From positions 1 through 41,904 of IMG/VR virus record IMGVR_UViG_3300020121_000092: DNA of 41,904 nucleotides; one strand, written 5' to 3'. How positions within the stretch are numbered: position 1 is the first letter of the stretch; each line of letters opens with the position of its first letter. The notes beneath the pieces were generated by a model that worked only from the letters and a program-made list of their open reading frames with translations, did no database searches and was not told where the DNA came from. Shown here piece by piece: positions 1 through 41,904 of the stretch. Source of the stretch: a virus. Position numbers and translations under genes: made by a program.

Positions 1-2
1 CG

Positions 3-944
3 ATTACAAACCCGAACTCTGTATCGGTATCGTTCGGCACAGCAATGACGCTCTCGAAAAACGGCGGATTGCAGTATCCGGGGCAATACTGGACTTCTAC
101 GGGCAAGGGAATCCCGGCACAAGATGCGCCTGTATTCAGCGACGCATCAACTAATTCCGGGACAAGTCAGCTGGTTGTGGTTGACATGGGCGGCACGACT
201 TTCGATTTCAAATCTGTCGATATCGGGCCGATTTCGTTTTACCTCCCTGCGCCGAACCCGAACAACTACGTTCGAATATCGGCGTACACGGGGACTCCGG
301 TTACCGTCTCGAACAATACGATAAGCACGGCCGGCGCAACTCTGAAATCGCAGGGCTATGTTGCGAACACGACAACCACCCTGCAGCAGTTCAACGTCGC
401 CACCGATGTGACGTGGACAACTGGATCGGATATGAATGGCATTACGTCATTCGTCATGGAGGGTTACGGGGCGGCGATGGGCAATATCGTCGGCGGCGGC
501 GTGTCGAATTCGCCATATTACGAATTCGACTATATCCGCGTCGTGCCGGTAACAACTGCGGAATCCAGTTCGCAAACTTTTGTCACAACGCCTGTAATCA
601 CTGAGGCAGGAACATCGGCAGACTCAACCGATGCATCGAATGCAAGTGCAGGCGAATCGATAACAGAGTCGGCAAGCGCATCGGATTCGTCAGCGGGCCT
701 TCTGGTGACATCGGTCGCGGTGACGGAATCAGGATCAGCAACGGTTACGCATGCAGCGATTCTGTCCGTGCTCGCAGCGATCGCAGAATCCGCATCGGTA
801 GCTGATTTGATTTCAACGACGCTGATCACGACGCCAACTATCACCGAGTCAGGCAACGCAACAGACACAATCACAGGAACGGGCGGCATTGACACGCCTA
901 TTTCGTTATTTATTGCAGCATTGATGCGCAGGCGCAGAAGGTAA
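3..944 (+). CDS. Partial virion-associated protein with ESxSAxD repeats
   Basis: The frame is already open at base 3, so the true N-terminus lies left of the window; the first ATG is at 45. The first ~180 residues after that ATG are rich in Thr, Asn, Gly and beta-prone stretches, like a lectin or jelly-roll domain of a structural protein. From about residue 185 there are imperfect repeats (ITEAGTSAD, ITESASASD, VTESGSATV, IAESASVAD, ITESGNATD). The protein ends in a short hydrophobic segment (PISLFIAALM) followed by five arginines. Repeats of this kind occur in phage surface and fibre proteins. The gene ends 3 nt before a second small gene and sits just upstream of the terminase. Function is inferred only as virion decoration or fibre-like. 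Confidence 0.6.
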   Translation: MTNPNSVSVSFGTAMTLSKNGGLQYPGQYWTSTGKGIPAQDAPVFSDASTNSGTSQLVVVDMGGTTFDFKSVDIGPISFYLPAPNPNNYVRISAYTGTPVTVSNNTISTAGATLKSQGYVANTTTTLQQFNVATDVTWTTGSDMNGITSFVMEGYGAAMGNIVGGGVSNSPYYEFDYIRVVPVTTAESSSQTFVTTPVITEAGTSADSTDASNASAGESITESASASDSSAGLLVTSVAVTESGSATVTHAAILSVLAAIAESASVADLISTTLITTPTITESGNATDTITGTGGIDTPISLFIAALMRRRRR

Positions 945-947
945 GAC

Positions 948-1298
948 ATGGCAACGATTAAACCGGATATTGAAAACGGCCCAGTTCTCAAGGTCACTTG
1001 GAAAAATATGCAAGTTGGCGATGTCGGCGCAGGGGTAAGCTATGGCGCGTACAAGGACCGCTCTATGCAAGTTGAAGGCGTCGATGGCACCGGTGGGAAT
1101 GTGTTGATTGAAGGGTCGAATAATGGAGGCGATGAGGGTGGCAACTTCCGCTCACTGACAGTCGATGGCACAACTGTTTTGAACATGACAGCAGCAAAGA
1201 TCAAATACGTCTTGGAGAGAACAGGACAAATTCGCCCGCACGTAACCACTGGCGATGGAGAGACGCTCTATACCGTGACGTTGAATGCAAGTCAGTAA
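948..1298 (+). CDS. Small beta-rich phage protein, unknown
   Basis: 116 residues starting at ATG 948 behind a GAAGGT ribosome-binding site, 3 nt after the previous gene. The sequence alternates Val, Thr, Gly and charged residues and has no membrane segment. That pattern fits a small beta-barrel or sandwich such as a head decoration or stabilising protein, but I recognise no family. Its place between a repeat-rich surface protein and the terminase genes is the only context for a structural role. Confidence 0.65.
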   Translation: MATIKPDIENGPVLKVTWKNMQVGDVGAGVSYGAYKDRSMQVEGVDGTGGNVLIEGSNNGGDEGGNFRSLTVDGTTVLNMTAAKIKYVLERTGQIRPHVTTGDGETLYTVTLNASQ

Positions 1299-1314
1299 TT
1301 TCACTGGATAGATC

Positions 1315-1911
1315 ATGGGGCGAAAGTCATCGCTAAGCGCTGAGCAATGGCTTGAAATTGAGCGCAGGCACGTTGTAGACGGAGAGTCGATCAATGCGCT
1401 CGCAGCTGAGTTCGGCGTAAATGAATCAAGCGTTCGGCGCAAAATAAAGCCGAATAAAGCCGAATCGCCGAACGCGCAAAACCCCCTTAAAGTACTGGCG
1501 AATGAGAAGGTTAAGGCGGACGCTGAAACCAAGCGTATTGCCGAACAGATTGCAGAGTTGCCATATGCCAAGCAGGCCATCGTTGCTGACTTAGCTCGGA
1601 AGTTGGCAAACACCAGTAGCCATTTAGCATCGGCTGCAGAATTGAGTGCGGCCTCCGCCCATCGCCTATCGATGTTGGCGAACCAGCAGCTTGATCTAGT
1701 TGATGATATTGATCCGATGAAGAGTGCCAATGAATTGCAGGCGGTAACCATCTTGCAAAAGATGGCGAATACGTCGAGCGAGATAGGCCTTAATCTGCTG
1801 CGCGCAAACAAAGACGCAATGCAGCCTGATGACGAGCCGCCGACGCCGGTCGCAATCACATTTGAAACGAAGGACGCGCGGAAGCATGAGCACGATCCGG
1901 CCAACCCTTAA
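1315..1911 (+). CDS. terS: Terminase small subunit (putative)
   Basis: 198 residues. The first ~45 residues (GRKSSLSAEQW ... GVNESSVRRKIKP) look like a helix-turn-helix that would recognise the packaging site on phage DNA. The rest is helical and rich in Ala, Leu and Lys, suited to forming an oligomeric ring. The gene overlaps the large terminase subunit by 26 nt, and that neighbour is the main support for the call. TerS would bind concatemeric DNA and present it to TerL. Sequence similarity across TerS families is weak, so the role is inferred from the HTH plus position. Confidence 0.75.
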   Translation: MGRKSSLSAEQWLEIERRHVVDGESINALAAEFGVNESSVRRKIKPNKAESPNAQNPLKVLANEKVKADAETKRIAEQIAELPYAKQAIVADLARKLANTSSHLASAAELSAASAHRLSMLANQQLDLVDDIDPMKSANELQAVTILQKMANTSSEIGLNLLRANKDAMQPDDEPPTPVAITFETKDARKHEHDPANP

Positions 1912-3172
1912 CGTCCCGCAGACAGAGTTCTTACAGCTACCGCACAAGTTCAAGGCGTACGTGGCCGGCTTCGGCAGCGGGAAAACTTGGGTTGGCTGTA
2001 CGGGCATTGGTGCACACTTTTGGCAGTGGCCAGGGATCAATCAGGGGTACTTTGCGCCGACATATCCGCAGATTCGCGACATCTTCTACCCGACGATGGA
2101 AGAGGTGGCGTTTGGTCTTGGGTTGCGCACGAAGGTGAAGATTGCGGACCACGAGGTAGAGGTCTATGAGGGTCGCAAGTATCGCGGCACGGTAATTTGC
2201 CGGTCGATGGAAAAGCCGGAGACGATCGTCGGCTTCAAGATCGGCCACGCTCTGGTCGATGAACTTGACGTGATGCCGCTGCTGAAGGCGGAAACCGCAT
2301 GGCGCAAGATTATCGCTCGGATGCGGTATTTAGTGCCTGGTTTGCTGAATGGCATTGATGTTACGACGACGCCTGAAGGATTCAAGTTCGTCTATCAGCA
2401 GTTCGTCAAGGCTGTTCGTGAGAAGCCGGCGCTTGCAGGACTGTACGGACTGATTCAGGCAAGCACGTATGACAACGAGATAAACCTGCCGGCCGACTAT
2501 ATACCGTCGCTGCATGAGTCGTACCCGCCGCAGCTGATTGCGGCTTACCTGCGCGGTCAGTTCGTAAATCTGACGAGCGGCAGTGTTTATCCGACATTCG
2601 ACCGCCGGCTGAACCACACCGTTGAGTCAATTCAAGAGAACGAGCCGCTGCGCGTCGGAATGGACTTCAACGTGCAGAACATGACGGCATGCATCAATGT
2701 GATTCGCGACGGACTGCCGCGCACACTGGCAGAGCGCACGAAAGTTCGGGACACGCCGGAGATGGCGAGGATTCTTAAAGAGGAATTCAAGGACAGGGGC
2801 CATCACATCGCTATTTACCCGGATGCTTCAGGCGGGAACACCAGCAGCAAGAATGCAAGCGAATCTGATCTGTCGATACTGCGGCAGGCAGGATTCCAAA
2901 TCGAGGTCAACCCGGCGAACCCGGCCGTTAAAGATCGGGTGAACGCCTACAACGCAATGATTCTGAATGCGGACGGCGTGAGGCGCTGGAAGATCAACAC
3001 AGACTTGTGCCCGGTAACCACAGAGGCTCTGGAGCAGCAAGTTTGGGGCTTGGACGGGCAGCCAGACAAGAAAACAGGGCACGATCATCCGAATGACGCG
3101 AACGGGTACTTCATCGTGAAACTTTGGCCGATCGTAAAACGCACCGCAATTACACGAGATCTGAATATTTAA
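1886..3172 (+). CDS. terL: Terminase large subunit (DNA-packaging ATPase/nuclease)
   Basis: 428 residues if started at ATG 1886, inside the end of terS; a longer frame from 1829 would add 19 Arg-rich residues that do not look like a TerL N-terminus. The ATPase half has a Walker A at residues 28-34 (GFGSGKT), the APTYPQIRD motif near 57-65, and a Walker B with catalytic Glu (LVDE, 123-126). The C-terminal half has RNase H-type nuclease motifs: GMDFNVQ, YPDASGG and a late NDA. TerL pumps DNA into the procapsid through the portal and cuts it. It is followed after one base by the portal gene. Confidence 0.93.
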   Translation: MSTIRPTLNVPQTEFLQLPHKFKAYVAGFGSGKTWVGCTGIGAHFWQWPGINQGYFAPTYPQIRDIFYPTMEEVAFGLGLRTKVKIADHEVEVYEGRKYRGTVICRSMEKPETIVGFKIGHALVDELDVMPLLKAETAWRKIIARMRYLVPGLLNGIDVTTTPEGFKFVYQQFVKAVREKPALAGLYGLIQASTYDNEINLPADYIPSLHESYPPQLIAAYLRGQFVNLTSGSVYPTFDRRLNHTVESIQENEPLRVGMDFNVQNMTACINVIRDGLPRTLAERTKVRDTPEMARILKEEFKDRGHHIAIYPDASGGNTSSKNASESDLSILRQAGFQIEVNPANPAVKDRVNAYNAMILNADGVRRWKINTDLCPVTTEALEQQVWGLDGQPDKKTGHDHPNDANGYFIVKLWPIVKRTAITRDLNI

Positions 3173-3173
3173 A

Positions 3174-4580
3174 ATGTCACTAAAAGTCAACGAAACCAGC
3201 AGCGCAGTCGATGCGATGCGCCCGGACTTGGCCAAAATAGAGGCATTGATGGGCGGCACAAAGGCGATGCGCGCCGCCAAAGAAACGTATTTGCCGAAGT
3301 GGCCGGCCGAGAAGCAAGACGCCTACGATTTCCGGCTGAAGACATCGACGCTGTACAACGCATTTGCCCGCACGATCGAGAACATGGCCGGCAAGCCATT
3401 TACCGAGCCTGTGCAGTGGAGTGATATCGATCCAGTCGTCGAGGAGTGGTTCGACGATATCGACTGCTGCGGTCGCAATCTGCATGTGTTCGCGCAAGAC
3501 ATATTTCGGGCTGGGTTAAAAGACGGCATCACGCATGTCCTGGTTGATTTCCCGGTGACGAAAGACGAGGATGGCGCACCGCTTTATGTGACGCGCGCAG
3601 CAGAGCAGGCGGCCGGCGTTCGCCCGTATGCGATTCACATCAAGCAATCGCAGATCTTGGGTTGGATATCGACAACAAAGAACGGCGCGGAAGTGCTGGC
3701 GCAATTGCGCATCATGGAGTGCGTCAACGAGCCTGATGGCGATTATGGGACGAATGACGTGCAGCAAGTCCGCGTCTTGACACCTGGCGCATGGAATACC
3801 TGGCGTCAGAACGAAAAGAAGGAATGGGTGTTATACGAAGAGGGCGTAACGACGCTTGATTTCATCCCATTGGTGACGTTTTACACGCGCCGCACTGGGT
3901 TCATGACAGCAGCGCCGCCGTTGAACGATCTGGCCGACTTGAATATCAAGCACTGGCAGTCGCAGAGCGATCAAGACTCGCTGCTGCACGTTGCGCGTGT
4001 GCCGCTGTTGGTGCGGATCGGCATGGACGATGTAACGGCCGCAACGCAAACAATCGGGAAATCGATTACCGATATGCCTCTTGGCGCCGACATGAAATAC
4101 GTCGAGCATTCCGGCGCTGCAATCGGTTCTGGCCGGGATTCTCTGCGAGACCTGGAAGGGCAGATGGAATCGATGGGTGCCGAGCTGTTGACGGTGCGCC
4201 CCGGCGACCGAACAGCAACCGAGGCCGCACTCGATACATCGCAATCGCAGTGCCAACTGGCGGCGATGGCTAGCGGGCTGGAAGATTTTCTGGATGAGAT
4301 GGTCGATGTGATGGCCAAATGGGCTGGCCTGCCTGACCAGGGCGACATCGACGTGTTTGATGATTTCGCCGCAATTTCCGTTGATGCTGCGAACATCGGC
4401 CCGTTTGTAACGTCACTCGTCGCACTGGTAACTAGCGGCATGTTGTCGCGCGAGTCCGCGTTCTCTGAAATGAAGCGCTACGGAATTTTGAATCCCGATA
4501 TCGCGTGGGAAGATGAATCGAAGAAGCTGCAAGCAGCCGACAAAGACAAGCCGCAGCCAGAGCCAAACGCAGTTGTGTAG
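3174..4580 (+). CDS. Portal protein (DUF4055 type)
   Basis: 468 residues. The order terS-terL-this gene and the sequence pattern (YLPKWPAEKQDAYDFR, YNAFARTIENMAGKPF, GLKDGITHVLVDFP, then a long helical clip/stem and a C-terminal crown) match the DUF4055 family, which acts as the portal in many phages of this gene order. The portal forms the dodecameric ring at one capsid vertex through which DNA enters and leaves and to which the connector attaches. The C-terminus is charged and low complexity (DKDKPQPEPNA). A terminator follows at once, so it closes the packaging block. Confidence 0.87.
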   Translation: MSLKVNETSSAVDAMRPDLAKIEALMGGTKAMRAAKETYLPKWPAEKQDAYDFRLKTSTLYNAFARTIENMAGKPFTEPVQWSDIDPVVEEWFDDIDCCGRNLHVFAQDIFRAGLKDGITHVLVDFPVTKDEDGAPLYVTRAAEQAAGVRPYAIHIKQSQILGWISTTKNGAEVLAQLRIMECVNEPDGDYGTNDVQQVRVLTPGAWNTWRQNEKKEWVLYEEGVTTLDFIPLVTFYTRRTGFMTAAPPLNDLADLNIKHWQSQSDQDSLLHVARVPLLVRIGMDDVTAATQTIGKSITDMPLGADMKYVEHSGAAIGSGRDSLRDLEGQMESMGAELLTVRPGDRTATEAALDTSQSQCQLAAMASGLEDFLDEMVDVMAKWAGLPDQGDIDVFDDFAAISVDAANIGPFVTSLVALVTSGMLSRESAFSEMKRYGILNPDIAWEDESKKLQAADKDKPQPEPNAVV

Positions 4581-4601
4581 GTAATCGCAGTACCAGTTTC
4601 G

Positions 4602-4634
4602 AAGCCGTTCGCCTCCGGGTGCGCGGCTTTTTTT
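4602..4634 (+). terminator. Intrinsic terminator after portal gene
   Basis: Stem AAGCCG / CGGCTT with an inner CGC / GCG extension, followed by seven T residues. It lies between the portal and scaffold genes. Confidence 0.7.
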
Positions 4635-4711
4635 ATGCCGCAAAGCAGATGCAGAGCGGTGCATAGGGCGGGATCGCCCATTGATGGCCGGATGGCCGAA
4701 GGAAGCTTTAA

Positions 4712-5512
4712 ATGAAATTGAAAATGGATGACAAGGGTAACGTAGTTCTGCAAGACGGTAAGCCGGTCTACATTTTGGGCGATGGCCGAGAGGTAGCGCA
4801 TGATGCAGAGAGCACCGTAGCTACTATTTCCCGCTTGAACAATGAAGCCCGTACACATCGCGAGGCAAAAGAAGCCGCAGAGGGCAAGCTGAAGGCATTC
4901 GAAGGAATTGAGGACGGCGAGGCAGCACGCAAGGCGCTTGATGTCGTGCGCAATATCAAAGACGGCGAACTGGTCCAAGCAGGCAAGGTGCAAGAAATTA
5001 AGGATGCAGCAGCGGCATCCGCAAAACAAGCTGTGGCCGATGCGACACGCGCAGCAGAGGCGCGCGAAAAAGCGCTGGCCGAGCAGAACGCAAAGCTTAC
5101 ATCCGATCTGAACAATCACATCGTCGGCGGCAGCTTCGCAAGCTCGAAGTTCATCGCTGAAAAACTCGCTATCCCTGCCGACATCGCGCAAAAAGTATTC
5201 GGCGATCGTTTCAAGGTCGATGGCGGAAAGCTGGTGCCGATGGACGCAAACGGTAACCCGATGTTCTCTGCAACGAATCACGGCAACCACGCAGATTTCG
5301 AAGAGGCGCTATCCGTCATGGTGAGCCAATACGCGAACAAAGACATGATTCTTCGAGGTTCAGGCGCATCTGGTGGCGGCGCGAAACAAAGCGGCGGCGA
5401 TGCCGGCGGCAAAAAGTCTTATACCCGTGCGCAGTTCGACGCCATGGACCCTGCGACACAGCGCAGCGCAGCAATGGATGCATCGAAGGGCAACGCAGTC
5501 ATTACCGACTGA
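4712..5512 (+). CDS. Scaffold-like head assembly protein (DUF6651-like)
   Basis: 266 residues with a good GAAGGAAG ribosome-binding site. The first 30 residues form a small fold (LKMDDKGNVVLQDGKPVYI). Residues ~30-135 are an Ala/Glu/Lys-rich predicted coiled coil, and a C-terminal part (FASSKFIAEKLAIPADIAQ ... VFGDRFKVDGGKLVPMD) is followed by a Gly/Ala-rich tail. This is the pattern of phage scaffolding proteins of the DUF6651 kind, which lie just before P22-type coat genes. Such a protein would guide coat assembly around the portal and leave before DNA packaging. No protease motif is visible. Confidence 0.78.
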   Translation: MKLKMDDKGNVVLQDGKPVYILGDGREVAHDAESTVATISRLNNEARTHREAKEAAEGKLKAFEGIEDGEAARKALDVVRNIKDGELVQAGKVQEIKDAAAASAKQAVADATRAAEAREKALAEQNAKLTSDLNNHIVGGSFASSKFIAEKLAIPADIAQKVFGDRFKVDGGKLVPMDANGNPMFSATNHGNHADFEEALSVMVSQYANKDMILRGSGASGGGAKQSGGDAGGKKSYTRAQFDAMDPATQRSAAMDASKGNAVITD

Positions 5513-5534
5513 TCAAACGCAGCACAATAACCGA

Positions 5535-5558
5535 GGCCCGCCAAGCGCGGGCCTTTTC
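5535..5558 (+). terminator. Intrinsic terminator after scaffold gene
   Basis: Perfect stem GGCCCG / CGGGCC, seven-base loop, then TTTT. First of two terminators between scaffold and coat genes. Confidence 0.7.
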
Positions 5559-5664
5559 GTTTCAGCAGCAAATTGAAATGCAATAGCCAACGCCTGGATG
5601 GGTCCGTTGGTGCTTTGGGCTGGATAGCCTGGTTCACAAATCTCAAATCACTAACTGAAAATAC

Positions 5665-5689
5665 GGCTCGCCATGTGCGGGCCTTTTTT
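5665..5689 (+). terminator. Second terminator ahead of coat gene
   Basis: Seven-base-pair stem GGCTCGC / GCGGGCC (one G-T pair), loop CATGT, then TTTTTT. It ends about 20 nt before the coat gene start. Confidence 0.65.
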
Positions 5690-5710
5690 ATTCCAGAAAG
5701 GCTTTAAATC

Positions 5711-6874
5711 ATGTCGAATACCTTAACCGGGTTAATCCCGACCCTGTACCAAGCAATCGATATCGTCTCTCGTGAGTCGGTCGGTTTCATTCCATCCGTT
5801 GCACGCAATTCGAGCGGCGAAAAAGCGGCTCTGAACGAGACGATCACCATCCCTGTAACACCAGTCACATCGCTGATCGACATCACGCCTGGCGCTACTG
5901 CGGCATCTAGCGGCGGCCAAACCATCGCGCCGCTGTCGATGAGCATCACTAAATCGAAGGCCGCAGAGGTGCTGTGGAACGGCGAAGAAATGAAAGGCAT
6001 GAACAACGCAGGAACATTTGGCGGCGTTCTGCTGAATCAGTTCACGCAGGCGTTCCGCACTCTTTCGAACGCTGTGGAGGCTGACCTTGCAGCACTGGCT
6101 ATCTCTGCATCTCGAGCATATGGCACCGCTGGCACCACGCCGTTTGGCACTGCCTCCGACCTGTCCGACTTCGCTCAATCGCGCAAGATCCTGATTGATA
6201 ACGGCGCGCCGATGAGCGACCTGCAAATGGTGATGAATACCTCGGCGGCTGCGAACATGCGCGGCAAACAAGCCGGACTGTTCAAAGTGAACGAGGCCGG
6301 CTCGGCTGAGCTGCTGCGCACCGGTTCTATCGCGTTGCCGGTGGATGGCTTCTATCCGCATGAATCCGGCCAAATCGGCGTCCACACCAAGGGCACCGGC
6401 GCGAGCTACACCACCGACACCGCAGGCTACGCCATTGGCGCCACTGGGATCACACTTATCACCGGCACAGGCACTGTTCTGGCTGGCGATGTTGTGACGT
6501 TCGCCGGCGACACAAACAAATACGTCGTTGCCACGGCATTGACTGGCGGCGTCGTTACGCTCGCCGCACCTGGCTTGCTGGTTGCAATTCCAACCTCAGC
6601 AACAGCCATGACTGTCGGCAACTCGTACACTGGCAACTTAGCATTTGACCGCAACGCGCTGCAGTTGATCACACGTGCACCGGCAATGCCAGTTGGCCCT
6701 GATGGCAAGGCGATTGACATGGCAGAGGACGTGATGGAGCTGATGGACCCTGTTTCTGGGGTTGTATTCCAAATCGCGATGTACAAGATGTACCGTCAGA
6801 TCAAGTATGAAATCGGCCTGGCATGGGGGGTGAAGGCAATTAAGCCCCAGCATATTGCATTGTTATTAGGATGA
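5711..6874 (+). CDS. Major capsid protein (P22 coat-like)
   Basis: 387 residues, ribosome-binding site AGAAAGG. The N-terminus (MSNTLTGLIPTLYQAID, then SRESVGFIPSVARN) and the general plan match the P22 coat family, an HK97-fold shell protein with an inserted accessory domain. A Gly/Thr/Val-rich stretch at about residues 225-305 (TGTGTVLAGDVVTFAGDTN) looks like that inserted beta domain. It forms the icosahedral shell. It follows the scaffold gene and is itself followed by a strong terminator, as expected for a highly expressed gene with its own message boundary. Confidence 0.9.
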   Translation: MSNTLTGLIPTLYQAIDIVSRESVGFIPSVARNSSGEKAALNETITIPVTPVTSLIDITPGATAASSGGQTIAPLSMSITKSKAAEVLWNGEEMKGMNNAGTFGGVLLNQFTQAFRTLSNAVEADLAALAISASRAYGTAGTTPFGTASDLSDFAQSRKILIDNGAPMSDLQMVMNTSAAANMRGKQAGLFKVNEAGSAELLRTGSIALPVDGFYPHESGQIGVHTKGTGASYTTDTAGYAIGATGITLITGTGTVLAGDVVTFAGDTNKYVVATALTGGVVTLAAPGLLVAIPTSATAMTVGNSYTGNLAFDRNALQLITRAPAMPVGPDGKAIDMAEDVMELMDPVSGVVFQIAMYKMYRQIKYEIGLAWGVKAIKPQHIALLLG

Positions 6875-6901
6875 TAATAGGCGGCTGAATGCCAATAACT
6901 T

Positions 6902-6925
6902 GAGGGGCTTCGGCCCCTCTTTCTT
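6902..6925 (+). terminator. Strong intrinsic terminator after coat gene
   Basis: Perfect stem GAGGGGC / GCCCCTC closed by a TTCG tetraloop, then TTTCTT. Confidence 0.85.
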
Positions 6926-6939
6926 GACAGGAAAACGCT

Positions 6940-7110
6940 GTGAATATATGCGCAACAGTACGGGTCTCATCCCCGGTTACGGACGACAATCCACATGGAT
7001 TTATCGTCATCAACAAGTCCGATATGACTGACGATCACCAGTTGTTCGAAGATGCACCAGATGCCCAGGACGCGCAGAAGAAGCGCGCACAAAAACTCAA
7101 ATCGGAGTAA
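6940..7110 (+). CDS. Small head protein with GFIVIN motif (56 aa, GTG start)
   Basis: A short gene read from GTG 6940 with ribosome-binding site AGGAAA 5 nt upstream, ending at TAA 7108-7110. The product contains GFIVINKSDMTDDHQLFED and a basic C-terminus (QKKRAQKLKSE). Small proteins with a G-F-I-V-[IV]-N core and a trailing basic/acidic tail are common next to head-tail connector genes in Mu-like and related phages; their role is not well defined. It lies between the coat gene and a connector gene and ends 3 nt before the latter. Confidence 0.7.
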   Translation: MNICATVRVSSPVTDDNPHGFIVINKSDMTDDHQLFEDAPDAQDAQKKRAQKLKSE

Positions 7111-7113
7111 TCG

Positions 7114-7509
7114 ATGGCGCTTACAGCACAGCAGATCGTCGATGTTCGTCGATACATGGGCTATTCGGTATCGGGTGCTGTCGGATCTACCCAGTATCGT
7201 GAGGTCGTGAAAGCCAACGTTACGCCGTTGCTGGTGCTGCTCGAATTTCGTCTTTTGAATTTAAGCCCGGAAGAGGAAACGGTCGTTGTCACAACGTATC
7301 TGACGAATCTAGCAACTCTTGAGACGGCCATTGTCGGCACGTCCGCCAATCTCGATACGGATCAGGCTGCTGTTTGGGTTCACAACAAACGGGAACGCCA
7401 AGACCGGGAGGCGCTGTTCAACTCATGGTGCCGTCGCTTGTGCGCGTTTCTTGGCTTTGCGCCAGGCGCAGGACTTGGGAGCGGCACTGTTGCGCTGGTT
7501 CGTGGCTAA
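7114..7509 (+). CDS. Putative head-tail connector protein
   Basis: 131 residues, mostly helical (TAQQIVDVRRYMGY at the start). It sits directly after the coat region and shares TAATG with the next gene (stop 7507-7509, next start 7509). An all-helical protein of about 130 residues in this position typically forms the adaptor ring under the portal (gp6/gp15-like). I infer that role from position and predicted fold, not from a clear family match. Confidence 0.6.
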   Translation: MALTAQQIVDVRRYMGYSVSGAVGSTQYREVVKANVTPLLVLLEFRLLNLSPEEETVVVTTYLTNLATLETAIVGTSANLDTDQAAVWVHNKRERQDREALFNSWCRRLCAFLGFAPGAGLGSGTVALVRG

Positions 7510-8147
7510 TGGATAGTGCAACTCTTCAGGCCCGTATATTCAAAGGGTACGGCAAGGCCGCCCAGCGCATTGGGCCGGTGAACACCGTCTATCGTGCATC
7601 GAGCGCGATTGCGCCGCTCGGCGCCACGGTTACGACGCTGAATGCCAGCTTCAACGCCGAGGACATGAAATACGGCCATCCGAACAAATACGGCAAGCCG
7701 ACATGGTTCGGCGTGTTCGATGGCACGCTGGTGCATGTTGGAGATTACCTGACAGGGCCGCAAGGAACATTCTTCGTCGCGGCAATGCAACTCACGCTGC
7801 CCATCCTGATGGTCGAATGCAACCGCACTATCAACGTGATGCGACCGCAGCAGCAGACCGGCATCGGCGCAGTCGGATACGGCGGCGACACGGACGCAAA
7901 CGAAACACTGCTGATGCAAGGATGGCCTGCATCGGTGCTGCAAGGCACGAAAGGCGAGAAGAGCGAGACGCACTTGCCGGGGGATGTCCGCATGGCGTGG
8001 TGGTCTATCCTGATGCCGCAATATGCCGGCGTGGTGCTGCGCTCTGACGACATCATCACGGACGATCTGAGTCGGCGCTATGTTGTCAGCTCGGCGGAAC
8101 TGACGGGCGCGGGGTGGAGAATTACAGCAATGCAGGCACAGGCATGA
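7509..8147 (+). CDS. Putative head completion / tail-joining protein
   Basis: 212 residues from ATG 7509, chosen because it overlaps the upstream stop (TAATG); the longer frame from 7374 runs through the previous gene. The sequence is beta-rich with conserved-looking aromatic and glycine positions (KYGKPTWFGVFDGTLVHVGDYL, DLSRRYVVSSAELTGAGWR). It resembles stopper or joining proteins that read like 'data acquisition' beta-barrels, which lie between the connector and tail genes. Exact role is not known. Confidence 0.6.
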   Translation: MDSATLQARIFKGYGKAAQRIGPVNTVYRASSAIAPLGATVTTLNASFNAEDMKYGHPNKYGKPTWFGVFDGTLVHVGDYLTGPQGTFFVAAMQLTLPILMVECNRTINVMRPQQQTGIGAVGYGGDTDANETLLMQGWPASVLQGTKGEKSETHLPGDVRMAWWSILMPQYAGVVLRSDDIITDDLSRRYVVSSAELTGAGWRITAMQAQA

Positions 8148-9001
8148 GCGATATCATTGACGTTCAGACGGCGCTGGTCAGCATCGTCGCAGCAGCGGCT
8201 TATCCGAACGGCACCGGGCAAGCATCGGTATCCGGCAATCCGATCGTGGTCTATGCCGGGTGGCCGACCGCCTCACGACTCGATACCGATCTGATCGCTG
8301 GCAAGGCCCACATCACCGTCTATCCGACGCTGATCGAGACAAACAAGACGCGCTACTCGAAAGATTGGCAGCAGCAAAGCATCAACACGGCGACGATCAC
8401 CGCGGCGATTGTGGGGCAGACGGTTGTGATCGGCGGCGCAATGCCGTCGCCTTTTACGGCTCACAATATCGCGGTGCTGGTCAATGGCCTGCCATATGTT
8501 TATGCGGTGCAGGCTGGCGACACACTGACGACGATTGCCGCCGCACTTGCCGCGCTTATCGTTGTTGGCGTGCCTGGCACGACTTCATCCGGCGCCGTTA
8601 TCACGATGCCGAACACGGCGAACATTACGGCGACACGGGTAGGCGTAACTGGCACGGCAATTCGCGAGATCCGCCGGCAGGAGCGAGTGTTCCAAATAAC
8701 CGTATGGGCGAATACTCCAGCCCAGCGTGACGCGATCGGTTCGGCGCTGGACATTGCGCTTGCCGCAACCGAGTTTCTGACCATGCCAGACGGCTACGGT
8801 GCTCGTATGATTTACCGCAACAGCCATGTGACTGACGATCTACAAAAAGCCAAGCTGTACCGGCGCGATTTCCAGTATTCCGTCGAGTACGCGACAACGC
8901 AAACTGAAGTCGAAACGCAGATCACGCAAGAGCAGCTCAACACTTCGGTGCAGAACGATGGCGCAACCCAATACACAACTGTCCGCACCACCTATTTCTA
9001 G
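8144..9001 (+). CDS. Phage tail terminator/joining protein candidate
   Basis: 285 residues from ATG 8144, coupled by ATGA to the upstream gene. A central stretch (YVYAVQAGDTLTTIAAALA) resembles the start of a small repeated domain seen in tail proteins and is LysM-like in wording, but the rest of a LysM unit is absent. The C-terminal half (REIRRQERVFQITVWANTP, then RDAIGSALDIALA) resembles gpU/terminator-like proteins that cap the tail tube. It lies between the head-tail genes and the sheath gene, which fits tail completion. Confidence 0.55.
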   Translation: MSDIIDVQTALVSIVAAAAYPNGTGQASVSGNPIVVYAGWPTASRLDTDLIAGKAHITVYPTLIETNKTRYSKDWQQQSINTATITAAIVGQTVVIGGAMPSPFTAHNIAVLVNGLPYVYAVQAGDTLTTIAAALAALIVVGVPGTTSSGAVITMPNTANITATRVGVTGTAIREIRRQERVFQITVWANTPAQRDAIGSALDIALAATEFLTMPDGYGARMIYRNSHVTDDLQKAKLYRRDFQYSVEYATTQTEVETQITQEQLNTSVQNDGATQYTTVRTTYF

Positions 9002-9010
9002 AGGCAATCC

Positions 9011-9163
9011 ATGAATATCGCGCTTACCGTAGTTGAAAATTTCCTCTCGCACGTCAAGGGCGACATCATCACCGACGCCAAACTGATCAAGCAATACCTC
9101 GCCTCGGAATGGCAGAACCATTTCATCAAAACGGATGCTCCGGTTGTGCCGGCTCCTAAATAA
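9011..9163 (+). CDS. Small phage protein (50 aa)
   Basis: ATG 9011 follows the previous stop by 9 nt; GAGG upstream could serve as ribosome-binding site. The 50-residue product begins MNIALTVVENFLSHVKGDI and ends in a Pro/Ala tail (PVVPAPK). It is amphipathic and helical, with no membrane segment. Unknown function. A terminator follows 20 nt later, so it is the last gene of the head-joining block. Confidence 0.55.
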   Translation: MNIALTVVENFLSHVKGDIITDAKLIKQYLASEWQNHFIKTDAPVVPAPK

Positions 9164-9181
9164 CCCGCAATCACCAAATTC

Positions 9182-9206
9182 AGGCCGCCTTTGAGCGGCT
9201 TTTTTA
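9182..9206 (+). terminator. Intrinsic terminator before sheath gene
   Basis: Stem GCCGC / GCGGC, loop CTTTGA, then TTTTTT. The T run ends 17 nt before the sheath start codon. Confidence 0.75.
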
Positions 9207-9222
9207 ATTTTAGGAGCCATAT

Positions 9223-10752
9223 ATGCCCGTAGTACAGAGTGGAAGCATAAATACAACTGCGTTGATCTTGCCAGACGTATACGTGCAAATTCAGCCGCCG
9301 AGCGTCACCTTGCTCAACGGCCTACCAACCAACATCCTTGGCGTGGTCGGCACCGCGACTTGGGGGCCGGTAAATGCCCCGACTGTCATCGGCAACATGG
9401 CCGACTATGCGCGCCAGTTCGGCGCAATCCAAGCGCGCAAATACGACATGGGAACCGCCGTTGCCGCCGCGACCTTGCAGGGGGCAAATAACTTCCGCTG
9501 CGTCCGTGTCACAGACGGCACCGACGTAGCCGCCACGGTTGTGGTGCTGACCAACTGCATCACATTCACCAGTAAATACACCGGCACGCTCGGCAATTCG
9601 GCCCAGGTCATCGTCGCAGCGGGTTCGGCGGCATCGACATATAAAGCAACTGTGACAATGCCAGGTCTTGTGCCTGAAGTGTTTGACAACGTGGCAGGCT
9701 CCGGAAATGCATTCTGGGTCAATCTGGCCTCGGCAATCAACAACGGACAATCTGGCCAGCGTGGCCCGTCGCAGTTCATCGTTGCCACCGCCGGCGTCGG
9801 CACTACGGCAGCCGCCAGCGCAACATACAGCTTGGCAAGCGGCACTGATGGCGCAACTACAATCACATCTACTGTTCTGGTTGGCGTCGATACCGTGCCA
9901 CGAAAAGGCATGTACGCGCTGCGCAACACGAACACCTCGATTGCGATGCTGGCCGACGCCGACGACTCTACCCAGTGGTCAACGCAGGTTGCCTACGGAT
10001 TGGCCGAAGGCACGTACATGATCATGACAGGCCCATCGGGCGACACGATTACCAATGCGGTCAGCGCCAAAGCAACCGCCGGCATCGACTCCTATGCGGC
10101 AAAGCTTCTGTTTGGTGATTGGGTGTATTTCAACGACACGGTGAACAACCAGGTGCGCCTGATTTCGCCGCAGGGATTCATTGCCGGTCGCCTGGCGAAT
10201 CTGTCGCCGGAGCAGTCCAGCCTTAACAAGCCGCTATACGGCATCGTAGGCACGCAAAAGAGCTATCAGAACTTGAATTATTCGTCCGCAGAGTTGACGT
10301 TGCTCGGTCAGGCTGGCATCGACCTGATCACGAACCCGATCCCCGCCGGCAACAGCTTTGGCGCGCGCTTCGGCCACAACAGTTCGAGCAACGCTGTGAC
10401 CAACGGCGACAACTACACCCGCTTAACAAATTACATCTCATACACGCTCAATGCTGGCATGGGTATTTTCATCGGCCAGTTGCAAAGCCCGACAGTACGC
10501 CGTGCTGCTGGCGCCACCGTTTCTGCATTCCTTGAGGCCATGGCAGGACAAGGCATGATCGGATCGGCAGATGGGACACAAGCCTATTCCGTTCAATGCG
10601 ATAGCTCAAATAACCCACAAAACAGGGTGAGTTTGGGATATATGCAAATGGACGTGAAGATCCGTTACCTCTCAGTCATTGAGAAGCTGATAGTGAATTT
10701 GGAGGGCGGCCAGTCCGTCACGATCAATCGCCAATCTACCGCTCTCGCCTAA
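9223..10752 (+). CDS. Contractile tail sheath protein
   Basis: 509 residues, ribosome-binding site TAGGAG. The start region (DVYVQIQPPSVTLLNGLPTN, then LGVVGTATWGPVNAP) and the C-terminus (MDVKIRYLSVIEKLIVNLEGG) are typical of myovirus sheath proteins, in which the terminal strands form the mesh linking subunits. It wraps the tail tube and contracts on infection, driving the tube through the host envelope. It is flanked by its own terminators. This gene defines the phage as contractile-tailed. Confidence 0.92.
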   Translation: MPVVQSGSINTTALILPDVYVQIQPPSVTLLNGLPTNILGVVGTATWGPVNAPTVIGNMADYARQFGAIQARKYDMGTAVAAATLQGANNFRCVRVTDGTDVAATVVVLTNCITFTSKYTGTLGNSAQVIVAAGSAASTYKATVTMPGLVPEVFDNVAGSGNAFWVNLASAINNGQSGQRGPSQFIVATAGVGTTAAASATYSLASGTDGATTITSTVLVGVDTVPRKGMYALRNTNTSIAMLADADDSTQWSTQVAYGLAEGTYMIMTGPSGDTITNAVSAKATAGIDSYAAKLLFGDWVYFNDTVNNQVRLISPQGFIAGRLANLSPEQSSLNKPLYGIVGTQKSYQNLNYSSAELTLLGQAGIDLITNPIPAGNSFGARFGHNSSSNAVTNGDNYTRLTNYISYTLNAGMGIFIGQLQSPTVRRAAGATVSAFLEAMAGQGMIGSADGTQAYSVQCDSSNNPQNRVSLGYMQMDVKIRYLSVIEKLIVNLEGGQSVTINRQSTALA

Positions 10753-10774
10753 TCCCACATTAAACGCATGACAA

Positions 10775-10797
10775 GCCACCTACGGGTGGCTTTTTTT
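10775..10797 (+). terminator. Intrinsic terminator after sheath gene
   Basis: Perfect stem GCCACC / GGTGGC, loop TACG, seven T residues. It ends 13 nt before the tube gene start. Confidence 0.85.
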
Positions 10798-10810
10798 ATG
10801 GAGCATCACC

Positions 10811-11242
10811 ATGCCGATCAATAGCTACACCGTAGGCCGCGACCTCTCGCTGGATATCATCGGGCCGAATGGACCATTGTCGTTCAGCCAGATCACCGGC
10901 TTCACATCCAAGCCTGACATCACCGACCAGAAGATCAAGGGACTGGACGGCATCACGCGTCATCTGCGATTCCCTGATGGCTGGTCTGGCAGCTTCGACA
11001 TTGAGCGCCAGAACTCGGTTCTGGATGATTACTGGGCGCAACTGGAGGCGAACTATTACGCCGGCCTGAACGAATTGCCGGTGACGATCACCGAGACAAT
11101 TCAAGAGGTCAACGGCTCTATTTCGCAGTATCGCTACCTGCAAGTGCTTCTGACGATCGACGACGCAGGCAGCTACAAGGGCGACGCCTCGGTGCATCAG
11201 AAGATGCGCTTCGTGGCAGCGCGACGCGTCAAAGTTTCGTAA
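10811..11242 (+). CDS. Tail tube protein
   Basis: 143 residues directly after the sheath gene. The length, the order sheath-tube, and the pattern (YTVGRDLSLDIIGPNGPL ... GWSGSFDIERQNSVLDDYW ... VHQKMRFVAARRVKV) fit the tube proteins that stack as hexameric rings inside the sheath. It is followed by a 347-nt gene-free stretch full of hairpins. Confidence 0.82.
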   Translation: MPINSYTVGRDLSLDIIGPNGPLSFSQITGFTSKPDITDQKIKGLDGITRHLRFPDGWSGSFDIERQNSVLDDYWAQLEANYYAGLNELPVTITETIQEVNGSISQYRYLQVLLTIDDAGSYKGDASVHQKMRFVAARRVKVS

Positions 11243-11397
11243 CTCTATGGATGGGGTAGCGTTTCGTTACACCCTTGCAGTGACTTGGAGCATCTTCAAC
11301 CAGCGCAATTTTGCGTCGGTCGAGACCCCCGTTTCGGGGTTCTCGATAACTTGCTGCCCCAATCTGGGGTAATAGGTGAAAAGTTGCGGGTTCCGCC

Positions 11398-11457
11398 CCA
11401 ATCAGATTTGAAATCCGATTGGTGAATAGGAAGGATCAGATTTGAAATCCGATCCTT
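11398..11457. repeat. Pair of hairpins with shared core and co-varying arms
   Basis: Both copies contain ATCAGATTTGAAATCCGAT, 34 nt apart (11401 and 11435). Each is an interrupted palindrome. The outer arms differ but stay complementary: CCAATC/GATTGG in the first, AAGGATC/GATCCTT in the second. This conservation of pairing argues that the structure, or a palindromic protein site, matters. Confidence 0.75.
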
Positions 11458-11480
11458 TGAAAGACGCAACCAAAACGCAG

Positions 11481-11505
11481 GCCAGCCTACAGAGCTGGCT
11501 TTTTT
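11481..11505 (+). terminator. Intrinsic terminator upstream of rha
   Basis: Perfect stem GCCAGC / GCTGGC, seven-base loop, then TTTTTT. Confidence 0.75.
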
Positions 11506-11552
11506 ATGCCCAATGAGGCGCTGAATAGTTGGCAAAGACCAATAAGCAACCA

Positions 11553-11572
11553 CCCGCTACGGCGGGTTTTTT
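11553..11572 (+). terminator. Terminator just before rha
   Basis: Stem CCCGC / GCGGG, loop TACG, six T residues; ends 17 nt before the rha start codon. Confidence 0.7.
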
Positions 11573-11589
11573 CATTCCAGAAAGAGATT

Positions 11590-12096
11590 ATGACAACAGA
11601 TATCCAAATCGTACAAATCGCAATCGACGGCGAACCTAGAGCATCCACCCAGGCAATTTCCTCTGGATACGAACTACAACATAAAAACGTGATGGCGCTT
11701 TTGAGGCGCTACATGTCAGAAATAGAGGAGCTTGGAAGGGTAGATTTTGAAAAGCTACCCTTTGAAACCAACGGCGGCATTCAAACTCATGAAGTTGCCT
11801 TGCTGAACAGAGATCAAACAATGTTGCTCCTGAGTTTCATGCGGAATAATGCAAAGGTTGTTGAATTCAAGGTTCGGTTGATCCAACAATTCCGCCGAAT
11901 GGCCGAAGCGCTTCAAAACCGAGACATGACGATGTGGGATAGGCGACTGAAATTTGAGGCGAGGGATCAAGCATCAAAAACGCTTGGCTCGCACGGATCA
12001 AAGCTGATGCATGCCAGGCGCAAAGAAAAGCCGGCGCTTGAAGAAGACCGCCGCCTTATTGAGGCCGAAATGGAGCCGCCTTTGTTCCTCAACTAA
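11590..12096 (+). CDS. rha: Rha family phage regulatory protein
   Basis: 168 residues from ATG 11590, with AAAGAGAT as ribosome-binding site; the longer frame upstream runs through a terminator. Residues ~15-105 match the Phage_pRha domain pattern (STQAISSGYELQHKNVMALL, then NRDQTMLLLSFMRNN and KVVEFKVRLIQQFRRMAE). Rha proteins are winged-helix-like regulators that interfere with lytic growth in some hosts (for example IHF-deficient cells for P22-type Rha). It sits between tail tube and tail chaperone genes, enclosed by terminators, so it looks like an independently acquired insert. The C-terminal third is basic and acidic and not family-specific. Confidence 0.85.
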   Translation: MTTDIQIVQIAIDGEPRASTQAISSGYELQHKNVMALLRRYMSEIEELGRVDFEKLPFETNGGIQTHEVALLNRDQTMLLLSFMRNNAKVVEFKVRLIQQFRRMAEALQNRDMTMWDRRLKFEARDQASKTLGSHGSKLMHARRKEKPALEEDRRLIEAEMEPPLFLN

Positions 12097-12116
12097 CCGG
12101 CCTAGCCGGTTTTTTT
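12096..12116 (+). terminator. Intrinsic terminator after rha
   Basis: Stem ACCGGC / GCCGGT, loop CTA, seven T residues; it begins on the last base of the rha stop codon. Confidence 0.75.
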
Positions 12117-12150
12117 ACGACCGTCAGGGCAAAATTGCGCTGACGGTCGT
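12117..12150. other. Very strong hairpin between terminators
   Basis: Eleven perfect base pairs (ACGACCGTCAG / CTGACGGTCGT), one G-G mismatch, then four more pairs (GCAA / TTGC) with an AA loop. It has no T run after it on either strand, so it is not a standard terminator. It could be an RNase III processing site or a palindromic protein site. Confidence 0.6.
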
Positions 12151-12178
12151 TATCTGATTTTGCTCACTGGAATGAGCT

Positions 12179-12200
12179 GCCACCTTCGGGTGGTTTTTTT
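12179..12200 (+). terminator. Intrinsic terminator before tail chaperone gene
   Basis: Stem CCACC / GGTGG with TTCG tetraloop and seven T residues, 15 nt before the next start codon. Confidence 0.8.
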
Positions 12201-12214
12201 ATTGGGAAAATGAA

Positions 12215-12589
12215 ATGAGTGAGCCAACCATCACACTGAAGCCGACGCCGACGCAAGATGTACTTGCCAAGGCCGGCGAAGAATCGTTCGTTGTCGATTC
12301 CACCGGCCGCACGATCAAGATCAAGAAGCCTGGCGTTCTGGCTCAGTACCGTCTGATCGAGGCGCTGGGCGACAGTGCGCAGAACCAGACCTACATGGGC
12401 ATGGTACTGCCGCTGATCTATGTGACCGCAATCGATGATTTTGCCGTGCACCAACCGAAAAGCAAGATGCAGGTTGAGGCGCTGATCCAGCAATTGGACG
12501 AGGCCGGTATTGAGGCGGTCATGCGCCATGTGCAGGAAACATTCGGCAAGAGCGATCCTGAGCAAGACAAGGCCGACTTAAAAAAGTAG
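12215..12589 (+). CDS. Tail assembly chaperone, short form (gpG-like)
   Basis: 124 residues. Between tube and tape-measure genes most tailed phages encode an abundant short chaperone and a frameshifted longer form, and this gene fits in place, size and composition (Lys/Thr-rich start, helical middle, acidic charged end SDPEQDKADLKK). It would coat the tape measure before tail tube assembly. Its last codons are TTA AAA AAG TAG, forming a textbook slippery site, so a fraction of ribosomes should read on into the next frame. Confidence 0.8.
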   Translation: MSEPTITLKPTPTQDVLAKAGEESFVVDSTGRTIKIKKPGVLAQYRLIEALGDSAQNQTYMGMVLPLIYVTAIDDFAVHQPKSKMQVEALIQQLDEAGIEAVMRHVQETFGKSDPEQDKADLKK

Positions 12590-12759
12590 TCCGGGCCGGC
12601 CCGATCCGCGAATGTCTGTGGCTCGTCAAGAATGGCGTGCCGTTCGATGTCGCGTTCGGGCTGGATGACATCACGCGAACGGGCTGGTGCATAATTTTCA
12701 GTGAAATGGAAGGCCAGATTTTCAATTTCAACACGATGCAATACGAGGATCAGAAATGA
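12215..12759 (+). CDS. Tail assembly chaperone, long form by -1 frameshift (gpGT-like)
   Basis: If ribosomes slip back one base on A AAA AAG (12580-12586), reading continues from GTA at 12586 for 57 codons to TGA 12757-12759, giving 181 residues. The added part (VVRAGPIRECLWLVKNGVPF, then a stretch with GLDDITRTGWCIIFSEMEG) looks like real protein: no internal stop, hydrophobic core and aromatic residues. It ends overlapping the next start by ATGA. The T-like extension would recruit tube subunits to the chaperone-tape complex. The extension has no start codon with a ribosome-binding site of its own. Confidence 0.8.
12580..12586 (+). promoter_or_regulatory. Slippery heptamer A AAA AAG for -1 frameshift
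   Basis: The heptamer is in the required phase (A AAA AAG in zero frame), immediately followed by the TAG stop. A GC-rich palindrome (CGGGCCGGCCCG, 12592-12603) a few bases downstream could act as a stimulatory stem. Confidence 0.8.
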
Positions 12760-13232
12760 GAGAGTTTGCACACATCGGGGAAATGGTTGCGCACTTGGCG
12801 ACGATGGCCGCAGCCGAAACTCTGGCGCTGCATCACGGGCTGAAGAAATGCGCTGTTGCGATTGAGAAGACGGCCAAGGCTGAAATCGGCGAATACCAGG
12901 GCGAAGTGCCGCCGTTCTCTGGATGGGTCGAGCTGGCCGACAGCACGAAAGCTGATCGTGTGGCACAAGGCTTCACTGAAAACGATCCGTTACTTCGCAC
13001 CGGCAAGCTACGCGACACAATAAGCCATCAAATTGATGGACTGGAAGCGGTTATCGGCTCCGACAGCGACATCATGGTGTATCAGGAGCTAGGCACCGAG
13101 CATATCCCGCCGCGCGCGGTTCTCGGGCCTGCTGCGATACACAACAAGGATTTGATCATCAAGACGCTGGGGCATGCCGTTGCGGAAGGGCTGCTGTATG
13201 GATCTGGTTCGACGCTTACCGCTCTAGAGTAG
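12756..13232 (+). CDS. HK97 gp10-like tail completion protein
   Basis: 158 residues, coupled by ATGA to the end of the frameshift extension. The pattern DPLLRTGKLRDTISHQI ... VYQELGTEHIPPRAVLGPA is typical of the HK97-gp10-like family, which helps join or terminate the tail. Position after the chaperone instead of before the sheath is somewhat unusual. The start of the protein (IGEMVAHLATMAAAETLALH) is helical. Its last 9 nt overlap the end of an opposite-strand gene. Confidence 0.75.
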   Translation: MREFAHIGEMVAHLATMAAAETLALHHGLKKCAVAIEKTAKAEIGEYQGEVPPFSGWVELADSTKADRVAQGFTENDPLLRTGKLRDTISHQIDGLEAVIGSDSDIMVYQELGTEHIPPRAVLGPAAIHNKDLIIKTLGHAVAEGLLYGSGSTLTALE

Positions 13233-13460
13233 GCAGTAGATAAACACGCCTACCATTGCTGAAGCGATCAGGCCAATGAATAACAGGCCAATCGACATGA
13301 TAAGCATATCAATGCGTTTCCCGATCGGCATCGGATGCGCGAACCGCCATCCGGTACGTGATGCGGACCGCGTTGCGTCGTCTGCTGCACGCACGTTCGG
13401 GTATTGAACGAAGGACACTCGGTCAGCCAGCCATTCACGCATTTTGCGCGATGCTTTCAT
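13224..13460 (-). CDS. Small opposite-strand membrane protein (moron candidate)
   Basis: 78 residues from ATG 13460 with GGAAATAA upstream; a GTG at 13487 would add 9 residues without a ribosome-binding site. The N-terminal half is basic and soluble (MKASRKMREWLADRVSFVQY, RAADDATRSASRTGW). The C-terminus is one long hydrophobic helix (MLIMSIGLLFIGLIASAMV) ending in IYCLL. It is the only minus-strand gene within the late block, placed between a completion protein and the tape measure. Such isolated reversed genes are often expressed from the prophage and change the host cell, for example by superinfection exclusion; that role is inference only. Confidence 0.6.
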   Translation of the reverse strand: MKASRKMREWLADRVSFVQYPNVRAADDATRSASRTGWRFAHPMPIGKRIDMLIMSIGLLFIGLIASAMVGVFIYCLL

Positions 13461-13492
13461 AACTTTATTTCCATTTATAAGAGGCACCTAAA

Positions 13493-15274
13493 ATATTTTC
13501 AGCCTATAAAATTGGGGTAACTCTCTCGCTGACAAATCACGTCAGCAAGGGATTGATGCTGCTGGCTGGAGATTTTGCCAAGACCGAAGCGCAAGCTACC
13601 TTGCTCCAAAAGCGCATCAACAGCATCAAGAATGACGCGCTGAAGGGCGGCATCATGCTAGGCGCTGGCGTTGGCATGTTATCACTATTCAAAGCACCTC
13701 TTGAAGAAGCAAAGAAATTCCAGACGGAAACAGCAAAATTCGCCTCTCTGGGATTCGGCGACAAGGTGACTTCGCAAGCGGTTAAGTTTGCGACCGGAAT
13801 GCAGACAGTCGGCTCCAGCGCACGCGATAATTTGACGTTACTCAGCGATGCGATGGCAGTATTCAAGAACCTTGAACATGCAGAATTCGCCGCGCCAATC
13901 ATGGCGAAGATGAAATTCGCGAATGAGGCCGTGTTCGGCCAGAAGGGCGGGGAGCATTCCACGAAGTTCATGGATATGCTCAAGGTTATTGAATTCAGGG
14001 GCGGATTGTCGAGCGAGAAGGAATTCGCGACGCAGGCAAATTTCGTGCAACAGGTTATCTCTGGAAGCCGTAACCGGGTTGACGCAACTCAGCTGCTGCA
14101 GGCCTTGAAAACTGGCGGTGTCGGTCTTTCGCAGCGTTCGAACAAGGACTTCTACCTCGGCGCTGAGCCATTGATTCAAGAGTTCGGCGGCCAGCGCTAC
14201 GGCACTGGCGCCATGAGCATCTATCAGAATCTGGTGCAATCACGCGGCACGATCACGGCACAGCAGGAACTTTACCGGCTCGGATTGCTGGACAAGGACA
14301 AGGTGAGTTTCAACAATCTCGGCATGCTGAAAAAAGCGATGCCAGGTTCTTTTGTCGGCTCAGGCGTCCTCGAAAAAGAGGGCGAACTGGCTTTGCTGGA
14401 AAAGGTGCTGCTTCCGGCATTTGCCGCAAAAGGCATCACCAGCGACGAAGGCATCATCCGTGAAATCGGCATGATTGTTGGTAATCGCACCGGCTCCAGT
14501 CTGCTATCCCGGATTTATCAGCAGCGCGCTACGATAAAAACGCAGTCTGCGGCAAATATGAATGCCGAGAATATCGACCAGTTGAGCGCCCGCGCCGGCG
14601 GTACGATGCAAGGCAAGCAGATCGACCTGCATGCAAAATTCCAAACGCTCATGCTGTCGCTCGGAACAGCAGTGCTGCCGCTTGCTATCGGCGCGCTCGA
14701 AAAGCTGATCCCGATGGTCAAGGGGCTGACGAACTGGGTCGATAACAACCGGGGCGCAGTAAAGCTGTTGTCCGGCGCTTTTATTGCGCTTGCCGGCGGC
14801 TTGATGATTCGCGGCTCTATTCTGCTGCTCGGCGCAGCGCTGCGCGGACTTGGACTGTCACTTGCGATGGGTGCTGTCGGCGGTCTTTCTGGCATGATCT
14901 CCGGCATCGGGACAGCCGCTGGCTTGATTGCTAGCCCAATTGGGATCGCCGTTCTCGCCATCGGCACGATTGCGGCCGCATGCTATGCATTCCGTGGGAT
15001 TACGCAAGGCGAGGTTGATGCGGTCAAGACGGACGGCGGCGTTAAGTTGACGGCTGGCGCAGCAGCACGAATTGCAGCCGGCGAGGGCGGTTTTGTGAGG
15101 CCGGGCGCAAACAATAAGCCAATCCAAGTGCATACCCAAGTGAACATGGACGGCTTCAAGGTGGCAAATATCGTCACGCAGCACCAGTCGAAGGCAGCAT
15201 CCAAACCTCAGATGGGCACAGGCCGCTTCGACACTTCAATGATGCCGCTTTCTCCCGGGATGAACATCCGATGA
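13493..15274 (+). CDS. Tail tape measure protein (probable non-ATG start)
   Basis: The frame is open from 13481 and clearly coding upstream of the first usual start codons (TTG 13553, ATG 13556): it reads YKIGVTLSLTNHVSKG, a typical tape-measure N-terminus. GAGG at 13481-13484 lies 8 nt before ATA 13493, so I place the start there (593 residues); 13556 is the conservative choice (572 residues). After LMLLAGDFAKTEAQATLLQ comes a helical domain, then a hydrophobic region at about residues 410-510 from ATA (IALAGGLMIRGSILLLGAAL, GIAVLAIGTIAAACYAF). The protein fixes tail length; the usual ~0.15 nm per residue gives roughly 90 nm. Confidence 0.88.
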   Translation: MFSAYKIGVTLSLTNHVSKGLMLLAGDFAKTEAQATLLQKRINSIKNDALKGGIMLGAGVGMLSLFKAPLEEAKKFQTETAKFASLGFGDKVTSQAVKFATGMQTVGSSARDNLTLLSDAMAVFKNLEHAEFAAPIMAKMKFANEAVFGQKGGEHSTKFMDMLKVIEFRGGLSSEKEFATQANFVQQVISGSRNRVDATQLLQALKTGGVGLSQRSNKDFYLGAEPLIQEFGGQRYGTGAMSIYQNLVQSRGTITAQQELYRLGLLDKDKVSFNNLGMLKKAMPGSFVGSGVLEKEGELALLEKVLLPAFAAKGITSDEGIIREIGMIVGNRTGSSLLSRIYQQRATIKTQSAANMNAENIDQLSARAGGTMQGKQIDLHAKFQTLMLSLGTAVLPLAIGALEKLIPMVKGLTNWVDNNRGAVKLLSGAFIALAGGLMIRGSILLLGAALRGLGLSLAMGAVGGLSGMISGIGTAAGLIASPIGIAVLAIGTIAAACYAFRGITQGEVDAVKTDGGVKLTAGAAARIAAGEGGFVRPGANNKPIQVHTQVNMDGFKVANIVTQHQSKAASKPQMGTGRFDTSMMPLSPGMNIR

Positions 15275-16230
15275 GGCCAGACACATACCTGATCCTGGGC
15301 GATCTGAATTTTTCGCGATTCGAAGTTCCGGAGCATATCCAGTACGGCGGCGACCAGGCGCTGGCCGTGCATGAACTGGTCGGCGGCAAGCGGATCGTTG
15401 ACGCGATGGGGCGGCAGGACAAGCCGCTGGAATGGTCTGGCATGTTCATCGGCGAGAATGCGAGCGACCGCGCGCGATACCTGAATTACTTGCGAATTGC
15501 TGGCAAGCCGCTCAATTTGACGTGGGCAGAGTATGCGTACAGCGTCGTGATTAAATCGGCGAATCTCGATTACCGGCGCGCCTATGAAATCCCGTATTCG
15601 ATCAGTTGCACGGTGGTCGAGGATTTGACGCTGCCGGTTACCACATCGCCGCCGGCGTCAGTCGATAGCGCGATCAGTGACGACATGACGACGGCGAACG
15701 CATTGGGCGCACTGATCGGCGACGGCCCGCTGTCTGCTGCGCTCGGCACACTCAATTCCGCGATAGGTGCGGTGTCATCGTTCGCGAATGCCGCGCAAAG
15801 CACGATCAATAGCGTGCTGGGGCCGGTTCTGGCGGTTCAGTCGCGCGTCGCGACCTTGATTGCATCGACTGGAAACACCATCGCCAATATCTCAACAGTG
15901 GGCGGCGTGCTGCCAAATACGCCGATTGCCACGACGGCATCGAATTTGAATGCGCAGATCGCCGGTTACACGCAGTTGCCGTTGCTGCTTAACCTGCAAG
16001 CGGCAACCGGGCGCATCGGCGCGAATCTTGGCGCAATCTCCACTTCCGGCAAGTCGGTAACCAGCGCCGGCGGCAACCTGTTCGACATAGCGTCGAAGGA
16101 ATACGGCGATCCGACCGCATGGACGACGATTGCGCGCGCCAATAATCTGACCGACCCGGCGCTGACCGGCGTGCAGACGATCATCATCCCGCCGACACCG
16201 GACGGCAGCGGGGGCGTGTATGGGGCATAG
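15271..16230 (+). CDS. LysM-containing baseplate/tail protein
   Basis: 319 residues, coupled by ATGA to the tape measure gene. The N-terminal ~120 residues (GDLNFSRFEVPEHIQYGG, RQDKPLEWSGMFIGENA) resemble the Mu-type DNA-circularisation/tail protein N-domain. A low-complexity Ala/Ser/Thr middle follows. The C-terminal ~45 residues form a LysM-like unit (GNLFDIASKEYGDPTAWTTI ... GVQTIIIPP). In T4-type and Mu-type baseplates the LysM protein binds the hub and tape measure. Its location between tape measure and hub genes agrees. Confidence 0.82.
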   Translation: MRPDTYLILGDLNFSRFEVPEHIQYGGDQALAVHELVGGKRIVDAMGRQDKPLEWSGMFIGENASDRARYLNYLRIAGKPLNLTWAEYAYSVVIKSANLDYRRAYEIPYSISCTVVEDLTLPVTTSPPASVDSAISDDMTTANALGALIGDGPLSAALGTLNSAIGAVSSFANAAQSTINSVLGPVLAVQSRVATLIASTGNTIANISTVGGVLPNTPIATTASNLNAQIAGYTQLPLLLNLQAATGRIGANLGAISTSGKSVTSAGGNLFDIASKEYGDPTAWTTIARANNLTDPALTGVQTIIIPPTPDGSGGVYGA

Positions 16231-16232
16231 CG

Positions 16233-17348
16233 ATGGCGCTTAATCCAATCACTCAATCGGTTGCCCGCCAGCCGCGCGGCGTGGTCAATGTCAACGACAT
16301 CCGAATGGATGGATGGGTGCATTGGGAGGTCGATAGCAATACGTATTCAGAGGCAGACACGTTCCGCGTCACATTTGCGCTGTCCGCGCTGCCGCCGGCA
16401 TATAACGATGCATGGTGGGCCAGCCAGACGGAAGTTTTCATCGAGATATTCGCCGGATTCCCAGCGGACGCCGAGAATTACAGCGCGGCCGAGCTGCAAA
16501 GCCTGACTTATGGCCGCGTCGATGATATCGAATATGACCCGGTAGGCCGCCAATTGCACGTGTCTGGCCGCGACCTTACCGCCATCCTGATCGACGCAAG
16601 AACGACTGAATCATTTGAGAACGACACCGCATCTGACGTTGCCAACAAGCTTGCAGAGCGCCATGGGTTCACGCCGATTGTCACGGCGACCACGGACTTT
16701 ACCGGCAAATATTACGAAACCTCTACGATCAAGGTCAACGCCCAGCGCAGCGAGTGGGACATATTGACAGGGCTGGCGGCGGCCGAGGGTTACGAGGTTT
16801 TCATCAAGGGCAAGGAATTGCACTTTGAGCCGGCGGCGCTTCCGAGCGAGAACGCATATTCGTTGAAATGGGAGCTGCCGACCGATCAAAACGGCGCGTT
16901 CGGCTTCAATGGGAAAGCAATAAATTTCCGGCGTGCGCTGAATATCGCACGCGGCATCGTCGTGCAGGTGACGTACACGATGCCAAACAAGAAGGGCACT
17001 TTCATTGCGCGCTATCCGAACAAAGCAACCGGCATCAAGGTAGGGCAGAGCGCGGCAACGTCGCAACTTTACTCGATCACCGTCCTAAACATCAGCCCGA
17101 AAGCGGCATTGCAGCGCGCGCAAAAGGAGCATGCGGCCATCACGAAGCACGAAGTTAAGCTGCATGCAACGATGCCAGCGGATAACCTTTTGCAGCCGAC
17201 CAGCATCATCACCGTGACCGGCACAGGAACCGTATTCGACCAGACCTATTACCCGGAGAGCATCGTGCGAGAAATGGACATCACCAACGGTTACAACATG
17301 ACCGTGCACGCCAAGAATCATTCCCCTAGCACGGCAGTGGCGCTATGA
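16233..17348 (+). CDS. Baseplate hub protein (P2 gpD / Mu gp44-like)
   Basis: 371 residues. It has the hub-protein layout: an N-terminal beta domain (GWVHWEVDSNTYSEADTFRV), the YGRVDDIEYDP ... LHVSGRDLTAILIDAR segment typical of late-control/gp44 proteins, a middle with AAEGYEVFIKGKELHFEP, and a C-terminal barrel. As a trimer it would sit at the centre of the baseplate and hold the spike. It overlaps the spike gene by ATGA. Confidence 0.88.
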   Translation: MALNPITQSVARQPRGVVNVNDIRMDGWVHWEVDSNTYSEADTFRVTFALSALPPAYNDAWWASQTEVFIEIFAGFPADAENYSAAELQSLTYGRVDDIEYDPVGRQLHVSGRDLTAILIDARTTESFENDTASDVANKLAERHGFTPIVTATTDFTGKYYETSTIKVNAQRSEWDILTGLAAAEGYEVFIKGKELHFEPAALPSENAYSLKWELPTDQNGAFGFNGKAINFRRALNIARGIVVQVTYTMPNKKGTFIARYPNKATGIKVGQSAATSQLYSITVLNISPKAALQRAQKEHAAITKHEVKLHATMPADNLLQPTSIITVTGTGTVFDQTYYPESIVREMDITNGYNMTVHAKNHSPSTAVAL

Positions 17349-17926
17349 GGCACCTACTCAATGCGATGCGGCGCGAAGCGTCCAATGTGCTGGGCGACGT
17401 GGCACTGCCGAGCACCGGCATTGTGCGCAACTACGACCCGAACAAGTATGCGGTGCGCCTTGAGTTGCAACCCCACGGTAATCTGACCGGCTGGATTCCA
17501 CTGCAAACAGCATGGGTCGGGAATGGGTGGGGCATGTTCTGTCCGCCGACGATAGGCGACATGGTAGAGGTCACGTTCCTGAATGGCGACATCGATTCAG
17601 GCGTTGCAGGTTTGCGCTTCTTCAACGATCAGGATGTTCCGTTAAGCGTTCCATCCGGCGAGTTCTGGCTTGTGCATAAAAGCGGATCGAAGCTGAAATT
17701 CCACAACGATGGATCGATCGAGGTGAGCGCGGCGGCAGGAATCAGCTACACGGCGACCGGGCATGCTTTTCACGGCCCTGTGACGATGGATAGCACATTG
17801 AACGCAGCAAGCACGATAACGGCACCAAATGTCGTCGGCACAACGAATGTCACGTTCGGCGGAAAATCAGGCATCGGGCATACGCATTCCGATCCGCAGG
17901 GCGGAACTACAGGGGCACCAGTATGA
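17345..17926 (+). CDS. Baseplate spike protein (gpV / Mu gp45-like)
   Basis: 193 residues. Residues ~20-95 form an OB-like domain (STGIVRNYDPNKYAVRLELQ, PPTIGDMVEVTFLNGD). A triple-stranded beta-helix-like region follows with repeating GSI, GP and TI positions. The tip contains GKSGIGHTHSDPQGG, including the His-x-His pair that binds iron in P2 gpV and related spikes. The trimer pierces the outer membrane when the tail contracts. Overlaps its neighbours by ATGA on both sides. Confidence 0.88.
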   Translation: MRHLLNAMRREASNVLGDVALPSTGIVRNYDPNKYAVRLELQPHGNLTGWIPLQTAWVGNGWGMFCPPTIGDMVEVTFLNGDIDSGVAGLRFFNDQDVPLSVPSGEFWLVHKSGSKLKFHNDGSIEVSAAAGISYTATGHAFHGPVTMDSTLNAASTITAPNVVGTTNVTFGGKSGIGHTHSDPQGGTTGAPV

Positions 17927-18324
17927 GCGACTTGCACCACTATTTCGGCGGCGATTTAACGCTGTCCGCCACCGGCGACCTTTTGAAAGTCGACGGCACA
18001 ACGCAGGGGCAGCAACGGGTATTGCGCCGGCTGCTGACCAACCCGGCCGCATTCGACAGCAATGGCAATGTGACGGTCAGCGGCGACTATATTTTCCATC
18101 CGAACTATGGCGCCGGCCTGCCGCGCATGGTGGGCGATACCGTCAACATCGCGAAAATCAAGGGCGTGATTCGAGGCCAGATTCTGCTGGAGGCGTCAGT
18201 AGCGAGGAACCCGGAGCCGATCATCACCGTGACTGAAATTCAGGGCGGCGTGTCGGTCTATATCCATTACAACGATGCGCAGACTGGCAAGCCGGTCGCG
18301 CTATCGTTTGATGTTAATCGGTAA
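17923..18324 (+). CDS. Baseplate wedge protein (gp25 / Mu gp46-like)
   Basis: 133 residues. The pattern LTLSATGDLLKVDGTTQGQQ ... RRLLTNPAAFDSNG ... HPNYGAGLPRMVGDTVN matches the Mu gp46/gp25-like wedge family, which connects hub and sheath. It is coupled to the spike gene by ATGA and followed by baseplate J 8 nt later. Confidence 0.85.
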   Translation: MSDLHHYFGGDLTLSATGDLLKVDGTTQGQQRVLRRLLTNPAAFDSNGNVTVSGDYIFHPNYGAGLPRMVGDTVNIAKIKGVIRGQILLEASVARNPEPIITVTEIQGGVSVYIHYNDAQTGKPVALSFDVNR

Positions 18325-18332
18325 GGGAAAAT

Positions 18333-19457
18333 ATGAGTTTGTCAACGCAGGATTTTGCAACAGTCGTTAGGAATTCCTTTACCGCGATCCAGGGCGCAGC
18401 GCGCGGCCTGGTTGATCTCACGATCGGATCAATTCTGCGATCCGTGGTCGAGGCCAATGCCACGGTGATTCTGTGGCTTCAGGGTCTAATTCTGCAATTG
18501 CTTGCCACTACGCGCGCCGCGACATCTAACGCCTCCGACTTGGACAGCTTCATGCTCGATTTCGGCGTGACTCGACTTGCAGCGGTAGCGGCATCCGGGC
18601 AAGTGACTTTTGCACGATTCACGGCGACTGCGCAGGCCGTTGTTCCGGTTGGCACAACGGTTCTGAGCGCGGACGGCACGCAATCCTATACCGCGCTGCT
18701 AGATACTGGCAATGCCGCCTATAGCGCATCACTTGGCGGCTACGTTCTGGCACCAAGCGTATCAAGTATCAACGTCACGGTGACTGCTGTGACGGCAGGC
18801 ATCGCGGCCAATGCCGTTATCGGGCAAATCTCGCTGCTGAACCAGCCGATTCCAGGCGTCGATACAGTAACCAACGCGGCAGCTTTCACCAATGGCGTCG
18901 ATGCCGAGTCAGATGCGGCGTTTCGTGCGCGATTCATCACTTACATCGCATCGCTGTCGAAAGCCACGAAAACGGCGGTCGGCAATGCAATAACGTCACT
19001 TCAGCAGGGCGTCACATACTCGCTGACCGAAAACTTTACCTATGGCGGATCTGCTCAGGACGGATATTTCTTCGTCGTTATCGATGACGGAACTGGTACA
19101 CCGTCCGGAACATTGCTTTCTTCGGCCGCGAATGCGATTGATGCGGTGCGCCCGGTGACAAGCACATTCGGCGTGTTCGCACCAGTTGTGGTGACTGCCA
19201 ATATTGCGATGACGGTAACGACTGCAGCAGGCTATGACCACACCGCGACTGCTGCACTTGTTGCCACCGCCCTGAGAAACTACGTCAACGCGCTGACGCT
19301 AGGCCAAACGTTGCCATTCTCACGCTTGACGCAGATTGCCTATGACGCCTCACCGGGAGTCACCAACGTGACTGGCATCACTCTGAACAGCGCGACGGCA
19401 GACGTTACCGCCACCGCTTTGCAGGTAATCAAGGCGGGGACCGTTTCGGTCGCATAA
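18333..19457 (+). CDS. Baseplate J family protein (Mu gp47-like)
   Basis: 374 residues, ribosome-binding site AAGGGAAA. The start (LSTQDFATVVRNSFTAIQG, then LTIGSILRSVVEANA) and the segment DAESDAAFRARFITYIAS are hallmarks of Baseplate_J. It forms the wedge arms that link the central hub to the tail fibres. The C-terminal third (AAGYDHTATAALVATALRNY) matches the family end. Confidence 0.9.
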   Translation: MSLSTQDFATVVRNSFTAIQGAARGLVDLTIGSILRSVVEANATVILWLQGLILQLLATTRAATSNASDLDSFMLDFGVTRLAAVAASGQVTFARFTATAQAVVPVGTTVLSADGTQSYTALLDTGNAAYSASLGGYVLAPSVSSINVTVTAVTAGIAANAVIGQISLLNQPIPGVDTVTNAAAFTNGVDAESDAAFRARFITYIASLSKATKTAVGNAITSLQQGVTYSLTENFTYGGSAQDGYFFVVIDDGTGTPSGTLLSSAANAIDAVRPVTSTFGVFAPVVVTANIAMTVTTAAGYDHTATAALVATALRNYVNALTLGQTLPFSRLTQIAYDASPGVTNVTGITLNSATADVTATALQVIKAGTVSVA

Positions 19458-19472
19458 GAAGGGATTTGCATA

Positions 19473-20135
19473 ATGTCGATCGGTGATCAAAGTGATATCT
19501 TTGGACGCATCAAAAGCGTCCTGCCGCGCTGGTTCGGGCCTGATAGCCCGCTTCTTGATGCGCTGATTCAAGGGTTGGCGAATGCATCGGCGTTCGTTTA
19601 TTCGCTGTACCTGTATGCCAAGCTGCAAACGCGCATCCTTACCGCGACCGAGGGCTGGCTCGATATGGCGGCGGCGGACTTCTTCGGCACAGCACTGCAG
19701 CGTACTTCGAACCAATCAGACGCGAGTTTTCGCGCCCGCATCATCATCAACCTGTTCCGTGAGCGCGGCACCCGCAACGCTATCACCAAGGTTCTGACCG
19801 ATCTTACGGGGCGCGCGCCGATTATCTTTGAGCCGCAGCGCCCGATGGATACCGGTGCATATAGCGCGCCAAACAGCGGCTATGGCGTGGCCGGCGGATA
19901 TGGATCGATGCTGATTCCATTCCAAGCATTTGTGCAAGCGTTTAGACCGGCGGCAACCGGCATTCCGTATGTCGCTGGTTACGGCACTTCGCCGGGTGGG
20001 TATGGCACTGCCTCGCAGGCCGATTACGCCACGCTATCGCAAAGTACCAATGCGGTATCGGACGCCGATATCTATGCGGCGATTGATAGCGTAAAACCAG
20101 TTGGCACGATCATCTGGACTCAAATTAACTCGTAA
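19473..20135 (+). CDS. Tail protein I / Mu gp48-like baseplate protein
   Basis: 220 residues. The N-terminal part (RIKSVLPRWFGPDSPLLDAL, then ATEGWLDMAAADFFG and DASFRARIIINLFRERGTR) fits the Mu gp48/P2 gpI type that completes the wedge and carries the fibre. A Tyr/Gly-rich stretch (SGYGVAGGYGSMLIPFQAF) leads to a C-terminal segment ending KPVGTIIWTQI. Follows baseplate J as in Mu and P2. Two copies of one terminator follow. Confidence 0.82.
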   Translation: MSIGDQSDIFGRIKSVLPRWFGPDSPLLDALIQGLANASAFVYSLYLYAKLQTRILTATEGWLDMAAADFFGTALQRTSNQSDASFRARIIINLFRERGTRNAITKVLTDLTGRAPIIFEPQRPMDTGAYSAPNSGYGVAGGYGSMLIPFQAFVQAFRPAATGIPYVAGYGTSPGGYGTASQADYATLSQSTNAVSDADIYAAIDSVKPVGTIIWTQINS

Positions 20136-20155
20136 GAAACACCTGCCCCCCAAAC

Positions 20156-20179
20156 AAAGGACGCTTCGGCGTCCTTTTT
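20156..20179 (+). terminator. Intrinsic terminator, copy 1 of tandem pair
   Basis: Stem AAAGGACGC / GCGTCCTTT, TTCG loop, T run. The same sequence recurs 34 nt later. Confidence 0.85.
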
Positions 20180-20189
20180 ATTTCCCCAC

Positions 20190-20215
20190 AAAGGACGCTT
20201 CGGCGTCCTTTTTTT
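20190..20215 (+). terminator. Intrinsic terminator, copy 2 of tandem pair
   Basis: Identical stem and TTCG loop to copy 1, with a longer T run (TTTTTTT within the 3' arm and tail). Ends 11 nt before the fibre start codon. Confidence 0.85.
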
Positions 20216-20226
20216 ATGGAGTAGCA

Positions 20227-21963
20227 ATGGATCGCGTCCTTATTTATCCAGGCCAGATACCCTTAGAAACTGATCTACTAGGAACCAACAAGAACACAAT
20301 GATCGGGCTGTCGAAGCTGGCGGCCGCAATTCTTGGCACTTCGACGCAATTAAACGGATTGGCATGCAATGCGAACAGCCCGGCCGCATTGAACGTTGTC
20401 GTCAGTCCCGGCGAAATCTACAGCCTGCAAAACATCGACGGCACTGCGTATTCATCGATTGCCGCCGATACCACGCATAGTATTTTGAAGCAGGGCATCT
20501 TGCTCGATGCGGTAACGCTCTCTTGTCCAGCGCCCGTGACCGCAGGACAAAGCATCAACTATCTGGTGCAAGTCACCTACACGGACAGCGATACCACGCC
20601 TGTCGTGTTGCCTTACTACAACGCCAGCAACCCGTCGCAAGCGTATAGCGGCCCTGCGAACGCTGGCACGACAAACAACACGATCCGCAAGGGTGTGTGC
20701 ACGGTTGCCGTGAAGGCAGGCATTGCTGCAACGACAGGCACGCAAACAACACCATCGGCCGATGCTGGCTATACCGGCGCTTATGTGGTGACGGTTGCAA
20801 ACGGTCAGACGACTATTGTGGCCGGAAATATCTCTACGCTGGTTGGCGCGCCATTCATCAATACAACGCTGCTCGGATTGAACCCAACATTCTCGGTAAG
20901 CCCGCTTGCGCCAACCCCATCCCAGTTCGACAACAGCACGAAGATGGCGACGACGGCGGGAGTTAAGACTGCGGGCATTCAAGCGTCTGGCATAACGACA
21001 ATTACGACCAGTGCAGCGATTGGACTTACTGCCATCGGCGGCACAGTGGTTCTCAATTCCGCTAGTGCGATTGCCCCCACGCTTCCAGCGGCGAGCGCAG
21101 TTCCAGCCGGAGGGCGGATTGAATTTTGGAGTGGCAATACAGGTATTGCCACTTTAACGCGGGCGGGCTCCGACACCATCAACGTCAACGGCTCCACTGT
21201 TACGACTATCGCGTTGGGCGCTGGAGATACATTAACACTTGAAAGCAATGGCGCGAGCGGGTGGTATGCGGTGGCAGGTACTGCGCAAATCCAATACTCT
21301 TCCGCAGTTGTCGGGCGCTTACTCAACGTCCAGATTTTCACTTCCTCCGGAGCCTACACGCCGACACCGGGAACAAATTCCGTAGTCGCAGAGGCGCAGG
21401 GCGGCGGCGGCGCTGGTGGTGGTGCAGGAGCGTCTTCGGCCTCGCAAACTTCCAACGCGCCTGGCGGCAATGCTGGCTCGTACGGCAAGGGGCGATACAC
21501 ATCAAGCTTTTCCGGCGTCACGGTGACTGTCGGCGCCGGCGGCACTGGTAGTGCTGGAGCGGCTGGCGGCAACGGCGGCACGTCGTCGTTCGGCGTGCTC
21601 TTGTCGGCGCCCGGTGGTACTGGCGGAACTGCGTACACGACACTATCAACGGCGGCCACGAACATAAACGGGACCGCCGCACAGTCAGCATCGACGGGCG
21701 GAAACATAGTTAATAGCGTTGGCGGGCGAGGACAGCCAGCGTTGTCGTCGCAAGTTGCATACGGAGGAAGTGGGGACGGCGGAAAATCGGCGTTTGGCGA
21801 GGGCGCTCCTGGCAAGGGAATCCCTGTCAGTGGTGCGCTGGCAGGAAATAACGCAGTTTCCCCTGGCGCAGGAGGCTCTGGCGGACTGAGTTCAAATGGT
21901 AGCGCAGCGGCTGCTGGCGGAAATGGCGCAAATGGCATTGTGATTGTTTGGGAGTATGCATAA
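20227..21963 (+). CDS. Tail fibre with glycine-rich receptor-binding tip
   Basis: 578 residues from ATG 20227, chosen because it follows the tandem terminator with GGAGTAGC as ribosome-binding site; the upstream part of the frame runs through the terminators. Residues 1-~110 ([40 protein letters not shown]) are a fibre N-terminal domain that would attach to the baseplate. The middle is Thr/Ala-rich beta. The last ~165 residues are dominated by Gly ([30 protein letters not shown]) and end GIVIVWEYA. Such polyglycine-sandwich tips are known in phage adhesins and carry variable loops that decide receptor choice. Confidence 0.85.
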
Positions 21964-22349
21964 TGAAAACTTACGCACGAATCGAGAATGGCATTGTTGT
22001 AGAATTATTCAGCACTGCCGGCGACATAAATAATATGTTTCACCCATCGATTATTTGGGTTGACTGCTCCGACATTGGTGGTTGTGCGGTCGGGTGGTCG
22101 CACACTGACGGTCAATTTTGCGCGCCACCGCAGCCAACAACAGCTTCCCTATGGTCCGCATACCAATCAACTGCACAAGCCGCGCTCAACAAATCAGACA
22201 TCACGATATTGCGGTGCACCGAGAACAGCGTCACGGTTCCGTCCGCATGGGCCACTTATCGCAGTGACTTGCGGGCCATCATCAGCGCGTCAAGCGGCGA
22301 TCCAGCGCAGCCATTGCCCACTAGGCCGGCATACCCGGCTGGCACCTAG
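21963..22349 (+). CDS. Tail fibre assembly protein
   Basis: 128 residues from ATG 21963, which shares an A with the fibre stop (TAATG). The N-terminus ([31 protein letters not shown]) and the late motif [13 protein letters not shown] are typical of phage fibre assembly/chaperone proteins, in which W-x-x-Y-R-x-x-L-R recurs near the C-terminus. It probably helps fold or trimerise the preceding fibre, as the pair is translationally coupled. A terminator follows after 44 nt. Confidence 0.75.
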
Positions 22350-22393
22350 CACATCAAATAACCGGCACAAGTCGGAACAATAACAACAACCAG

Positions 22394-22418
22394 CCCGCCT
22401 TGAGCGGGTTTTCTTTTT
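22394..22418 (+). terminator. Terminator between fibre and lysis genes
   Basis: Stem CCCGC / GCGGG, loop CTTGA, then TTTTCTTTTT. It separates the tail operon from the lysis cassette. Confidence 0.75.
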
Positions 22419-22433
22419 CAGGGAGTAACAACT

Positions 22434-22826
22434 ATGGCAGAGCCGGCATCAAGCGGGGCGATGGGGATCGTCATTTGGAAGTTCGGGGTATTGAAGCTTG
22501 TCGGGATAGGGGCTGCAATTTTGGGAGCGGGAATGATGGCGATTTTTAGGCCTCCGAAAACGAGGAAAGAGTTGTTTTTGCAGTGCGCTGTGGCGCTTGG
22601 ATCGTCGCTTTTATTCGGAGGCTCAGCGGTTCGGCTGCTTGATTTTTATTGTGATTGGATCGACCTTGCGACGGCGCCGCTTGAGGACATATTTCAATTC
22701 ACTGGTGCGGTGCATGGGCTGATCGGCGCGCTGTCGTGGGGCGTCTTCGGCGGGCTGTCAGTGCTGCGCGATAAGCTCGGGAGTGACCCAGTACAAGCGG
22801 TCAAAGACGTGAAGGATGCGTTGTGA
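22434..22826 (+). CDS. Putative holin
   Basis: 130 residues, ribosome-binding site AGGGAG. Hydrophobic segments at about residues 20-38 (LVGIGAAILGAGMMAI), 49-66 (CAVALGSSLLFGGSAV) and 90-108 (AVHGLIGALSWGVFGGL), with a charged C-terminus (DPVQAVKDVKDAL). The membrane topology, the size and direct coupling (GTGA overlap) to the endolysin support a holin that would open the inner membrane at lysis time. I do not recognise a named holin family with certainty. Confidence 0.75.
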   Translation: MAEPASSGAMGIVIWKFGVLKLVGIGAAILGAGMMAIFRPPKTRKELFLQCAVALGSSLLFGGSAVRLLDFYCDWIDLATAPLEDIFQFTGAVHGLIGALSWGVFGGLSVLRDKLGSDPVQAVKDVKDAL

Positions 22827-23308
22827 CTCCAAATCAAAAAGCCTTCCTTGATATGTTGGCGGTCAGTGAGGGTACATCGACCAGCCCGGCGACGAAGAAC
22901 AACGGCTTTGACGTCATCGTGACCGGCATCGACAAGAAACCGGAAATCTTCACTGACTACAGCACCCATCCGTTCGCCAATGGGCGCAAGTCCAAGACCA
23001 TCAACACGAACGGCCTAACCTCGAATGCATCGGGCAGATATCAGTTCATGTTGCGCGACTGGGCGCATTACCGCTCTCAGCTCGGGTTGCAGGACTTCGG
23101 CCCGGCGTCGCAGGACAAGTGGGCGCTGCAGCTCATCAAAGAGCGTGGGGCGCTGGACGATATCGAGGCAGGGCGATTCGCCGCGGCTGTCGCCAAGTGC
23201 AAAAACATCTGGGCCAGTTTGCCGGGGGCAAATTACCCCGGACAACCCATGAACAAAATGGAGACTCTGCAAGCGTCTTATGTTGCAGCCGGCGGGATGC
23301 TGGCATGA
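22823..23308 (+). CDS. Endolysin, lambda R-like lytic transglycosylase
   Basis: 161 residues from GTG 22823, overlapping the holin stop (GTGA). Residues 7-20 (AFLDMLAVSEGTST) contain the catalytic-type Glu in SEGT, followed by NNGFDVIVTG, FTDYSTHPFANGR and SGRYQFMLRDWAHYR, the pattern of the lambda endolysin (GH104 family). It cleaves the MurNAc-GlcNAc bond of peptidoglycan. No signal peptide or SAR helix is seen, so it needs the holin for release. Confidence 0.9.
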   Translation: MTPNQKAFLDMLAVSEGTSTSPATKNNGFDVIVTGIDKKPEIFTDYSTHPFANGRKSKTINTNGLTSNASGRYQFMLRDWAHYRSQLGLQDFGPASQDKWALQLIKERGALDDIEAGRFAAAVAKCKNIWASLPGANYPGQPMNKMETLQASYVAAGGMLA

Positions 23309-23355
23309 GCAATCAAGATTAACTCGTAACAGATAACGGCGCGAAAGCCGCCACC

Positions 23356-23384
23356 AAAAAGCCCTCCATGTGAGGGCTTTTTTT
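23356..23384 (+). terminator. Intrinsic terminator after endolysin
   Basis: Stem AAAAAGCCCTC / GAGGGCTTTTT, loop CATGT, long T run. It isolates the following 945-residue gene from the endolysin. Confidence 0.85.
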
Positions 23385-23429
23385 ATGCACCAACGGAATG
23401 TAACTCAACAACAAAAACCAAGGGAAAAA

Positions 23430-26267
23430 ATGACAACAACAACTTTGCCGACAGTATTGCTAACGAGTTCGGCTGCGACAGTCACCGAAGAGGGCAACAT
23501 AACGCTGACGGCCGCCTCTCTCGATGGCAGCAGATTGACCAGCGTTGAGCTTTGGCGGGACGGCGTGTCCGTGGCCTCAATGGCCTATTCCGTGCCGTAC
23601 GTGTTCACTATTCCATTCACATACGCGGACAACGGCATCCACACGTTTTCAGCAATCGCGATTGACTCGAACGGAAATCGCGGGAACACGAACTCGATCA
23701 ACCTTGCAGTCAACATCCCGGCGCATGATACGTTCGCCGATGTCCCGCAGGACCAGGCGCTGGCTGGCACGGCATGGGACACTGCGGACCGCGCTTGGTT
23801 GCCTAAGACGGTCCTGACGGGCGATGGTACCGGCATGGCTAAGATCAGCCCAGCCCCTCAGTACGGCGTGTGCGCGAATTACCTAGCACTTGATGGTGAC
23901 GCCGGCCAAGGGGTTCTGTTCACGACGAACGCGGCTCGATCCAGCGCTGGCAACCTGATATCGATCGCAATCGATTGCATCGGATCGACGCCGAGCTCTG
24001 GTGTAATCAACGGCATTGAGGCGTTGCTCAACGGTGCAAATACGCTGTATCTCAAAGAGAACGTTACCGGCAAACTCGTGGCGGTCGCATACAACCTCGA
24101 CGCAGGAAAAGACTATTGGCTTGATTTGTGCCGCGTGAGCGATACGATGTACCGGTCCAGGCTGTCGGAAAGCGTTTCCGGCGCGCGCGGGAACGTCATA
24201 GCGGCGGCTGAACTCGTCATATCGACCGCGCATGCAGCGGCCAACAAGCTTGTCCAGTTGCGCACATCGGCTGCGAATTGCGGCATCATCCGCATCAAGC
24301 GCGTAGAGGCATTGCCCTCTTCGTTCTCTATCCCAGTCACTGCCGCAACAACCACGACCAGCACCAGCAGCACGACGACCACGGCGGCGCCAGCACCTAC
24401 GTTCCTGTTCCTCGCGAACGATGCCGCCATTGCCGGCCCGACTGGCATCGTTGTGCAGTACGGCCCGCACGGCGCGCCGGTAACGCTTGATGCTGTCGAA
24501 CTGCTCTACTCCGGCATGGCCGTCGGTTTCGCCGGTAACACGCAGTCGCGTTGGAGAATGCGCCCCATCACTGTGGGCGGCATCCAATACGTGCCCTATG
24601 TCGGACTGGACAGCAACGGGCGCGTGGACGTATGGATCGGCGGCATGTTCGGCGCGGCTAACACATGGACTGCCATCAACCGCGAGCGTGCAGCGCTTGA
24701 CTTGCGCATCAGCCGCAACGGCACGGCGTTTAACATGTACACCGAGGGCGACACGTACGGTTACACTCATCAGCGCGGCGCGTGGATACGGTATGAGTCA
24801 GAGCCATTGCCATGGAATTTGACGCACGATTTCATAGTAGGCAAACAGCAGAGCGGCGCGTTTGTTATGCACGACACGCGCAACATGATCGCGTCTAACG
24901 AAAACGTCAATCTCGTCGATGAGAAGCCGAGCTATAAACCGTTCAAACTGTTCTCCGACAGCGTGGCTGGTAACGGTCTGCCATACTATGATCCGCGCTA
25001 CCACATTGGCACGCAGTACCGCAGTACGCCAGCCGGCGGCGAACGCCTGGACATCGGCCCCGTGCATGAGTGGTTCGCGCGCCTGATTTCGGAGGTCGGC
25101 ACGAACAACAATGCGGCTTGGCTGACGACGGCCAAGGCCACAACGTTGCGCTACGTGGCCGAAGCCGCCGCGCAAACCCCGCTCGTTAGCGGCATGCTTG
25201 ATCCTGCAACTGGACGCCTGATCGACCCAGGCGCTACGCCGATTAGCTGTCATCGCAACCCTAGTGCATGGGGACCATGTGTCGGCGTCCCGCAACCAGG
25301 GGAACTTGGCTACAACAAAAACGATGATGCCGAGATGTTGGCGGACTCGAATTGGGACATCGCGCATCGTCCGAACTGCGGCGTGTCATATCACGCGCAC
25401 CAACTGTCAAATGACACGTGGCACCTGTTCCTGGCTCAAGCCTCCGCCATCGCATGCATCACATACGGCACCGGCGGATGGCGCGGGACCGACGGCAAGA
25501 TAAACCGCATCGTGGTTGAGGAGGAGCGCGGCTTCTGGTGGGGGTTGCAATCGCTGATTGAGGCATGGCGCGCAACGCCAGACGGCGACATGCCGAAACC
25601 TTTCTTGCCGAAGTCGTATTTTGCAACGGTGATCGACAACACGTTGCAATGGATTCGCGACAGCCTGATGACCGATAACGCCGCGTACTCTAGCCCAGCA
25701 TGGCAAGCCGCGAAATTCTGGTGCATCCTGGCACCGTTCACCATGGACCCGTACCCGAGCGAAGTGTTCTCCTCCCCATTTATGTCGGACTACGGCAACT
25801 GGGTATGCTGCAAAATGCTCATGTGCGGCTACACGAAGGGGCGCGATGTCGCGGAATGGCGCTTTGAAAATGCCCGACTGCGCGCTCAAGCAGGGGGCAG
25901 CTTGTATGGCTCGGACCAAGACTTGCGCAATAAAGGGTATCTAGCGCAATGGATCGGCAGCACAAGCGCCCTACCTTATGCGGACCTCGCGTCGTATAAA
26001 TTAGCACACCCGCGCCATAGTGATTCAGTGATCGACGGAAATCTCAGCATCATGCAATGGGCGTCCGGGCGTGACATGTATCTGTGCTGGGGCGCGCTCA
26101 ATTTCATGGCGCGCATAAAGGCGCAGGGGCTGGCAACGATCAATTGGGCCCCTAAAGCCGAGGCGTTGGCACTCGTTGCTCGGCACCCTGGTCCGTACAC
26201 CGGCCCAACCGGCGTCTACGCCGGATGGTGGGCATACGGCAAGCAGTTCGTTAAACCTTTGGAGTAA
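23430..26267 (+). CDS. Large Ig-like multidomain protein, unknown function
   Basis: 945 residues from ATG 23430 (AAGGGAAA upstream); the frame opens at 23370 inside the terminator. Residues ~5-100 form an Ig-like domain of the Big type (LTSVELWRDGVSVASMAYSV, NGIHTFSAIAIDSNGNRG). A beta-rich domain follows to ~300, then a Thr/Ser-rich linker (TTTTSTSSTTTTAAPAP). Another beta region leads to a helical, Trp- and His-rich part from ~520 (CGVSYHAHQLSNDTWHLFLA, RGFWWGLQSLIEAWRATPDG) that could be an alpha/alpha toroid as in polysaccharide-acting enzymes. No signal peptide. Position inside the lysis cassette, between endolysin and Rz, is odd. It may be a virion depolymerase or a host-altering protein; neither is shown. 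Confidence 0.65.
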   Translation: MTTTTLPTVLLTSSAATVTEEGNITLTAASLDGSRLTSVELWRDGVSVASMAYSVPYVFTIPFTYADNGIHTFSAIAIDSNGNRGNTNSINLAVNIPAHDTFADVPQDQALAGTAWDTADRAWLPKTVLTGDGTGMAKISPAPQYGVCANYLALDGDAGQGVLFTTNAARSSAGNLISIAIDCIGSTPSSGVINGIEALLNGANTLYLKENVTGKLVAVAYNLDAGKDYWLDLCRVSDTMYRSRLSESVSGARGNVIAAAELVISTAHAAANKLVQLRTSAANCGIIRIKRVEALPSSFSIPVTAATTTTSTSSTTTTAAPAPTFLFLANDAAIAGPTGIVVQYGPHGAPVTLDAVELLYSGMAVGFAGNTQSRWRMRPITVGGIQYVPYVGLDSNGRVDVWIGGMFGAANTWTAINRERAALDLRISRNGTAFNMYTEGDTYGYTHQRGAWIRYESEPLPWNLTHDFIVGKQQSGAFVMHDTRNMIASNENVNLVDEKPSYKPFKLFSDSVAGNGLPYYDPRYHIGTQYRSTPAGGERLDIGPVHEWFARLISEVGTNNNAAWLTTAKATTLRYVAEAAAQTPLVSGMLDPATGRLIDPGATPISCHRNPSAWGPCVGVPQPGELGYNKNDDAEMLADSNWDIAHRPNCGVSYHAHQLSNDTWHLFLAQASAIACITYGTGGWRGTDGKINRIVVEEERGFWWGLQSLIEAWRATPDGDMPKPFLPKSYFATVIDNTLQWIRDSLMTDNAAYSSPAWQAAKFWCILAPFTMDPYPSEVFSSPFMSDYGNWVCCKMLMCGYTKGRDVAEWRFENARLRAQAGGSLYGSDQDLRNKGYLAQWIGSTSALPYADLASYKLAHPRHSDSVIDGNLSIMQWASGRDMYLCWGALNFMARIKAQGLATINWAPKAEALALVARHPGPYTGPTGVYAGWWAYGKQFVKPLE

Positions 26268-26270
26268 TCC

Positions 26271-26750
26271 ATGAACCCACTTTTGATTAAAGGCTTGGCA
26301 TCCCTCGCGCTGGCCGCCGCTCTAGTTGCTGGCTATTCTGCATGGCATCACCATGTGTTCGCGCAGGGAGAGGAATCGAAGCAAGCCGAATGGAATGCGG
26401 CGGAAAATGCCGCTATCCTGAAACGCACAGAAGAAAACAAGACGCTGGCCGAAACGCAAGCGGAAACCAATCGACTTATCACAAGGAGTAAAGATGCTGA
26501 AATCACTAAAATACGCGCTGATATTGCTAATGCTCCACGGGTGCGCATCGGTGGAGCACTCTGCGGTGGACCTTCCACCGCCGCCGAAACCTCAAGCGCC
26601 GGCGGCGGCAATGGCGCCGATACCGGAGGAAGGCTGGTTCGTGAAGACGCTCAACGAGATCTTGATGCGCTGAAACTCAAGGTCGAGGAGGCGTTTGCAA
26701 CTGGCCGAGCGTGCCAAGATTTTGCTCGCGCGAACGGGATGGCGCCATGA
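26271..26750 (+). CDS. Rz: Rz-like inner-membrane spanin (i-spanin)
   Basis: 159 residues with ribosome-binding site TTGGAG, 3 nt after the previous gene. One N-terminal membrane segment (LIKGLASLALAAALVAGYSA), then a long charged helical periplasmic part (QAEWNAAENAAILKRTEENK ... LAETQAETNRLITRSKDAEI), the arrangement of Rz-type spanins. With Rz1 it links inner and outer membranes and disrupts the outer membrane in the last step of lysis. Contains an Rz1 gene in another frame. Overlaps the next gene by ATGA. Confidence 0.85.
   Translation: MNPLLIKGLASLALAAALVAGYSAWHHHVFAQGEESKQAEWNAAENAAILKRTEENKTLAETQAETNRLITRSKDAEITKIRADIANAPRVRIGGALCGGPSTAAETSSAGGGNGADTGGRLVREDAQRDLDALKLKVEEAFATGRACQDFARANGMAP
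26494..26673 (+). CDS. Rz1: Rz1-like outer-membrane lipoprotein embedded in Rz
   Basis: 59 residues in the +1 frame within Rz, from ATG 26494 with a strong AAGGAG site 5 nt upstream. The N-terminus is a short lipoprotein signal (MLKSLKYALILLMLHGC) with the modified cysteine at residue 17. A Pro/Ala-rich mature part (LPPPPKPQAPAAAMAPIP) and a charged end (EGWFVKTLNEILMR) follow. This is the standard form of Rz1, the outer-membrane spanin partner that meets Rz in the periplasm. Wholly nested genes like this are known for lambda and many other phages. Confidence 0.88.
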   Translation: MLKSLKYALILLMLHGCASVEHSAVDLPPPPKPQAPAAAMAPIPEEGWFVKTLNEILMR

Positions 26751-26914
26751 GCGCGCTATCACTATCATTCATCGGATTCGGCGCGCTGTCCGTCGCCGGA
26801 TGGCGCATGTGGCGTTCAGCAGACACGTTCGCTGAAGCCTTCCGCGCGCTGCTGGCCGGCGCTGTCGGCATTATCGGGCTATGCGTTACTGCTGCGTGGT
26901 GTGCGTGCTGGTAG
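26747..26914 (+). CDS. Small two-helix membrane protein at lysis cassette end
   Basis: 55 residues from ATG 26747, coupled by ATGA to Rz. Two hydrophobic segments (SLSFIGFGALSVAGW and LLAGAVGIIGLCVTAAW) are joined by a short charged turn. It could be a second holin or antiholin, given its place next to the spanins, but no family is recognised. Its last ~30 nt lie opposite the end of the convergent NinX-like gene. Confidence 0.55.
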   Translation: MSALSLSFIGFGALSVAGWRMWRSADTFAEAFRALLAGAVGIIGLCVTAAWCACW

Positions 26915-27271
26915 ATGGTGGCGCACCATCAACCTCATCGCCGAATTTCGACTGAACAAAGCAGCGCATGGCGGCAACGAGGGGTGCTGCCCCTCTATGC
27001 TATCGTACCTATCTACATCAATGTATCCCATACTCCCAGAGTATCTTGAGCCCGGATAATTGGCGTACCATACTCCATTGCCGCGCCACGTTGCGATGCC
27101 TTCGCGCTCGATGATTGGGCCGCCATCACCCCAATCAGTTGACGGGCTGAATGGTGTTGGGGCGCCACGCAGCCTTTTATCCGTTCGGTCTCCATCGCTA
27201 TCAAGGGGATAGCCGCAAGCCTTCGCCACCCAGCGGTTCAGCTCTGCGCCTGTTAATTCCGATGTTTTCAT
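26879..27271 (-). CDS. NinX/DUF2591-like protein with C-terminal frameshift
   Basis: 130 residues as read, ribosome-binding site GGGAG. The N-terminus (MKTSELTGAELNRWVAKACG) and middle (FSPSTDWGDGGPIIEREGI) match the NinX/DUF2591 phage family, whose function is not established. Members end with an AAMR-[CA]-[YF]-V-x-S-K-x-G-D-E-V motif. In this gene that end (VAAMRCFVQSKFGDEV) is present but in the -1 frame, after a four-base C run on the + strand (26990-26993), and would finish at 26886. As written, the last ~30 residues are out of frame. Cause: one-base deletion, sequencing error, or frameshifting. Confidence 0.75.
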   Translation of the reverse strand: MKTSELTGAELNRWVAKACGYPLDSDGDRTDKRLRGAPTPFSPSTDWGDGGPIIEREGIATWRGNGVWYANYPGSRYSGSMGYIDVDRYDSIEGQHPSLPPCAALFSRNSAMRLMVRHHLPARTPRSSNA

Positions 27272-27585
27272 TCAAACTCCCGATAGTAGATTTCGCCCGT
27301 TGCCGGATTTACGAGATTTACCTCGAACCTGTCATCCGAACATGCCGATTCGGCTGATTTATTGCCGGCCGCGCGATCAAAGAATAATTCTCTGTTACAG
27401 TCGCAAGCATAATTCCCATCACTCCATATAAACGGGCTTGGGAATTTTTCGTCAGCATTGAGAATCGCAACATCATCCATCTTGCGCACTTCACCGTCAG
27501 CAACGCGGCGGATGTGCGCAATGATCTTTACCCACTTGCCGTCATTTAATGGATGAGTTGGCACATCGATTTCTATCCAGTTCAT
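27268..27585 (-). CDS. Conserved-type phage protein, unknown
   Basis: 105 residues, overlapping the next gene by ATGA. The pattern GNYACDCNRELFFDRAAG ... FEVNLVNPATGEIYYREF recalls small phage proteins of unknown function found in the accessory regions of proteobacterial phages. Two cysteines in CDC suggest possible metal binding. No ribosome-binding site is obvious upstream. Confidence 0.65.
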   Translation of the reverse strand: MNWIEIDVPTHPLNDGKWVKIIAHIRRVADGEVRKMDDVAILNADEKFPSPFIWSDGNYACDCNRELFFDRAAGNKSAESACSDDRFEVNLVNPATGEIYYREFE

Positions 27586-27588
27586 TGG

Positions 27589-27858
27589 CTAATACTTCCA
27601 TTCAACTGAGCGCGGCTCGGCACCTTGAGAGCGCAGCCAAGGAACCAGCTTCCCTTGGAAGCACTTCCCGCACAGGTCGACAGACGTTTCTTTCCCGCTG
27701 CCGGATTCAGGGTAGTTATTCCCGGTCTTGTGCGCAACCACAACTTCATCCGCATCATAGTTTCCGCTCACAATATCCGATCCACACAGGTCGCACGTTA
27801 CGCGGTCAACAACCTCGCGCGTGGCCGCCGGTACAACTTCTGTTTTCATGTGCTTCAT
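27589..27858 (-). CDS. Small zinc-ribbon-like phage protein
   Basis: 89 residues, ribosome-binding site GGAGAG. Two pairs of cysteines, CDLC near residue 22 and CGKC near 63, are placed for one zinc site in a ribbon fold, followed by FQGKLVPWLRSQGA. Small C-x-x-C proteins of this kind are common in phage accessory blocks; binding partner unknown. Confidence 0.65.
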   Translation of the reverse strand: MKHMKTEVVPAATREVVDRVTCDLCGSDIVSGNYDADEVVVAHKTGNNYPESGSGKETSVDLCGKCFQGKLVPWLRSQGAEPRSVEWKY

Positions 27859-27909
27859 TCATCTCTCCATATTCGCCGCACTGCGGCAGTCGTCAGTCTT
27901 TCCCGTCGC

Positions 27910-28032
27910 CTATCTTAGCAAGCGTCGATGCGCATCATGTAACGCATCCGCGCAGTCCTTATTCCATACATATGCTGGGAATATCCAGAATGACGGGAAA
28001 TATGCGAACACGATGGCGCGGATCGTCTTCAT
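27910..28032 (-). CDS. Small membrane protein (40 aa)
   Basis: A short gene from ATG 28032, coupled by ATGA to the upstream gene. The product is MKTIRAIVFAYFPSFWIFPA followed by YVWNKDCADALHDAHRRLLR: one aromatic membrane segment and a charged tail. Translational coupling and protein-like composition support it. Function unknown. Confidence 0.55.
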   Translation of the reverse strand: MKTIRAIVFAYFPSFWIFPAYVWNKDCADALHDAHRRLLR

Positions 28033-28541
28033 GCCAAATCCTTGCTGTCATTCCCGGCATTCGGATCGGGCACTTCAATAAAGTCATCGTCGATACCTTC
28101 GCGGTAACGAAAACGCTTCACTTTGCCATCTTTCGTAACACATCCGAAATTCATCGTGAAGCCTTTTGCTAGGCTAAACTTCGTCGGCAAATTATATGGC
28201 TTTGATTCGACCCCGCCCACTAGAGCGCCAAGTTTGCACGGATCTGTCGGGAGCGGGGCGGCGGCTAGCGCCTCATCCCATATATGCTGATTGCTGCCGA
28301 GTTTCAAAGCGCGGTCGATTGCATCATCCATAGCTGGGCGAAGTGCTTTTGGTACTATCCTCCATCCCTCCGGCGTCGCACCACTTGCAAGGGGATCGAT
28401 ATTGACTGTAGCGGCAAGGGATTTTTGCAGCTTGGCCTTGAGCGGATCGGATGAATGTAGGGCGGCGACAAGATCAACAATATCTTGGCGCAGCAGCTTC
28501 AATGCTTCTTCCGCCGATACCGGCGATACAGGGGTGGTCAT
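28029..28541 (-). CDS. Phage protein with PxGWxxVP module
   Basis: 170 residues from ATG 28541 (GGAGACATC upstream, ATGA overlap with the preceding gene); an in-frame start at 28580 is less likely. The N-terminus is helical (SAEEALKLLRQDIVDLVAAL). A TPEGWRIVPKALRPAMDDAI segment resembles the P-x-G-W-x-x-V-P module repeated across phage accessory proteins, also seen in the 584-residue mosaic protein here. The C-terminal part is beta-rich (GFTMNFGCVTKDGKVKRFRY). Function unknown. Confidence 0.65.
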   Translation of the reverse strand: MTTPVSPVSAEEALKLLRQDIVDLVAALHSSDPLKAKLQKSLAATVNIDPLASGATPEGWRIVPKALRPAMDDAIDRALKLGSNQHIWDEALAAAPLPTDPCKLGALVGGVESKPYNLPTKFSLAKGFTMNFGCVTKDGKVKRFRYREGIDDDFIEVPDPNAGNDSKDLA

Positions 28542-28894
28542 GATGTCTCCATTAATCGAACTTCTGGCAGTCGCGCCCAAACCTCAGGGAAATGCTGCTT
28601 TGCGCCGGCAATCAGCTCTTCGGGTGAAATGGTCAGCGACGGGGCGAAGAACACGCTGTTGCAGCCGCCGCGCTTGTCTGCCGAGTAATCCCAGAAGGCC
28701 AGCGCAGACATGCCCCAGCCACCAAGTCGGGACACCGCTGCGATATAGCCGGTCCTGTCATTCTGTGGCGGCAGCGAACCATCAAAGTAGCCAAGCTTTT
28801 CGCCAATGGTGCCGTGTGCACCCATCATCCCCCGCCTGAAAACATAATGACCAGGCTGGCGATGACAGCCAAAGTAGAACCATTCCGCGTTCAT
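28538..28894 (-). CDS. Phage protein, MNAEWFYFGC type
   Basis: 118 residues from ATG 28894 with a strong AGGAGG site; the frame upstream of it lies inside the neighbouring gene. The start MNAEWFYFGCHRQPGHYVFR and the segment SVFFAPSLTISPEELIAGAK look like a conserved small phage protein. No enzyme motif seen. Overlaps both neighbours by ATGA. Confidence 0.65.
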   Translation of the reverse strand: MNAEWFYFGCHRQPGHYVFRRGMMGAHGTIGEKLGYFDGSLPPQNDRTGYIAAVSRLGGWGMSALAFWDYSADKRGGCNSVFFAPSLTISPEELIAGAKQHFPEVWARLPEVRLMETS

Positions 28895-29175
28895 GACTCC
28901 TCCTTTTGTTGTTTGATGATGCACACGTAATCGGCATTCAGGCTGCGCAGCCGCTTGATTTCTTCGATGAGTTCGAGCGCCACGGCCGGATTGAATGCGG
29001 CGACATAATTCGCAAGCTCTTCGCCTCCGTCCCACTCGTGACAGATATCACCGCATTCCCACGGCAATTTTGCTGTTGGGTAGCTAAACAACCCATACCC
29101 TGAGTTCGTTTCTCGCGCAAACCACGGTCCAGGCGCTACTTTCATAGCCGCCGCCTTCAGTTTTTCAAGATCCAT
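28891..29175 (-). CDS. Ead/Ea22-like phage protein
   Basis: 94 residues from ATG 29175, ribosome-binding site AAGGAGG. The pattern LEKLKAAAMKVAPGPWFARE ... NYVAAFNPAVALELIEEIKR is the core of the Ead/Ea22-like family from lambdoid phages; its function is not established. Overlaps the upstream gene's end by 11 nt. Confidence 0.75.
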   Translation of the reverse strand: MDLEKLKAAAMKVAPGPWFARETNSGYGLFSYPTAKLPWECGDICHEWDGGEELANYVAAFNPAVALELIEEIKRLRSLNADYVCIIKQQKEES

Positions 29176-29701
29176 TGCTGCCTCCTTGGCGTTGATCTGA
29201 TATGCCATCGACATCCTTGATGTTCGACGCTACCCAGCCGCGCATGTGGGTCCACCTCTTCTCGGCAGCGCGTTCGTTTCGCACTCGCACTGTCTGCCAG
29301 TGACGCCCATAATCCGGATAACTTGGCCGCACAGGGCCGCAAATCTCCACCTCGATCCATCGCCACTCATCGATGTGCTCGTCATTGAGATGCATGATTT
29401 CGGCCGCCAATGCTTCGGCAACTCCGAATGCGCTGGCAACTGTCTCGCGGTCGTCCGGGTCGATTGATGTCATGTCCATGCCACGCGCCGCGCCGAGCGC
29501 GCCAAGTGTGCAGTATTCGCCCTCTGTCGTCACAAGAGAGCCTGACGCCAGCCGCTTCTCCGGCATCGCGTCAAGGGCGGCCAGCACTTCGCGCAGCATG
29601 GCCTGCCCACGAGATCCACGGATTGCACTACTCACTGCGCCGCGCCAGCAAATAAAAGCCCAATTGTCTTCACAGTCTTCGCTGTATCCGCTTCTGCTCA
29701 T
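29165..29701 (-). CDS. Conserved phage accessory protein, unknown
   Basis: 178 residues from ATG 29701, with AAGGAGG 6 nt upstream; it shares one base with the preceding stop. The pattern MSRSGYSEDCEDNWAFICWR ... GSRGQAMLREVLAALDAMPE ... CTLGALGAARGMDMTSIDPD is familiar from phages of many proteobacteria, but no function is known. Ends in QRQGGSNGS, whose codons carry the next gene's ribosome-binding site. Confidence 0.72.
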   Translation of the reverse strand: MSRSGYSEDCEDNWAFICWRGAVSSAIRGSRGQAMLREVLAALDAMPEKRLASGSLVTTEGEYCTLGALGAARGMDMTSIDPDDRETVASAFGVAEALAAEIMHLNDEHIDEWRWIEVEICGPVRPSYPDYGRHWQTVRVRNERAAEKRWTHMRGWVASNIKDVDGISDQRQGGSNGS

Positions 29702-30081
29702 CACACCCCTCCTTGGTGTTGCGCGAGAAGGGCGGCAACGGCCGCCCGTGGCGAATCGCCGAACCCTGCATTACTCTCCTGCAGGTTGATGAATCCCGGA
29801 CCGGTAGCGCACCACGCATTACCGTCCATCCGGACGTTGACTCCGGTATTCCACCAATCTGGGCGCGGACCGTTGTTGCAGACGATATTGCTGACGCTGT
29901 GCTGGCAGCTATCTTTGCAGCATGCCCACCCTCCGCCGTAATCGAACGTGATCGTTCCGCACTTCGGACATGGTCCAAGGTATTGGTTAATTGCTCGCCC
30001 CTGCCAATCCTTGCCGCGTGTGTAGCAAGGATCAAAGTGCGTCCATGTGTGCTTTCCGGTGTTGTAAGTAGTCGGCTCCAT
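29701..30081 (-). CDS. Zinc-ribbon-containing phage protein
   Basis: 126 residues, AAGGAGGAG upstream. Cysteines in GPCPKCGTITFDYGGGWACC and the nearby DSC are placed as in a zinc ribbon. The C-terminus (WCATGPGFINLQESNAGFGD, then SPRAAVAALLAQHQGGV) resembles other phage accessory proteins. Role unknown. Confidence 0.65.
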   Translation of the reverse strand: MEPTTYNTGKHTWTHFDPCYTRGKDWQGRAINQYLGPCPKCGTITFDYGGGWACCKDSCQHSVSNIVCNNGPRPDWWNTGVNVRMDGNAWCATGPGFINLQESNAGFGDSPRAAVAALLAQHQGGV

Positions 30082-30085
30082 TTGA

Positions 30086-30478
30086 TTACGCTCCTCCTTG
30101 GTGTTGCTGCTGGGCGGCTATTGCGGCTGCACATCGAACGATGGCGCGGCGAGTAGCGGCGCACAGATCGCCCGCGAAGTCCGATGACTGTTCCTCGAAG
30201 TAGTCGCCGCCAATGTTGCAGGCGGCTGCCGTGATCGTGTCGTTCGGGTCGATGCTTATGCTCAGCTTCACAGCTAGGCGGAACGCGTCGCCGTCGACTT
30301 TCAACGGGTTCCATGTTTTCCCGTTGCGCCAATCAATCACAGCATTCCATAGCATGTCGAATCCAGTATTCCAGTGTCCGCCGCCATTATGCGATGACTT
30401 GTCAATTTCTATGCCTGCAGCCTTCGCCGCCAATTCCACTAGTGTCTTATCGTCCATCCCCATCCCCTTTGTAGTCAT
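30086..30478 (-). CDS. Phage accessory protein, unknown
   Basis: 130 residues if started at ATG 30478, which overlaps the upstream stop by ATGA; an ATG at 30457 behind AAGGGGATGGGG is an alternative (123 residues). Contains LVELAAKAAGIEIDKSSHNG, a segment WNPLKVDGDAFRLAVKLSIS and an Ala-rich helical C-terminus (ATRRAIVRCAAAIAAQQQHQ). This looks like a phage protein in which two modules are joined. Function unknown. Confidence 0.65.
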   Translation of the reverse strand: MTTKGMGMDDKTLVELAAKAAGIEIDKSSHNGGGHWNTGFDMLWNAVIDWRNGKTWNPLKVDGDAFRLAVKLSISIDPNDTITAAACNIGGDYFEEQSSDFAGDLCAATRRAIVRCAAAIAAQQQHQGGA

Positions 30479-30645
30479 TCTGATTTTGCAGGAATTTGCC
30501 GATCGAGAATCTTGATGAGCAATTCCAATGCCTCTCGGATTTCGTCATCATCGATAACGTCCTTCATCGGATCGCCATTTGCAGCGAATTCAACCGCCTC
30601 CTTTACTTTCGCGATTAGTAACCGTTCTTTTTTTGAAATTCTCAT
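30475..30645 (-). CDS. Small charged phage protein (56 aa)
   Basis: From ATG 30645 with AAAGGA 8 nt upstream to TGA 30475-30477. Product: MRISKKERLLIAKVKEAVEF ... DPMKDVIDDDEIREALELLI. It is a basic N-terminal helix followed by acidic helical sequence, ending KSE. It lies 18 nt downstream of a tRNA-like element on the same strand and overlaps the next gene by ATGA. Unknown function. Confidence 0.6.
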   Translation of the reverse strand: MRISKKERLLIAKVKEAVEFAANGDPMKDVIDDDEIREALELLIKILDRQIPAKSE

Positions 30646-30663
30646 CACATGTCCTTTTTATGA

Positions 30664-30730
30664 TGGCCAGACCGGGAATCGAACCCGGCACACTCTGCGT
30701 TCGCAGGCTCTACCTTTGGAGCTACTGGCC
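30664..30730 (-). tRNA. Degenerate tRNA-like element, no anticodon loop
   Basis: On the minus strand the 67-nt sequence has a 6-bp acceptor stem (GGCCAG / CTGGCC), U8-A9 equivalents, a normal D arm (GCTC ... GG ... GAGC) and a normal T arm (CCGGG TTCGATT CCCGG). The anticodon arm has shrunk to CTGCG-AA-CGCAG, leaving no seven-base loop. No 3' CCA is encoded (ATCA follows). It cannot read codons as drawn. It may be a tRNA remnant, a structural tRNA mimic, or a sequence with missing bases. Confidence 0.55.
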
Positions 30731-30741
30731 GTTAATCATTA

Positions 30742-32496
30742 TTATGTTGCAGGCTGGGCGGCAATGGCGGCGCGGATGGCTTCGATAGCCGGCCCGACAA
30801 CCTCCATGTGTATGCGATCGATCGCCTCATCCCATCCGTAACGCATGGCCTCGTATCTGTCGGTTATTCCGCGATCTTCCAATCCGCATCCCATGCCTTG
30901 TTCGTGATAGTCAACCTGCGTATCTTCCAGAATTGCGCGAATATCGCTCAGTTCCGCATCCTTCTCTGGCTGCGCTGCAGGCTCACCACCCCGCAAATCA
31001 TCAACCCAGCCTTCCGGCGTGCCGGCCCATGCTTTTGTCCCGCGCTCGATTGTGGATGATAGGTCGTCTGGCTGCGCTGCATTCACCTGGTTGGCGGCCA
31101 ATTGATTGATCAAGAGGACGTTTTGGGCCTTGATCGCTCTCATCTCATCCAGTAAATCGGTGTAATTTTTCAGCAACTCGGCGTAGTCTTTTGCCTCGCG
31201 AAGATTGGCGTCATGGAGCTGCTGTTCAAGTTCGGCTACCTGATTACTGGATAGGGCGGCACGGGCGCGCCAGAATGCCCATCCCACTTGCGTGGCAAGA
31301 GAAGCATAGTCATGCGGATTGTCCGGGGTATTTGCCCGCTCGGTGTCGTAGTTGTGTGCGGAGGCTTCCAGTTCGAACTCTGTCCGTTCATCCACCGCGC
31401 CAGATACCGGCTGCGCTGCTGGCTGCACCTGTTGCGCGGGAGCGGGGGCGAGAGAATCAAGAGCGGATGGTGGAACATTGCGCCATCTGTCACCGCTGGC
31501 ACCGTCTGGCAGGCAAATGTCAAACGTTCCTGCCCGATCACCCAACGCGAAGATTTCATACTCTACGCCATCGAATAAGGCGCGCATGCCAATTTTCCAA
31601 TCTGGCACCAGTTTCCACCCTGCTGGCACTGCCGCAGATGGCTGCGCGCAAGCTGCGGCACGTTGGATAGCAAGCGCACACGGCATTGCCTCCTCGATCA
31701 ATTCACGCCAAATTCCTGGTATTGAATCCTTGTGAAGTTGCTCAAGACGAGATAGAACAAGTTCAATATTCTGAAGAGTCGCATTCTGGCATCCCGTGAA
31801 TACCGCAGATGGCTCTGCCTGTACTGGCTGCGCAGGGGTTTCCTTACCATGAAAAGATGCGACGATTTCATCCCGGAAAGGCTTATTTTCCGCCGAAACT
31901 GTAGCAATGGCTTGCGATAGAGACTCGTAATGGCGGAAGACGCTAGATTGCTTTGCGCCAGATGTAGTCCGCATGTCACCCTCATTGATGAGGGAAACAT
32001 CCTGCTTCAAGGTGTTTACGCAGTCTTTTGGGGTCAGGGCGCATGCGCAAGTAGGCCATTCGCATTCGTCCGGCTGTTTGCTACCCTCATCAATGAAGGT
32101 ACCAGCCTGCTCTTGAGTTGGTAAGGATTCCTTACTAACTGCATCGCGGTCGCACTGCGCATCCACCGGTGCGGGGAGGGTGGCATCACGCCGGACAAGC
32201 TCTGTCCAAGTGACGCCTTCATACCAGTTTCGATAAAACTCGAAGTTTTTCTGGCGCTGCACTTTTTTCCGATGCCCGTGCGTGTCGTGCCACTCGATCA
32301 GATACCCATCGGTCTTGCGCTCATCCGGCGCAGGCTTGGCTTCTTCGGCATTTACTGCGGCTAGGATGCCCTTCATCTTCGATATGAAGCTGATCAGATC
32401 GCCATTGCGCTCGTCTCGCGTGGTAGATTCTGCCCACCCCTCCCAATCTTCTGTTAATGCAATTGCCTGTTTCAGCGCTTCGCGTGTGGTGGTCAT
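30742..32496 (-). CDS. Large mosaic phage accessory protein (584 aa)
   Basis: A string of small modules joined by Ala/Gln/Pro-rich linkers (APAPAQQVQPAAQPVSG). From the N-terminus: a helical segment (EALKQAIALTEDWEGWAEST), a short domain with DGYLIEWHDTHGHRKKVQ, a Cys-containing stretch (ECEWPTCACALTPKDC), a PAGWKLVPDWKIGMRALFDG module, the phage cassette SLATQVGWAFWRARAALSSN, a coiled coil around residues 420-470, and a C-terminal segment ending AIRAAIAAQPAT. Each module type occurs separately in other phage proteins. No catalytic motif. Probably built by repeated recombination between accessory genes. Confidence 0.7.
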   Translation of the reverse strand: MTTTREALKQAIALTEDWEGWAESTTRDERNGDLISFISKMKGILAAVNAEEAKPAPDERKTDGYLIEWHDTHGHRKKVQRQKNFEFYRNWYEGVTWTELVRRDATLPAPVDAQCDRDAVSKESLPTQEQAGTFIDEGSKQPDECEWPTCACALTPKDCVNTLKQDVSLINEGDMRTTSGAKQSSVFRHYESLSQAIATVSAENKPFRDEIVASFHGKETPAQPVQAEPSAVFTGCQNATLQNIELVLSRLEQLHKDSIPGIWRELIEEAMPCALAIQRAAACAQPSAAVPAGWKLVPDWKIGMRALFDGVEYEIFALGDRAGTFDICLPDGASGDRWRNVPPSALDSLAPAPAQQVQPAAQPVSGAVDERTEFELEASAHNYDTERANTPDNPHDYASLATQVGWAFWRARAALSSNQVAELEQQLHDANLREAKDYAELLKNYTDLLDEMRAIKAQNVLLINQLAANQVNAAQPDDLSSTIERGTKAWAGTPEGWVDDLRGGEPAAQPEKDAELSDIRAILEDTQVDYHEQGMGCGLEDRGITDRYEAMRYGWDEAIDRIHMEVVGPAIEAIRAAIAAQPAT

Positions 32497-32501
32497 ATCG
32501 G

Positions 32502-32690
32502 TTATCCAATGCGAGTTGAGTAGAGAATGTTGCTGTATATTTCATGCGCATCCTCTCGGCTTTTGCCGACCTGGCAAGCGCAGAACCACGCATAAGCGGC
32601 TTTTTCAGCCTCGCGGATCTTTGCCATTGCGTCAGCTCTGAGGGCGGCAACTTGTTGTTCTTCGTTCGTCATTTGGCTTGGTGCGGTCAT
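32502..32690 (-). CDS. Small helical phage protein (62 aa)
   Basis: 62 residues, 5 nt upstream of the 584-residue gene. The C-terminal half (EKAAYAWFCACQVGKSREDA, then HEIYSNIL) resembles small phage proteins with an A-x-E-V/I-Y-x-N pattern. The start may be ATG 32690 or the in-frame ATG at 32672. Function unknown. Confidence 0.6.
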   Translation of the reverse strand: MTAPSQMTNEEQQVAALRADAMAKIREAEKAAYAWFCACQVGKSREDAHEIYSNILYSTRIG

Positions 32691-32691
32691 T

Positions 32692-32913
32692 TCAGTTATC
32701 CCCTCTATAGTTTCCTATCCAGCCCAAATTCTTCCCGCATTGACGGCAAATAGCCTCGCATGCGCTTGTTTCATTAACCCCGCCAGCGTGCTTGCATCGA
32801 GCCTGTTTAACGTGGCTCCTTACAGAAATGACAGTGCAAACCAAGGCGAAAATGATAACGATAATGGTGGAAATTATCGTTTCTAGTGGTGCGACTGCAA
32901 TGATGTTGGGCAT
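32692..32913 (-). CDS. Membrane-anchored zinc-site phage protein (73 aa)
   Basis: AAGGACC upstream of ATG 32913. Residues ~10-31 form a membrane helix (ETIISTIIVIIFALVCTVIS). The soluble tail has RCKHAGGVNETSACEAICRQ and CGKNLGWIG, giving four Cys and one His that could bind zinc. Such anchored zinc ribbons are common among small phage proteins. Function unknown. Confidence 0.6.
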   Translation of the reverse strand: MPNIIAVAPLETIISTIIVIIFALVCTVISVRSHVKQARCKHAGGVNETSACEAICRQCGKNLGWIGNYRGDN

Positions 32914-32928
32914 ATCGGTCCTTTCTTG

Positions 32929-33234
32929 TTATCTGTTGCCATTCGTAACTATCACTTCGCTCTTTTGGCGAGTGCAGTTTTTGCCGCATGCCTCGCTGTA
33001 CGTGCGTTCGGTTGTGACCGCTTCCCCGCAGCGAGTGAAATAGTGATAGCTTCCGCTGCTCTTGAATGCATAGACCTTGCATCCATCCGCCTCTCGGATC
33101 ACATGCGGCTTATCCTCGGCATGCTCTTGCTCTGACCTCTCGCGCTCATGCTCCCGCCAGTAGTCGGAGCCATTGCATTTGACGATGCCAAAGAGGACTG
33201 CGATGCAGAGGGTTATTTGAACAATGGCGGCCAT
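32929..33234 (-). CDS. Small membrane-anchored phage protein (101 aa)
   Basis: The N-terminus is a hydrophobic helix (IVQITLCIAVLFGIVKC) with no proper lipobox, so it is an anchor more than a lipoprotein signal. After a charged stretch (YWREHERERSEQEHAEDKPH) comes a compact Cys-rich domain (DGCKVYAFKSSGSYHYFTRC, TYSEACGKNCTRQKSEVI). This domain recurs in small phage proteins. Role unknown. Confidence 0.62.
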   Translation of the reverse strand: MAAIVQITLCIAVLFGIVKCNGSDYWREHERERSEQEHAEDKPHVIREADGCKVYAFKSSGSYHYFTRCGEAVTTERTYSEACGKNCTRQKSEVIVTNGNR

Positions 33235-33235
33235 A

Positions 33236-33748
33236 TCAATCTTTCAAGTAGGCGGGTTGGGTGGCGGATGGCTTGCGGCCGATGGCGTCAAGCCGCGCCG
33301 CATAATCAGAAAAATTGTCGGAGTAGTGCGTGTAAGTGTTCATTGGCGGCTCAATCCTGTGGATGTAATAGGATTCGATGTCCTTTATAAAGAACTCTGG
33401 AGCCTCGAACCACGCGAGCGAATCGAATGGCATCATGTTGTCGCGATGCTGGAATATTCGGCGCGGTATCCGATTAGACATGCCGACGTAGATAATTTTC
33501 TTTTCGGAAACTAAAAAGTAGATGCCGCAAACCGCCGGATAGTGAGACCATCTTTCGATGCTAGATCGATCACCAGCGAATTGAGGAATGGCAGCATCAA
33601 CAATCTGCTGGTCTGTGAAGTGAAAGCGGCTTACGTTCGCTTCCAGCCGCTTGCACGGGATGCAATAAGTCAAATCGCGGTATGGCATGCCTGCGTTACC
33701 ATAAACGGCGATGTTCAGAGCGGCTTCTGGAACAATATATTCGGGCAT
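33236..33748 (-). CDS. GIY-YIG domain nuclease-like protein
   Basis: 170 residues from ATG 33748 (a TTG four codons upstream is a weaker choice). Residues 72-137 carry the GIY-YIG signature: GIY at 75-77, IIYVG at 85-89, Arg at 96-97, Glu at 125 in DIESYYI and Asn at 137 in EPPMN. The N-terminal 70 residues contain CIPCKR and may help bind DNA. It could be a free-standing homing-type endonuclease or a phage nuclease; it is not inserted in another gene. It lies next to the candidate attachment site. Confidence 0.82.
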   Translation of the reverse strand: MPEYIVPEAALNIAVYGNAGMPYRDLTYCIPCKRLEANVSRFHFTDQQIVDAAIPQFAGDRSSIERWSHYPAVCGIYFLVSEKKIIYVGMSNRIPRRIFQHRDNMMPFDSLAWFEAPEFFIKDIESYYIHRIEPPMNTYTHYSDNFSDYAARLDAIGRKPSATQPAYLKD

Positions 33749-33792
33749 TTCCAATTCCAATCCACGCGCAGCACGAAGCCAATGCGCTAGTT

Positions 33793-33825
33793 AGCGTTGG
33801 AAAATAAGGAAAAGCGTTGGAAAAT
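33793..33825 (+). repeat. Two direct repeats of AGCGTTGGAAAAT, 20-bp period
   Basis: Copies at 33793-33805 and 33813-33825. The core TTGGAAAAT also occurs at 34035-34043 and inverted at 33978-33986, on the other side of the tRNA-like element. Confidence 0.8.
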
Positions 33826-33836
33826 GATGAAAGCGC

Positions 33837-34006
33837 AAGTTATCCACATGTGGTAAGCGCTTGATTTGATGGGGGAAAATGGGGTGGCCGACGGGACTCG
33901 AACCCGCGACAACAGGAATCACAATCCCATCGGCAATACCGCCACAACACGCATCAAATCTCAATTCCTTACTTCCTATTTTCCAACAAGCTTAAAGTTA
34001 TCCACA
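33837..34006 (+). repeat. Direct repeat AAGTTATCCACA flanking tRNA-like element
   Basis: Copies at 33837-33848 and 33995-34006. Each includes TTATCCACA, the consensus DnaA-box sequence. They lie about 31 and 49 bp from the ends of the tRNA-like element. Confidence 0.75.
33880..33945 (-). tRNA. tRNA-His-like (GTG anticodon), no D arm
   Basis: Minus strand: acceptor GTGGCGG pairs with CGGCCAC (one mismatch), then an anticodon arm TGGGA-TTGTGAT-TCCTG with anticodon GTG, variable TTGTC, T arm GCGGG-TTCGAGT-CCCGT, discriminator C and encoded CCA. From the anticodon to the 3' end it strongly resembles bacterial tRNA-His. Between U8-A9 and the anticodon stem only about seven bases remain instead of a D arm. 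Likely explanations: the attP copy of the 3' half of a host tRNA-His gene, or a decayed tRNA. Confidence 0.6.
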
Positions 34007-34061
34007 ACGAATCAAGCGAGTTCCAAGGCATCCATTGGAAAATTTCATGCTGTATTTTCTT

Positions 34062-34196
34062 TCATAATCCGATCTTTTTAAGTGCGGCCTCGACCGCGTT
34101 TCGAATGAACTCGCTGACTGGGATTCCCAGCTTCTTCGAGGCCAGTTTTAGACGCTCAAGCATCTGTTCTGGGAAGTAAAAATTAGTTCTCTTCAT
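34062..34196 (-). CDS. Ribbon-helix-helix (CopG/Arc-type) repressor, 44 aa
   Basis: ATG 34196 to TGA 34062-34064. The product has the Arc/CopG plan: a beta strand (KRTNFYFPEQ), helix A (MLERLKLASKKLG), a turn and helix B (PVSEFIRNAVEAALKKIGL). RHH proteins act as dimers with the strand in the DNA major groove. No ribosome-binding site precedes it. Its start codon lies in a perfect inverted repeat that also covers the predicted -10, which suggests autoregulation. It lies between the integrase gene and the candidate attP, so it may control integration or excision. Confidence 0.78.
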   Translation of the reverse strand: MKRTNFYFPEQMLERLKLASKKLGIPVSEFIRNAVEAALKKIGL

Positions 34197-34232
34197 GTGC
34201 TTAAATATAGCACATGTATTGTGTGCGCGCAA
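34194..34232 (-). promoter_or_regulatory. Promoter and palindromic operator of RHH gene
   Basis: Reading the minus strand: -35 TTGCGC (34227-34232), 17-bp spacer, -10 TATATT (34204-34209). The start codon lies only 7 nt past the -10, which implies a leaderless message. CATGTGCT (34194-34201) and AGCACATG (34209-34216) form a perfect 8-bp inverted repeat, and a third half site TGTGC lies at 34222-34226. Confidence 0.65.
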
Positions 34233-34235
34233 AGG

Positions 34236-35348
34236 CTATTCTGTTGCCGTCGCCCGCTTCAATTTCCGCCTATCGTAATGCTTGTGAGTAGTTGCGGGGT
34301 TCGCGTGCGCGGCAAAGTCGTACATGTCAGCCGACCTATTCTTGATCTTTGTCGTGATCGCCGCCGGACGCACGTCAAGCAGGGAAAAGTATTGCGGATG
34401 TTCGACCAACTCCTTCGCGTCGCAGCCGATCCAAGCCAGCATTGCATCCTGCCAAACTGACCCCCACCCAGAACGCGTATAAGCCTGCCCATGCCGATTG
34501 GCGAACAGATACATCCTTTCTCTGCCGTGCGCCTGCTGTGCCCGCTTGACGACCATGCGCAGGCGTGGCGACCAGTCCCGAAGCTTGGTTACCTCTTCCT
34601 CGCCTTTTTTGCGCTTGGCGCTGATAACCATAACGCCCTCGCTGGTAAGTCCGGACACATGGAATGGCCGGACCTCTGCAGCGCGATACCCAGTCAGGTA
34701 GGTGAATAGGGCGGCACACCCCAGAGTTTTGAATTGCGCGCTTTCTTGTCGCTGCGTCCACAAATAGAAGCGCACGATTTGGCTGCGACTGATCGTGCGC
34801 ACATCCTTGTCCACCTTCCGCTTGCGCATCCCGACAAATGGATTTTGCTCGATCAATCCCCATTCGACGGCGTAATGGCAAATTGTGGACATTAGCGAAA
34901 GCTCTTTCCATCCCTTCGCAGGTGCCCCTGCCTTTGCTCTGGCATCTGCATATTGGTAGCCGTGGAGTGCCCTAAGTGCCATTGGATGCATGCCGCCGAA
35001 AAACTTTGTCAGATTTGCGTACGTACTTTTTCTGACCGCAAGCCCATCCTTCGATTGGTCCCTGTAATGAACCTGCGCAATGTCTCGCGCGAATCTGTCG
35101 ATCATGTCAGCGACCGATCCGGCGACAACTTTACCTTGCTGGATATCAAGTGCTTTTCGCTTGGCCGTCCGCTCGGCTTCGTTAATGGCTTGCCGGTCGC
35201 CGCGTGGTGCGGTCGCAAGCGTTTCGCTGGCGCCGTTTGGATAAAGATAGTAGTACGATACTTTCTTGACGCCGACATACTTTTGCAGTCGATCGACGCC
35301 GGGAACGTTTTCCTTACGCGAAGGCTTTGAGGTTGGGGGAGTCGGCAT
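34236..35348 (-). CDS. int: Tyrosine-type integrase
   Basis: 370 residues. The N-terminal ~70 residues are an arm-binding-like region, ~75-180 a SAM-like core-binding domain (MIDRFARDIAQVHYRDQSKD), then the catalytic domain. Expected catalytic residues are seen: Arg 222 in LTGYRAAEV, Lys ~248 in SAKRKKGEEE, Arg 327 in LLDVRPAAI, His 348 and Tyr 358 in HANPATTHKHYDRR. The His of the usual H-x-x-R box is Asp (325) here, a known kind of variation. It would recombine attP with attB. The gene overlaps the DUF4224 gene by 35 nt. Confidence 0.88.
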   Translation of the reverse strand: MPTPPTSKPSRKENVPGVDRLQKYVGVKKVSYYYLYPNGASETLATAPRGDRQAINEAERTAKRKALDIQQGKVVAGSVADMIDRFARDIAQVHYRDQSKDGLAVRKSTYANLTKFFGGMHPMALRALHGYQYADARAKAGAPAKGWKELSLMSTICHYAVEWGLIEQNPFVGMRKRKVDKDVRTISRSQIVRFYLWTQRQESAQFKTLGCAALFTYLTGYRAAEVRPFHVSGLTSEGVMVISAKRKKGEEEVTKLRDWSPRLRMVVKRAQQAHGRERMYLFANRHGQAYTRSGWGSVWQDAMLAWIGCDAKELVEHPQYFSLLDVRPAAITTKIKNRSADMYDFAAHANPATTHKHYDRRKLKRATATE

Positions 35349-35541
35349 ATTTTGCTGCTGTCTTTTCTTCTGAAACGCCTAGCCTCCTGTCGCGATATGC
35401 TCGCATCACGATTGGCAGGCCGTTACTGTCTATCTCGTGCTTCCAGTTGTTTTTTCGCAGCCATACCGCCATGCGGCACCGCTGATTGGATCGGCAGCCG
35501 ACGATCTCGGCCAACTCATCAGCGCTCAATCTGCCACTCAT
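35314..35541 (-). CDS. DUF4224 protein, possible excisionase-type partner
   Basis: 75 residues. The pattern LSADELAEIVGCRSNQRCRM, then AVWLRKNNWKHEIDSNGLPI, fits DUF4224, a short family usually encoded directly before phage integrases. Its winged-helix-like size suggests a recombination directionality factor, but this has not been shown for the family as far as I know. Overlaps int by 35 nt and the ASCH gene by ATGA, so it is in the same operon. Confidence 0.8.
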   Translation of the reverse strand: MSGRLSADELAEIVGCRSNQRCRMAVWLRKNNWKHEIDSNGLPIVMRAYRDRRLGVSEEKTAAKYADSPNLKAFA

Positions 35542-35846
35542 AACCAGACCTCCAGTTTATCGACTCCACCAGACTGCTCCAGTGCAATGGCATATACCTC
35601 GACCTCATCCGGCCCGAAGTGTGGATGCGTGATTTTCATTTTGCGGAACCCGCGATATGGGAAGTCAAGGCGCCGCTCTGAGTCTGTCGCGCTCGGATAG
35701 CCAAGGGTAATTACAACGCGATCGTAATTCTTGCCGTCCAGTCGTTTGGACCAGTGGGGCGTAACCAGCCGGTATTTATCTGGCTTGCGGCCCGCCTTGA
35801 TATCGTCGAAGTAGATCCGCTTGACCGGCAAATATAGAATTCTCAT
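35538..35846 (-). CDS. ASCH-like domain phage protein
   Basis: 102 residues from ATG 35846, ribosome-binding site GAGGTG; a TTG upstream is less likely. The start (MRILYLPVKRIYFDDIKAGR, then KPDKYRLVTPHWSKRL) and the strand VVITLGYP resemble ASCH/PUA-type small beta-barrels that bind nucleic acid. A similar domain occurs in the large mosaic protein upstream. Overlaps both neighbours by ATGA. Confidence 0.68.
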   Translation of the reverse strand: MRILYLPVKRIYFDDIKAGRKPDKYRLVTPHWSKRLDGKNYDRVVITLGYPSATDSERRLDFPYRGFRKMKITHPHFGPDEVEVYAIALEQSGGVDKLEVWL

Positions 35847-36004
35847 ATTTTCTTCACCTCGCAAATAATCGTTCCGCCGCTATCCATAACAGCACGACCT
35901 TTTGTTGCGCAGTCGCGTAAAGTGACGGCATCGCCGAGATAGTTCCCAGTGCAGAGGCCAATTAACAGGAAAACTTCGGCAATAATGAAATCTTCGAAAG
36001 TCAT
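35843..36004 (-). CDS. Small membrane phage protein, DCATKG type (53 aa)
   Basis: ATG 36004 to TGA 35843-35845, with ATGA overlaps on both sides. The first half is hydrophobic (FEDFIIAEVFLLIGLCTGNY); the second half contains LRDCATKGRAVMDSGGTIIC, a pattern typical of small phage proteins that often end with GGTI-x-CEV. Function unknown. Confidence 0.68.
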   Translation of the reverse strand: MTFEDFIIAEVFLLIGLCTGNYLGDAVTLRDCATKGRAVMDSGGTIICEVKKI

Positions 36005-36426
36005 CGTTTCCCACCTCCATCGTTATCGCCCGATATCGCCGCAACCGGCACCGGGTCGGTTGTGTACCTAACGCCCAATCCGCCGATATCCATCACACCG
36101 CGATGCACTGCCAGCGCCTTATCGATCACCTTCCTTATCTCCCAGCCGCGGTGCGCATCCTCGCTGACGTGCGGCGATCCGATGCTGAAGCTTGCGTTTG
36201 GCGCGAATCCGAAAATTCCGGCCACCATACGAAGCCAGACGTTAAGCGATACGCATTCATCCTCATTAATCGCGCGCCCTGATCTGTGTTTCATTTCTCC
36301 CGTGCGCGCGAGCTGTTCGATCTCGCCGAACTGGCACATGGAAATTCTAGCCGCCAAGTCCTGCTGCCGCGACAGCGCCGCCGCTTGCTCTATTGTGAGC
36401 GTGAGTGATAGTGTCGGTTCGGTCAT
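36001..36426 (-). CDS. Phage accessory protein, unknown
   Basis: 141 residues, coupled by ATGA at both ends. The first half is helical (LTIEQAAALSRQQDLAARIS, FGEIEQLARTGEMKHRSGRA); the second half contains GFAPNASFSIGSPHVSEDA and GWEIRKVIDKALAVHRGVMD. No known domain is recognised. Confidence 0.62.
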   Translation of the reverse strand: MTEPTLSLTLTIEQAAALSRQQDLAARISMCQFGEIEQLARTGEMKHRSGRAINEDECVSLNVWLRMVAGIFGFAPNASFSIGSPHVSEDAHRGWEIRKVIDKALAVHRGVMDIGGLGVRYTTDPVPVAAISGDNDGGGKR

Positions 36427-38324
36427 GGCTTGCCTCCATCTGCTGGCTTGCGGGATAGCAGGTTCCTGGCGAATGCAATCAGTTCCGGCTTTGTGACTTG
36501 GTAGACCGTTTGAAATGGCTTGAGGTAGCCGGCTGGGTGCGCTGAAATTTCCTTCTCAAATTTCGCCAATATCTCCTCATCGCTCATCGCCGGCAGTTCT
36601 TGCGGCTGCCGCGACATGTTCATTTTTGCGCGATTTGTGGACACGTTTCCGGCATGTGTCGATTGCGTGGACATGTCTTGCGTCTGTGGGCGGGTGTAGA
36701 GCTCCATCCAGTTGTCGCTCTCAACTGGATCAAGGCTGATGTTGTGCATAACGTTATCGCCGCGCTTCAATCCTTTCCGCGCCCATGCAAACGGCTCATC
36801 CTCGGCCACCTCCCGCTCAAGCGCCTGCAGCTCTTTCTGCTCATCCTCGGCTGTTGTCTGGCTGAGTGCGACTCGGACAATGCCCTCGATTTTCTCTGGA
36901 GAATATTCCGTAACCGCGCCAGCTTCCTTCCACCCATCTGCGACCCATGGATTGGCGGTCACATCCACGCGACCATCGGCACACCTCGCCGCCCACATGA
37001 TGGCATTTCTAACTATCCGCTCACCCGTTGCATCCAGCACTGGCGCGGCTTGCTCTGTCGCCTCGTGTTTGCAGCCGTTGTATTGGCATATGCGCACAGT
37101 TGTGCATGTTGGGCACGGTTCGACAAAATATGGAATCTGCTTCTTTGCTTGCTCTGTCGGCACATGTTGGGATTCTATAGCCATGCACACAAAATCATTT
37201 TCTAGGCCAAATTTTCCAGAAATGATGTAAGTGATTTTTCGATACAACTCGCGCCCGCTATAGATCTCTCTTCGTGGGTCCCATTCCCGCAGATGCAGCC
37301 ATTCGCCAACACGAAAGCCGCGATCATCCTTGCGCAGCTCGAACGTCTTTTCGCCGGACTGCAAAGCATCAAAATACTCCGGCCACACTTTCAATACGTG
37401 CCCTCTTTTATATTCCTGAATTTTTGCTGCCTGCTGTCCATGCGCGGCTTGCTCTGTCGGCGAGGCATTGGCTGCGGCTAGGGCGCTGCGGGCAAGTGCG
37501 CGCATTGCTTCAGCGCTCAATTCGTCGCCTCTGGTCTTTGGGTAGGCAGCGATTCTCTTAATCGCATCAATCAGTGTTTCAGGTGTTGTGCTCATGCATC
37601 CCCCCTTGGATTTAGATGCGGCAATCTCGCCGTCGATAGCAGCAACAATGTCACGCCCGCCACGGAAGTCTGAGCCGACCTCGAATACAGCAACTGACAT
37701 CGCGGGGTCGCCCCATTTAAAATCGTATCCTACGAATCGCTCACGAAGCCATTCACGAAGCTGCGCCTCCTTACTCTCTGGCTGCGCAGGAGGGGCGGCA
37801 AGAGTTTTTTGAACCTCTTCTGCCAAGTCCCAGACCGCTACACCCCAATTGTTTAGCTCCACGACATCATCATTGCTGTAATTGAACTGGTTTATCTCTT
37901 GGAACCCGGCGATCTCATCAAGTAGCGCTAGGACTTTTGCCGGCTGTGCTGCTACTGGCTGCGCAGGGGCGGCAATATTAGACAAAACTGATTCTTGGGT
38001 AACTTTTGATATGGCATATTTTGCGGTGCTGACGAATATCTCGTCTGAAGCAGCTGCCTCATCAATGGCTTTCGCGCACTCCACAATAGTAGATGAGATA
38101 ATTTGCTGGTATCGGTCTGATGCTGGCACAGCCTTTGCCGCATACAGATCGCGAATGCGCGATTCCACATCCATTTGCAAGCGCGTGAATTCTATAGAGT
38201 TAACGGCATGGGCTGCACCACCTTGCACTGCCAGCTCAATTAATTTCGCCAGATTGCACAGCTTCACGATGTCCGCAACGAGTTCTTCAGGGCCCGGTTG
38301 TGCTGCGTGGTTTTCGTCTGTCAT
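36423..38324 (-). CDS. Large mosaic protein with DUF3850/ASCH-like module (633 aa)
   Basis: AGGAGA upstream of ATG 38324. It is a chain of modules linked by Ala/Gln/Pro-rich segments. N-terminal helices, a TPETLIDAIKRIAAYPKTRG segment near residue 246, and an ASCH/DUF3850-like domain at about 300-390 (HVLKVWPEYFDALQSGEKTF, ELRKDDRGFRVGEWLHLREW) can be seen. A Cys-rich stretch (EPCPTCTTVRICQYNGC) and several further helical units follow. An in-frame ATG behind AAGGGGGG at about residue 245 suggests a fusion or internal start. The ASCH fold is linked to RNA or modified-base binding; the role here is unknown. Confidence 0.68.
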   Translation of the reverse strand: MTDENHAAQPGPEELVADIVKLCNLAKLIELAVQGGAAHAVNSIEFTRLQMDVESRIRDLYAAKAVPASDRYQQIISSTIVECAKAIDEAAASDEIFVSTAKYAISKVTQESVLSNIAAPAQPVAAQPAKVLALLDEIAGFQEINQFNYSNDDVVELNNWGVAVWDLAEEVQKTLAAPPAQPESKEAQLREWLRERFVGYDFKWGDPAMSVAVFEVGSDFRGGRDIVAAIDGEIAASKSKGGCMSTTPETLIDAIKRIAAYPKTRGDELSAEAMRALARSALAAANASPTEQAAHGQQAAKIQEYKRGHVLKVWPEYFDALQSGEKTFELRKDDRGFRVGEWLHLREWDPRREIYSGRELYRKITYIISGKFGLENDFVCMAIESQHVPTEQAKKQIPYFVEPCPTCTTVRICQYNGCKHEATEQAAPVLDATGERIVRNAIMWAARCADGRVDVTANPWVADGWKEAGAVTEYSPEKIEGIVRVALSQTTAEDEQKELQALEREVAEDEPFAWARKGLKRGDNVMHNISLDPVESDNWMELYTRPQTQDMSTQSTHAGNVSTNRAKMNMSRQPQELPAMSDEEILAKFEKEISAHPAGYLKPFQTVYQVTKPELIAFARNLLSRKPADGGKP

Positions 38325-38641
38325 GCTGCAATCTCCTGTTTTTTATCGATATCCGCCAGAACTGATTCGGGAGTGATTGCGCGGATGGCTTTTGCTGCCG
38401 CAAATACACCATTGTGCGCATACGACATTTGACGCCCACCCTCGAACATCATCGTGCGCTCACATTCGTTTTTGCACGCCTCAACAGTAGCGGCAACGAT
38501 GCGCCGGTCACGCTCTGCGCGGTCTTTGTCGATGTGGTCGATGAGTGCATTAATTGACTTCGCTGCATCCTCAGATGTTTCCGAATACAAAATATCGCCA
38601 ATCAATGTTTTCAACTTTTCGCTTTTAATCGTGTTTGCCAT
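38321..38641 (-). CDS. Phage accessory protein, unknown
   Basis: 106 residues from ATG 38641 with GGGAGAG upstream; a longer frame to 38698 overlaps the next gene more deeply. Mostly helical and charged (SEKLKTLIGDILYSETSEDA, DKDRAERDRRIVAATVEACK). The C-terminal part (MSYAHNGVFAAAKAIRAITP, then ESVLADI) resembles the start of the neighbouring mosaic protein's TQESVLSNI unit, hinting at shared modules. Confidence 0.62.
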   Translation of the reverse strand: MANTIKSEKLKTLIGDILYSETSEDAAKSINALIDHIDKDRAERDRRIVAATVEACKNECERTMMFEGGRQMSYAHNGVFAAAKAIRAITPESVLADIDKKQEIAA

Positions 38642-38915
38642 CGCCACTCTCCCTAGTTTTAATCCGCACCCACTCAGCACGATCCTGGCAACGCTCAAGC
38701 AGGCCGCGACCGTCGAGGTATTGCAGCGCCTTTTGGACTGCCGGCCAATCTTCCGCGATCAGAACACGGCCCGTGTCATACCAGCATGTGCTGATTTCCT
38801 GCAAGCTATCCGGCTCGCGCCCGTCGTCAGTAAAAGCCGCGCACATCACCTCGATGTCGCTACGCGCTGCGCTGTCGGCTATCTCAAGCGCCATGTCTGT
38901 GATGCTGTCGTTCAT
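38625..38915 (-). CDS. Phage accessory protein, unknown
   Basis: 96 residues, coupled by ATGA to the upstream gene and overlapping the downstream gene by 17 nt. Acidic N-terminal helix (SITDMALEIADSAARSDIEV) and a C-terminal winged-helix-like segment (EDWPAVQKALQYLDGRGLLE, RCQDRAEWVRIKT). That segment could bind DNA; no family recognised. Confidence 0.58.
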   Translation of the reverse strand: MNDSITDMALEIADSAARSDIEVMCAAFTDDGREPDSLQEISTCWYDTGRVLIAEDWPAVQKALQYLDGRGLLERCQDRAEWVRIKTRESGDGKHD

Positions 38916-39196
38916 GCGGCTTCCTCTTTCGGCCAGTGCGGTGTGCCGTTATCGTCAATTAAAAATAGCGTTTTCCCATTTGCCAGAACATTCCAATGCC
39001 TCCCAAGATCGAATGACGCCATGAGTTGCATGTGCCGCCTGTCGTAAATATCCGTTAGCGTATTGTTTCGAGCGGCAGAAACAATGTCCACAATGTTGTT
39101 TGTAATCTCGATGCCAATTTTCGCCGCGACTATTTCCCGCATGATTTCCTCATTAGTTGGAGCCACTGCGCTACTTCGCCTTGACTTGGCGGACAT
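38912..39196 (-). CDS. Phage accessory protein, unknown
   Basis: 94 residues. Basic start (SAKSRRSSAVAPTNEEIMRE), helical middle (IVAAKIGIEITNNIVDIVSA) and a beta hairpin (HWNVLANGKTLFLIDDNGTP). Coupled by ATGA to the next gene. No recognised domain. Confidence 0.55.
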   Translation of the reverse strand: MSAKSRRSSAVAPTNEEIMREIVAAKIGIEITNNIVDIVSAARNNTLTDIYDRRHMQLMASFDLGRHWNVLANGKTLFLIDDNGTPHWPKEEAA

Positions 39197-39222
39197 TTCG
39201 CGCGGCGGCTCCGGTGAAATTG

Positions 39223-39717
39223 TTAGCCGATCGTCAGCCGGTCTTTCTTCGTAATCTTTGCGCCCGGAACATCAAAACCGTCCTCGATTGCCTTTTTGAT
39301 TAATCCCTTGTCAGGCATATATTGAGCTGGCACCTCTCGCAGATAGTCGGGCGGCAGTTGCTTTTCATCGAACACATCAACACTCGCATCGCGTTCCTTG
39401 TGCAAAACCGCTTTAAACGTGCCGTCGGCAGATTTAAGGCTGAGAGCGCCCGTTAGTTGCATCGCTTGTTTCAATGCTTCCTTTGCGCGCTCTGCGTTGT
39501 TTGTGAGTGCCTTTTTCTTTGCTGCCATCAGCTTGATATGCGCGTCAATCATTTCGGCATTGGCAAGTGAGTTCAGCACAAATGCAGCAGTGCCAATCGG
39601 GTTGCGTTTCGCCAGCAGGTCAAGCGGAAAGTCGGTGCCGATTTCGCCGGTATCAGGGTCAACTTGTAGTTCGGCGATGATCTCTTCCGAGCCGCGATAG
39701 AGTGTGATTTGCGTCAT
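39223..39717 (-). CDS. Gp157-like protein (siphovirus Gp157 family)
   Basis: 164 residues. N-terminal part (MTQITLYRGSEEIIAELQVD), a long central helix (MIDAHIKLMAAKKKALTNNA, ERAKEALKQAMQ) and a C-terminal part (KAVLHKERDASVDVFDEKQL, PPDYLREVPAQYMPDKGLIK) match the phage Gp157 family found in recombination/replication modules. A role against host nucleases has been proposed for related proteins; not shown here. It has a hairpin at its ribosome-binding site. Confidence 0.8.
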   Translation of the reverse strand: MTQITLYRGSEEIIAELQVDPDTGEIGTDFPLDLLAKRNPIGTAAFVLNSLANAEMIDAHIKLMAAKKKALTNNAERAKEALKQAMQLTGALSLKSADGTFKAVLHKERDASVDVFDEKQLPPDYLREVPAQYMPDKGLIKKAIEDGFDVPGAKITKKDRLTIG

Positions 39718-39723
39718 TTCATT

Positions 39724-39742
39724 CGCCGGTTATTAACCGGCG
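39724..39742 (-). promoter_or_regulatory. Hairpin at the translation start of the Gp157-like gene
   Basis: Perfect 8-bp inverted repeat CGCCGGTT / AACCGGCG with a three-base loop. GGAG lies immediately beyond it, 6 nt from the ATG if the hairpin is looped out and about 26 nt otherwise. Confidence 0.6.
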
Positions 39743-39753
39743 CTCCAAATAGA

Positions 39754-40407
39754 TTAGAAAGGAACGTCGTCGTCGAATGCTGGGCCGCTGTATGAATCCG
39801 ATCCATGCGACATGCCAGCAGGCTGAGCGTAAGGCGCCGAACCTTGCGGCTTTGCTGTCTTGTCCTTCAGGCTGGCAATGATCGTATCAAGTGCAAGTGC
39901 CTTTGGAGCCTTGCTGACAATTTCCTTTGGCGTCTTGCGGCTGGCAATGTCGTATGCGCCGTAGATCAGCATTTTTTCCTTTTGCTTTCCTTGATATTCG
40001 CTGATTTCTTTTTGCAGCAAAAGGCCAATCGGCTTATTCATCAAGTCAACAAAGCATGGGGCGCTGCATTTCTCAACTTGTCGAGATTCGCTGCTCCACT
40101 TGTCCACCATCACATTGCGCGGCGACATATCCTTAACGCGCAACAGAAGCATGAGCGCATCAATGACGGCCGATCCGGATAACTGCTCTCCGTTCGCCTT
40201 GGTCGTCCATACCGAAATAAAAGATGCAGTTGCGCCGTCAGTGGTCTTGAAATCAAATTCAATACCGATTGTTCCTTTCTCTGACGAGACGGCTTCAGCA
40301 CGCGTGAATGCCCCCTCATATGCGCCGGTTGTGTTGATGCGTCCGGTGCCGCCGATCTTTGCTGCGTTGGCTTGATTCATGCTGTAGGAGTGGGTTGGTG
40401 CGTTCAT
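39754..40407 (-). CDS. SSB-like phage protein (DUF669-like)
   Basis: 217 residues with GAGGAAAA upstream. A beta-rich body (GRINTTGAYEGAFTRAEAVS, GTIGIEFDFKTTDGATASFI) resembles the phage DUF669/SSB-like group. The last seven residues are FDDDVPF, close to the acidic tip DDDIPF by which bacterial SSB binds partner proteins. It sits between a Gp157-like gene and a Sak4-like ATPase, a typical phage recombination set. It probably binds single-stranded DNA. Confidence 0.8.
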   Translation of the reverse strand: MNAPTHSYSMNQANAAKIGGTGRINTTGAYEGAFTRAEAVSSEKGTIGIEFDFKTTDGATASFISVWTTKANGEQLSGSAVIDALMLLLRVKDMSPRNVMVDKWSSESRQVEKCSAPCFVDLMNKPIGLLLQKEISEYQGKQKEKMLIYGAYDIASRKTPKEIVSKAPKALALDTIIASLKDKTAKPQGSAPYAQPAGMSHGSDSYSGPAFDDDVPF

Positions 40408-40433
40408 TTCATTTTCCTCAAGATAGTGAGTTG

Positions 40434-41090
40434 TTAAACTGTTGCTGCTTGCTTGATTTCAAAGTATTCGCAGATTGCCGCATCGACCAATGCAAGATCG
40501 TTCTCAATGCGGTCATCTGCAAACATTGAGATCGGCGCTTTCACGGTGTCCGATCCACTGTTTTTGGTGGCGAAATAATGTTCTCCACCTTCCACTACAG
40601 TACGAAGGCAAATCGTGACCATGCCTTCGAGCGTAATTTTTTCGTCTAACATTTTTCCGATAGTCTTAATCTTGACGTGGCCCATGTCGTCAGTCTGAGT
40701 ATGGGCCAGTAGATACACACGCACATCATCGGGAAGTTTTGCCAATTCACTAAAAAGGTTCCATGCGCTTACGCCGATGTCTGTGAATTTCTGGAAGCCT
40801 GTTTCCCCACTGCGACGCATGAACTGATTCGACAAAATATATTGGAAGTCATCAACGATAATCACCTTGCGCTTTGTCTTGCGTGCCACGCACAAGATGG
40901 CGGTAGTGTCATCGCTAACAATAACGTTGCCGGATTTGTTAGCGCTTGATAGCTCGCCCCATCCTTTGCTTTTAAAGGACAGAGGCTTTTTGATTGATTG
41001 AATCAGAAGCGTATTTGCTGAATCAAGGTTGCGCAGGCTGGCGGTTTTTCCGCTGCCGCTTTCACCGAGAATAAGGCTAAGAGTTGACAT
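40434..41090 (-). CDS. RecA-like ATPase, Sak4-type recombinase
   Basis: 218 residues, AAGGAAAT upstream. Walker A at 9-16 (GESGSGKT), Walker B at about 75-81 (KVIIVDD), then FQYILSNQFMRRSGETGF and VYLLAHTQTDDMGHVKIKTI. The short RecA core and the neighbouring SSB-like gene fit Sak4-type single-strand annealing recombinases. It would pair complementary single strands during phage recombination and replication. Confidence 0.82.
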   Translation of the reverse strand: MSTLSLILGESGSGKTASLRNLDSANTLLIQSIKKPLSFKSKGWGELSSANKSGNVIVSDDTTAILCVARKTKRKVIIVDDFQYILSNQFMRRSGETGFQKFTDIGVSAWNLFSELAKLPDDVRVYLLAHTQTDDMGHVKIKTIGKMLDEKITLEGMVTICLRTVVEGGEHYFATKNSGSDTVKAPISMFADDRIENDLALVDAAICEYFEIKQAATV

Positions 41091-41133
41091 GACATTTCCT
41101 TCAAATTCTTCAAAATAGGTTTGTTGTTGCTAC

Positions 41134-41322
41134 TTAAAACGGCGTCTTCCACTTTGCTGCATACTCTGCATCTTGCTGCACTTGCTCCGGCGTTTGCACT
41201 GGTGACCAGGTTTCGCCCATCGGTTCCGTCTTCCTTGCCCGTGGCGGCTTCGCTTGTTCTGCCAGCCGATCAATGCGCTTTTTCTGCTCTTGCACCTGCT
41301 GCCGGATGTCTGTTGTGCTCAT
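41134..41322 (-). CDS. Small charged phage protein (62 aa)
   Basis: Helical start (STTDIRQQVQEQKKRIDRLA) and a proline-containing tail (PRARKTEPMGETWSPVQTPE), ending KWKTPF. No domain recognised. It lies 43 nt upstream of the Sak4-like gene. Confidence 0.5.
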   Translation of the reverse strand: MSTTDIRQQVQEQKKRIDRLAEQAKPPRARKTEPMGETWSPVQTPEQVQQDAEYAAKWKTPF

Positions 41323-41334
41323 GTCAGCCTCTTG

Positions 41335-41553
41335 TTATTGAATCGAATTCCGCTCAGCGCGCAGTTGCATAAGCTCGTGGTGCGTGTGCCGCTTTGCGTC
41401 CAACTTCTCTGCAATTTCCCGGTTAATCAAATCGAGATTGCGCTGTGCCCGATGAATCGCATGCTCTATCTGATAGCGCCGGTGCGATTCGACGATTTTC
41501 TTTACCCACATGCTTAAGAGTTCTGGCATTGTTATTTCCTGTTGTTTGTTCAT
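41335..41553 (-). CDS. Small helical phage protein (72 aa)
   Basis: From ATG 41553, which overlaps the upstream stop by ATGA; the longer frame above it is a shadow of the neighbour. The product (PELLSMWVKKIVESHRRYQI, EHAIHRAQRNLDLINREIAE) is a charged helical or coiled-coil protein. Function unknown. Confidence 0.55.
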   Translation of the reverse strand: MNKQQEITMPELLSMWVKKIVESHRRYQIEHAIHRAQRNLDLINREIAEKLDAKRHTHHELMQLRAERNSIQ

Positions 41554-41903
41554 GATTCGTCCGGAACGAGTACTTTTTGCGGTTCGCCGCGCATTTCTCC
41601 TTCTGACGCCCATCCCCTTGCTTCTTCTCTTGCTTCTCCTGGCGTCTCGTGCAGTTCGCTTGGCATAACCTTTCCAGATGGGCTTGCGTACAACTGAATC
41701 CACATCTCTTTCGGCGGCTTGGGTGCCATGCGTAGCGCCTCAACACTAGAGGTGCTGAACACACGCCGATTCGCATAGTTTTGCAAAACGACTACACCGC
41801 CAAGTTCAACGCCAACAAAATGCACATCCTGCCAGCCGTCGGAGAACTCACCGTTATGAAACTGCACCTTCTCCCCGCGCTTGGCGGCCTCTAAATTGAA
41901 CGC
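41550..41903 (-). CDS. Partial phage protein, unknown
   Basis: The frame is open to the right edge of the window; the GTG at 41867 is probably internal, since coding sequence continues upstream (AFNLEAAKRGEKVQFHNGEF). It has a beta-rich first half (DVHFVGVELGGVVVLQNYAN) and a second half with PPKEMWIQLYASPSGKVMPS and GEAREEARGWASEGEM, a module seen in phage accessory proteins. The true start lies outside the window. Confidence 0.6.
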   Translation of the reverse strand, partial: AFNLEAAKRGEKVQFHNGEFSDGWQDVHFVGVELGGVVVLQNYANRRVFSTSSVEALRMAPKPPKEMWIQLYASPSGKVMPSELHETPGEAREEARGWASEGEMRGEPQKVLVPDES

Positions 41904-41904
41904 G

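Follow-up and report, generated by a model that had tools for sequence, protein, structure and literature searches.

The integrase gene and its tRNA-His core

The window, by which we mean the whole 41,904-base stretch of virus DNA analysed here, comes from a tailed phage with a contractile tail, and encodes tail sheath, baseplate, terminase, Sak4-like, SSB and Gam-like proteins. Next to its integrase gene (int) lies what is almost certainly the attP of a temperate phage with this contractile-tail gene set. Read along the minus strand, the order is int, P1 (−117), D1 (−80), P2 in inverted orientation (about −61), the core, a match to the IHF consensus, D2, P′1 and P′2.

35314-35541, minus strand: DUF4224 ORF of 75 amino acids (PF13986, E = 1.6e-7), overlapping the start of int; candidate excisionase (recombination directionality factor, RDF)
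34236-35348, minus strand: int, tyrosine integrase of 370 amino acids (phrog_1 integrase, E = 9e-18)
34062-34196, minus strand: ribbon-helix-helix ORF (RHH_3, E = 3.4e-9), between int and attP
34035-34043, minus strand: putative arm-type site P1, ATTTTCCAA on the minus strand, starting 117 nt before the core
33998-34006, plus strand: D1, exact DnaA box TTATCCACA, between P1 and P2 and exactly 80 nt before the core start
33978-33987, minus strand: putative arm-type site P2, inverted, GTTGGAAAAT on the minus strand, at about −61
33880-33926, minus strand: attP core, 47 nt of the tRNA-His 3′ half from anticodon to CCA, GATTGTGATTCC...GGCCACCCCA
33854-33866, minus strand: IHF-consensus match AATCAAGCGCTTA (WATCAANNNNTTR), between the core and P′1
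33840-33848, plus strand: D2, second exact DnaA box, between the core and P′1
33816-33825, minus strand: putative arm-type site P′1, ATTTTCCAAC
33796-33805, minus strand: putative arm-type site P′2, ATTTTCCAAC, 20 bp from P′1

The gene adjacent to the core has the catalytic residues R, K, R, H and Y of a tyrosine integrase (R222, K245, R327, H348 and Y358, conserved in all eight sequences aligned); its Pfam-type Phage_integrase match falls below the cut-off of that model. All 11 loci checked have a similar DUF4224-type ORF across the int start, and Burkholderia phage BgManors32 (NC_070955) has a feature annotated 'excisionase' in the same place. Pfam has so far assigned no function to DUF4224; the ORF is likely to encode the excisionase. 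The ribbon-helix-helix ORF was absent from this place in the relatives read, which have other ORFs there or none.

An earlier note on this DNA had recognized a match to tRNA-His from anticodon to CCA, about 300 bp from the integrase gene. Both points were borne out by the 47-nt minus-strand copy and a measured distance of about 310 bp. The same note called the surrounding stretch gene-free, which holds in that it is largely non-coding but fails for the small ribbon-helix-helix ORF between core and int. The core is the only matching one in the whole 41,904-base record, and DNA extends beyond it on both sides, which fits a non-integrated or circularly permuted genome.

Putative arm-type sites and prophage junctions

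Two repeats flank the core, TTGGAAAAT at 33797, 33817 and 34035 with an inverted copy at 33978, and AAGTTATCCACA at 33837 and 33995, so that the four and two copies previously reported are all in place. The copy at 33978 is indeed inverted, whereas that at 34035 is direct, a point on which the earlier wording could be read the other way. TTGGAAAAT occurs five times in the window against 0.32 expected, a count reached by none of 100 shuffles, and four of the five copies lie here, within 250 bp together with both copies of TTATCCACA.

P1 starts at −113 to −120 across the integrase family wherever it is clearly detected, and the distances of P1 and P2 from the core stay constant between lineages while their sequence changes (GTTGGAAAAT, GTTGTAAAGTT, TTTCGGAACG, CGTCGGAAA). 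By lineage, the arm sequence is ATTTTCCAACG in the window's clade, TTTCCAACG in the L025 group, CTTTCCGAC in L029, TTTAACAACG in L039 and ATTTCGGAA in L042, L044 and L130; in several loci with the opposite order of int and core, the automatic search found no such arm pair. Constant position combined with a sequence that tracks the integrase is as expected of integrase arm-type sites. From position and co-variation we thus infer that the TTGGAAAAT repeats are P1, P2, P′1 and P′2, which would place arm-type repeats to either side of the core, as in a lambda-type attP.

A further repeat flanks the core more closely, at 33863-33871 and 33952-33960 in the window (GATTTGATG/CATCAAATC). It recurs in L002 and L005 as AAACCCGCATG/CATGCGGGTTT and more weakly in other family members, as noted in the attP of L002, L004 and L005, and could represent excisionase sites.

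Prophage junctions in relatives support the reading of the region as an attP, as do the arm sites, fixed in position and varying in sequence with the integrase. The sole relative of the window integrase in our scan of the genome collection, 60% identical, lies in a Chitinasiproducens palmae prophage with two copies of a 48-bp core on one contig, 44.6 kb apart. The copy at 191555-191602 completes an intact tRNA-His gene at its 3′ end, and the copy at 146919-146966 is a 3′ half only, beside int. In L019/L022, a member of the window's clade (L022, 74% identity), P1, D1, P2 and the core are followed by a host-type tRNA-His terminator resembling that after intact tRNA-His genes in Burkholderiaceae genomes. 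Duplication of the core at attL and attR with the tRNA restored was seen in these relatives only (at both ends in C. palmae, at one end in L022) and not in the window phage, and a search of about 800 Burkholderiales genomes turned up no integrase belonging to the window's clade. As in other attP sites of tRNA-targeting tyrosine integrases, the core is a tRNA 3′ end. The integrase would recombine the 47-nt core with the 3′ half of a host tRNA-His gene, which would stay complete at one prophage end, leaving a 3′-half copy at the int end. For the window phage, this restoration is inferred from the relative with the 60% identical integrase.

Had close relatives been integrated elsewhere with a different core, the earlier proposal of a tRNA-His crossover would have been in difficulty. 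All five close relatives and most of the more distant ones keep the tRNA-His core, which accompanies about 40 related integrases; most related integrases have it next to int. The clear exceptions, L064, L066 and L072, have integrases next to tRNA-Arg and are distant (54-55% identical or less). BgManors32 (OK665842 / NC_070955), whose integrase is 55.5% identical to that of the window over its full length, shares the tRNA-His 3′-half core and the DUF4224 ORF at the int start, but its arm sites are TTCGGAAC/GTTCCGAA-like and it has no DnaA box. In the P2-like phage Smp131, too, the attP lies downstream of the integrase and includes a tRNA end (tRNA-Thr); unlike in the window, repeats lie on one side only and no DnaA box is described there (PMC3931495).

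The sequence ATTCAAGCACTTA, found directly after the host tRNA-His gene (L022:4498-4515, L160, L162), resembles AATCAAGCGCTTA after the phage core (window 33854-33870). Possible explanations are that the phage retained more of the host DNA, or that each of the two sequences matches an IHF-type site.

Conserved DnaA boxes inside the attP

The sequence TTATCCACA is an exact DnaA box, present twice in the window against 0.15 expected (1 of 100 shuffles). Both perfect copies pointed out in the earlier note lie within the attP, at 33998 and 33840. In each of the six members of the integrase clade (the window, L002, L003, L004, L022 and L023), the 9-mer TGTGGATAA starts exactly 80 nt ahead of the core, and all nine columns of D1 are invariant, compared with 4 of 34 in the remainder of the spacer between P1 and P2. 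A second box precedes P′1 in four of the five clade members with a complete attP. In the window, L003 and L004 it has the same orientation and lies about 30 nt past the core, and in L023 it is reversed and directly at P′1; L022 continues into host DNA where the right arm would be. All ten exact boxes in the six whole records fall within the attP, and the other 40 cores examined have no DnaA box. On the integrase tree, L076 falls inside the clade (86/95 support) on a long branch and is without the box, so that the box label needs two changes.

The right arm also carries the IHF-consensus match, the only exact one in the window, where 1.3 would be expected by chance. It is exact at the corresponding place in L003 and has one mismatch in L004 and L023. 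In L002 (L002:4279-4330) the right arm is about 20 bp shorter and has neither the IHF-like site nor the second DnaA box; P′1 and P′2 are kept. Because L002 does without the second box, at most one box can be indispensable, and because related integrases at about 60% identity act on attP sites without boxes, DnaA is no general requirement.

An exact box with the sequence TTATCCACA is present upstream of dnaA in each of five Burkholderiaceae genomes checked, which may not include the phage's host. It lies 1.3-1.9 kb upstream of the codons for the DnaA C-terminal domain, that is, near the start of dnaA, and is thus a sequence that the DnaA of such a host would be expected to read. Taken together, the boxes are very probably a selected, functional part of the attP, and DnaA is probably what binds them, judging by sequence identity.

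We also looked for boxes near tRNA cores independently of the window integrase, by searching for a box 75-105 nt upstream of a T-loop with the reversed box as control. This returned 100 stretches, against 56 for the control, with an integrase nearby in 7 (three of them clade members) against 2, and a general link between DnaA boxes and tRNA-targeting attP sites was rejected on these counts. A second T-loop scan gave no integrase neighbours. The four cases outside the clade (L173, L190, L228 and L259) were all found by searching for the box, and single boxes in L190, L228 and L259 could be due to chance, given the size of the collection.

The L173 locus (L173:1390-1700) encodes a distantly related tyrosine integrase and has a different tRNA 3′ half, flanked by two identical copies of the 13-mer TGTGGATAACTCG, one on each side, with the arm pairs AGTTAGGGA on the left and CAATTCCGGGTT on the right; it is a possible second occurrence of DnaA boxes in both slots. 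L190 has TTATTCACA before P′1. The two identical 13-mers of L173 and this sequence of L190 are suggestive. No exact box was found in relatives about 50% identical to the L173 and L190 integrases, or in eight named phages of their wider integrase family. Among relatives of these integrases (37-39% identity), Pseudomonas phages F10, PA8 and PseuP_222 resemble the window in that int is preceded by a small ORF or a gene for excisionase (annotated under that name in F10; in AUS531phi the small ORF next to int is DUF4224) and followed by arm-like repeats, both direct and inverted. Their targets differ from that of the window, and this group has no exact DnaA box within 420 nt of the int end. As far as tested the trait is clade-specific, possibly gained more than once.

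Possible roles of DnaA in recombination

DnaA bends DNA at its box, and the accessory factors known for lambda-type integrases are IHF, Xis and Fis. In the lambda intasome, accessory proteins that bend the DNA are placed between the arm and the core sites: IHF bound at H1 redirects the P arm, and IHF bound at H′ allows P′1 and P′2 to be engaged (PMC4880445). The window attP resembles that of lambda in its core, in predicted arm-type sites on both sides with putative accessory-protein sites between them, and in a tyrosine integrase with a small candidate excisionase gene next to int (PMC4880445). It differs in that the core is a tRNA 3′ half, in that P1 and P2 point in opposite directions, and in having DnaA boxes where lambda has IHF sites. 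By position, an analogy that extends no further, D1 and D2 would occupy the P1–P2 and core–P′1 slots that hold H1 and H′ in lambda.

Our preferred explanation, which we consider likely, is an attP with TTGGAAAAT arm sites and built-in DnaA boxes at which host DnaA would bind as an architectural or regulatory partner. In its simplest form, DnaA would help to fold the arms or compete for them, bending or blocking them according to its level or nucleotide state. Integration or excision would thereby be coupled to replication initiation, with DnaA stimulating integration, blocking excision or doing the reverse. Conservation of the boxes favours such DnaA-linked control of recombination, and the most likely role of DnaA would be that of a host accessory factor or regulator. 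A more far-reaching version, with DnaA as an integral accessory factor replacing a bending protein such as IHF and with lysogeny and induction gated by the state of replication initiation, is tentative, the more so as an IHF-like site is present on the right side too.

The main rival takes the attP to be an ordinary one in which TTATCCACA is recognized by a phage protein, either excisionase or some other regulator, and matches a DnaA box by coincidence, with DnaA uninvolved. A conserved candidate excisionase of the DUF4224 type does lie beside every integrase checked, and the boxes are near P2 and P′1, where an accessory phage protein could act. However, ORFs of this type are also present beside integrases with box-free attP sites, the conserved 9-mer is identical to that upstream of dnaA in all five Burkholderiaceae genomes, and the phage records contain no copy of the box outside the attP. 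We therefore regard this explanation as unlikely, if the most serious competitor.

The earlier suggestion that the attP is combined with a DnaA-dependent replication origin drew on two perfect boxes in a short, largely non-coding stretch, and fared much worse. There are only one or two boxes and no cluster, and no initiator was recognised among the proteins scanned. The GC-skew analysis proposed for this purpose showed that skew follows gene direction and shifts near 26 kb, not at the attP. The genes recognised as being of recombination or replication type, for a Sak4-like annealing protein, SSB and a Gam-like protein, are at 39-41 kb, and D1 is in exact register with the core and integrase sites across the clade, a constraint that an origin does not call for. 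Skew, the number of boxes and their register led us to reject an origin as highly improbable. A degenerate or alternative tRNA-His gene, carried and expressed by the phage, is scarcely credible: the Rfam tRNA match (RF00005, 33883-33945) scores 29.6 bits against a cut-off of 29, but ARAGORN finds no complete tRNA at the core, and conservation starts at the anticodon stem, the 5′ half not being conserved in relatives.

Overall, the locus is an ordinary tRNA-His attP with an unusual, conserved addition of DnaA boxes. In the literature searched, which covered few subscription journals, we found no description of DnaA boxes acting in a phage attP or held at fixed register inside one. An internal control is supplied by close relatives that share the tRNA target and the layout and have no boxes. 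If the preferred reading of host DnaA as a partner at these boxes is true, the conserved pair in accessory slots would tie the phage's decision to integrate or excise directly, at the molecular level, to the initiation of host replication.
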